Below are positions 1-39,395 of a stretch of DNA of 39,395 nt, piece by piece. Below the pieces are notes generated by a model that made no database searches, was not told the DNA's origin, and saw nothing but the letters and a program-made list of their open reading frames with translations. This stretch comes from a virus: positions 1 through 39,395 of the IMG/VR virus record IMGVR_UViG_3300046534_000589; one strand, written 5' to 3'. Both the position numbers and the translations under genes were made by a program. Every line of letters starts with the position of its first letter. Position 1 is the first letter of the stretch.

Positions 1-3000
1 CTTGTACTTTAGCTCGCTGCTCATTACTCAATACATCGTTCATGAAACTATCTATAGTTTCTCTGCCTTCTGGAGTAAATAAACCGTTTTTACCTTTAAA
101 AGCTCTACGAGTTAAAAAATGAGATAATTCATGAGATGCAGCACTTACGGCGCCGTTTTTTAAAGCTTGATCTCTATTAACTAATATTACATTTTTATAA
201 GTTTTACCTTTTATTATCATGGTTTCTTTAAACACAGCATCTGATGTATTATTAAATCCATTTTCTGCAGCTATATCTATGTAATCTCCTTCTGGTAATT
301 CCCTAAAATCTACATCTAAACCTGGAGCTTCTTTAGCCACATAATCTATATCAGCTTGATATTCTCCAACCTCTATTTCTCTACCTTCACTTCCGAGCAT
401 CATCATCTCTTTACCTAGCTCGGTTATTCTTATATTATTCTCTTGTATTTGAGGCTTGTATATTACATCTAAACTAGGATTGTCTTGTATTTTTTGCAAC
501 ATCTCTAAGTTTTGTGTTTTTATTTTTCTAGCATCTAATATTTTTCCAAGAAATAAATCTTTTTTAGCTTGTATTTGCTTTGACTCTCCTTTAAATTGTT
601 TATTAGCCTCTATAATAGCCTCTGAATATTCACCAAACTCTTTTTGCATTAAAATAAAAGCATGAGTATTTCTTTCTATGCCCATTTTTTCAGCCATAAC
701 AAGGTTTAAAGCTTCAACTGGAGTTCTAAAGTTGTATCCATTGTTTCCATCAGATACTGGTGTATCAGAAAACTTACCTATTTCTTTTAAATCTTTTACG
801 CTCAGCTCTTGCCCTGATTGTATTTTTTTACTTATAATATCAATCTTAGCTTCAGTTGTTTTTTGATTATTAGTTTGTGCAGCTATACTTTTCTTAGCTT
901 GAACCACGTTGTTTTGTGTATTTAAAACGCTTGCTGCTAGTTTTAAAGCTTCAGTCTGTTTCTTAACTTCAGGAGAGTTCATTCGCGCTGAATTCATTTT
1001 ATCAACGCCAAGCTCTTTCATTTTATTATTTAAAGCTTCTGCTATTTCTCCTGGGCTACTAAACTCTTTTACACCTAAAGTTTTAGATGCTTCTACTGTT
1101 TTTTGAGTTCTACTATCTATTGCTAATATTCTATTTTTAACGTCAGTGACTACAGATCCTCTCATGCTTAATGCAGAAAAAGCAACAACATCACCTACTA
1201 ATTGATCTATATCTGTTAAATGCTTCATTGATTCTTTGAAGTCTAACTCATCTTGTTCAGTTTTGTTACTTGAGTACCAATTAATTCCTATATTAAGACC
1301 TTCAACACTTTTAGCTACACTAGTAGCTGAAACACCACCCAAGACCATTCTACCCGCAGCATTAGTAACAACACCAAGTCTTGTTCTAGCAAACTCTGAA
1401 AAATAAGGTAAGTATGTTAAAGCTGCTTTTTTAGTCATACCAGCTACAGCACTATTACCAACACCAAAAGACACCGCGTCTGTGTTTGATATTTTTTCTC
1501 CGTTCCAGAGAAATCCACCAACCTCATTAGCAACATTCATAGTTATAAGTTCTTTAGTAGCACCGCTAAGCACGTTGTAAGTTCTTTTAACAGCTTGTGA
1601 TTTACCTGAACCCATACTTTTAAAAAGCTTATCAATACTTGCTAAAGCAGGCTTCACACCATACATTTTGCCTCCTGCTTTAACTTTAACTCCTTTAGAT
1701 GCATATATAGCCATAAGCAATGGAGCTATTCCACTTAAAGCATCTGTAGATATTTCTGGTATACTTGAATTGTTAACACCTTTATCTAATATAGTCTGAT
1801 CAACTTGAAGGCCCGTGCTTCTAATAGCTTCTGCATAAACTGCTGCTGCTTCAGTAGGGCTACCGCCTACGTCTCCTAGTTCTCCAAAAGAGTCTGTTCT
1901 TAAATAATTTTCACCAGTAATACCTTTTTGAAGTCCAGCTAAACCTCTAGCAAGTAAAGGAGCTTCTTCTATTGTCATTAAGTTAGAATTAAGCTTAATA
2001 GCTCTATCTAAAGCAAGCAACTCAAAAAAAGCTTCATTGTGCTCTAAAGCTAGTGGATTTTTAGACATTATTTTAGTAATGTTTTTTCCTATAGATAAAA
2101 AATCTTTTTTTCTACCTGCATCAGAAACATCATCTAAGGCTCTATCTTTAGATCCAGTAAAATAATTTATTATATCATTAACAAAACCTTCATCTGTTTC
2201 TTTTATATCTTCATTATTTTTAGAAATATTCTCATCAATTGCTAGTAATTTAAAAAAAGCTTTTTTCCTAGCTTCTATTAAAACATCTACAGTAGGTGCT
2301 TTATCTTGAAGAGCATCAGTTTTTTCTTTAACTAAAGCAATATCTCCATCGCTTAAACCCATATCCCCTTCCTCTAATGGTGGTATAATGTTTTTTTCGT
2401 CTATAGAAACACCTATTAAATTACCATTTTCATCATAAGCCTTGTCTCCTGCATTAGCTTCTTTTCTTAATATTTTTTCTTTTAGTTTTTCAGATAATTC
2501 TCCTGTTTTTTTGTATTCATCAAATATTTTTCTTTCAGAAGTTGTAAACTGTCCTTTATCAAATCTTTTTGTAAATTTATCAATAGTTATTTGAGCGCCT
2601 TCAGATAATTCTCCTGTTTTATAATAAACATTTAGATCATTAGCTTTGGAATCTTTATTTTTAAAGTTATTTAAAATAGACAAATTTGCTTCAACAAAAG
2701 CATCTTCATCTACAGCTAAGCTATTACGTATTTTTGAAGCAGATCTATTATTTAACTCTTTACGTATAGGCGCAAGAATATTGTTAGGATCCACTTCTTT
2801 TGGATTACCAAATATATTTAAATCTTCAGTATCTACCATAACAAAACCACTACCTTGACTTTCAATCTTGCTCTTGAATCTACCAGGATAATACTTCTCT
2901 AACTCTTTAAATCCATCAGCATCTACAAGCTCAAATGGATCTTTTTTATCTTCATTATTTGGGTCTTGTTTTTCTTTGGTTTCTGCATCTTGTATTATCT

Positions 3001-3547
3001 TGTATATAGCTGGATTACTAGTTACATAGTCATCTAGATAAGCTTTGTTGTAATTATCTGAAGAACTAACTGTGTAATTTACGTTTGGATCTTTTATTAA
3101 ATCTTCTTGATCTATTTCAATATTAGCTTGAGTATTAGCCTTTACGTCTTCAGACAATAGTCCAGTTGGATTATTGTTTATAGGCGCTTTTTCTTCAGGA
3201 TTAGCTTGACTATATTTCCACTCTTTATATGCTATTTTCTCTTCACTGTATTCAGGTAAAGTAGAATAATAAAACTCTCCTTTATTAGGATTAAAAGGTT
3301 GTTTTTCATCTGGTGAATCCAAAAAACCACCTGCCAATGTTGATTCCGTAGCTGCTAACTGTTCTGTCGCCACAGGTGCAGCATTCTCTACAACGACTTT
3401 CTCCTTTTTTTCAACAACTTCTTCAGTTTTTAATTGTCCACCTACTGTAGATATATACTCTTCAACTTCCATTTCAGATGCCGCAGCAGCTTCTTGAATT
3501 TCAGATAATGAAATTTCTTCTCCGTCTATAATGTAAACTTCTTCCAT
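1..3547 (-). CDS. Giant internal-virion-like protein with HExxH zincin motif (3' end beyond window)
   Basis: An open frame starts at ATG 3547 and stays open to the window edge, giving at least 1182 residues; the C-terminus is missing. The N-terminus (MEEVYIIDGEEISLSEIQEA) is a short acidic segment that I recall from the front of very large marine-phage virion proteins. The middle is rich in Lys, Glu, Asn and Ala and mostly helical-looking. Near residue 1139 the sequence AASHELSHFLTRR gives a zincin HExxH (H1139, E1140, H1143); the third ligand would lie just downstream or outside the window. Its place after the tail genes and its size suggest an ejected internal virion protein or polyvalent protein with a peptidase domain, perhaps for crossing the cell envelope or processing virion proteins. 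The peptidase call rests on one motif. The start lies 2 bp downstream of the end of the 615-aa gene. Confidence 0.8.
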   Translation of the reverse strand, partial: MEEVYIIDGEEISLSEIQEAAAASEMEVEEYISTVGGQLKTEEVVEKKEKVVVENAAPVATEQLAATESTLAGGFLDSPDEKQPFNPNKGEFYYSTLPEYSEEKIAYKEWKYSQANPEEKAPINNNPTGLLSEDVKANTQANIEIDQEDLIKDPNVNYTVSSSDNYNKAYLDDYVTSNPAIYKIIQDAETKEKQDPNNEDKKDPFELVDADGFKELEKYYPGRFKSKIESQGSGFVMVDTEDLNIFGNPKEVDPNNILAPIRKELNNRSASKIRNSLAVDEDAFVEANLSILNNFKNKDSKANDLNVYYKTGELSEGAQITIDKFTKRFDKGQFTTSERKIFDEYKKTGELSEKLKEKILRKEANAGDKAYDENGNLIGVSIDEKNIIPPLEEGDMGLSDGDIALVKEKTDALQDKAPTVDVLIEARKKAFFKLLAIDENISKNNEDIKETDEGFVNDIINYFTGSKDRALDDVSDAGRKKDFLSIGKNITKIMSKNPLALEHNEAFFELLALDRAIKLNSNLMTIEEAPLLARGLAGLQKGITGENYLRTDSFGELGDVGGSPTEAAAVYAEAIRSTGLQVDQTILDKGVNNSSIPEISTDALSGIAPLLMAIYASKGVKVKAGGKMYGVKPALASIDKLFKSMGSGKSQAVKRTYNVLSGATKELITMNVANEVGGFLWNGEKISNTDAVSFGVGNSAVAGMTKKAALTYLPYFSEFARTRLGVVTNAAGRMVLGGVSATSVAKSVEGLNIGINWYSSNKTEQDELDFKESMKHLTDIDQLVGDVVAFSALSMRGSVVTDVKNRILAIDSRTQKTVEASKTLGVKEFSSPGEIAEALNNKMKELGVDKMNSARMNSPEVKKQTEALKLAASVLNTQNNVVQAKKSIAAQTNNQKTTEAKIDIISKKIQSGQELSVKDLKEIGKFSDTPVSDGNNGYNFRTPVEALNLVMAEKMGIERNTHAFILMQKEFGEYSEAIIEANKQFKGESKQIQAKKDLFLGKILDARKIKTQNLEMLQKIQDNPSLDVIYKPQIQENNIRITELGKEMMMLGSEGREIEVGEYQADIDYVAKEAPGLDVDFRELPEGDYIDIAAENGFNNTSDAVFKETMIIKGKTYKNVILVNRDQALKNGAVSAASHELSHFLTRRAFKGKNGLFTPEGRETIDSFMNDVLSNEQRAKVQ

Positions 3548-3549
3548 AA

Positions 3550-5397
3550 TTAAATTTTAGTAATAATCCATTTGCCTTTATTCTTTCCTGTGCCTGCAAC
3601 TACATTACCGGATCCTAACTTGAATCTAGCATTGGCCGCGGCTTCTTTAGTATCATAAGTTTTAACGTTCTCCACACCAATGTTTTTCAACATATACGAT
3701 TGCTCTGGAGGAGTAATACCAGCTCCAGTAGCTAACGTTGTAGTTATATCTGCATTACTCATACTACCAGTTTGATCTTTAGTTATATGCATTCCAAGAC
3801 GAGGTACGTAAGCTTGTTGTTGTATACCTTGTGCAGATGATCCTGCTTTTTTATTTGGAACAAGAGTTACCATATAAACACCTTGATCTTCTATATTACT
3901 AGGGACATCTGTGGTTGGATAATTTCTTTTAACCAATTCTATATAATCTTTTCCTGTCATATACTCTCTATTAGCAGGGAAATTTGTGCCTAAACCGTTT
4001 ATTTTATTATTATTTAAGTCTTTAGCAATTGCCGAAGCTTTACTTTGATGCAAAGCTGGATCATAAACACCAGCTGAGTTATTAACTGGCATTAAAGAAA
4101 TATCACTACTACGTGAAACTAATTTACTAAAAGTAGGTTTATTTGCATTCATCATTAATTTATCTTTCTCGGTGAGTTGACCTGTAACTTTACCAGTTGA
4201 ATCTTTTTCTCCAACAACATTTTTTTCTAATAATTCATTATCTTGAGGTGAAAGCAGTTCAGAATAATAATTAGCTAACCCAACTCTAGCTGTTTCATTT
4301 GCTTTGCTAGTTAAAAATTCTTTATCTTTTTCATCTACCACTCCGTCCTTGGTTAAGTCACCATATTTTTTTCCAAAATCTTCATTACTCATAGAATTTA
4401 TTTGCTTAATTTCTCTCCATGATATTTCACCTTCCACAATAGGATTACCATCGTTATCTCTTAAAAAACCACCTCTCCACAGTTGATCCCATTTTTTTTC
4501 AAATCCAGGAGAATTAATATCTACGTCTAATCTTTTTGAGTATTTTCCTAATAAATCATTTTTTACTTGAGTTGGGTCGTACTTTTTTTCTTTTGTTTCT
4601 ATCCATTTTTTACTTCCTTTATCCCAAATCTTGTTTGTCTCTACAGTAGGCTCAAACAACTCACTTAAACCAGGCATGCCTTTAGCACCGTTCCAATTAT
4701 TACCTAAACTTTTTTGAAGCAAGTCATCTTCACCAATACTAGTAAACCAATCATTGCCTTGAGCATTATTAGCAACATCAGCAGATAAATTTTCTGTATC
4801 GTTTCTTGTTATAATACCATTTTTATCTACATTAGTTGCATTTAAAATAACATTTCCACTTTCGTCTGTATCAAATTCAAAACTACTATATTGATCATTT
4901 TGAATATTTTGAGAAAAAGCGTATTTTTCGTTAGAACTACCTCTTGTAACTCTACCAAGATCAATATCTTGATCAACAGCGTCTTGATTAGCTCCTATAG
5001 CACTTCCTGACTCATTACTTAAAACAGCCCAAGAACCTATATCTTGTAATACTCTTCTGTCTCTAGCCACTTTCAATCTAAACTCATTTCTAAGTTCAGG
5101 AGTTCCTCCAGACCCAAAAGCTTTTTCATGAAATACTGCTTGTTCTGTAGCTAATTTTCCTACTAATTTAGAAGCGCCATCATTCCAAGCGGCTTTACCT
5201 GATTTAGTTTGTGCCTCGTAGTCTGTAAAAAAATCATTAGCAAATTGTTGGCCTTCTTTAACAAGTGCGGAACGTTGTTTGTTTTTTTCTTGTTGTTTTT
5301 TTGCTGTTAAATTTGTTATTTGAGCTATTTGTTGAGCTACTCTAGCATTGTGGGCGCTAGCATGTTCTGCTGCTTTGGTTATATAAGTTAATGCCAT
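3550..5397 (-). CDS. Internal virion / structural protein, 615 aa, with EF-hand-like loop
   Basis: I do not recognise a named family. The N-terminal 60 residues are Ala/Gln/Lys-rich and probably a long helix (MALTYITKAAEHASAHNARV). The rest is Asn/Asp/Lys-rich with few hydrophobic runs and no membrane segment or signal peptide. Residues 347-358 read DLTKDGVVDEKD, with acidic or oxygen side chains at loop positions 1, 3, 5, 9 and 12, Gly at 6 and Val at 8, so it fits a single calcium-binding EF-hand or dockerin-like loop. It sits between the S74-tailed protein and the giant HExxH protein, separated by 2 bp on each side, so the three probably form one translation group. In podovirus-like genomes this position usually holds internal core or ejection proteins; that role is inferred from context only. 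The leader before ATG is A/T-only (AAAAAATATAAAT). Confidence 0.75.
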   Translation of the reverse strand: MALTYITKAAEHASAHNARVAQQIAQITNLTAKKQQEKNKQRSALVKEGQQFANDFFTDYEAQTKSGKAAWNDGASKLVGKLATEQAVFHEKAFGSGGTPELRNEFRLKVARDRRVLQDIGSWAVLSNESGSAIGANQDAVDQDIDLGRVTRGSSNEKYAFSQNIQNDQYSSFEFDTDESGNVILNATNVDKNGIITRNDTENLSADVANNAQGNDWFTSIGEDDLLQKSLGNNWNGAKGMPGLSELFEPTVETNKIWDKGSKKWIETKEKKYDPTQVKNDLLGKYSKRLDVDINSPGFEKKWDQLWRGGFLRDNDGNPIVEGEISWREIKQINSMSNEDFGKKYGDLTKDGVVDEKDKEFLTSKANETARVGLANYYSELLSPQDNELLEKNVVGEKDSTGKVTGQLTEKDKLMMNANKPTFSKLVSRSSDISLMPVNNSAGVYDPALHQSKASAIAKDLNNNKINGLGTNFPANREYMTGKDYIELVKRNYPTTDVPSNIEDQGVYMVTLVPNKKAGSSAQGIQQQAYVPRLGMHITKDQTGSMSNADITTTLATGAGITPPEQSYMLKNIGVENVKTYDTKEAAANARFKLGSGNVVAGTGKNKGKWIITKI

Positions 5398-5399
5398 AT

Positions 5400-6287
5400 T
5401 TATATTTTTTCAAATTTAACATCAATACCTGAGTAATCAACTAAATCATATCCATATTTGTCTTTTAGTATTGAATCTTTAGATAATTTAGGATCGTTAG
5501 ACATAACGCCTTTATATTTACCATGTCCGTAGTTTTTGTTTATATATTCAAAAGTATATATTTTTAATCCACTTTTAGATTTTCCTACTTCTTTTATGTT
5601 TTCTTTTAATCTTATATCACTGCCAGCCAGTGCTGTTCCTACATTAGAAACTGTGCCAACCACAGCTTCCGTAGCAGCGTCTCCGTAAGCAACCTTTTGT
5701 TGTGTATAAAAATCTTCTTTTTCTTCTACTCTAGCTAAGTCAGCTGAGTCTCTAGCCTCTTGTCTATTATATGCATTACCCTCTTCTCCTATAGCTGATT
5801 TTTCTAAATTCATTCTTTGTTGGTTAGCTGCTGCTTCTCCAACCGCTTTTTGTTTAGCGTTTGAAGTTTCTTGCTGTTCAATAGTTGCTGCTATTCCTTT
5901 TTTACTCTGCATTGCTGCTCTAGCTAAAGCTGTTGCACCGCCAGCAGATGCCCCTGATGAAACCATAGCATCTAGTGTATTTGCTAAAGCCATATCGGTT
6001 TGTTCTGCTTGAAACTCAGCTGCCGCTGTAGATACCGCTAAATTAGCATACGGATTGTTAACTTGAGCTTTTAAAGCTCTAATGTCAGCTGCTTGATTTA
6101 AAACAGGTTGCCTATTAGCTCTCATTTGAGTGGCTTCAGCTTCTCTTTTGGCTGATTCTGCTGCTGCTTCTTTTTCTTTTTTCTTATTAGAAGCAAAAGA
6201 TATAGCTCCAGATATTAAAGCTGCACTACCTCCTATTATTGCTGCAACTCCAACAGTTGCTTCCATGTAAATTATTTCTAATATCAT
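5400..6287 (-). CDS. Ala-rich internal virion protein with a degenerate S74-like C-terminus
   Basis: The protein has 295 residues. A hydrophobic Gly/Ala/Ile segment (about residues 11-32, VGVAAIIGGSAALISGAISF) could insert in a membrane. A long Ala/Gln/Glu-rich coiled-coil-like body follows (about 35-210). From S223 it ends in SDIRLKENIKEVG, the signature that opens Peptidase S74 intramolecular chaperone domains, followed by KYKGVMSNDPK where the family normally has G-V-[IM]-A-Q-E. The domain is short and its AQE motif is replaced by SND, so self-cleavage may be lost. The ATG at 6287 overlaps the TGA of the cupin-like gene (ATGA); an in-frame ATG at 6266 is an alternative start. The arrangement resembles marine podovirus internal virion proteins that carry a short S74-like tail, but the function is inferred. 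Confidence 0.75.
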   Translation of the reverse strand: MILEIIYMEATVGVAAIIGGSAALISGAISFASNKKKEKEAAAESAKREAEATQMRANRQPVLNQAADIRALKAQVNNPYANLAVSTAAAEFQAEQTDMALANTLDAMVSSGASAGGATALARAAMQSKKGIAATIEQQETSNAKQKAVGEAAANQQRMNLEKSAIGEEGNAYNRQEARDSADLARVEEKEDFYTQQKVAYGDAATEAVVGTVSNVGTALAGSDIRLKENIKEVGKSKSGLKIYTFEYINKNYGHGKYKGVMSNDPKLSKDSILKDKYGYDLVDYSGIDVKFEKI

Positions 6288-6781
6288 ATTTTTAATTTTG
6301 GATGATTATAATCTTTACTAGTAACATCATTAATTACATCCTCTACTTTAGTTTTGTTAGTAGGATGCACAGTTACCCATACACATTCTTCATGTATATA
6401 TAAAATTCTTTGTGTTCCTGGCTTAGTCATGCCGTGGCAAGGTCCTTCAAGAAGTTCTAAACCCTTGTCTGATATTACAGTGCATCTACCTGACATAACA
6501 AAAAACGGATGCTCAACCAGGTGTATGGCACTTAGATATATCATATCTTTAGGCATGGTAATTTTTCTTATGTAAGTTCCATCACCAAAACTATGTTCAA
6601 GATTAGCTCCATTTACAGTGTCAAAAGGATCATCTTCTATATAAGATTTTCTAACAACTGAACCACTATAATCTCTTATTTGTTTTTGAAACTTAGATAT
6701 TCTATTTCTAAAATCAACAGTACTCATTTTCCCTGCTTCTTTAATAATAATATCTAAATTTTCATCTGCTTTATTATTCAT
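6284..6781 (-). CDS. Cupin-like phage protein
   Basis: This 165-aa protein has a helical N-terminus (residues 1-45) followed by a beta-rich core. The core carries an HPFFVMSGRCTVI segment and a KPGTQRILYIHEECVWVTVH segment. This Gly-bounded strand pattern with paired His matches the two conserved strands of a small single-domain cupin (double-stranded beta-helix). I recall similar cupin-like proteins among virion genes of marine podoviruses, where the role is unknown; metal binding by the His residues is possible but not shown. Its ATG follows a run of ATTAA pentamers that overlaps the stop of the 683-aa gene. Its TGA stop overlaps the next start (ATGA), implying coupled translation. Confidence 0.65.
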   Translation of the reverse strand: MNNKADENLDIIIKEAGKMSTVDFRNRISKFQKQIRDYSGSVVRKSYIEDDPFDTVNGANLEHSFGDGTYIRKITMPKDMIYLSAIHLVEHPFFVMSGRCTVISDKGLELLEGPCHGMTKPGTQRILYIHEECVWVTVHPTNKTKVEDVINDVTSKDYNHPKLKI

Positions 6782-6800
6782 TTATTTAATTTAATTTAAT
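6782..6800 (-). promoter_or_regulatory. ATTAA pentamer leader before the cupin-like gene
   Basis: Three ATTAA units plus ATAA precede ATG 6781 on the minus strand. The run overlaps the TAA stop of the 683-aa gene, so the leader is partly coding sequence. Confidence 0.55.
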
Positions 6801-8847
6801 ACCCAGAAGACATCATGTATTCACTGCTAGCCGCCCATAATTCTTTTGGTCCACCTTTTTGTGTTGTGTTATCTGTTTTAATTTTTACAGTTGCAAAATA
6901 ACCTTTTATACCAGTAATACTATCTCCAAATCTAACTTCACCAGGAGCCGCTAATGAATTAGATACCAGGTTAGCTACGTATTTATTTTCTTTTCTATCA
7001 AATCCGGCTCTAAAAGGAACTCCTCCTTGAATATATAATCCTTCATCATAACTGTGAATAGAATTAGTAACGTCTTGAGTGTTTATATAATTAGCGTTAG
7101 GTCCTAAATTAGGTTCTGTAAAACCAGACTTAAAAGATTCAACTTCCCAACCGTTACTACCTTCGTATTCTATATTTTTAAAAACTTTAACGCTTGAAGC
7201 TGAAGGATTAAAAACGAAAGTTACAGTTGAAGGGTTGTATGTTTCGTAATAAAAACCTCTATTATTAATTACAGTTTCATCATAGTGCTCATATAGCTCT
7301 GACTGAGTAAACGTATAAAAATTATTTTTTAAACTACTCATTAAGCTAGGTTTATAGCTAGCAAAACTAACCCATCCATTTATAGACTCATCAAAAGTTA
7401 GTGTCTTATAAGTGCTTTCTTTTTTGTTGTCTACATGTGAAGGCGTTAACTGCATAGACATAACATAATTTTTATTATGAATATCCCAACCACCTATTGC
7501 TCTTGGTTTTATTGGACTTGTAAATCTAAAAGTAGTTCCAGATGAATAGCTTCCAATAAATTCAGATAAATAAACCTCTGTAGTAGTAGCTCCAATAATA
7601 ACTTGACTTACAAAACCATCTAAATTTCCACTTGACCCGTTTGCTGCTGAAAAAGAAACATTCATACCTGTTGTTAGATTTGTTAATTCAAATCCATCTG
7701 CTGTTATGCTTGAGTTAGTTAAAGTTATAACAATATTAGTTGTTTCTACACTAGAAACACCTACCACTACGTAATTAGAGTTGTCATCAACTATCAAAGC
7801 TAGCTCATCTCTAAAATAATCTGTCATGCCATAAGCACTTATCTCAGTAAGGCCATCACCAGACAGTCTCATTATAGCGTTTCTATCTCTATCTGAAAAG
7901 TATTTTCTATATCCGTAAACAGCAAAACTCTCTGGGTTATTACTTATACCATACTCTCCTTTGTAAGGAACTATTTGGCCTAAAACTTTAGCTCCAGCTT
8001 GAGTCTGAGTACCACCCTCGGTTGTATATATTGTATCTTTATCTATTAAAGCTCTACTTATTTTATTTTCTTGAAATACTATTAAATTAGTGTCTTCAGA
8101 ATAAGTTTTTTGAATAGAACCATTTTGAGGATCTGCAGATCTAACTAAGTCTTCAGCAACTGAGAAAACGTTTGTATTGTTAATACCTGTTCTAGAATTA
8201 TAAAGTCCAGAATATATTAATGAATTAAATCTATTTTGCTGCTGAGGCTCAGGTTCGTTAACATAAGCTTTAACACCTTTATCCGTAGATGTATTATTGT
8301 AACCACCTCTGATCCTCGACTCTTCTACGTACCAACTATAATTATTAAAACCTCTATAGTCTAATGTACACTCTAAAACAGGTGTTGCTGCTGTTGTATT
8401 TGGTATTGTAAACTTTAAAATATCACCAGGTTCGTAATCCACGCCCGTGGTTGTACATTCAAGACCAACTACTTCTCCAAAAACAACTACATTATTAACA
8501 TCTTCTACTGAGGCTACAGTAATAGTAAACAACGCATCACTGCCATTAGTAACAGAAGCTGACAAAGGCGCTTGATCAACATATATATGATCTGCCGCAG
8601 GAATTAAGAGAGCATTTTTTTTACCTGAGCTTATGTTTCTTTCAAAACCATTTGGCCTTTGGTTTAATTCAATAGAGTTTGTTGTACCAGGATAGCCGAT
8701 ACCAGGTGATATAGCCATACCAGCAGGTGTTGTTAAATACCCATTTACACCATCAGGTATAACAGCCAACACGTCGTCCATGTTTGTATCTATTAATTTT
8801 TTTAGTAAATAAGTATTAAACCAATCTACTTCTATAACTGTAGCCAT
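6796..8847 (-). CDS. Tail tubular / virion structural protein, 683 aa
   Basis: A beta-rich, Asn/Thr/Ser-rich structural protein with no membrane segment. The early part has a GVDYEPGDILKF strand motif like that in three other structural proteins here. The centre has features I associate with marine podovirus tail proteins: an RIRGGYNN turn, an NRFNSLIYSGLYNSRTGINN segment, and an IVFQENKISRALIDKD segment followed by PYKGEYGISNNPESFAVYG. That pattern recalls beta-propeller-like tail tube B or stabilization proteins. It lies between the 1836-aa stabilization-like protein and the cupin-like gene. The family call is from memory of sequence style and position, not from a search. Confidence 0.7.
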   Translation of the reverse strand: MATVIEVDWFNTYLLKKLIDTNMDDVLAVIPDGVNGYLTTPAGMAISPGIGYPGTTNSIELNQRPNGFERNISSGKKNALLIPAADHIYVDQAPLSASVTNGSDALFTITVASVEDVNNVVVFGEVVGLECTTTGVDYEPGDILKFTIPNTTAATPVLECTLDYRGFNNYSWYVEESRIRGGYNNTSTDKGVKAYVNEPEPQQQNRFNSLIYSGLYNSRTGINNTNVFSVAEDLVRSADPQNGSIQKTYSEDTNLIVFQENKISRALIDKDTIYTTEGGTQTQAGAKVLGQIVPYKGEYGISNNPESFAVYGYRKYFSDRDRNAIMRLSGDGLTEISAYGMTDYFRDELALIVDDNSNYVVVGVSSVETTNIVITLTNSSITADGFELTNLTTGMNVSFSAANGSSGNLDGFVSQVIIGATTTEVYLSEFIGSYSSGTTFRFTSPIKPRAIGGWDIHNKNYVMSMQLTPSHVDNKKESTYKTLTFDESINGWVSFASYKPSLMSSLKNNFYTFTQSELYEHYDETVINNRGFYYETYNPSTVTFVFNPSASSVKVFKNIEYEGSNGWEVESFKSGFTEPNLGPNANYINTQDVTNSIHSYDEGLYIQGGVPFRAGFDRKENKYVANLVSNSLAAPGEVRFGDSITGIKGYFATVKIKTDNTTQKGGPKELWAASSEYMMSSGY

Positions 8848-8885
8848 ATTTATATTATTACTTGTTTATTTATTTTATTACTTAA

Positions 8886-11800
8886 CTAACTACTCTGGCT
8901 GTTTTCTTCATCTGGTAATGTAACTACAACGGTTATATTTATCGAAGTACTACTTTTTCCAGAGCCAGAAGCGTCATTTACATATACTGGAATTGTAAAA
9001 GAACCATTAGTACCTCCAGTAAATCTAAGTATCTGCACATTACACGGTATTGGAAAAGAATTTGTTAGAGGTAATGGAAAATTACTAATACTTCCACTGT
9101 TTCCGTTAACAAAAGACCATGCACCTCCTGCCGGCTGTAAATTTGATTTAACCCATCTTAAGCCTTGGTCTTGAACACCCAACACAGCACCATTAATGGC
9201 ATATAAAGCTACTTGAACAAAACCACCGCTTGAGCTTAAAGTAATATCAGTAGCAGGTATAGGAGTTTGAACATTATTAACTATGTTTGATTCCATTAGT
9301 TTTGGTGTGATATTTCCTAAAAATCCACTTACAACAAAATCTTTTGAATATGAAATATCTGCCTCTATATTACTTACATTTATATAAAATTTAAATCCAT
9401 TTAAAGAACTATTATTTCTAAAGTACCTATTAACTGTATTTTTAATTAGCAATTGATTTACATTAGCGGGTAACGGAGAAACTAATGAGCCAGAAAACTC
9501 ATTTGAAATGTCAGAAACAGCAAGGTTTTCAACTTTTGTTAAGGAAATATCAGCCCCAGCCAATAAAACTCCATTAATATTTTTACAGCTAATTGTAGTT
9601 AATATCGTGTTTAATGCATCATTTTCATTATAAAAAATGTTAGCTCCTTTTTCTTGACCTGTTCCTTTAATAAATACTAGTTCAAAAGGGGAGGCTGCTG
9701 CTGCGGCTGTTGTTATGGCAGTATTTAATTCAGATATTAATCCACTAGTAGAACTTTCCCAGTATATATCTAAATTAGAATTTCTTGGTTTAACTTCCAT
9801 TACTGATAATGGATCTGGCCAAACTGGGTTATCTTGCGCTATATGCTCTGGAAGCAGCGTAAATTCTAAAGGATCACTCCAGTAACAACCTATAGCACCG
9901 TTAGTTAAATCATTACCATATGAATCAATATACACTTTGTCTCCAGCACTATATCCAAATCCTAGAGTAGTTACTTGCCAGAACATCTTTCTAGGACTAC
10001 CAGTAACATCACTACTATCTACTTTCTGTTGCATGCCGCTTGTATTCCAAGGTCCTATATTCAATCCTCTTAATCTTAACCCTGAACCACCGCCATTAGT
10101 ACTTGTTGGAATACCACCACTAGAACCAAAATTAAAAGGTTTTAATTCTATGGAAATTGTATTGTCAGCTCCAGCGTCGTGGTGAGGATTCAAAGATAGA
10201 CCAGTAACTACACCAGGACTTATTTTAATTATATCACCAACTTCATAACCGGATATTCCTCCACTCACAACTTTAATTACTAGATTAGGCTCTCTCATTG
10301 AACGCTCTAGTTTATTATCCCAATAGCTGTTTGTTTCAACAGCTGGAGTATAATCTTGAACAAGTGATCCATATTCTTGGGTGGTAGAAGTCAATTGATC
10401 TCTAAAATAAAGACCAGTTACTGTAAATGATAAAATTGCGCCAGTTCCATTTCCACCTCCACTATTTATGTATTCAAATTCATTTGAACCAGTAGCAGGC
10501 GTACCAGACGATTGAGTTAACGTTCTTGTAAAAGTATTTTTTTCGTGTAACGGAGTTGCGGACGTAACAACATTCGCGACTTGTAGAGTTGGGTAATCAA
10601 TAACCAAGTAAGGATTAGTCCCTTCATCGGTAAATTCCCTAAAAGGAACTTTATAATTAGAGTTAGCTACTGAACTAGATTTGTATCCAGAGGTAAAAGC
10701 TATTCCAGGATCTTTGCCGCCTTGAAAAGCTTGAGCATTTAATTGAGTAGCAACAACTGGTGGTGGTGGTGAATACGCTCCCCATTGAGCTTCGTTTCCA
10801 TTACCAATTGTTATTTCACCAACAAAACCAATAGCATTTTTATTTCTCCATTTTGTTTCTGGGTTTGGATATAAAGAACCATCAACTGGGCTTTTTAAAA
10901 TTATCCTATCATTAGACGAGATTTCAGCAATTGAAACAGCCATATTAGGATTTAAAGAACCTCCAGTCCAAGCTGGCAAACCCATTCCTTTTGGCCCCAT
11001 GCTAGCATCATCATCATTATCTCTACTATATATAGCGTTGCTAAAAACTATGTTATTATAATAAGCACCATAAACATTACCATATGTACTTAATCTGGCA
11101 ACATTAGGATTACTTTTTGCTTGGTATATACCTGGCGCTATAAGAACTGAAGCATCTAGTACTCTATTGGCAGAGTCATCAAAAGATACTTTACCTTCTC
11201 TATTTATACCTAAATCATTAACTTTACCTATAGCATCAACAGTGAAATAATCTAATGTGTTTTTTCTTGTATTAAATTGTTGGCTTAAAGGTAGCCACTG
11301 TTGTGCAGATACTCTAGGGTATAAAACTGAATCACTTGTTGAAAACTGTGTTTGTTCTGGCGCTACATCTTCTGTACTTATTGGTATTTTATTTATATTA
11401 TCTCCAGTTAAAGTAATATGAGACTGTAGTTTAGCTAAAGGTATGCTATATTCCGTAGTTCCAGATAAAGAATTAGGTAAATAAGCATTGTAATAATCTT
11501 CAGCTTCTTGTTTTACAACAACTTTATAACTATACCAACCTAGTGGATTAGAATTTCCAATAATCTCAATGTCTATAGTAGAAGATAAAGTTGAAAATTG
11601 AATACTTTTGTTTAAAGTTATTCTTTTATTTGAATAGTCAACTGATATTATAGCTAGAGAAAAAGGTGTAGGAGTAGTGTCTTGATCTACGCCCTTAACT
11701 ATACTTCCTATTATTATGTCGTTAGACCAATCAGCATCACTAACTTGCAATATATTAGCTAATGTCTGTTGCGTTGGCGCTGGCGTTGATGCGCAATTTA

Positions 11801-14396
11801 TAAAACCACTTCTATATAATCCAGGATAACCACCTGCGTAAGAAACTGTCTCAGGTATAGCGTTATTCCAAAACATTTTTATACTATCTCCAAACCAATT
11901 GTTTATGTTTGTTGACCTGTCTCTATATTTAGAAAAAATTGTTGATCCAGAAAAAACATCTGATGAATTTATGCTACCATTAGGGAAAACAACAGTTCCC
12001 TCATTTATAGCAGACAAAATAACATCTGAAGATCTTCCGTATTTATCTTGTAAAACAACTCCAACTTGATAATTTCTATTTTGTTTAACACTATGTGTTA
12101 TATAAGCTGCTTGTGAAGATTTATTAGAAAAGTCTTGGTCTAGTCTAAATTTTTCATTTATGCCTACATAATAGTCTAAAGTTAGAGGTGGAGTAGGTTT
12201 ATCTATAAAATTACCAAAAACAACTCTATTACCAGTAACTGACTGTGTTTTAGCTCTAATAGGTATTTTATCGTAAACTCTAACCGTATCTGCTTCTGTT
12301 AAATTTCTAAAAGGTTTTCTAGACTGATAATTGTATTTAAATATTTTTGACGAATTACCACTTATTTCTACATCTATATAACTAAACGTGTCTAACACTT
12401 TTACTTGAAGCCCATCAGACTCTTTATATAATATATCTATTTCTATTACTTTTAATTTGTCATATAATTGATTTATAATAAATTCAGACTCTATATTTAT
12501 TTCTACTTCATCTACTCTATTCTCAAAAAAAGCAACAACTGTTGAATTTGAGATAGCATCTTCTTGAGATTTTATAACGCTAAATGCTATTGTATCGTAC
12601 CTATGGTCAGCTTTTCTTGATTGAGGAGGCTGAGCGTAAGCTGCTGAAGGACTAGCTGCGCTGGGGTAACTGCTAAATGATTGTATCGGCACAATTGGAG
12701 TATCTTGTTTATTAAAAACAGTATTATTATCTGTTGAGCTAGTTAAGTAACCATCTTGTTTTGGTATAAAAGCTGGTTGAGTAAATGGAGACATTAATGA
12801 ATATTCACCATCTTCATATTTAAACCTATAAGCAAATCTAACAAATTTTTCTTTTAAAAAATCTGAATCCCCAGGCCAGTCAGACTCAAATTCTGGATTT
12901 TCTTCAGAAAAAGTTATAGCACTAGACATTATAAGCACTTTTGCATTAAACCCAGCAAACCAGCCGGGGATTGTTGAACCTACTACAATGTCATATAAGT
13001 TAGGCCTACTGGTGTTTACTACTACTGAAGCTACTTTAACGTCAGAATTTAAAGGGCCTTGATTAACTCCAGAAGAATTACCACCACCCACTGCTGAACT
13101 AATTAACATACCTTTACGAGGCTTACCATTGCAAACACACGTAAAAGCATAATTAGTGCTTTGTCTACCTGGAAAATTATCAGTTGGGTTTCTATAAAAA
13201 GGAGTACCAGAAGTTATTTGACCAACTAGTGAAGCCTCTTTAAATCTTTCAGACTTAGTGTATGATGTTGGATAATATAATTTTATATCTTTACCACTAA
13301 ACACTAAATCAGATTTTACTGTAGATTCAATTTCAAAATAAAAAGGATTGGTTGTGCTGAGAGCTTTTATTCTAATGTTTTGAGTTTGGGAAGTTGCTGC
13401 TGCGTCTGGATCAATAACTAAAAAATTACCTGGCTTTAAAGATTGGTATTTAATAGGTACATCACAATCAAAGCTGGTTATTAAAGTGGTATTTATTGGT
13501 ATTTCCACTTGCGCTCCAATTATTATTGGATTAATGCTTGAATTAAATACTGTTATAGTTTTTGTAGCAGGAACAACGTTATTGACAACAACTGAAGTTA
13601 TGTAAGAAATACCAGGACCACCAAAGCCGGTTATTTTCATTCCAGGAACAACATTGTTAACACCTGTTGCAGGGACTTCAAAAACTGTACCTCCAGCTGG
13701 TATGATTGCATTATTAGTAACACTACCGTCAGGTAAAGTAGTATGGTATTCATTTGAATGGTAGCTAGATGCTACTTCAACAGAAGTTGCATTATATAAT
13801 TTAATGCTGCTATGAAGCTGAGCAGTCTTATAAGGATAGTATTTAGCTAAAGATATTTGTTCTTCTGTTGTGTAATGAGTTGGTGTTGAGAGACCAGAAC
13901 TATTAGCTAAGTTTACATTTATTTTTCTAGGTTGGTTTCTATTGTCAGTCCAAAACAGTAATTCTTCTATTAAATTAACACCGTTTATTAAATTTGTGGT
14001 TGAAAAATTTAAAAAATTTCCATTTACCAAAACACGAGACTGACCTAGTATCAAATCATAAACATGTATAGCACAATAAGCACCAGCTGGAGCTGGATTT
14101 GATAAAGAGCCAGAAGACGAATCTGTGTAATTTGTTATATATACATATATTCTATCATTAGCGCTATCCATTAAGTTGCCTATAATTACAGCACCATCAA
14201 CAGTAGATCCATTACTAGAGGTAAAAGAGTTAAGTTTTAAATTACCTAATACATTTTCTAATGCACCAACATCAGCACCCTCTGATTTACTTACATTTAT
14301 ATTTTGAGCATCTCTATACTCGCCTTTAGATAATAATCTATCATCTAAGTCTTTATTCATTTTAGACTTGATAAAAGTATTTTGCGCTTTTGCCAT
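8886..14396 (-). CDS. Very large tail stabilization-like structural protein, 1836 aa
   Basis: At about 5.5 kb this is the largest complete gene in the window. Its N-terminus (MAKAQNTFIKSKMNKDLDDR, then LLSKGEYRDAQNINVS and VGALENVLGN) is a signature I recognise from tail stabilization or structural proteins in marine phage contigs. The rest is a long series of beta-strand segments rich in Asn, Ser, Thr, Gly and Val, with at least two copies of a Y-x-x-G-D strand module (SGYEVGDIIKI and FGYSAGDKVYI). The C-terminus resembles repeated immunoglobulin-like beta sandwiches ending in a TFTIPVYV-type strand and an SSTSINITVVVTLP strand. No enzymatic motif was seen. It follows the 399-aa connector-like gene by 6 bp. 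It is far longer than T7 gp12-type tubular proteins, so extra surface or adhesion domains are likely. Confidence 0.75.
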   Translation of the reverse strand: MAKAQNTFIKSKMNKDLDDRLLSKGEYRDAQNINVSKSEGADVGALENVLGNLKLNSFTSSNGSTVDGAVIIGNLMDSANDRIYVYITNYTDSSSGSLSNPAPAGAYCAIHVYDLILGQSRVLVNGNFLNFSTTNLINGVNLIEELLFWTDNRNQPRKINVNLANSSGLSTPTHYTTEEQISLAKYYPYKTAQLHSSIKLYNATSVEVASSYHSNEYHTTLPDGSVTNNAIIPAGGTVFEVPATGVNNVVPGMKITGFGGPGISYITSVVVNNVVPATKTITVFNSSINPIIIGAQVEIPINTTLITSFDCDVPIKYQSLKPGNFLVIDPDAAATSQTQNIRIKALSTTNPFYFEIESTVKSDLVFSGKDIKLYYPTSYTKSERFKEASLVGQITSGTPFYRNPTDNFPGRQSTNYAFTCVCNGKPRKGMLISSAVGGGNSSGVNQGPLNSDVKVASVVVNTSRPNLYDIVVGSTIPGWFAGFNAKVLIMSSAITFSEENPEFESDWPGDSDFLKEKFVRFAYRFKYEDGEYSLMSPFTQPAFIPKQDGYLTSSTDNNTVFNKQDTPIVPIQSFSSYPSAASPSAAYAQPPQSRKADHRYDTIAFSVIKSQEDAISNSTVVAFFENRVDEVEINIESEFIINQLYDKLKVIEIDILYKESDGLQVKVLDTFSYIDVEISGNSSKIFKYNYQSRKPFRNLTEADTVRVYDKIPIRAKTQSVTGNRVVFGNFIDKPTPPLTLDYYVGINEKFRLDQDFSNKSSQAAYITHSVKQNRNYQVGVVLQDKYGRSSDVILSAINEGTVVFPNGSINSSDVFSGSTIFSKYRDRSTNINNWFGDSIKMFWNNAIPETVSYAGGYPGLYRSGFINCASTPAPTQQTLANILQVSDADWSNDIIIGSIVKGVDQDTTPTPFSLAIISVDYSNKRITLNKSIQFSTLSSTIDIEIIGNSNPLGWYSYKVVVKQEAEDYYNAYLPNSLSGTTEYSIPLAKLQSHITLTGDNINKIPISTEDVAPEQTQFSTSDSVLYPRVSAQQWLPLSQQFNTRKNTLDYFTVDAIGKVNDLGINREGKVSFDDSANRVLDASVLIAPGIYQAKSNPNVARLSTYGNVYGAYYNNIVFSNAIYSRDNDDDASMGPKGMGLPAWTGGSLNPNMAVSIAEISSNDRIILKSPVDGSLYPNPETKWRNKNAIGFVGEITIGNGNEAQWGAYSPPPPVVATQLNAQAFQGGKDPGIAFTSGYKSSSVANSNYKVPFREFTDEGTNPYLVIDYPTLQVANVVTSATPLHEKNTFTRTLTQSSGTPATGSNEFEYINSGGGNGTGAILSFTVTGLYFRDQLTSTTQEYGSLVQDYTPAVETNSYWDNKLERSMREPNLVIKVVSGGISGYEVGDIIKISPGVVTGLSLNPHHDAGADNTISIELKPFNFGSSGGIPTSTNGGGSGLRLRGLNIGPWNTSGMQQKVDSSDVTGSPRKMFWQVTTLGFGYSAGDKVYIDSYGNDLTNGAIGCYWSDPLEFTLLPEHIAQDNPVWPDPLSVMEVKPRNSNLDIYWESSTSGLISELNTAITTAAAAASPFELVFIKGTGQEKGANIFYNENDALNTILTTISCKNINGVLLAGADISLTKVENLAVSDISNEFSGSLVSPLPANVNQLLIKNTVNRYFRNNSSLNGFKFYINVSNIEADISYSKDFVVSGFLGNITPKLMESNIVNNVQTPIPATDITLSSSGGFVQVALYAINGAVLGVQDQGLRWVKSNLQPAGGAWSFVNGNSGSISNFPLPLTNSFPIPCNVQILRFTGGTNGSFTIPVYVNDASGSGKSSTSINITVVVTLPDEENSQSS

Positions 14397-14402
14397 TTAA
14401 TT

Positions 14403-15602
14403 CTAGTGTTTAATCCATTTAGACTTACCTCTCATAACTTGAGTAAATTCACCTAATTTTATATTACTTAATCTTATTTTCGCATTTCTTAATTTAGCAG
14501 ATTTTTCTTTTTTAAATCTTTGAACTATGTATTCTGGTGTCTTTGGGCGATAAGCTATAATATTGTATACCATGTAAGCATATAATGCATCCTCGGCCAT
14601 CTTAGGTATCTTAGTATCCTCATCATAACCAAGTCCATCAGATATATATTCTAGCAGTATTAACCTATTGGCTAAGTCACTACTAAACGAAAATACTCCA
14701 CGTCTTTCGTCTATTGTAAACCATCCATTTTTTTGAGATATTTGAGGATCTAGCCCGTATCTTTGTCCATACGCCATTTTCCACCAATCCCAGCCATTAA
14801 CATTAGCATTGCTATTTACATTAGCTAAAGTTTCATTGCCACTTATGTTGTTACTGTTAGAAGATCTCCACCTACCGTTAACTAGGGACTGTTTAGATTC
14901 TAAAGCATTACCATAAAAATCTTGCGTAGGTATCCCACTAGAGTCTTGTAATGGTGTGAAAGTAGGGTTTGAAGTTAGAGTTGTAGGGTATATTATATGT
15001 TTAACACCAGCACCATCAACCCAAGATAATTGAACGTAATTAACATAGTCTTGTGGCAGAACTAAAGATAAGCTAGGTGGTATAGTTAATTCTTGAGATT
15101 TAACACTTCTTAAAGTGTCGTAGCTAAATTCTTGTAAACCTCTTTTGGCATGGAATACCACATCGGATCTTTTTGTTCTAGGTATTAACTTGTCAGTACC
15201 AACATATATAATCATGAAATTATTAATAATATCTTTTAAATCAACATATTCATAATTTTTATAATTATCCCATAGCGAAGAATTAATTAATTTAATTTCT
15301 ACTATAGAAGTGCTTGGAACCGCAGTACCTGCAGAAACTAAAGAAACGCTTTGAGTTCTTACTCCTCTATCAACGGTAGTACTTAAAGTTGCAGTTATTT
15401 TATAAGGATCTAAAGTTGGATATTGCTCTACGTTGTCTATATATATTTTAAAATTATTTACAGAAGTTGCTGTATCTGTAGCATTCCATATTAAAGGAGT
15501 TAAAGTATTGGGCCATGTAAAGTTATTTGTAGCGTTACCGTTAGGCGTGTATACTACAGATCCTTCGTAATATTCTGAACTAGTTTGTTTTATTAAACCC
15601 AT
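14403..15602 (-). CDS. Head-to-tail connector / tail tubular protein A-like
   Basis: This 399-aa protein has a beta-rich N-terminus with a T-W-x-N start (residues 1-130). A mixed core then carries FHAKRGLQEFSYDTLRSVKS, LTIPPSLSLVLPQDYVNYVQ and LSWVDGAGVKHIIYP. That block matches what I know of tail tubular A (gp11-like) or connector proteins in marine podovirus-like and crAss-like contigs. The C-terminus is helical and basic (about 330-399, including RFKKEKSAKLRNAKIR and ending RGKSKWIKH), the usual helical bundle side of a connector ring subunit. It sits directly after another connector-like gene (3 bp gap) and before the giant stabilization-like protein, as expected for a head-to-tail joining module. 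Moderately sure of the role. Confidence 0.7.
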   Translation of the reverse strand: MGLIKQTSSEYYEGSVVYTPNGNATNNFTWPNTLTPLIWNATDTATSVNNFKIYIDNVEQYPTLDPYKITATLSTTVDRGVRTQSVSLVSAGTAVPSTSIVEIKLINSSLWDNYKNYEYVDLKDIINNFMIIYVGTDKLIPRTKRSDVVFHAKRGLQEFSYDTLRSVKSQELTIPPSLSLVLPQDYVNYVQLSWVDGAGVKHIIYPTTLTSNPTFTPLQDSSGIPTQDFYGNALESKQSLVNGRWRSSNSNNISGNETLANVNSNANVNGWDWWKMAYGQRYGLDPQISQKNGWFTIDERRGVFSFSSDLANRLILLEYISDGLGYDEDTKIPKMAEDALYAYMVYNIIAYRPKTPEYIVQRFKKEKSAKLRNAKIRLSNIKLGEFTQVMRGKSKWIKH

Positions 15603-15605
15603 AAT

Positions 15606-16730
15606 TTATTTCTTTGAATTTGTTTCTTCTATTTGCTGCAACCCACTAGCCGCTTGAATTATTTGAGTGTCTTTTATTATTAAACCAGCGTATTTTAAAA
15701 CACCTAGTATAGTCTCTGTTTGCTGGCTTTCACTTATTTCAAATTGAATAGAACCTTGACCAGTACCACTCATTAAATTAGCCTCTGTAAGTGTTATTAT
15801 AATATTAATAGAAGGTGAACCTGTAATAAAAGAATTTGTTGCAATAGTTATAGTATCTCCAACAGCGTAGTTTTTACCAGATAACGTTACATTTATAAAA
15901 GTATTAGTGTTTGTTAGTGTTACTGCACCAGTTCCATTTACTGTAAAATTTATTTCCGCTCCAGTGCCACTACCATTTGTTTGAAAAGTTAAATTTCCAG
16001 TGCCAGCAGCTCCTTGAGTTAAAGGATAGCTAATAGAGGTTGCTGGTGCAACGGCGCCAGCAGCACTTCCAATTAAATTAGTTGAAGAAGTTAAAGAAGC
16101 TACAGCTAAACCGCTAGGTACATATAAATTAGAATCGTATATATACTGTCCTAAACTACCTATAGTAAAACCCCACCTGGCATCTAATGGTTTTCTTATG
16201 TAATTAAATTCTACATCATCATTAGAAGGTGTGGAATTTAAGCTAGGATATACAGTTATTTTGTTAGCGGCATAAACACCTATAGGAAAATTTAAACTAG
16301 GCTGTAGTAAAGGAGATTTTGTTTGTAGATAATACTGTTTTTTACCCATCAACTCTATTTGAGGTGAGCCATTAGCTTTAGAATAAACTACACTACCCAT
16401 TCTATGAACTGGAGATGAATTTGAGCTAGCGTCTTTGATTGGTTCTAAATATGTTACAGAGCTATCTGTATTTACTACGTGAGAACTAGCCTTAGCCGTT
16501 TCATCAAAAGTTTGAAACTCTTCATAAGTATGATCCATTCTTGACGCATACTCCACGTCTGTTTTTGGCATTCGTAAAAATTGGTTGTAGTCTTCAAAAA
16601 ACTTTTCAAAAGTTTCTAATTGAACTTGTGTAGCTAATTTATTAAACTCATCAGGAGTTAAATAACCACGTTGTTCTTTATTAAGAATACTTAATACTGT
16701 AGTGTATACCGTGTTTACGTTTATTGCCAT
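15606..16730 (-). CDS. Head-tail joining structural protein, 374 aa (start revised)
   Basis: The longest frame opens at 16769, but that ATG lies in the loop and stem of an intrinsic terminator (16743-16773) and would add MVLSPPFFFKNIK, read from the terminator itself. The start is better placed at ATG 16730 (MAINVNTVYTTVLSILNKEQ). The N-terminal 60 residues (LNKEQRGYLTPDEFNKLATQ, then LETFEKFFEDYNQ) are a helical block I recall from neck or adaptor proteins of marine podovirus-like contigs. The middle holds a beta insert with a Gly/Thr-rich strand module (SGKNYAVGDTITI). The C-terminus is helical (ILGVLKYAGLIIKDTQIIQA). It is followed by the 399-aa connector-like gene with a 3-bp gap. The exact position in the neck is unknown. 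Confidence 0.7.
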   Translation of the reverse strand: MAINVNTVYTTVLSILNKEQRGYLTPDEFNKLATQVQLETFEKFFEDYNQFLRMPKTDVEYASRMDHTYEEFQTFDETAKASSHVVNTDSSVTYLEPIKDASSNSSPVHRMGSVVYSKANGSPQIELMGKKQYYLQTKSPLLQPSLNFPIGVYAANKITVYPSLNSTPSNDDVEFNYIRKPLDARWGFTIGSLGQYIYDSNLYVPSGLAVASLTSSTNLIGSAAGAVAPATSISYPLTQGAAGTGNLTFQTNGSGTGAEINFTVNGTGAVTLTNTNTFINVTLSGKNYAVGDTITIATNSFITGSPSINIIITLTEANLMSGTGQGSIQFEISESQQTETILGVLKYAGLIIKDTQIIQAASGLQQIEETNSKK

Positions 16731-16742
16731 TTTAATATTTTT

Positions 16743-16773
16743 AAAAAAAAAGGGTGGCGATAAAACCACCCTT
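16743..16773 (-). terminator. Intrinsic terminator after the conserved 261-aa gene
   Basis: On the minus strand an 8-bp stem AAGGGTGG / CCACCCTT closes an 8-base loop (TTTTATCG) and runs directly into about nine T. This is a textbook rho-independent terminator. It lies between the stop at 16789 and the start at 16730, dividing the head block from the tail block. Confidence 0.88.
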
Positions 16774-16788
16774 GTTTATAATCACTTG

Positions 16789-17574
16789 TTATTTTACTTT
16801 TTTATTTATAGATTTGTAAACCTCAAGTCCTTCGTCTGTTTTAAACCACGCAGCCATTGCTGAATAAGGGTTTTCGTCAAAAGGTACAGTCATTAGTTTA
16901 CGACCATTAGATGTCCATTTAAATGTTCTTTGATCATCGGCTAAAGAAATTATATTTTTTTCTGTAGCTACAATAGCAAAGTTTCTTAATACAACATTTT
17001 CGTCTTGAGATAATTCCATAAAAAGATTTGGTTGTTCTTTAGCAAATAATAATAAATCTCTTTTTAGCTCTTTAGAACTTAATTTACCTACACTAGAACC
17101 TTTTTCAACTCTTAATATAGCCTCTGCTTGGTCAATATCCATTTCGTAAGCCATATTCATAGCGGCTAACTCCATCTCTAACCAATCATGCTGGTCAGAT
17201 GCTTCTTGTTTTTGATCATGCTCAGTAAATATTAATCCTCTATGAGGGTGTTTTTCTAAAAACTCTTGTAAGTTTCTTTTTTCTTTAGGAACCATTAAGT
17301 GTCCCATTTCAAACATTATATGCTTTAAAGTAACATTACCTTTTTGCTCATCAACAAAAATACTTTTATGATTTGTTGCATATCTTAATTCTCTTTCATA
17401 ACCAACTTTAGAATCAAACCATACTAAAGGGTATTTAGCAGAGTGTCTTGAAGGTAAAGTATATGTAAGAGGATTTTTATTTCTTAATAGATAGTAATTT
17501 CTATCTTTATATTCCCAAGTTTTTTCTTTAGACTCTTGTTTGGGTGCATGAGCTTTTTTTTCTTTTGTTTCCAT
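16789..17574 (-). CDS. Conserved phage protein of unknown function in the capsid block, 261 aa
   Basis: I recognise the style of this protein from many marine phage contigs (YYLLRNKNPLTYTLPSRHSA, FVDEQKGNVTLKHIMFE, then LQEFLEKHPHRGLIFTEHD) but know of no established function. The N-terminal 20 residues are Lys/Glu-rich and disordered. The middle is mixed alpha/beta and the second half helical, including an ELKRDLLLFAKEQPNLF segment. The C-terminus is MTVPFDENPYSAMAAWFKTD followed by a short helix. No membrane segment or catalytic signature is visible. A strong terminator follows it. Its leader is an ATATT pentamer run nearly identical to that before the scaffold-like gene, so the two may be translated under similar control. 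A head-completion or assembly role is a guess from position. Confidence 0.7.
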   Translation of the reverse strand: METKEKKAHAPKQESKEKTWEYKDRNYYLLRNKNPLTYTLPSRHSAKYPLVWFDSKVGYERELRYATNHKSIFVDEQKGNVTLKHIMFEMGHLMVPKEKRNLQEFLEKHPHRGLIFTEHDQKQEASDQHDWLEMELAAMNMAYEMDIDQAEAILRVEKGSSVGKLSSKELKRDLLLFAKEQPNLFMELSQDENVVLRNFAIVATEKNIISLADDQRTFKWTSNGRKLMTVPFDENPYSAMAAWFKTDEGLEVYKSINKKVK

Positions 17575-17598
17575 AATATAATATAATATAATAATTAA
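17575..17598 (-). promoter_or_regulatory. ATATT pentamer leader before the 261-aa gene
   Basis: TTAATTATT is followed by three ATATT units and ATG on the minus strand: the scaffold-gene leader plus one pentamer. No Shine-Dalgarno motif. Confidence 0.6.
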
Positions 17599-17609
17599 AA
17601 ATTGGTTAT

Positions 17610-18047
17610 TTAAGTTGAAGTAACTTTTGTGTATTCACTAGTTGCTATACTAATAGGAACAGGGATACTAAATGTATCAGGATTTTGACCACTTGTGCCA
17701 CTATAAACTATAGGTCCATTTATAACACCACTTAAACCAGCACTAGATGATATTGCTGACCAAAACACGTTTTTGAATTCTGATGCAGAAAGCTGAAAAT
17801 CAGGCCTATTGCTAGGTGCTGTGTAGGCTATAACTTTACTTGCCATAGCTAAATCACTAGTTCCGTCTGCAATTATTGACAACGGTGTATAAAGAATTTT
17901 TACTATGAAAGTAGTTCCAACGAACAAAATATCAATTGTAGAAACATTATCGCAGCTAATTAGATTAATATAATTATCAAAATCAACTCTATACGGGGTT
18001 AACGTTGCCCCATCTCCAATTCTAACTCCTAAATTTAAATAACCCAT
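17610..18047 (-). CDS. Minor capsid or decoration-like protein, paralogue of the 117-aa neighbour
   Basis: A 145-residue beta-rich protein starting MGYLNLGVRIGDGATLTPYR. Its second half (SKVIAYTAPSNRPDFQLSAS, then EFKNVFWSAISSSAG and GPIVYS) aligns with the second half of the 117-aa protein just upstream: K-x-I-x-Y-T, F-x-L-[ST], a central amphipathic helix and G-P-I-V. The two are therefore likely diverged duplicates. It lies just downstream of a strong terminator, so it is either reached by read-through or has its own promoter. Position next to the major capsid gene suggests a capsid decoration or head-surface protein; that is inference. Confidence 0.65.
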   Translation of the reverse strand: MGYLNLGVRIGDGATLTPYRVDFDNYINLISCDNVSTIDILFVGTTFIVKILYTPLSIIADGTSDLAMASKVIAYTAPSNRPDFQLSASEFKNVFWSAISSSAGLSGVINGPIVYSGTSGQNPDTFSIPVPISIATSEYTKVTST

Positions 18048-18060
18048 TTGTTTTTTATTT

Positions 18061-18089
18061 AAAAAAAGACCCCGCCGAAGCGGGATCTT
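18061..18089 (-). terminator. Strong UUCG intrinsic terminator downstream of the major capsid unit
   Basis: On the minus strand a 10-bp stem (AAGATCCCGC / GCGGGGTCTT, one G-T wobble) closes a TTCG tetraloop and is followed by seven T. It is one of the few GC-rich spots in the window. It lies after the major capsid and 117-aa genes, so it probably defines the 3' end of an abundant capsid transcript. Confidence 0.93.
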
Positions 18090-18103
18090 AAGTATAACCT
18101 TGA

Positions 18104-18457
18104 TTAAGTTAAAACTGTTGAAAGCTTTAATGTAACTTCAGGTGTTATAGTACCTACTAGCATTCCAGTAGATGTAACTTTTTGTTCAACAATTGGTCCA
18201 ACTAATGCTGGTCCACTTGTTCCCATTGCTAAGCTAAACGCTTCTGCAAATTCAGCTAAATATTGAGCTTCAGTTAAAACAAAAGAGTTAGATCCGCCTT
18301 TGGTATAAACAATATTAGCTTTCGCTAAATAATCGTCTTTCATAACAAGTGCATAAGTAACATCAATTGTAAGCGTGTTAGCTGATATTGCTGCTGTAAG
18401 TTGTAATACGCCTTCGGCCATTACAACTTGATTTTGTGTGATTTTTAATAAACCCAT
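18104..18457 (-). CDS. Small capsid-associated protein, 117 aa
   Basis: A small beta-rich protein immediately downstream of the major capsid gene (29-bp gap), beginning MGLLKITQNQVVMAEGVLQL. Its core KANIVYTKGGSNSFVLTEAQ is followed by a helix (YLAEFAEAFSLAMG) and a GPIV strand, a pattern repeated in the 145-aa protein on the other side of the terminator. No signal peptide, membrane segment or catalytic motif. Size and placement fit a capsid decoration or cement protein, made at levels close to the major capsid protein because both precede the same terminator. I cannot name the family. Confidence 0.65.
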   Translation of the reverse strand: MGLLKITQNQVVMAEGVLQLTAAISANTLTIDVTYALVMKDDYLAKANIVYTKGGSNSFVLTEAQYLAEFAEAFSLAMGTSGPALVGPIVEQKVTSTGMLVGTITPEVTLKLSTVLT

Positions 18458-18486
18458 TTTCTTATTTTTTAAATGTTAATAATTAA

Positions 18487-20019
18487 TTAAGCTCCTTTGA
18501 ATAACACGAAGTTATTAGCAGCTTGAGTTACTAAACATCTTTCAGATAAGAAACTTACAGTCATAGCATCTAAAGTGTCAGTATAAGCACCGCCTACTGA
18601 ACCAGTAATCCAAGATTTCATTCTTCGATCTTCAGTTTCAGAAGCTCTGTATCTCACATGTAAGAAAGGACGTCTGATGTTTGATCCTAACATTTGATCA
18701 TATACTGTAGTAGTTCCAGCTGGAATCATTACACCATCAATTTCCTTATCCATACCTCTTAAAGAAGCATCGTTAAGATATTTCCAGTCAGTTTTGTAGA
18801 AGTCATAAGAACCTCTTCTAAACCCTGAAAAACCAAAGTTAAGAGCCATATCGCCATCATTCTCAAATAGACCATAAGAAGCAGCTGTAGTAGAAGCAAA
18901 TCCACCATTAACAGCAGCAATCATATCGTCAAAATCAAGAGCCGTAGATCTTGATAAGAATAACATGTTTTCTTCGATAGCACCTTGCTTGTCTAAGTTT
19001 TTGAGTATTTCATCAAAATCTGATAAAGCACCTGAACCAGGAGCAGCAGCGCCAGCAAAACCAGAGTATACATTACCTCTTGCTTCGATAGCAGCAAATA
19101 AACCTTCAGAACCTTGAACATCAGAGGTTAAAGCCACATCATTAGTTCCACCATATTGGAATTGAGCTCCACTAGCATAAGCAGCAGTGTTCATATCTTC
19201 AGCTTCTATCATTGACATTTCTAGGTAATCTTCAAATCTTAATCTTGTTTCAGACTCAGACTTTAAGTACCACAAGTATCCTGATTGACCATCTTCAGTA
19301 GAAACTTCAACCCAACCAATCTGAGCTGTGTCAGATCCATTAATTTGAAAGTTATCTTTAAGAATCATTGGTCTATTAGAAAACTGCGTGAAAGCAGGTT
19401 GAATAGAACCTTGCAATCCAATAGCACCTTTACCGAATTCAGAACCGTAAACAAATACGTTTACTTGCCCGGCAACAACACCTAAAGCATTAGTTGCTGT
19501 TCCGTAAAACTTAATTTGTAATTGATCTAACATATTGTTAGCAGAGCTAGTTACAGCCTGTACTAAACCTTTTTGTACTATAAGTCCAGTAGCAACGTCA
19601 GACATTAAAACTGTTTGACCAACTCTAATAGCGCCTCTACGTGAAGCAGCAGCTACATCAGGTTGAGCAACAGCTAAATTTAATAATAACTGAACATCAG
19701 CATCAGCAGTACCAGAAGCACCTGTGATTTGATTACTCTTGTAAGCTACGTGAAGTCTATTTTGTTCAGACCAAATTACTTGATCAGAAGTCATAGGCAT
19801 TTCAGCTCCTACCATTCTCAAGAAACCACCAATTGTTCGGTTTCCGTATCTTTCTATCTCAGCTTCGTAAAGCTCAGGTAGATATTGTTGTGCGAAGTTG
19901 TTAACTGGATCTCCGCCCGCAGCATTTCCTGTAAAATCTAAATAGTTAGTGTTTAAAGCTAATCTATTTTGTGCTGGGACTATTGATGCAGGAAAACTTC
20001 CTGAATTTGAAAAACTCAT
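18487..20019 (-). CDS. Major capsid protein
   Basis: A 510-aa protein placed after the terminase, portal and scaffold-like genes. It begins MSFSNSGSFPASIVPAQNRL and has an N-terminal arm followed by LPELYEAEIERYGNRTIGGF. The centre is Ala/Gly-rich with an SESETRLRFEDYLEMSMIEA helix. The C-terminal part (DFYKTDWKYLNDASLRGMDK, RRPFLHVRYRASETEDRRMK, ending AANNFVLFKG) is the pattern I associate with major capsid proteins of crAss-like and marine relatives. The alternating alpha/beta layout fits an HK97 fold, though fold assignment needs structure prediction. The gene is flanked by small intergenic gaps and its transcript probably ends at 18061-18089. No protease-type cleavage site could be judged from sequence alone. 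Confidence 0.85.
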   Translation of the reverse strand: MSFSNSGSFPASIVPAQNRLALNTNYLDFTGNAAGGDPVNNFAQQYLPELYEAEIERYGNRTIGGFLRMVGAEMPMTSDQVIWSEQNRLHVAYKSNQITGASGTADADVQLLLNLAVAQPDVAAASRRGAIRVGQTVLMSDVATGLIVQKGLVQAVTSSANNMLDQLQIKFYGTATNALGVVAGQVNVFVYGSEFGKGAIGLQGSIQPAFTQFSNRPMILKDNFQINGSDTAQIGWVEVSTEDGQSGYLWYLKSESETRLRFEDYLEMSMIEAEDMNTAAYASGAQFQYGGTNDVALTSDVQGSEGLFAAIEARGNVYSGFAGAAAPGSGALSDFDEILKNLDKQGAIEENMLFLSRSTALDFDDMIAAVNGGFASTTAASYGLFENDGDMALNFGFSGFRRGSYDFYKTDWKYLNDASLRGMDKEIDGVMIPAGTTTVYDQMLGSNIRRPFLHVRYRASETEDRRMKSWITGSVGGAYTDTLDAMTVSFLSERCLVTQAANNFVLFKGA

Positions 20020-20037
20020 GTTTTTTATTTTTATTTA

Positions 20038-21201
20038 TTAATTGTTCTTTTTATTTGTTTTAAATTTCAACTTAGAACTATCAACACCAGATATTGCTTT
20101 TACTTTCAAACCACCAATAAAAACATCACCTGTAGGATTACTCCTTGGTTCTGTACTTATATTGTTTGATTTAGCTACCACATCTTTAATAGCGTCGGCT
20201 TTACCTTGCTCATAAAAATGTTGTGCTATTGTATCTGCATTTCTAGCTGCGTATACGGCTTTGTGATAGCCAACAGTATCACTAATCTCACCCTCTTTGT
20301 TTAAGAACTTCTTAACAAACGTACTTAAGCTTGATTGGTTTTCAACAACATCACTTGGACTTGAAACGTTATACCTAAAAGTTTTTTCGCCAACGTTAAA
20401 ATCGAAACCTTCAAATTTTTCGTTTAACAACTCTTTAGTATTTTTTTCAAACAAATCGCGAATATGTTTAACTTTCTCTTGTTCTTTGTTGTGTCTATTG
20501 AAAAAATCCATTGCTTTTTGTTGTTCCTGAGTTACGCCGGGTCTCAACTTGATTTCGTCGTAATATTTCTCTTTTGTTTCTTCCAAAAAGTTTTTGGCTT
20601 TTGCAATTTCTTCTTTGAATGCGAGTTTTTTCTTTTTTACATCTCGCTCTTCATCCACCTCTTCATCATAATTAAAATTATCCTCCATTATGAAAGATAT
20701 TTCTTCATTATTTAAATGTGGTTTAGTATTTTTATAAAACTCTCGTAGTATTGAATCTTCGTCTAGTTGTGAGTAATCTCTATTTAACCTAGCATAATCC
20801 TCTATAGTTCCACCAGTTTCTTTCATAAACGAAACTAACTTGCCAATATTTTCAGGCATTACTATTTCAGGTTTATTTTCTGTAACTGGATTTTCTAAAT
20901 CTGGAGCTTTTTCTTTTCTTTCTATTTCAACTATAGGTGAAACTACTTCTTTCTCTTCGGTGGGCCGTACTTCTTCAACCACTTTTTCGCCACTTGTTTT
21001 GTCTTTTTGTTTTTCGACAATAACATTGCTATCATCTGGCTTTTGTTCTTGAATGGCATTTTTAGTTTCTACTTTAGTTGTTTCTTCTGCAGGTTTTTTA
21101 GTTAAATTAACTTTATAATCTTCATTGACTGCATTTGTTAATTTCTTTGGCTTTTTAATTTTTAGAGGTGCCTTCTCTTTATCTTGAATTGTTTCTGACA
21201 T
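20038..21201 (-). CDS. Scaffold-like, highly charged protein
   Basis: A 387-aa protein lying between portal and major capsid genes, the usual place for a scaffold. The first 130 residues are almost entirely Lys, Glu, Pro, Thr and Val (low complexity, disordered). A helical core follows: MPENIGKLVSFMKETGGTIE, then a stretch ending EDNFNYDEEVDEERDVKKKK, then long coiled-coil-like helices around residues 185-270. A conserved-looking C-terminal part has DTVGYHKAVYAARNADTIAQ and an FYEQGKADAIKDV helix, which is where scaffolds often contact the capsid shell. No catalytic residues were recognised. The leader is an ATATT pentamer repeat immediately before ATG. Function is inferred from position and composition. 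Confidence 0.75.
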   Translation of the reverse strand: MSETIQDKEKAPLKIKKPKKLTNAVNEDYKVNLTKKPAEETTKVETKNAIQEQKPDDSNVIVEKQKDKTSGEKVVEEVRPTEEKEVVSPIVEIERKEKAPDLENPVTENKPEIVMPENIGKLVSFMKETGGTIEDYARLNRDYSQLDEDSILREFYKNTKPHLNNEEISFIMEDNFNYDEEVDEERDVKKKKLAFKEEIAKAKNFLEETKEKYYDEIKLRPGVTQEQQKAMDFFNRHNKEQEKVKHIRDLFEKNTKELLNEKFEGFDFNVGEKTFRYNVSSPSDVVENQSSLSTFVKKFLNKEGEISDTVGYHKAVYAARNADTIAQHFYEQGKADAIKDVVAKSNNISTEPRSNPTGDVFIGGLKVKAISGVDSSKLKFKTNKKNN

Positions 21202-21220
21202 AATATAATATAATAATTAA
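21202..21220 (-). promoter_or_regulatory. ATATT pentamer leader before the scaffold-like gene
   Basis: TTAATTATT is followed by two ATATT units and ATG on the minus strand. The same leader with exactly one extra pentamer precedes the gene starting at 17574. Confidence 0.6.
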
Positions 21221-21226
21221 TAATAG

Positions 21227-23638
21227 TTACGGCATCAAGGGCTCAACACCCGTGGTGCTCATATCTTCTTCATTGTTGTTTTTAAAATCACTAGGTAATA
21301 AATTATTTTTTCTTTGGTCTATCATCTGGCTTTGCTGAGTTCCAGATATTCTAGTTCTTTCGTCTTTACGATCTTCTATAAAACTTTCTTTATCTCTATC
21401 TCTTTGTATTCTCATTTGCTCTAATTGAACATTATAACCAAATTCAATTTGCATTGTTTCTTTTTTTATCTGAGACTCTGTCTGCATTCTCTGTATTTCA
21501 AATTGAGATTTACCTTGTTCTATTTGTAAAGTTGTTTGAGATAATGCTTGTTGTTTTTGGAGTTCTGCCATAGCGGCTTTTTCTGCTGTTTGCTGGTTCG
21601 CTTGTGCTTGCGCTTGTATATTAGCTTGTTGAGCTTCTTGATCAGCTTTTTGTTTTTTCTTTCTTCTGTATTTTAAAAACTGATTAGCTAGTTGAAGGTT
21701 TTTAACTTCTCTAATATCTATAGCGTCTTCTAAGAATATTTGTCCTGATTTTAAAGCAACTTGTATATTTTCTTCAAGTTTAGCTTTTTCTTCTTCATCT
21801 GGTTCTAAATTTAAAAATATACCAAAGTCATGTATGTTTAGTTTGGACAACTCATCTAAAGTGCCTACGTTGTATTGTGATATACTATTTTCTAACGATG
21901 CTCTAGTTAAAGGAAATTTTAAAGAATCTGCTACTCTTAAAGATATATTTTCACAAGCTCTAAGAGTTAAAAATAACTGAGCTTGAAGTATGTGTCTTGT
22001 AGCTACGTTTGAATTAGCAGCTGCTATTTTTTGTAAGCCCACTAAAGACTCTTTTGCTGGCATACTACCGTCTCTGGCTTCGTTTAATCCAGTTACATCC
22101 CTTATCATTTGCAAGTAATATTGATAAGTTTGTATCAATGACTGTATTTTAGCTCCACCAGATCCCGTTTGCAATTCTTGAATAGGTACTTTACCTCTAT
22201 TAGGATCACCATCTACTGTTGAAGATCTACCAACTATAGAACCTGTTTGAAAATACATATTTAAAGCTTCTCTAGGGTTGTAGTTTGTTCCATTACCCAA
22301 ATCAACTTCAGCCAGTCCATCTACGTCTAAAAACACGCCATCAGGAACTACTCTAGCTAATACTTGCTGAATTTTTAAATGTGTTAATTGAATCATATCA
22401 GCAAAGCCAGTAACTCTAGATACCAAAGACTCTATTCTACCTTTATACATTCTAGGAGCACATATAGCATAATTCATGTGAACTCTAGTAGTATCTGCAT
22501 TAGGTCTAGTCATACTTTCTGATAAACCCCATTGCATCATCATAGGGTGTCCAAGTATTTTTGCTCCAGAATATAAAGTTTCTATAGTTCTAGATACTCT
22601 TTCAAAATTATCATTTTCTGGTGGATTAAAAGTGTCAGGTTTTTCTAAAGCTTTCTCAAGACCAAAAGCATTTTTCTTTATTTTAAAAACTTGATCTGAA
22701 TAAGTCTTATATTCAAAGTATAAAACCTGAACAGTTAAATCATCTGATCTTCCATTCCAATTTCTTAAATATTCAGCATTACCTGGATACCGTTGTATAG
22801 TTTCCATTTCTTCATCAGTAAGTCCAGGAAACTGAACTTTTAAATCTTGTAATGAAACAGATTTAACTTCACCAGCATAATATACATCCTCAAAGTTTGG
22901 GTCTTCTGTATAAGAATATACAAGCCTTGAAGGGTCAACATATTCAACTATAACTCCTCTAGATCTATCCCACCTGGTTTTTAAAGCTCCAATACCTAAA
23001 ACAGTTAAATCATAAGCTACTCTTTGTCTTGTTAGATCATATTTATTATAATCTAAAACTTGATTTATAACTTCTTCCTCAGCCACTTCAACACTTTGTT
23101 TAAAGTCCATCTGCATATGAACAGCTAATTCTTCTTTATCTTGCGGAGCAGCGTCTGGGTTTTCTGAATTAAAACCATTTACGTTTAAAACTTTTTTGGC
23201 TTCTGTTAAAAATTCTTTAGCAACTATATCAGTCATTAAGCCTTGAGCATATTCAGTTCTTTGTTTAGAACACACTGGGTCTTGAGCAAAAGCGTTTATT
23301 TCGTAACTTCTATCAGATATGCCATTAACAACAATATCTACGAATTTAGCTAAAACTGGAACTGGTTTCCAGTCTAAGTTTAAATAAGATAAATCTCCAT
23401 CTATAGCTAATTCATCTTTATATTTTTGAACAGGTTGTTCACCTCTAGCGTAAAGTCTTAATGAGTGGTATTGATTATAGTTAGTAGCGTAACCACCTGC
23501 ACCACTTCTGTAGTTTCTGAACCATTCACCTTCTATAGCTCTTCCTACTGCTAAACCGTATTCTTCTGTTGCTTTCTCTGCATCAGGAACAACTTGATTT
23601 GGAAAAGAACTATTATTACTAGTGTAAATTTGCGCCAT
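21227..23638 (-). CDS. Portal protein
   Basis: The 803-aa protein lies 2 bp after the large terminase gene, where a portal is expected. The N-terminal half has YARGEQPVQKYKDELAI and LDWKPVPVLAKFVDIVVNGI, a motif I associate with portals of crAss-like and related marine phages, then QVLYFEYKTYSDQVFKIKKN and a conserved-looking TRVHMNYAICAPRMYKGRIE. The middle includes the QTYQYYLQMIRDVTGLNEAR segment typical of the portal stem/crown transition, followed by ARDGSMPAKESLVGLQK. Residues from about 645 to 790 are a long Gln/Glu/Lys-rich coiled coil, probably the barrel or a disordered tail; this makes the protein longer than many podovirus portals. It would form the ring through which DNA is packaged and ejected. 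Confidence 0.88.
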   Translation of the reverse strand: MAQIYTSNNSSFPNQVVPDAEKATEEYGLAVGRAIEGEWFRNYRSGAGGYATNYNQYHSLRLYARGEQPVQKYKDELAIDGDLSYLNLDWKPVPVLAKFVDIVVNGISDRSYEINAFAQDPVCSKQRTEYAQGLMTDIVAKEFLTEAKKVLNVNGFNSENPDAAPQDKEELAVHMQMDFKQSVEVAEEEVINQVLDYNKYDLTRQRVAYDLTVLGIGALKTRWDRSRGVIVEYVDPSRLVYSYTEDPNFEDVYYAGEVKSVSLQDLKVQFPGLTDEEMETIQRYPGNAEYLRNWNGRSDDLTVQVLYFEYKTYSDQVFKIKKNAFGLEKALEKPDTFNPPENDNFERVSRTIETLYSGAKILGHPMMMQWGLSESMTRPNADTTRVHMNYAICAPRMYKGRIESLVSRVTGFADMIQLTHLKIQQVLARVVPDGVFLDVDGLAEVDLGNGTNYNPREALNMYFQTGSIVGRSSTVDGDPNRGKVPIQELQTGSGGAKIQSLIQTYQYYLQMIRDVTGLNEARDGSMPAKESLVGLQKIAAANSNVATRHILQAQLFLTLRACENISLRVADSLKFPLTRASLENSISQYNVGTLDELSKLNIHDFGIFLNLEPDEEEKAKLEENIQVALKSGQIFLEDAIDIREVKNLQLANQFLKYRRKKKQKADQEAQQANIQAQAQANQQTAEKAAMAELQKQQALSQTTLQIEQGKSQFEIQRMQTESQIKKETMQIEFGYNVQLEQMRIQRDRDKESFIEDRKDERTRISGTQQSQMIDQRKNNLLPSDFKNNNEEDMSTTGVEPLMP

Positions 23639-23640
23639 AT

Positions 23641-25866
23641 TTATTTTATAATTTTTGAAATGCTACCTTTATTGTCATATCTTTTAAAGCCAAGATAAAC
23701 AGGTTTTATTTTTCGATCAGCAACAGGTTTGTATCTGTTCTTGTTGCAAGCCATAATAGATAAACCAGAACTTATAGTAGCATCATGCTTTGTTCTATTG
23801 TTTATATTAAATACAGCCCAATCTTCTAATGTTTTTTGAAGATACATGTCTCCATATTCTTCATTGTTTAATCCTACATATTCTTCAATATAAGACTCTA
23901 CCGCAGCCGCGTGAGCTTGCTTAATGTCTTCACTTGAATTAGGTATTCCACCAATTTCTTTTTCTGTTGTAGATAATTTATTCCAAACTTTATCAGGTCT
24001 GTTCATTGAAAAACCTCTATAACCTCTACGTTTGAAATAATATAACAATCTAGGTTTATTATTCTCACATAATATAGGCATACTATAAAAAACACAAGCC
24101 ATCAAAACATCTTCAAAAAATATCTCCGCTGTGTGTGGTCTTGATATATATTCTAAAAAAAAGTGATTAGGTGGCGCATCTTCCATACTAAATTTAGTTA
24201 AACCATGCAAAGCCCCATTAGAGCCTTTACCATCTACTGTTCCTGATATATCATAACTATCACATCCAAAAGCACCTATGTGCTCATTTCCTGGATATTT
24301 TGTTTCATTTTTTATTATTATTTTGTTTTGTAAATTACTTGGTGGAACCCAAGTTATTAAAAATCTACCATTTTTGTCAGGAACAAATTGTACTGATGTA
24401 TCTTTAACTCCATTTTTCCAGATAAATTTACCTTGAGTAACGTTAGTAACGTTATTAAACTCCTGGTTATAATCTATTTGTTGATATATTCTAGTTAAAT
24501 TAAATAAACTTTGTTTAGACTCGTCTCTAAAAGCGTGTTGTTCTGTTCTTGGAAACTGTCTGTAGTATTCGTTTAAACTATCTTGATCAGACTTTAATCC
24601 TTCAACTTCGTTTTGCCAGTGTTCAATAACGCCTGTTGTAATGTCGTAACCGTCAACGCCTTTGACGCTATCTTTTTCTCTAATAAAAACAGGTGATCCG
24701 TAAGTATCCATGAATCCTTCGTAGTTCCATTCCATAGGGACGAACAAAGAATAGAGTCCAGAAGAAGTTTGTCCATTTCTATTTCTTTTTTTAACGTCTG
24801 AATTATAGTATAATTTTTTGAAGTTGTTTCCACCCTTGTCTAATGCATTTGAAGTTGAGCCCATCATACACTTGCCTACGATTCTTGATCCTAGCCTTAA
24901 TGTAGTTTTTGTAACTCTCCAGTTATTCAATATGTTATCAGGTCTTTCCCATTTACCACTTTCATCATGAGCTAATAGCTTTAGCTTTTCACCATCGTAA
25001 GAGTTGTCGCCTGTATTTTTCCAGTCAATAGTTGTATCAAGCCCATCAAGTTCCCTTAATTGCTCATTACTTTCAAGCTTTCTTCTAGTAAGTTTTGAAG
25101 CCGGAACCCTATACGCCAGTTCTGTCTTAGGACGATCCATACCGTCTTGGATCGGCTTGAAGAAAAACGGATAGTTAACGGATATTGGCACGACTTTATC
25201 TGTGAACATTTTTTTAGCATCTGATCCAGATTTAGATAATATACCGAATCTGGCGTCACTGGATATTGTCGCTTGATTAACAAGTTCTGCTGAGGACATA
25301 AATGAAAATCCAGACCTTCTGTTTTTAAGGTAGCACATACCGTAACATCTGTTATCTGCTTTGCATGCTTCCCAAAATATATAGAATAGTCTATTTGCTT
25401 CTCTATAATCTGGTGCTCCAACGTCAATTTTTGACCATTGCAAGTACATGTAATGAGTACCAGTAATGTAAGTAGGTAAACCTTTATTATAGAACCAATA
25501 ACCCTCATCTCTTCTTGTAAATTCTTTATCAATATAATCATACCACTTTTCTTTAAACTCAGTGCCGTGATCTTCCCAATCAAACCTAGATTTAATTCTA
25601 CTTAGTTCTTTTGGGTATTCTTGCTTTTCCCATTTTTGATCAACTTTGTTTTCGCTTCGTTTAAACGGTTCATTTGTTGTTGGTAAAGCAATCCTGAGAT
25701 TTTGTATTTCAATGATTTGTCCAATTTGTCCAGTTTTACTTATTACTATAAAATCATAATCAGAGTTATAACCATACTCCCATTTTTTGAAACGATTTTG
25801 TTTCTTTAATATCTTAGGATTAATTAAATCCTTAACCTCTTTCCAAAGAGTTTGCTCGTAACTCAC
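23641..25866 (-). CDS. terL: Terminase large subunit
   Basis: This 741-aa packaging motor carries the ATPase and nuclease signatures in order. A Walker A-like KNRRSGFS is at residues 181-188, an arginine-rich variant of the P-loop common in phage terminases. A Walker B with catalytic acid reads LLAHDES (D301, E302). The C-terminal nuclease half opens with GAFGCDSYD (D536, D539), the likely first metal-binding acid of the RNase H-like fold, and a later KHDATIS contributes another Asp. The segment FYNKGLPTYITGTHYMYLQW, then DYREANRLFYIFWEACKADN, matches my memory of terminases in crAss-like and marine relatives. The start overlaps the stop of the small-terminase-like gene by ATGA, and portal follows after 2 bp. 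Confidence 0.93.
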   Translation of the reverse strand: MSYEQTLWKEVKDLINPKILKKQNRFKKWEYGYNSDYDFIVISKTGQIGQIIEIQNLRIALPTTNEPFKRSENKVDQKWEKQEYPKELSRIKSRFDWEDHGTEFKEKWYDYIDKEFTRRDEGYWFYNKGLPTYITGTHYMYLQWSKIDVGAPDYREANRLFYIFWEACKADNRCYGMCYLKNRRSGFSFMSSAELVNQATISSDARFGILSKSGSDAKKMFTDKVVPISVNYPFFFKPIQDGMDRPKTELAYRVPASKLTRRKLESNEQLRELDGLDTTIDWKNTGDNSYDGEKLKLLAHDESGKWERPDNILNNWRVTKTTLRLGSRIVGKCMMGSTSNALDKGGNNFKKLYYNSDVKKRNRNGQTSSGLYSLFVPMEWNYEGFMDTYGSPVFIREKDSVKGVDGYDITTGVIEHWQNEVEGLKSDQDSLNEYYRQFPRTEQHAFRDESKQSLFNLTRIYQQIDYNQEFNNVTNVTQGKFIWKNGVKDTSVQFVPDKNGRFLITWVPPSNLQNKIIIKNETKYPGNEHIGAFGCDSYDISGTVDGKGSNGALHGLTKFSMEDAPPNHFFLEYISRPHTAEIFFEDVLMACVFYSMPILCENNKPRLLYYFKRRGYRGFSMNRPDKVWNKLSTTEKEIGGIPNSSEDIKQAHAAAVESYIEEYVGLNNEEYGDMYLQKTLEDWAVFNINNRTKHDATISSGLSIMACNKNRYKPVADRKIKPVYLGFKRYDNKGSISKIIK

Positions 25867-26138
25867 TTGCTTCTCCCTTCTGCAAATCCTTTAAAAGTTT
25901 TTTGTTGTTTAACTTCTTTAGGTTTTTCATTTAAAATATCTTCCTCTATCTGTATGCGAGTTAATATTTCAAAAGCATCAAATATTGCTAATTTTTTTGT
26001 TGCAGCAGCATTTTTTAATCTATCAGCGCTTACATCGTCGTCTGAGTCTACAATCTTTTCTTTTGCTACTTTAATTAGTTCTTCAACTGCTTTCTGCCCA
26101 GCTTGGATTATTTTCAATTTCGTTTCCTTCGTATTCAT
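25863..26138 (-). CDS. Probable terminase small subunit
   Basis: A 91-aa, almost all-helical protein ending in an ATGA overlap with the large terminase gene. It reads TKLKIIQAGQKAVEELIKVA, then DDVSADRLKNAAATKKLAIF and DAFEILTRIQIEEDIL. I recall this pattern from short proteins directly before terL in marine phage contigs, where it is usually taken as small terminase. A helix-turn-helix for pac/cos recognition is not obvious. The first 56 bp overlap the end of the GroES-like gene in another frame; there is no later in-frame Met, so the overlap is probably real. Function rests on position and resemblance. Confidence 0.6.
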   Translation of the reverse strand: MNTKETKLKIIQAGQKAVEELIKVAKEKIVDSDDDVSADRLKNAAATKKLAIFDAFEILTRIQIEEDILNEKPKEVKQQKTFKGFAEGRSK

Positions 26139-26676
26139 TTACTAAAGCTATATCATTTGATTTCATACAATAAAGTCGTTCACCATCTATAATAAACTCA
26201 AATTCAGAGTTTGGGGTAAACGTAATAAGTGTTCCAGGATTAATTCCTAGAGCTTCTAAGGTATTATTAGTATATTTTACTATACCAACGTTAGGTTGTT
26301 CTTTTCTATTGTCTAAAATGCTACTATTTAAAATAGGTTTTATAAAACAATAATCTAAATGAGGTTTGTTGTTGTACATATATATTTGGTCAAAAGAAAC
26401 AAAATACATATTATCTTTAAAAAAAGTAGAAGAATTTTTTTCTTCACCTCTAACATTATACCATCTTCTGAATATATTATGATGTACATAAAGTTCGTCA
26501 CCTACTTTTATTTTAGTTTTATAAGCTGCAGGCGTTGAAACAACTACAGCTTTTTTACTAACAAATACATGATTTTCAATACTAGTGTTAATAATAAGAT
26601 TATTGTTATTAACCTTACGTACATTGTCGTATCTTTCATTTAAAGGTTCAACAATAAAGCTATATAAACCTTTCAC
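26083..26676 (-). CDS. GroES-like (Cpn10-fold) phage protein, GTG start
   Basis: The 197-aa protein starts with GTG at 26676, sharing one base with the TAG of the preceding gene (TAGTG). Two stretches look like the chaperonin-10 beta barrel: VSKKAVVVSTPAAYKTKIKV then GDELYVHHNIFRRWYNVRGE and MYFVSFDQIYMY; and a second half with VGIVKYT, LGINPGTLITFTPNSEFEFI and ERLYCMKSNDIAL. The order 'new beta strand - vKvGDeVyvhh - fe.dgeryyvv.sdDI' parallels GroES. I recall such proteins next to terminase genes in marine phages, annotated as GroES-like. A canonical mobile loop with GG-hydrophobics is not visible, so it may not dock on GroEL. With true groEL/groES about 8 kb upstream, it could be a dedicated assembly factor or a barrel used for another purpose. 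Confidence 0.6.
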   Translation of the reverse strand: MKGLYSFIVEPLNERYDNVRKVNNNNLIINTSIENHVFVSKKAVVVSTPAAYKTKIKVGDELYVHHNIFRRWYNVRGEEKNSSTFFKDNMYFVSFDQIYMYNNKPHLDYCFIKPILNSSILDNRKEQPNVGIVKYTNNTLEALGINPGTLITFTPNSEFEFIIDGERLYCMKSNDIALVNEYEGNEIENNPSWAESS

Positions 26677-26900
26677 TAATACTTTAAATCATATTCTACT
26701 GAAACTGCCATATTAGAATTAAACTTTTTCCAAGGCAAAACCTCATCGTTTTTAGTTATAAATATATTATACGATTGGTCTTTTTCTTTAAAAAGAATAT
26801 CACTAATTATATGCCCTCCATAAACCTCTTGTCCAGTGGCATAATGCATAGCTTCATTCTTATAGTCTGCTCCTATACTAATCTTTCTTATCTTCGACAT
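26676..26900 (-). CDS. Small conserved-looking phage protein, 74 aa
   Basis: Sequence KIRKISIGADYKNEAMHYAT then GQEVYGGHIISDILF and WKKFNSNMAVSVEYDL suggests a small beta-rich domain. I recall similar short proteins just before terminase genes in marine phage contigs, with no known function. The start overlaps the previous gene by 23 bp and its TAG is shared with the GTG start of the GroES-like gene, so it is part of a translationally coupled string. No membrane or catalytic feature was seen. Confidence 0.6.
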   Translation of the reverse strand: MSKIRKISIGADYKNEAMHYATGQEVYGGHIISDILFKEKDQSYNIFITKNDEVLPWKKFNSNMAVSVEYDLKY

Positions 26901-27135
26901 TTTCTTCTATCTTAGTATAAGATCCATCAGATAAGTCTATGTTTACATTTCCGTACTTTTCTTGAAACTTTATTTTAAACTTCTCTAATTTTTCCCCGTT
27001 ATCTTTTAAGTGCTTGATAAATAAGCTCTTTTGAAACTCTATTCTACCAATAGAAGTTAAAAAATCTTGACCTTCTTTTGTTAATTCTTGAACTTTAGAA
27101 AGTTCGTCTTTTGTTAATTTATTTTTTTTTGACAT
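26878..27135 (-). CDS. Small coiled-coil protein, 85 aa
   Basis: The sequence is nearly all Lys, Glu, Leu and Phe and reads as one long amphipathic helix pair (LTKDELSKVQELTKEGQDFL, then RIEFQKSLFIKHLKDNGEKL), ending in EKYGNVNIDLSDGSYTKIEE. The Y-G-x-x-x-I-x-[IL]-x-x-G end is familiar from small marine phage proteins placed before terminase genes, function unknown. Its ATG follows three ATCAA pentamers in a row. Its end overlaps the following start by 23 bp. Confidence 0.65.
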   Translation of the reverse strand: MSKKNKLTKDELSKVQELTKEGQDFLTSIGRIEFQKSLFIKHLKDNGEKLEKFKIKFQEKYGNVNIDLSDGSYTKIEENVEDKKD

Positions 27136-27150
27136 TTGATTTGATTTGAT
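27136..27150 (-). promoter_or_regulatory. ATCAA pentamer leader before the 85-aa gene
   Basis: Three exact ATCAA units end directly at ATG 27135 on the minus strand, a C-containing variant of the ATTAA leader. Confidence 0.6.
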
Positions 27151-27162
27151 TTTATTGTTTTA

Positions 27163-27969
27163 TTAATATACTGCTACTAAATTACTTCCTGCAGTTATTC
27201 TTTTTGCTAATATAGGAGATTTATCACCTACTGTTTTACCTGGTTGGCATAATGGAAAATTTACAGTACTACCAGCTTCAGTAACTAAGCTAACTGTTTG
27301 TGCTGCATTTCCGTTGTATACTACACATCCTCTTCGTTGTGTATTTGGTATGTTTATAGCTACATCTTGAGCTAGTTTAAAGGTTGGTAAAACACCTGCT
27401 CCTACTCCATCAGCTATAGTTATAGTCTGAGGTGCTGCAAGAGTTGGTAGAGTATATCCACTACCTACCGCAGCTAGAGTTACTCCAGTTAATAATAAAC
27501 CAGCTACAGTAACAGTTGCATCTCCATTACCTCCACTCACTGTTAATACATCACCTATTACATAACCTTTACTTCCTAAGTCAGATATGTTAATGGCGTC
27601 TATAACACCAGCATTAACACTAACGTTGGCTTTAGCTCCTGTACCAGATCCGCCAGTTAAAACTACAGATGTTCCATTGCTATATCCAGTACCTGCAGTT
27701 GTAATTGTTAAGTTACCTACTAATGGAGCAATTTCACCTACTGACAGTCCATTAACTGTCAATCCAGTTCCACCACCACCAGTTGTAGCTAAACCAGTTA
27801 AGGTAGCATAACCTTCAGTACCTGCTGTAAAATTTGTAAAGATGTTAGGATTTGAATTATCTATAGCTCCTATTACTATTGCTTTAGCATCATGACCAAA
27901 AACCCTTGGTTGTGCCATTGTATTTCCTTCTAAACCACTTAGTGTAGGTTCCCAGCTATTATATGCCAT
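27163..27969 (-). CDS. Glycine-rich beta structural protein, 268 aa
   Basis: Begins MAYNSWEPTLSGLEGNTMAQ and is then dominated by Gly, Thr, Val and Ala. It contains at least three tandem strand modules: GTGYSNGTSVVLTGGSGTG, then LGSKGYVIGDVLTVSGGNGD and VGSGYTLPTLAAPQTITIAD. This recurring G-x-G-Y-x-x-G-x-x-[VL]-x-[VIL] pattern also occurs in the tail proteins of this window. The C-terminus (RRGCVVYNGNAAQTVSLVTE, ending AKRITAGSNLVAVY) looks like a separate beta domain with two Cys. Likely a virion surface protein, for instance a capsid decoration or head fibre, since it lies just upstream of the packaging genes; the role is inferred. No signal peptide. Confidence 0.65.
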   Translation of the reverse strand: MAYNSWEPTLSGLEGNTMAQPRVFGHDAKAIVIGAIDNSNPNIFTNFTAGTEGYATLTGLATTGGGGTGLTVNGLSVGEIAPLVGNLTITTAGTGYSNGTSVVLTGGSGTGAKANVSVNAGVIDAINISDLGSKGYVIGDVLTVSGGNGDATVTVAGLLLTGVTLAAVGSGYTLPTLAAPQTITIADGVGAGVLPTFKLAQDVAINIPNTQRRGCVVYNGNAAQTVSLVTEAGSTVNFPLCQPGKTVGDKSPILAKRITAGSNLVAVY

Positions 27970-27971
27970 AA

Positions 27972-28424
27972 TTATTTATTTATTTTTGTTATTTTTTCAG
28001 CACCACGACTTCCGAAGTATGCTACGTAAACTGTTATTAATAGTGTCTTTAATAAAGTTATCCACTCTTCATCTACATTAAATTGTAAATGAAAAGAATC
28101 AATAGCCATCATAAACACCGCAGAAGTTGTTAAGAATATAAGAGCTAGCGGACGAGTGTTTTTAGAAAGCCATGAATCACTTTTCATATCGCTTCTCCAT
28201 CTACTAGATACTTCTTTTATTTCAGCTATATCTTGTTCTATAAGTTTCATAGCTTGTTCTTTGTCAACAGCCTTAATCTTATTATCACTTGATATAATAT
28301 TTTTTACTATACCTAGTGTTCCTTGATCAGGTAATATATCACCTAATGCAGCTAAAACTTTAGGAGCTTTACTTGATAAAAAAGCTCCTATTTTAGTTTC
28401 TTTAAATGATTTTTTGTTAGTCAT
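27972..28424 (-). CDS. Holin-like membrane protein (3TM/GTA-holin style)
   Basis: The 150-aa protein has a soluble N-terminal half (residues 1-85) and two clear membrane helices: about 92-110 (PLALIFLTTSAVFMMAIDS) and about 121-138 (WITLLKTLLITVYVAYFG), followed by a short basic end (GSRGAEKITKINK). The N-R/T-R-P-L before helix 1 and VAYFGSRGAEK after helix 2 match the GTA/3TM holin family as I know it; a third hydrophobic patch (LAALGDILPDQGTLGIV) may be a peripheral helix. It would permeabilise the inner membrane to let the amidase reach peptidoglycan. The start shares one base with the preceding stop (TAATG). Confidence 0.75.
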   Translation of the reverse strand: MTNKKSFKETKIGAFLSSKAPKVLAALGDILPDQGTLGIVKNIISSDNKIKAVDKEQAMKLIEQDIAEIKEVSSRWRSDMKSDSWLSKNTRPLALIFLTTSAVFMMAIDSFHLQFNVDEEWITLLKTLLITVYVAYFGSRGAEKITKINK

Positions 28425-29311
28425 TATACTTTACTTGTAAATTCAGTTTCAACTTTTGGTAAATCATTTTCAGGGCTAGCTGGACGGCTTGTTCCTTTTT
28501 TTTGATTTACATACATCATGTTTCCTTGGGCATCTTTCATTGCAGTTTCACCTTTTCTAATCCCTTCACCAGACTTAGTATCAACAATACTACTTCTGCC
28601 GGCACCTTTTTTATTTATTTGATTAAGACCTTTAGCTTCTTGCTCTGCTATTGTTAATGTTTCGGCACCCATTTTACCTTGCTTAGCTCTACTAGCTAAA
28701 ACCTTAACATCGTGCTCGTCTTTGAGCTTTTGCAGTTTTTTACCTTTTACGTTTTTAAATCCAAAAGAATCAGCTTTACCTGTTAACGCTTTAGATAATT
28801 TCATCGCTCTTTGTGTTTCTTGTGGAACAAAAACTTTATCTCCTTTACCAGCTATATAATCTTGAGTTTTAGGTTTAGGTTTAGGATTTTCTGTAGTAGT
28901 AATAATTTCAGGTGGTTTAATTTCATCAGGAACAAAAGTTCTATTTTGATCTTTTAGTTTTTTATTTGCTTTGTACTCTTCATATTCATCAGGATGATCA
29001 TCCCAGTATTTTTGAGCCTCAGCTGGATCTACTCCTGCTTCTGCATAAGTTCTACCTTTACCTTCTCCCTCTAAATAGTTTATTGTTTCTGTTCCACCAT
29101 CAACTTTATTAGTTTCTGTTCTAACAACTTTCATATTAGCTTGAGCTTCTTTTTTAGCTTTAGCATCTGCTTTCTTTTGTTCCTCGGTTTTTTCATCTCC
29201 TGGTCCATTACTATAAGCCATTGTATTGCCACTAGCTTTAAAAGGACTATTATTTAATAGCCCTTTAATTTTTAAAACATTTGGTCTTTTATTTCCTAGT
29301 TTAAACGCCAT
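28424..29311 (-). CDS. Lys/Glu-rich disordered phage protein, 295 aa
   Basis: Not recognised as a named family. It starts MAFKLGNKRPNVLKIKGLLN; the opening MAFK is shared with the zincin gene nearby. The rest is low complexity: Lys, Glu, Ala, Asn and Thr, with a Pro/Lys linker around ENPKPKPKTQDY and no hydrophobic core long enough for a stable fold or membrane helix. The C-terminus is also basic and Gly-rich. It sits in a run of similar charged proteins between the endolysin and the holin. Its stop overlaps the holin start (TAATG). Possible roles are DNA or RNA binding or a disordered virion cargo; neither is shown. Confidence 0.55.
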   Translation of the reverse strand: MAFKLGNKRPNVLKIKGLLNNSPFKASGNTMAYSNGPGDEKTEEQKKADAKAKKEAQANMKVVRTETNKVDGGTETINYLEGEGKGRTYAEAGVDPAEAQKYWDDHPDEYEEYKANKKLKDQNRTFVPDEIKPPEIITTTENPKPKPKTQDYIAGKGDKVFVPQETQRAMKLSKALTGKADSFGFKNVKGKKLQKLKDEHDVKVLASRAKQGKMGAETLTIAEQEAKGLNQINKKGAGRSSIVDTKSGEGIRKGETAMKDAQGNMMYVNQKKGTSRPASPENDLPKVETEFTSKV

Positions 29312-29313
29312 GC

Positions 29314-30348
29314 TTATGAGTTCATGTGTTTAGAAATAATAGATCCGCCTTTTCTTTTTGCAGGTTTTTGGCCAATAGGAGCTTTTCCCATTGTCATTGG
29401 AGCTTTTCCCATTGTCATTGGAGCCATTGACTTCATATCGTGCTGTGCATTTTTAGCATAATTGTTTCTAGCTGATTGACTTAAGTTAGAATTAGAAGCT
29501 TCTTTAATATCATAATTTATTTTTCCTTTAAAGTACTTAATTGGTCCACCAGACATTTCAGTTGGTGACTCACCGGCAGTAGCCATAGCATCTTGAGAAT
29601 CCATTTGGTCAAAAGATTTAAAAGTAGTTGGAGCTCCTGCTGTTTTTAAAGTTTCTTTATCAGCTTTCTTAGTGAGTTTTGTTTTCTCATTTTTAAGTTT
29701 TTTGCTTTTTTTATCAGTTTCATCTTCAGCTTTTCTTATATCACTTTGTGCTTTTTCCTTGTCTTTTCCTCTTACAGTCTTGTTCTTTGGATCGGCATAA
29801 TATTTATCTATTTCGTTTTTTTCATTTGATTTAGCTGCATCTGATTTTTGAGTTAATCTAGCTGCTTTTCTGCTACCAGCAGCTTTTATAGATTCTTTTT
29901 TAGCAGTTTTTTCAGCTTCTTTATCAGCTCTACCTTCAGCTTTATTGGCTTTTTTATCATCTCTAGCCATTTCTCTATCTTTTTTTCCAGCAGATCTTTT
30001 AGCTTGCCTTTTTAAACCACCTTTTAATCCAGACTCTTTAGCTGCTTTTTTATTTCCACTTTCTATAGCTTTTTTAGCTTTATCCATAGCTGTTTCTTCT
30101 TTTACTACAACTTTCTCTTCTTTTTTTACTACAACTGGCTTTTCAACTTTTGGTTCTTTTTTCACTATAACTGGCTTTTCAACTTTTGGAGTTACAGGTC
30201 TATTTGTAGGGCCTTTTCCGTAGGCTTTGTTTATTTTATTTTGAGCAGCGTTTTGAGCTGACTTATCACCAGATTTTTTAGCTGCAGCTCTATTTTTAAT
30301 ATAAGAATCTAGGTTTTTATCTTTTGCTTTTGCTTCCGCGTATCCCAT
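29314..30348 (-). CDS. Lysine-rich, repeat-containing protein, 344 aa (start revised)
   Basis: The longest frame begins at 30411, but that would overlap the end of the preceding zincin gene by 59 bp. The in-frame ATG at 30348 (MGYAEAKAKDKNLDSYIKNR) lies just after that gene's stop and follows an AAATAAAA leader, so I prefer it. The protein is strongly basic, mostly Lys, Ala, Glu and Asp, with imperfect PKVEKPV[IV]VKKE repeats (about residues 55-90) and a long AKK/AEK coiled or disordered middle. Near the C-terminus PMTMGKA is repeated twice in tandem, mirrored by a 21-bp DNA repeat. Composition resembles nucleic-acid-condensing histone-like or disordered proteins. Function unknown. Confidence 0.55.
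   Translation of the reverse strand: MGYAEAKAKDKNLDSYIKNRAAAKKSGDKSAQNAAQNKINKAYGKGPTNRPVTPKVEKPVIVKKEPKVEKPVVVKKEEKVVVKEETAMDKAKKAIESGNKKAAKESGLKGGLKRQAKRSAGKKDREMARDDKKANKAEGRADKEAEKTAKKESIKAAGSRKAARLTQKSDAAKSNEKNEIDKYYADPKNKTVRGKDKEKAQSDIRKAEDETDKKSKKLKNEKTKLTKKADKETLKTAGAPTTFKSFDQMDSQDAMATAGESPTEMSGGPIKYFKGKINYDIKEASNSNLSQSARNNYAKNAQHDMKSMAPMTMGKAPMTMGKAPIGQKPAKRKGGSIISKHMNS
29378..29419 (-). repeat. Two tandem 21-bp repeats inside the lysine-rich gene
   Basis: The unit GGAGCTTTTCCCATTGTCATT on the plus strand occurs twice back to back and encodes a seven-residue repeat read as MTMGKAP on the minus strand. It is in frame, so copy number changes would only lengthen the protein. Confidence 0.85.
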
Positions 30349-30352
30349 TGTT

Positions 30353-30715
30353 TTATTTTTTATTTGTTTTATATGCTTCTTGTTCCCAAGGGAAGCTAGG
30401 ATGTCCTTCAACTTTCCAAGTTCCTTTGTATTTTATTTTTCCATTTTTTCTTGGATAAGTTTCCCCTTGCCAAGTAACACTATCATTAGTGTAGTTTAAT
30501 CCTTTGCTTCCTCCGGATTTTTCAAAATCTTCAAATTGACCTACATGTATCAACTCGTGATCATCAACTTCTTTTTCTTGCTTAGGATCTTTAATATCCA
30601 TGTTCAATACTATAGTACCATTTTTGTTTGCTCTACCTAACACGCCTGGTTCTTCTTTTTTGTGATACCTAGGCGTATTGTCTATTTTATAAGGTGCTTT
30701 AATTTTAAATGCCAT
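30353..30715 (-). CDS. Small HExxH zincin-like metalloprotein, 120 aa
   Basis: The centre reads EVDDHELIHVGQFEDF: H53, E54 and H57 form a zinc-metallopeptidase HExxH motif, followed by Q60 (HExxHxxQ). Near the end, PWEQEAY places E113 where a third ligand could lie. The protein is short for a peptidase; its N-terminus (MAFKIKAPYKIDNTPRYHKK) and a beta-rich segment (GKIKYKGTWKVEG) complete a minimal domain. No signal peptide or membrane helix, so it acts in the cytoplasm or is carried in the virion. It lies among lysis and basic-protein genes. It could process virion proteins, cleave a host protein, or have lost activity and only bind metal. The motif is clear; the biological role is unknown. 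Confidence 0.7.
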   Translation of the reverse strand: MAFKIKAPYKIDNTPRYHKKEEPGVLGRANKNGTIVLNMDIKDPKQEKEVDDHELIHVGQFEDFEKSGGSKGLNYTNDSVTWQGETYPRKNGKIKYKGTWKVEGHPSFPWEQEAYKTNKK

Positions 30716-30724
30716 AGTATATTT

Positions 30725-31285
30725 TTAACAATTCCATCTTCTTCTAGCTGCTAAACCTCTTTTACTTTTCCACGACTTTGATCTAGCACAAAAAGCTTTT
30801 CTACGTTTAGCTGGTTTACTTCCTGGTTTTAATTCACTAGGTTTTTTAGTTACCGCAGTTTTTAAATTACTTTTTGGATTTTTAGCTTTGTATGAGTCAA
30901 CACCTTTTTGTGTCATGCCTCCACCTGCTGCAGCACCAGTACCGCTATCATTGGCTTTATTAAAGTTTTTACCTTTACCAATAGTTCTTCTTACATCACC
31001 TTTCTTTTTAGTAGGTGCTTTTTCACCACACTTTAAACTAGGATTAGCTACTTGTCTCCAGTCTTGTTTTACCCAGTCTCTTAACCCATTACTTTTAGTA
31101 CCAGTAACATTACTCTTACTAGATCTTTTATATTTACCTTTTGCTCCAGCAGATCTTTTAGCACTAACAACAGAAGATTTTTCACTATTGCTCATGCTTC
31201 TAATTTTAGCTAACGGTAAGCATACTTTTTTAGTGCCTCCGCCTTTGGCTTTTGTTTTTCTAACTTTTGTAAATGGTGATTTCAT
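30725..31285 (-). CDS. Very basic Arg/Lys-rich protein with C-terminal Cys/Trp motif, 186 aa
   Basis: The protein is dominated by Lys, Arg, Ser and Gly. A central block GLRDWVKQDWRQVANPSLKC is aromatic and may fold, and the C-terminus reads KRRKAFCARSKSWKSKRGLA, ending RRRWNC. I recall this Cys-Ala-Arg ... Trp-Asn-Cys ending and the WVKQDWRQV block from short cationic proteins of aquatic phages and giant viruses (the DUF5872/DUF6321 style), where the role is unknown; the paired Cys near the end may bind a metal. High positive charge suggests nucleic-acid binding or DNA condensation. The start directly abuts the preceding stop (TAA then ATG) and the small 45-aa basic gene lies just upstream. 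Confidence 0.65.
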   Translation of the reverse strand: MKSPFTKVRKTKAKGGGTKKVCLPLAKIRSMSNSEKSSVVSAKRSAGAKGKYKRSSKSNVTGTKSNGLRDWVKQDWRQVANPSLKCGEKAPTKKKGDVRRTIGKGKNFNKANDSGTGAAAGGGMTQKGVDSYKAKNPKSNLKTAVTKKPSELKPGSKPAKRRKAFCARSKSWKSKRGLAARRRWNC

Positions 31286-31423
31286 TTAACACTTACCTGC
31301 TTTTTGAGTTTTTGAAGCCCACATATTAGCGTATGCGCTTGGATATACTTTAAATTTCTTTTTAGCCGCAGCCTTGCATGATGCAGATATTTTTAACAAT
31401 GTTGGAGCTTTTATATTATTCAT
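31286..31423 (-). CDS. Tiny basic protein, 45 aa
   Basis: This frame starts at ATG 31423, sharing one base with the stop of the membrane-anchored coiled-coil gene (TAATG), and ends with TAA directly next to the ATG of the 186-aa basic protein. It reads MNNIKAPTLLKISASCKAAA, then KKKFKVYPSAYANMWASKTQ and KAGKC. The KKKFKVYPSAYAN block with a trailing basic Cys end looks like a cationic phage mini-protein that I recall from marine contigs. Perfect tiling between neighbours supports it as a real gene despite its size. Function unknown; nucleic-acid binding is plausible. Confidence 0.65.
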   Translation of the reverse strand: MNNIKAPTLLKISASCKAAAKKKFKVYPSAYANMWASKTQKAGKC

Positions 31424-31779
31424 TATCTACGTTTTTTTGATTTTAATGCTAAAACTTGTTTAGCTAATTCATCTAGTTTACCATCAGTCTTTGTGCCATC
31501 TTTAACTAATGTAGAAAGCACTTTAATTTCTTCAGAAAGTATATCACCCACCTGCTCCATCATATCAACTCTTTCTTTTAGATCTTCTATATTAGCATGA
31601 TTCCATTGTTCTTTTAAATCATATTCTAATCTCTTAACCTCTGTAGGTGGTAACCTTTTAGCTAAATCAATATCATCTTGTAATGAATAATACATACCAA
31701 CTAAAGTTGTTGTTAACATGATTATACCTATTACTGTTTTTATATCAATTTTAAATTCTGTGTTTTCAGATATTTTCAT
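31423..31779 (-). CDS. Membrane-anchored coiled-coil protein, spanin-like (start revised)
   Basis: The longest frame begins at 31881 inside the amidase gene, but residues 1-34 of that reading are merely the amidase in another frame. ATG 31779 (MKISENTEFKIDIKTVIGII) gives a 118-aa protein overlapping the amidase by only 14 bp. It has one N-terminal membrane helix (about 14-33, TVIGIIMLTTTLVGMYYSLQ) and then a long heptad-like periplasmic coil (about 40-110, for example RVDMMEQVGDILSEEIKVLS). This shape fits an inner-membrane spanin or another lysis accessory protein, and the amidase neighbour supports a lysis role. No outer-membrane spanin lipoprotein was found, so the call is tentative. Confidence 0.6.
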   Translation of the reverse strand: MKISENTEFKIDIKTVIGIIMLTTTLVGMYYSLQDDIDLAKRLPPTEVKRLEYDLKEQWNHANIEDLKERVDMMEQVGDILSEEIKVLSTLVKDGTKTDGKLDELAKQVLALKSKKRR

Positions 31780-32176
31780 ACTCCTCTGTTGCATCAAATG
31801 ACGGGCATGCTTTGTTAGCAAACTCGTTGTGTGAATAAATAACTGCCTCTGGGTACATTGCTTTAAGTGTTTTAAGCACATTTAAGAGACTATCTTTCTG
31901 TTCTTGTGTTCTTGTATCCTTAGGGGTCTTACCATCAGACTCAACACCACCACAATAGCAAATTCCTATTGAGTTACGATTGCGCCCCTTGCAATGAGCA
32001 CCTATTTTATCAATATCACGACCTTTATTTATAGTTCCGTCTAAATCAATATAAAAATGATAACCTATATCATTCCAACCCTTAGCTAAATGCCAGTCTC
32101 TAATAGTATCTACCGAAACTTGTTGGTCTTCTCTAGTTGCGGAGCAATGTATAATTATTTCCTTTACTAATCTCAT
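31766..32176 (-). CDS. N-acetylmuramoyl-L-alanine amidase endolysin (T7 lysozyme-like)
   Basis: The 136-aa protein is a compact Amidase_2 domain with all key residues of the T7 lysozyme type: zinc ligands H10 (IIIHCSAT), H116 (YSHNEFANKACPSF) and C124, with catalytic Y39 (DIGYHFYID) and K122. Family members cleave the bond between N-acetylmuramic acid and L-alanine in peptidoglycan. Length matches the T7 enzyme, and no signal peptide is present, so a holin is needed; a holin-like gene lies about 3.5 kb downstream. T7-type enzymes may also bind phage RNA polymerase; that cannot be judged here. It is followed by an overlapping membrane-anchored coiled-coil gene. Confidence 0.93.
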   Translation of the reverse strand: MRLVKEIIIHCSATREDQQVSVDTIRDWHLAKGWNDIGYHFYIDLDGTINKGRDIDKIGAHCKGRNRNSIGICYCGGVESDGKTPKDTRTQEQKDSLLNVLKTLKAMYPEAVIYSHNEFANKACPSFDATEEYENI

Positions 32177-32182
32177 AGCTTA

Positions 32183-32875
32183 TTATTTAACTAAACTTCT
32201 AAACTCTTTTTTTGTTTTTTTATTATTTTTTCTTTTTTTAATATTTTCCTCAGACCAAATTCCCCATGGTTTATCATCTGAACTAGAATCTACTGGAGTA
32301 GCTGCATCACCTGTAGCAGATGGTTTTGGTGGGCTATTCATGCCTGAATTAATATTTGTTTTAGGTTGAAAAGTTAAAGCTGCAGCAGGTGAAGAAGAAC
32401 ACGAGTTTTTAACTTTTTTCATCATCTTAGCTATACTTTGATTATCTTTTCTCTCTAATTGGTAATCTTTTATAGCTTTAGTGGTTTTGTCTGTGTCGTA
32501 TTGTGAAGCATTAGCACCACCCTCCAGAGCCTTATCTCTTTCCTTATCTTCTTTAGCTCTTCTTTCTTTATCGTATTCGAGCTGCTGGATTTTTAATCTA
32601 GTTTTTGTCATACCATTTCTAGCATCTTGATATAGATCTACTTCGTCATTATCACTTGCTTTTTTAGCTTTATCTAAATCTAATTTAGGAACATTAGTTG
32701 CATCAGGTTTTATTTCATTAGCTGTTGGCTTTTTTCTAGTCTTAGGAGTTGGTTTTGTTTTAACAGCTTTTTCTTTAGGCAACTCAGTGGTTGCATCCAT
32801 TTTTAGATTATTCTTTTTGTAAAAATCAACACGAGCTTGTGTGTTTAATTTTGGAAAGTCTTTTTTATCCGGCAT
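32183..32875 (-). CDS. Charged, largely disordered phage protein, 230 aa
   Basis: Not recognised. It starts MPDKKDFPKLNTQARVDFYK and is rich in Lys, Asp, Thr and Pro. Residues about 85-155 form a helical, coiled-coil-like middle (YQDARNGMTKTRLKIQQLEY, then DKERRAKEDKERDKAL), followed by a Ser/Pro/Ala-rich linker. The end, DDKPWGIWSEENIKKRKNNK, is a short aromatic-plus-basic tail. No membrane segment. The start shares one base with the stop of the small membrane protein (TAATG); the amidase follows 6 bp later, so it is in the lysis operon, but whether it takes part in lysis is unknown. Confidence 0.55.
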   Translation of the reverse strand: MPDKKDFPKLNTQARVDFYKKNNLKMDATTELPKEKAVKTKPTPKTRKKPTANEIKPDATNVPKLDLDKAKKASDNDEVDLYQDARNGMTKTRLKIQQLEYDKERRAKEDKERDKALEGGANASQYDTDKTTKAIKDYQLERKDNQSIAKMMKKVKNSCSSSPAAALTFQPKTNINSGMNSPPKPSATGDAATPVDSSSDDKPWGIWSEENIKKRKNNKKTKKEFRSLVK

Positions 32876-33030
32876 TATTTTTTATTTTTTAATTTAACCC
32901 ACTTGTGAGTAGTGTATCCAATAGTCATTAATAATAATACTATTTCTAACGCAGGTTCCATCCAGTCTAAACTAGCTATAGTGAATGAAGTTATATTTAA
33001 ACAATATAACTTTAAGTCATCTAAACCCAT
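32875..33030 (-). CDS. Small single- or double-span membrane protein, 51 aa
   Basis: The gene begins at ATG 33030 (one base shared with the upstream TAA) and ends with TAA sharing a base with ATG 32875, so it tiles perfectly between its neighbours. It reads MGLDDLKLYCLNITSFTIAS, then LDWMEPALEIVLLLMTIGYT and THKWVKLKNKK. There is one clear membrane helix (about residues 27-42) and a weaker hydrophobic stretch (about 10-21), with a positively charged C-terminus. Its place two genes before the amidase suggests a holin, antiholin or other lysis-related membrane protein; the evidence is only size and context. Confidence 0.65.
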   Translation of the reverse strand: MGLDDLKLYCLNITSFTIASLDWMEPALEIVLLLMTIGYTTHKWVKLKNKK

Positions 33031-33218
33031 TATTTGTTGGCGCTTAATACAGCATTTGATTGAAGAACAAAAGGTATAGCATCTATTCTTAGTGTTGACT
33101 TAATAGTAGTGTTGTTTGATTTCATAGTCCTATCTCCAGGCTTAGTGCAACCACATTTTACAGCAAAACCAGCTGTGTATGTGCTAGGATCTACTCTTTT
33201 TCCATTATAACTTGGCAT
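33030..33218 (-). CDS. Small Cys-containing phage protein, 62 aa
   Basis: Begins MPSYNGKRVDPSTYTAGFAV followed by KCGCTKPGDRTMK. I recall this opening and the C-x-C-T-K-P-G-D motif from small proteins of marine phages with no known function. The two Cys could bind a metal or form a disulfide; the rest is beta-like (STLRIDAIPFVLQSNAVLSA). It is preceded by an intergenic hairpin and overlaps the next small membrane gene by one base. Confidence 0.6.
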   Translation of the reverse strand: MPSYNGKRVDPSTYTAGFAVKCGCTKPGDRTMKSNNTTIKSTLRIDAIPFVLQSNAVLSANK

Positions 33219-33244
33219 AATTTTTTATTTTTTGGTTTATATTT

Positions 33245-33280
33245 GGTGTTATATATATAATTACATATATATAATTCACC
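33245..33280. other. AT-rich hairpin in the 89-bp intergenic gap
   Basis: GGTG, TTATATATAT, a six-base loop (AATTAC), ATATATATAA, TT, CACC: a 10-bp perfect stem plus a 4-bp GGTG/CACC extension with a two-base bulge. It lies between the 196-aa gene and the 62-aa gene, one of the longest gaps in the window. It lacks a clear T-run on the minus strand, so it may be an operator, an RNA processing site or a weak terminator; no function is shown. Confidence 0.5.
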
Positions 33281-33307
33281 TTTACAAATTTTATTGTTAG
33301 TTGTAAT

Positions 33308-33898
33308 TTACTTTATATCAATTGTAGATCCAGTGAGTCTTTTATTTTTTCCAAAACCTGACACATGGTTTTTAGCAACAGCTACTTTTTTACCGTCTTT
33401 GTAGTACTTATATTTTCTACCACCTTTTAAAGTTTTTCCTTCTTTTTTCTGGTCATAACTAGTGCCACGTCCACTAGTTGATTCTTTAATATAACCTTTT
33501 ATATTTTCTTTTTTTTTTAAAATTGGCGCTGCATTAACAGCTTTTTCGAATTTACCGTCTAATTCACCATCTGCAGAAGCTTTTCTTAGTCCAGAATTAA
33601 ACTGTTGTGGTGAAGGAACTGGATTAGGGACATTACCAAACATTCTAGCGGCAGATTCTATACTTGAGTTTTTGAAATTACCTTTCATAGTCATTGGAGT
33701 TTGAATAGCAGATGATGCTGGATTATTAGGCGTACCAGCTCTATTTTCTTTAATAGCTAATTGATCAGCCTGCGATTGAACTGTAGCAGCTGTTTGGTCG
33801 TTCATTGAGTTAGTTGGGCCTGTTCCAGCACTAACAGGTATTACATTACCAGTCTCTGGATCAACAGACGTATTTTTTATAGGAGTCATATTTGCCAT
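33308..33898 (-). CDS. Gln/Asn/Lys-rich phage protein, 196 aa
   Basis: Not recognised. The first half is Asn, Thr, Pro and Gln-rich (MANMTPIKNTSVDPETGNVI) with a possible helix (IESAARMF) near residues 78-86. The second half is strongly basic and Gly/Lys-rich, ending GKKVAVAKNHVSGFGKNKRL then TGSTIDIK; the YKYYKDGKKVAVAKNH stretch looks like a short beta-hairpin tail. No membrane segment or enzyme motif. It starts 1 bp after the winged-helix-like gene ends and is followed by the intergenic hairpin, so it may close the chaperonin transcript. Similar basic tails occur in several nearby proteins. Confidence 0.55.
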   Translation of the reverse strand: MANMTPIKNTSVDPETGNVIPVSAGTGPTNSMNDQTAATVQSQADQLAIKENRAGTPNNPASSAIQTPMTMKGNFKNSSIESAARMFGNVPNPVPSPQQFNSGLRKASADGELDGKFEKAVNAAPILKKKENIKGYIKESTSGRGTSYDQKKEGKTLKGGRKYKYYKDGKKVAVAKNHVSGFGKNKRLTGSTIDIK

Positions 33899-33899
33899 T

Positions 33900-34334
33900 T
33901 TATCTTGTTTTATCTTTATTAACGTATTCTATTGATTTAGTTATTACTTTAAAACTATATCTATTTATATTTTCTAATTTAGTTGTAGGCATGTCTTCTT
34001 CGCCTAACATAATTCGGTACATGCGACTTATCAGCTGTTTGCACTTTATGGAAACTTTATATATATGATATTTTTGAGTGGTGTGGTTTCTTTTCCGCCA
34101 CACTGTAATCCACCCTTGTTTCAATAATCTGTTCCAGCGCCTATTATCCCAGCTGAATGAGTACGTACCTTTTTTAAAATCATCTTTAGTAAAAAAATCT
34201 ATAGCATCTAAATAGATTAGTAATTCTAAATCTGCATCATTTAATTCGTTTGTTTTACAAGCCCACTTTCTAATTATTCTATAATGTTTAAGTAAACCTA
34301 GTTCTTTTAAATCACTAGATGTTAACTTTCTCAT
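33900..34334 (-). CDS. Winged-helix-like protein in the chaperonin operon, 144 aa
   Basis: The start overlaps the groES stop by ATGA. After a helical N-terminus (TSSDLKELGLLKHYRIIRKW) comes a segment with helix, helix, then a beta hairpin: LNDADLELLIYLDAIDFFTK, YSFSWDNRRWNRLLKQGWIT and VWRKRNHTTQKYHIYKVSIK. This order resembles a winged helix-turn-helix such as MarR-type DNA-binding domains, with the hairpin HTTQKYHIY as the wing. Basic surface residues support nucleic-acid binding. Position right after groES could mean regulation of this operon, but phages also use such folds for structural or assembly roles. Assignment is by eye only. Confidence 0.55.
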   Translation of the reverse strand: MRKLTSSDLKELGLLKHYRIIRKWACKTNELNDADLELLIYLDAIDFFTKDDFKKGTYSFSWDNRRWNRLLKQGWITVWRKRNHTTQKYHIYKVSIKCKQLISRMYRIMLGEEDMPTTKLENINRYSFKVITKSIEYVNKDKTR

Positions 34335-34591
34335 AGTATAACAACGACATCATGCTCTTTAATAACTTTATATTCTTCTTTTTTTAATTCAATATTAAAT
34401 CCAGCAGCTTTGTCATAATAGACTTCATCACCTTTTTTTAATACTGATACATCAGAGCCAGGTTCTATAACCGTAGCTCTTCTATATCTAACATCTTCTC
34501 TTTGCTTTTCAGCTAAGATTAAACCACCTTTTGTAGTTACATCAGTTTCCTTGACTGGATTTATAACTATAAATTTACCTACTGCTTTCAT
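34331..34591 (-). CDS. groES: Co-chaperonin GroES
   Basis: An 86-aa Cpn10 subunit. It reads KAVGKFIVINPVKETDVTTK, then GGLILAEKQREDVRYRRATV, matching the first strands and a mobile loop with G-G-L-I-L where bacterial GroES has G-G-I-V-L. IEPGSDVSVLKKGDEVYYDK matches the roof and 'vkvGDeVlf' strand, and YKVIKEHDVVVIL matches the C-terminal strand. The hydrophobic mobile loop suggests it can still dock on GroEL. The protein is slightly shorter than bacterial GroES (about 95-97 aa). Its start overlaps the groEL stop (ATGA), so the two are coupled, but the order groEL then groES is the reverse of the usual bacterial operon. Confidence 0.92.
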   Translation of the reverse strand: MKAVGKFIVINPVKETDVTTKGGLILAEKQREDVRYRRATVIEPGSDVSVLKKGDEVYYDKAAGFNIELKKEEYKVIKEHDVVVIL

Positions 34592-36135
34592 GCTCTAATA
34601 TTGTTAATAACACAATCAGTAGATAATATAGTTGTCGCTACTGAGGCTGCGTTCATTAGTGCACTTTTAGTAACTAGCAAAGGATCTATAATTCCGGCTT
34701 TTACCATATCAACCGTATTTCCTGTAACCACATCTAGTCCCATGCCTTTTACTTTTGGAGTTTTATAATCTTCAACGCCAGCATTCTTAAGTATCAATTT
34801 ATAAGGCTCTTTAATAGCACAATAAAGTACTTCTTCACCTATTGACATTGGTTTTAATTGCTGTGCAGCGTTTAATAAAGCTATACCGCCTCCTGGCACT
34901 ATACCTTCTTTGATCGCAGCTTTTGTAGCACAAATAGCATCTTCTACTCTATCTCTTTTTTCTTTTAATTCCATTTCAGAGTTAGCACCAACTTTAACCG
35001 TAGCAACTTTAGCATTTAGTTTAGCTAGTCTTTTTTCTAGTCTTATTATAATATTAGGATTTTTAGTTTCCTTAATACTAGTTTCTAATAAAGATATTGT
35101 TTCTTTAACATCTTCGTTGTCACTTAAATCTACTTTTAATATAGTTTCTTCGTGATTAGTTATTGATCTTAAGCAATTACCTAGGTGCTCTGGATCTATT
35201 ACATCCATATCGTCGCCTAGGTCTTCATTAATAAGTGTAGCACCAGTCACAGCACATAGATCGGATAATACGTCTTTTTTGCTGATTCCGTATACTGGTG
35301 CATCTATAATGTTGACTTTTATATTCCCTTTTGTCTTATTCATAGCCAGCGCGGAAACTACCTGGGGGTCAACATCTGCAATGATAAGAAGACTCTTACC
35401 ATTTTTAATAATAAATTCAAGGACAGACTGAATCTTCCGCACATTGGGTATTACTGATTCTACGATTAGAACCAACGGGTTTTCAAGTTCAGCCGTTCCT
35501 TTTTCTTTGTTGGTAATAAAGTGGTTATTCTTAAGTGCTTGATCATATTGAACACCCTCTATTAACTCAACTACAGTATCTGGTTGTTCATTTGTTTCCA
35601 TCATAACAACACCTGTTTCATCTACTAATTTGAATGCTTGCCCTATAACCTTACCTAACTCCTTATCATTGTTTGATGATATGGTTGCAACTTGGTCTAT
35701 TTTGTTGCCTTTTACTTTCTTTGATGTTTTTTCTAAATAAGCTAATACTTTTTTAACACCTGAGTCAATACCTTCTTTTAATTCCCTTGAAGTACCTAAC
35801 TCACTATGTTTATAAGCTTCATCTAAAATAGCTTTTGCTAATACCGTAGCAGTTGTAGTACCGTCACCTGCATCTGATACTGTTCTTTGCGCTGCTTGTT
35901 TTATTAACGTAGCTCCAATATTTTCTAAAGAATCTTGTAACGTAACTGCATTAGCTACTGTTACTCCATCTTTTGTTATTTGTGGCATGCCATTAGCATC
36001 TTCTAATATAACACATTTACCACTTGCTCCTAAAGTAGATCCAACCGCGTTGGTTAGTTTTTCTACCCCAGCTAATATCTGACTTCTGGCACCATCACCA
36101 AAAGCCAGATTTTTAACTAACTTTATTTCTTGCAT
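34588..36135 (-). CDS. groEL: Phage chaperonin GroEL, 515 aa
   Basis: A full-length group I chaperonin with ATPase residues kept: D56 in TKDGVTVA, the DGTTT nucleotide loop at 91-95 (GDGTTTATVLA), D399 in RVEDA and the IVPGGGIAL motif. The RLAKLNAKVATVKVGANSE segment is also typical. Differences from E. coli: the C-terminal (GGM)n tail is missing, ending INNIRA; TLGPKG is TLGASG; and in the apical domain the Y199 and Y203 positions of E. coli appear to be Leu and His (QALKNNHFIT). These changes suggest adaptation to a narrow set of phage substrates such as the capsid or very large tail proteins. groES overlaps its stop. The leader before ATG contains ATTAA pentamers. Confidence 0.95.
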   Translation of the reverse strand: MQEIKLVKNLAFGDGARSQILAGVEKLTNAVGSTLGASGKCVILEDANGMPQITKDGVTVANAVTLQDSLENIGATLIKQAAQRTVSDAGDGTTTATVLAKAILDEAYKHSELGTSRELKEGIDSGVKKVLAYLEKTSKKVKGNKIDQVATISSNNDKELGKVIGQAFKLVDETGVVMMETNEQPDTVVELIEGVQYDQALKNNHFITNKEKGTAELENPLVLIVESVIPNVRKIQSVLEFIIKNGKSLLIIADVDPQVVSALAMNKTKGNIKVNIIDAPVYGISKKDVLSDLCAVTGATLINEDLGDDMDVIDPEHLGNCLRSITNHEETILKVDLSDNEDVKETISLLETSIKETKNPNIIIRLEKRLAKLNAKVATVKVGANSEMELKEKRDRVEDAICATKAAIKEGIVPGGGIALLNAAQQLKPMSIGEEVLYCAIKEPYKLILKNAGVEDYKTPKVKGMGLDVVTGNTVDMVKAGIIDPLLVTKSALMNAASVATTILSTDCVINNIRA

Positions 36136-36155
36136 TTAATTTAATTTGATATGAT
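36136..36155 (-). promoter_or_regulatory. Pentamer leader before groEL
   Basis: Reading towards ATG 36135 on the minus strand: ATCAT, ATCAA, ATTAA, ATTAA, then ATG. It is the same ATYAA pentamer scheme as for the S74 fibre and the 85-aa gene. No Shine-Dalgarno motif. Confidence 0.6.
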
Positions 36156-36167
36156 TTGTTTTGAATA

Positions 36168-36461
36168 TTACTCGAAGGTTTTAACTACTTTCGGTCCTTT
36201 GGTAAACTCTAGCTTTTTAGCATAATGCTCAATAGAAGCATCTATTGCTTGCTCTGCTCCACCTATAGTTTCTCTTCTGGTGACATCAGTCCATATCTCA
36301 GGGTCATCAATGTCTCTATATTCGGTTTGTAAAAATCCATTTGGCAATTGAACTATTCTCCAGTTTTTCTTCTGTGAAATATGTTTCCATGCTTTTATGG
36401 TGTCTTCTGTTGGTTGTGGTGCACTAGACCACGTATTAGTGCGGGTATATAAAAACGTCAT
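36168..36461 (-). CDS. Small conserved-looking phage protein before groEL, 97 aa
   Basis: Not assigned. It reads TFLYTRTNTWSSAPQPTEDT, then IKAWKHISQKKNWRIVQLPN and GFLQTEYRDIDD, followed by DVTRRETIGGAEQAIDASIE and HYAKKLE. The W-R-I-x-Q-L-x-N-G-[FY]-x-Q-T-E-Y strand pair followed by an R-R-E-T-x-x-G-A-E helix is familiar from small proteins in marine phage contigs, without known function. It is the first gene of the groEL unit as read and lies after a 67-bp gap following the fibre block. No membrane segment. Confidence 0.6.
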   Translation of the reverse strand: MTFLYTRTNTWSSAPQPTEDTIKAWKHISQKKNWRIVQLPNGFLQTEYRDIDDPEIWTDVTRRETIGGAEQAIDASIEHYAKKLEFTKGPKVVKTFE

Positions 36462-36528
36462 TTTATTTGGTTTTAAGTTAAACGTTGGTTATTTATATTA
36501 TCACTTGATAATTCGGTTATTTAATATT

Positions 36529-37659
36529 TTATGGTGATACACTAAACTGAACCCAGCTATAAGTTCCATTTGGACTACCGTCGGTAATACCTTCAGATAC
36601 TCCTTCAAATTTAGCTAACGTAGTGTTATATCTAATTAAACCCACGTTGGCAGCGCTTGCAACTGGTCTACGGCTTGTTGCTCCAACTGGTAGTTTTATT
36701 GCTGTATCGCTATCTCCTGATTGAGTAAATGAATTACCCCCACCACTCACACCATCACCTATTAATACGTTATACACCACTGATAATGTCGAGACTCCAA
36801 TTCCTCCATTTGCTGTTGAAATAGGAGTTGTAATACTGCTAGCATCACCCCAAGCTAGTTGATAAGGAGTAGAACCTATTGTTGAAGGTAGTTTTAAAAC
36901 TTGATCAGCTGTACCTACTGCATTAGGTAATATAATCTCATAATTAGTTCCAGATGTAGTTGGCCCTTTTATTCCAACATAACCATCATTAGTAGATGTG
37001 TAAAATCTTACAGCACCACCTCTTGCAAATGAGTTTTCAGTACCGCCTTTAACAATTATTCCACTATCGTAAGTTAAAAGACTTTGTTTAGAAACTGTAG
37101 TACTCCCATTTTCGTCATTATAAAGAGTTATACCGCTTGGCCCAGCTGCTAATTTTGTTCCAGAATCTGTTTTCATAATAATAGCATCAGCTGCAACAGA
37201 AAACTGATCATCTGTGCTTGGTCCTACAGACACTAAAAATTGACCAGGACCATTGAATCCAAAAGCGTTTGTAGTTTCTCCCTCGCGCTTTATAAACCTA
37301 GGTATTATTATGTCATTACCTTGATCTGTTATTACAGAATCAGTTAAAGTGTTTGAATCTGACCATTTTGGTATTTTACCAGCGGTTCCAGATCCATCAA
37401 CATTAGAAGCTGAGGTAGATATTTCTATATTTTGCCCGCTAGGAGTTACAGTTATATTAGTACCACCGGTTATATTTATATCACCTGTTAATCCATTTAA
37501 TTTATCTACTACATCAAAACCTTCAAGAATAGTGTTTAAAACCATTGTTCTAGTCTCATTAGTAGTTACACCATCTCCATTTGGAGTTTTATCACATACA
37601 AGTATTAAATCGTTACCGTCGTATGTTGATTTTAAAGGATATGTTTGTATTTGTGCCAT
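36529..37659 (-). CDS. Tail fibre-like protein, 376 aa
   Basis: A beta-rich protein without membrane segment or enzyme motif. It starts MAQIQTYPLKSTYDGNDLIL and has a linker NGLTGDINITGGTNITVTPS, typical of phage fibre N-terminal repeats, then SGTAGKIPKWSDSNTLTDSV, a motif frequent just before fibre repeats. The middle has Gly/Ser-rich strands, and the C-terminus ends NGTYSWVQFSVSP, a classic fibre tip strand. It carries no S74 domain, unlike its neighbour. Probably a shaft or accessory fibre contacting the host surface; the role is inferred from composition and position. Confidence 0.7.
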   Translation of the reverse strand: MAQIQTYPLKSTYDGNDLILVCDKTPNGDGVTTNETRTMVLNTILEGFDVVDKLNGLTGDINITGGTNITVTPSGQNIEISTSASNVDGSGTAGKIPKWSDSNTLTDSVITDQGNDIIIPRFIKREGETTNAFGFNGPGQFLVSVGPSTDDQFSVAADAIIMKTDSGTKLAAGPSGITLYNDENGSTTVSKQSLLTYDSGIIVKGGTENSFARGGAVRFYTSTNDGYVGIKGPTTSGTNYEIILPNAVGTADQVLKLPSTIGSTPYQLAWGDASSITTPISTANGGIGVSTLSVVYNVLIGDGVSGGGNSFTQSGDSDTAIKLPVGATSRRPVASAANVGLIRYNTTLAKFEGVSEGITDGSPNGTYSWVQFSVSP

Positions 37660-37688
37660 TTATGTTTTATTTTATTTTTAATTTTTTT

Positions 37689-38096
37689 TTAACAACCTGT
37701 AATTGCATCTACTTGACCATCGTCTCCAATTGACATTACATTTCCGCTACCCATTTTGTAAGATCCTGAGCTTAAAAATTCACTGCATTCATCATCGGAA
37801 AAAACAACGTCTCCACCTACTGGATATGTTCCAGAACCACTATGATAATAAGTCGCTCCTGCTGCCAATTCACAGGCTTCTTCAGCGCCGCCTCTTGCTG
37901 GTGACTCAGAAGAAGCAAAGCTAGTACAACTACTAGCAGATTGTCCATAAAAATCATTAGCTAGTTCTATATTACTAGTCACTGTAGGCGTTGGTAGTGT
38001 AGAGCCAAAAGTATACAAAGACAGGTTAGAGGAGCCTTGGTCAAATTCTGTAGATATATCATTCATAGATAACGGACCTGATGTTGGTAATGCCAT
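37689..38096 (-). CDS. Short fibre/tip-like protein with conserved N-terminus and four Cys
   Basis: The N-terminus MALPTSGPLSMNDISTEFDQ and then GSSNLSLYTFG is a module seen in virion proteins of many phages, where it probably attaches to the virion. The C-terminal part has four Cys (in SASSCTSF, EEACELA, DDECSEF and ITGC), an ATYYHSGSGTYPVGGDVVFS strand pair and a YKMGSGNVMSIGDDGQVDAI ending. This last domain is reminiscent of short repeat domains in flavobacterial phage proteins. ATG shares one base with the TAA of the S74 fibre gene, so it is translated right after it. A receptor-binding tip role is a guess. Confidence 0.65.
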   Translation of the reverse strand: MALPTSGPLSMNDISTEFDQGSSNLSLYTFGSTLPTPTVTSNIELANDFYGQSASSCTSFASSESPARGGAEEACELAAGATYYHSGSGTYPVGGDVVFSDDECSEFLSSGSYKMGSGNVMSIGDDGQVDAITGC

Positions 38097-38983
38097 TATA
38101 TTAATCTTTTTAAGCCTTCAACTTGTTTTGATAGTTCTTTTATAGCCTCTATCAGTAGTGGCACTATCTTTTCGTATTTTACAGCTTTATAACCACTATC
38201 TCTAGTAGTGACAACATCTGGTAATACTTTCTCTATTTCTTGAGCTATAACACCTATGTCGTGACCGCTATTGCCATGAACCTCTTCTTTTTCTATCCAG
38301 TCAAACTCTATACCTTGTATACTATTAACTTTATCTAATGCTTTGTCAATACTTTTAATATTGTCTTTTAATCTAATATCAGACGTAGAAAAAGCTACAA
38401 CATCATTTGAAGCATCTATTCTACCTACAGTTGTTGAAGGAGTTATAGCACCAACTGATAAAGAAACTGTTGACTTTAATGCCCCAGTAGCTGTTATAGA
38501 AACTCTTGAATTAGTATTATTAGTTCCAAAATTTATAGTACCAGTACCAGCTGAGGTTATAAAAAACATTGATTTATTAGCCACAGTGTGTATCATATTA
38601 AATTGATTGGCACCTTCTATTTCAAACTCAAAACCTCCTGCTGCATTAGCTATAAACTTAGTACATTCCATAGTGCCAGTTGTTTCTAATTTTGATCCAT
38701 CAAAAGTTAAAGCAGATTCACCGTTTAAAGCTGTAGCGCTAGAAAAAGTAGCTATTCTATTGTTAGATCCATTAGCCGATGTAACTGTACCTGTACTTGT
38801 TGTATAACCTGCACCGTTTGTTAATTGATTATTGTTTGTTGGTATAGTAGTACTATTAAAAGCATTTGATCCTAGCTCTCTAGTCCCAACAACATTTGAT
38901 GAATTAATCATTAAAGCAGTTGCCTCACTACTTTGTGTTGATAAGCCATCAATCGTTATACCATCTAAAAAATTTATAGCCAT
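38096..38983 (-). CDS. Tail fibre with C-terminal Peptidase S74 intramolecular chaperone domain
   Basis: A 295-aa fibre. Residues 1-195 are beta-helix-like: MAINFLDGITIDGLSTQSSE, GTVTSANGSNNRIATFSSAT, then Ser/Thr/Asn-rich strands. From S201 it has SDIRLKDNIKSIDKALDKVN, then IGVIAQEIEKVLPDVV and YKAVKYEKIVPLLIEAIKEL, the defining pattern of S74 domains. In this family the domain assembles a trimer, drives folding of the fibre and then cleaves itself off before the Ser of SDxRLK; here that would release about 95 residues. The final 25 residues are a coiled coil. Its leader is three ATTAA pentamers before ATG. Confidence 0.9.
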   Translation of the reverse strand: MAINFLDGITIDGLSTQSSEATALMINSSNVVGTRELGSNAFNSTTIPTNNNQLTNGAGYTTSTGTVTSANGSNNRIATFSSATALNGESALTFDGSKLETTGTMECTKFIANAAGGFEFEIEGANQFNMIHTVANKSMFFITSAGTGTINFGTNNTNSRVSITATGALKSTVSLSVGAITPSTTVGRIDASNDVVAFSTSDIRLKDNIKSIDKALDKVNSIQGIEFDWIEKEEVHGNSGHDIGVIAQEIEKVLPDVVTTRDSGYKAVKYEKIVPLLIEAIKELSKQVEGLKRLI

Positions 38984-38998
38984 TTAATTTAATTTAAT
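38984..38998 (-). promoter_or_regulatory. ATTAA pentamer leader before the S74 fibre start
   Basis: Three exact ATTAA units in a row on the minus strand end directly at ATG 38983. No Shine-Dalgarno motif is present. Probably an unstructured translation-initiation leader. Confidence 0.6.
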
Positions 38999-39004
38999 TT
39001 TATA

Positions 39005-39395
39005 TTATCCTATTTGTGTTATTAGACATCTTATGTTAGCTGTGGCAGCTGTTGTAACAGTAACTACATTTGCACTAGTTCTATCTACACTTGCATATAC
39101 TGTTTCAAGAGTTGAAGCATCATAAACTTGAACCATAACATCTGAAGTATTCAAATTGTGAGTAAAAGTATGTGTTGTTCCAGAAGCACTTGTTCCTGCA
39201 AACTCTCTAGCTGTATTAGCATTTATATAAGTTGCTAAACTACCAATATCTAAATTTAAGTTATTAGCTGTAGTATTACCATCATACACTAAAAAAGCCA
39301 TTTCTGATAAAGCTTCGGATGCTACTGGAGTATTTGTAATATCAACCCCTACTGTCGCTGTACCTGAAGAATAACTTAACGCTAAGCCATCTAAA
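39005..39395 (-). CDS. C-terminal part of a fibre-like virion protein (5' end beyond window)
   Basis: The frame is open to the right edge. A downstream ATG at 39301 could be taken as the start, but the 31 codons upstream read LDGLALSYSSGTATVGVDIT then NTPVASEALSE with no stop, which is plausible structural-protein sequence continuing into MAFLVYDGNTTANNLNLDIG. So the true start lies outside the window. The rest has a HTFTHNLNTSDVMVQVYDAS strand pair, the 'hNL.t.dv.vqvyd' pattern found in many phage tail fibre or tip domains, then a TSANVVTVTTAATANIRCLI ending. Probably a structural or fibre protein belonging to the same block as the S74 fibre. Confidence 0.75.
   Translation of the reverse strand, partial: LDGLALSYSSGTATVGVDITNTPVASEALSEMAFLVYDGNTTANNLNLDIGSLATYINANTAREFAGTSASGTTHTFTHNLNTSDVMVQVYDASTLETVYASVDRTSANVVTVTTAATANIRCLITQIG

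Follow-up and report, generated by a model that had tools for sequence, protein, structure and literature searches.

Zincin metallopeptidase domains are already known from phages. They have been published as parts of injected giant proteins, and the accessible sections of PMC5512222 name the zincin as the commonest domain of polyvalent proteins and propose that it processes the polypeptide, its role on injected phage proteins being a prediction of that work. N4 vRNAP, an ejected protein of about 3,500 residues, has an HExxH domain (excerpt of PMC12633501) and is nevertheless packaged unprocessed (excerpt of PMC5512222), a fact that argues against simple self-processing. SprT-like peptidases encoded as solo proteins in jumbo phages have also been published (PMC7824862, in the part available). 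The zincin fold and its presence on injected phage giants are therefore familiar; what appears to be new in the locus described here is the arrangement, in which one small zincin occurs free or fused within a single lineage. No description of a free late gene alternating with the C-terminal domain of a giant in one lineage was found among the titles and abstract openings listed by the literature searches.

The gene lies in a 39,395-base virus record, classed as linear, that was analysed over its whole length (the window). It occupies positions 30353–30715 on the minus strand, stop codon included, starts with an ATG preceded by an A/T-rich leader and encodes a 120-residue HExxH protein, assigned to a gluzincin-type zincin domain from the open reading frame, its homologues and an AlphaFold2 (AF2) model. 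The original prediction had placed this frame correctly, together with its length and residues H53, E54, H57 and E113; E111 is present as well. Neither a signal peptide nor a transmembrane helix is apparent, in agreement with the predicted lack of a secretion signal (best 19-residue Kyte–Doolittle mean 0.15). An HExxH motif appears in 0.9% of shuffles of the 120-residue protein; across the 38 genes of the window two are observed against 0.11 expected on shuffling (P of two or more, 0.005). Values of dN/dS of 0.07–0.14 against six close relatives indicate purifying selection; eight pairs were run, and L008 (mis-paired owing to an internal length change) and L014 (saturated at synonymous sites) were dropped. 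Promoter-like sites in the window show no excess (15, versus 15.2 in shuffles), and terminator-like sites number six, versus 2.9 in shuffles, all on the strand opposite the zincin gene.

The terminase large subunit of the window (23641–25866, minus strand; phrog_6681, E 1.7e-164) is 63% identical to that of MW202828 and about 45% identical to those of Flavobacterium 'elemo' phages, and also matches Cellulophaga, Maribacter and Tenacibaculum phages. On account of these terminase relatives the host is probably a flavobacterium. The zincin-carrying viruses form a large uncultured group whose hosts are probably marine Bacteroidetes. The domain is absent from MW202828, the nearest phage by terminase. 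A GroES- and GroEL-like pair, recognized by sequence, lies at 34331–36135 (minus strand) of the window, and in MW202828 an annotated groeL adjoins a 10-kd chaperonin subunit. The terminase match of another record (G052, locus L313; 28878–30896, minus strand) contains 26 in-frame stops, which may reflect decay, sequencing error or another code.

Conservation was assessed in 146 distinct homologous domains, chosen by profile hits covering both motif regions, a choice that favours conserved members. H53, E54, H57 and E111 are invariant in all 146; homologues without the HExxH residues, which would have counted against the original prediction, were looked for among these domains and none was found. 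HELIH (residues 53–57; 30545–30559, minus strand), in the helix spanning residues 44–66, would provide two metal ligands and the general base. PWEQEAY (residues 109–115; 30371–30391, minus strand) lies in the helix spanning residues 109–119 and includes W110 and A114, each kept in 144 of the domains, and E111 (codon 30383–30385). The proposal of E113 as a possible third ligand did not hold up as well as that of the first three residues: E113 is kept in 125 domains and replaced in 21, whereas E111 is replaced in none, and we have therefore reassigned the third ligand to E111 of the P-W-E-x-x-A motif, which on sequence grounds is the likelier candidate. We infer that the protein is a minimal gluzincin-type zinc peptidase domain, in which the metal would be bound by H53 and H57 from the first helix together with E111 from the other, and E54 would activate water. 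It is very unlikely that this is instead a zincin-fold structural or cargo protein that binds metal and lacks peptidase activity. N4 vRNAP, which keeps its HExxH domain and is packaged unprocessed (excerpts of PMC5512222 and PMC12633501), offers a precedent for such a protein, but pure zinc binding would not require the general base E54, which is invariant throughout.

The AF2 model, computed with the A1 alignment (pLDDT 86.4, pTM 0.75), contains both helices, with the HExxH helix (44–66) followed by five strands and then the helix (109–119) that bears E111. Foldseek placed IrrE first among PDB structures (probability 0.97, E 0.24) and minigluzincins next, with nothing at E 0.001 or better. 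VIA-align gave Z 6.4 for IrrE (3dte; 86 residues, r.m.s.d. 3.2), 5.1 for 6mdx, 4.5 for abylysin (4jiu), 4.0–4.3 for Wss1 and 2.7–4.5 for minigluzincin matches, the comparison with abylysin and selecase reaching at most 4.5 over 65–72 residues; all of these Z values are below 8 and, according to the tool, may mean merely a common arrangement. We take 6mdx to be Spartan. Lethal-factor structures also appear in the fold list and are no nearer than other zincins (Z 2.5–4.5, r.m.s.d. 5.5–6.4). Among viral predicted structures a 301-residue protein ranked first (E 2.8e-8), followed by a SprT-like protein (E 2.1e-4). Since the fold scores are modest, the gluzincin-type placement rests on the motif pair and the fold together. 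The Pfam model Peptidase_M78 (IrrE) does not match the window protein and matches seven of the 29 A1 members weakly (best E 0.004); the SprT-like Pfam model likewise leaves the window protein without a match and is found in two of the 29 (best E 0.007), and a Melnitz phage relative scores 22.4 against its cut-off of 25.6.

The position of IrrE as best fold match bears on a host-directed role, in which the protease, made late or injected, would cut a regulator or a defence protein of the host, much as repressors are cleaved by IrrE-type peptidases. Host proteins have been proposed as targets both for zincins on injected proteins and for those of jumbo phages (PMC5512222 and PMC7824862, in the parts available), and divergent relatives of the window protein in T4-like and jumbo phages sit in other contexts. 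No repressor-like or HTH gene was recognized beside the zincin, however, and its stable place is in late operons, where host take-over genes are less expected; we regard a host-directed role as unlikely.

A search of IMG/VR with the window sequence alone found 46 relatives, and profile A1 (29 sequences) found relatives at at least 574 loci, of which the best 80 were kept. No Pfam or NCBIfam model matches the window zincin, and the PDB searched with the A1 profile returned only fibrillarin-like chains (E 0.33 or worse). At E 1 or better, phrog_16532 matches all 29 A1 members (best E 1.3e-10), phrog_10499 19 of them (1.6e-10) and phrog_87 13 (9.1e-6). The window zincin itself reaches phrog_16532 at only E 0.059 and is therefore considered a divergent branch. 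PHROG 87 is a metallo-protease family and PHROG 16532 and 10499 are of unknown function; proteins of phages XacN1, pT24 and Melnitz match these last two strongly, share the HExxH and PWExxA pattern and are annotated as hypothetical proteins. The earlier remark that small phage zincins are poorly described is apt for these two families, but it passes over the published SprT-like peptidases (PMC7824862) and injected-giant zincins (PMC5512222), as far as the available parts of these papers go.

Among 50,697 phages the window zincin has no match at E 1, yet 89 of those phages have a related terminase. Two other members (L036 and L107) find distant matches in T4-like and jumbo phages, and the Melnitz relative finds further matches in cultured phages, one of them annotated 'WLM protease domain protein'; a match in an Ochrobactrum phage is annotated as ImmA/IrrE family. 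A search of 84,980 genomes gave nine zincin loci, all on MAG contigs, five of which (L139, L142, L143, L144 and L146) are labelled Sphingobacteriales, Flavobacteriaceae or Bacteroidetes and the rest archaeal, Aliivibrio or Alphaproteobacteria. A cellular origin of these loci is considered unlikely, the contigs probably being binned phage sequence.

The genes around the zincin agree with its earlier assignment to a lysis/accessory region, which is flanked by an N-acetylmuramoyl-L-alanine amidase, the endolysin (31766–32176; PF01510, E 4.3e-15; phrog_822, E 5.1e-60), and a holin (27972–28424; phrog_3427, E 3.2e-19), both on the minus strand. The immediate neighbours, also on the minus strand, are a DUF6321 protein upstream (30725–31285; PF19846 above cut-off, E 5.8e-8) and, downstream, a Lys/Ala-rich 344-residue protein (29314–30348) that starts four bases past the zincin stop codon, followed by a low-complexity 295-residue protein (28424–29311) with no PHROG match at E 0.1 and no Pfam match above cut-off. 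A close relative, G003 (90% identity in the zincin and 89% in the terminase), repeats the window order of amidase, DUF6321 protein, zincin, holin and terminase. The neighbourhood sample comprised 125 sequences, namely the window and 124 loci (three contigs entered twice). In 117 of them the zincin gene could be located, usually upstream of holin and terminase, and in 105 of these 117 a member of a cluster of proteins like the window holin is encoded no more than five genes away (some loci contribute two members). A small protein containing Cys is encoded immediately upstream of the zincin in 55 of the 117 and no more than three genes away in 62. A protein of about 50 residues with a GCGCKNRQ-like motif is encoded directly or nearly upstream of the zincin at L015 (4581–4724), where it has no Pfam match, and at 61 further loci. 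Four long zincin proteins (L350, L351, L352 and L353) have low-complexity C-termini ending in FDF, FDI or YDF. In G055 (L354, 2964–3350) and G069 (L355, 6399–6791) the zincin lies about 2.5–4 kb downstream of a giant gene, among lysis-type genes and far from the terminase.

Because the zincin gene is anchored near the holin, a lysis-accessory role was entertained, in which the peptidase would time or complete release by cutting an envelope protein, an inhibitor of lysis or a holin. The holin count argues for it, as do six records (G030, G031, G035, G037, G040 and G046) in which the domain is the N-terminus of a 369–670-residue protein directly before the holin, and the company of lysis-type genes that the zincin keeps downstream of the giant in G055 and G069. 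The lack of an apparent signal peptide or transmembrane helix counts against it, and G044 has an amidase and a holin and no zincin domain. The records in which the domain is fused to a giant, described below, also weigh against this role, and we consider it improbable.

The first gene of the window (2–3547, minus strand) is an open reading frame, cut by the record end, for the N-terminal 1182 residues of a giant protein that we propose as the partner of the zincin. Neither Pfam nor PHROG gives a match for it at the limits applied; its gene order is the same as that of the G003 giant, and its N-terminal 76 residues resemble the giant of L147 (E 5.9e-4). The protein has an HExxH motif of its own, HELSH at residue 1139 (119–133, minus strand), whose second metal helix is out of view because the motif adjoins the record end. 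As a query in eight solo records the window giant, whose own C-terminus lies beyond the record, gave no match, and the C-terminal region of the G003 giant was used as the query in its place. In G003 and G002 the giant closes the structural module, following genes shared with the tail-side genes of the window. For three complete giants Pfam yields nothing above cut-off; the G003 giant (L249) has a polynucleotide-kinase-like stretch at residues 2118–2296 (phrog_415, E 3.5e-6). An internal HExxH, besides any C-terminal domain, is present in 16 of the 22 giants read, the exceptions being G012, G016, G019, G021, G024 (cut) and G028. No record among the 50,697 phages matches the giant C-terminal region at E 0.01. 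By analogy, the size, position and enzyme-like parts of the giant fit the polyvalent proteins described in the accessible sections of PMC5512222, and its gene order and size suggest that it is an ejected virion protein.

Searching with the domain of one member (L044) revealed records in which the zincin is part of a giant. In six of these (G001, G002, G011, G012, G013 and G016) it ends giant open reading frames of 2051–2627 residues, and a seventh fusion (G098, L336) has an open frame of 2502 residues; the G015 fusion is cut inside the domain, that of G014 is frame-split, and L216 (G017) is another, shorter fusion. Eight giant-fusion records and G098 have one copy per record (that of G014 as two adjacent pieces), and two separate copies were found in no record examined. 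A comparison of 26 records gave one copy each, seven fused and 19 solo, with the giant C-terminal region in 24; this domain-first sample was selected on the presence of the domain. Giants were found for 17 of the solo carriers and read in 16 (all but that of G023). These 16 share the C-terminal region and end with other tails; the 15 other than the G003 giant are 44–60% identical to its C-terminal region over 373–394 residues. The domain is seen on the C-terminus of the giant in seven records and solo in the window. Cys/His knuckle tails (RCK...CxxH) take the place of the zincin at the giant C-termini of G022 (L258), G020 (L260), G025 (L261) and G024 (L262). Judged from these sequences, the giant C-terminus looks like an exchangeable slot. 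When 98 giant C-terminal regions are placed on a tree, a minimum of two changes is required to explain the fused state, the nodes concerned having supports of 0.28–0.77 and, in one case, 0.92; since several nodes are weak, the fusion events may number one or two. A smaller tree places the solo record G018 beside G001 and G002 (0.91).

Four of the fusion records cover the lysis region. In G011, G012, G013 and G014 the 10.6–12 kb upstream of the terminase contain an M15-like endolysin, assigned by eye, and further lysis-type genes, and no HExxH open reading frame. The last three of these records thus keep holin and endolysin without a solo zincin, the domain being on the giant, and G011 keeps the endolysin without a solo zincin, no holin homologue having been called there. 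The stretch in which the solo gene normally lies is missing from, or hardly included in, records G001, G002, G015, G016 and G098.

To avoid picking records by the domain, a scan was made with an alignment of giant C-terminal regions (A3), keeping the best 80 of at least 474 relatives. The domain is present in 43 of the 80: in 39 of the 50 longest records, all of which have a terminase, and in four of the 30 shortest, 20 of which have one. Among the 37 records without it, 34 miss the expected place: eight (G029, G038, G041, G042, G043, G047, G057 and G073) stop short of the region upstream of the holin, and 26 short records, assessed solely from where the terminase lies, either lack the terminase, have it cut or extend no more than 3.7 kb beyond it on the upstream side. 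Two more (G053 and G054) end 1–2 kb past the holin. The remaining record, G044, spans everything from amidase to terminase, includes the giant and is a real absence of the domain. As most misses are fragments, the gene is common where its place is visible, with one clear absence. The domain match in G048 consists of two adjacent pieces and that in G050 has one in-frame stop.

The conserved residues, the single copy per record, the occurrence of a solo form in some records and a fused form in others, and the C-terminal region common to the giants are best read as signs that the free zincin and the giant are parts of one function, free in most lineages and attached in some. We tentatively propose, at slightly less than an even chance, that the zincin works with a polyvalent-type injected giant, either processing it or being delivered jointly with it. 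The protein would be made late, probably in the cytoplasm, from an operon with amidase, holin and terminase; it would be packaged with the giant encoded at the end of the structural module, or would cut that giant. In this way it would trim or activate the set of injected proteins, either while particles assemble or once these proteins have been ejected into the next host. Some lineages instead carry the domain as the C-terminal part of the giant and lack the separate gene. The original prediction of a cytoplasmic or virion-packaged peptidase is partly supported: it holds for a small conserved HExxH metalloprotein, with a predicted fold that has an HExxH helix and a glutamate helix and with no apparent secretion signal, and does not hold for the ligand E113. 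The same domain at the C-terminus of giants that resemble polyvalent injected proteins lends indirect support to the virion-packaged alternative, in which the zincin would enter the virion. The partner reading has to accommodate the fact that most zincin copies adjoin holin and endolysin genes, far from the giant, and that G044 carries a giant and no zincin domain; because the giant C-terminus carries other tails too, fusion may mean shared delivery and not a specific partnership. A more specific form, possible but on balance doubtful, is that of a detachable peptidase, free or on a giant ejection protein that it matures or accompanies into the next cell, with the giant C-terminus acting as a docking slot for exchangeable small domains.

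An unannotated 120-residue frame has in this way become a testable candidate peptidase, for which four active-site residues can be named and a partner is proposed. If the partner reading is true, the family illustrates the gain and loss of peptidase domains by giant injection proteins, and its naturally occurring free and fused forms of a single domain could be used to probe the role of zincins on injected phage proteins.

Among known zincins, the N-terminal peptidase domain of IrrE/PprI is the best fold match, but the window zincin shares 13% identity with it and has no HTH or GAF-like domain. The SprT-like, Spartan and Wss1 group is similar in fold, as the 6mdx comparison indicates, and differs in that its Pfam model does not recognize the window protein. 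The minigluzincins abylysin, jannalysin and selecase are likewise soluble gluzincins of about 100 residues; they are archaeal, and the window zincin differs in a five-strand insert between its two metal helices. The MPTase domain of polyvalent proteins such as N4 vRNAP and P1 DdrB, as presented in the available part of PMC5512222, resembles it in having an HExxH helix, a glutamate on a second helix and a variable insert between them, and in being carried by giant proteins that are probably injected and whose genes lie close to those for the virion. In contrast to that domain, the one described here is mostly a separate gene near holin and terminase and forms the C-terminus of a giant in some lineages only.
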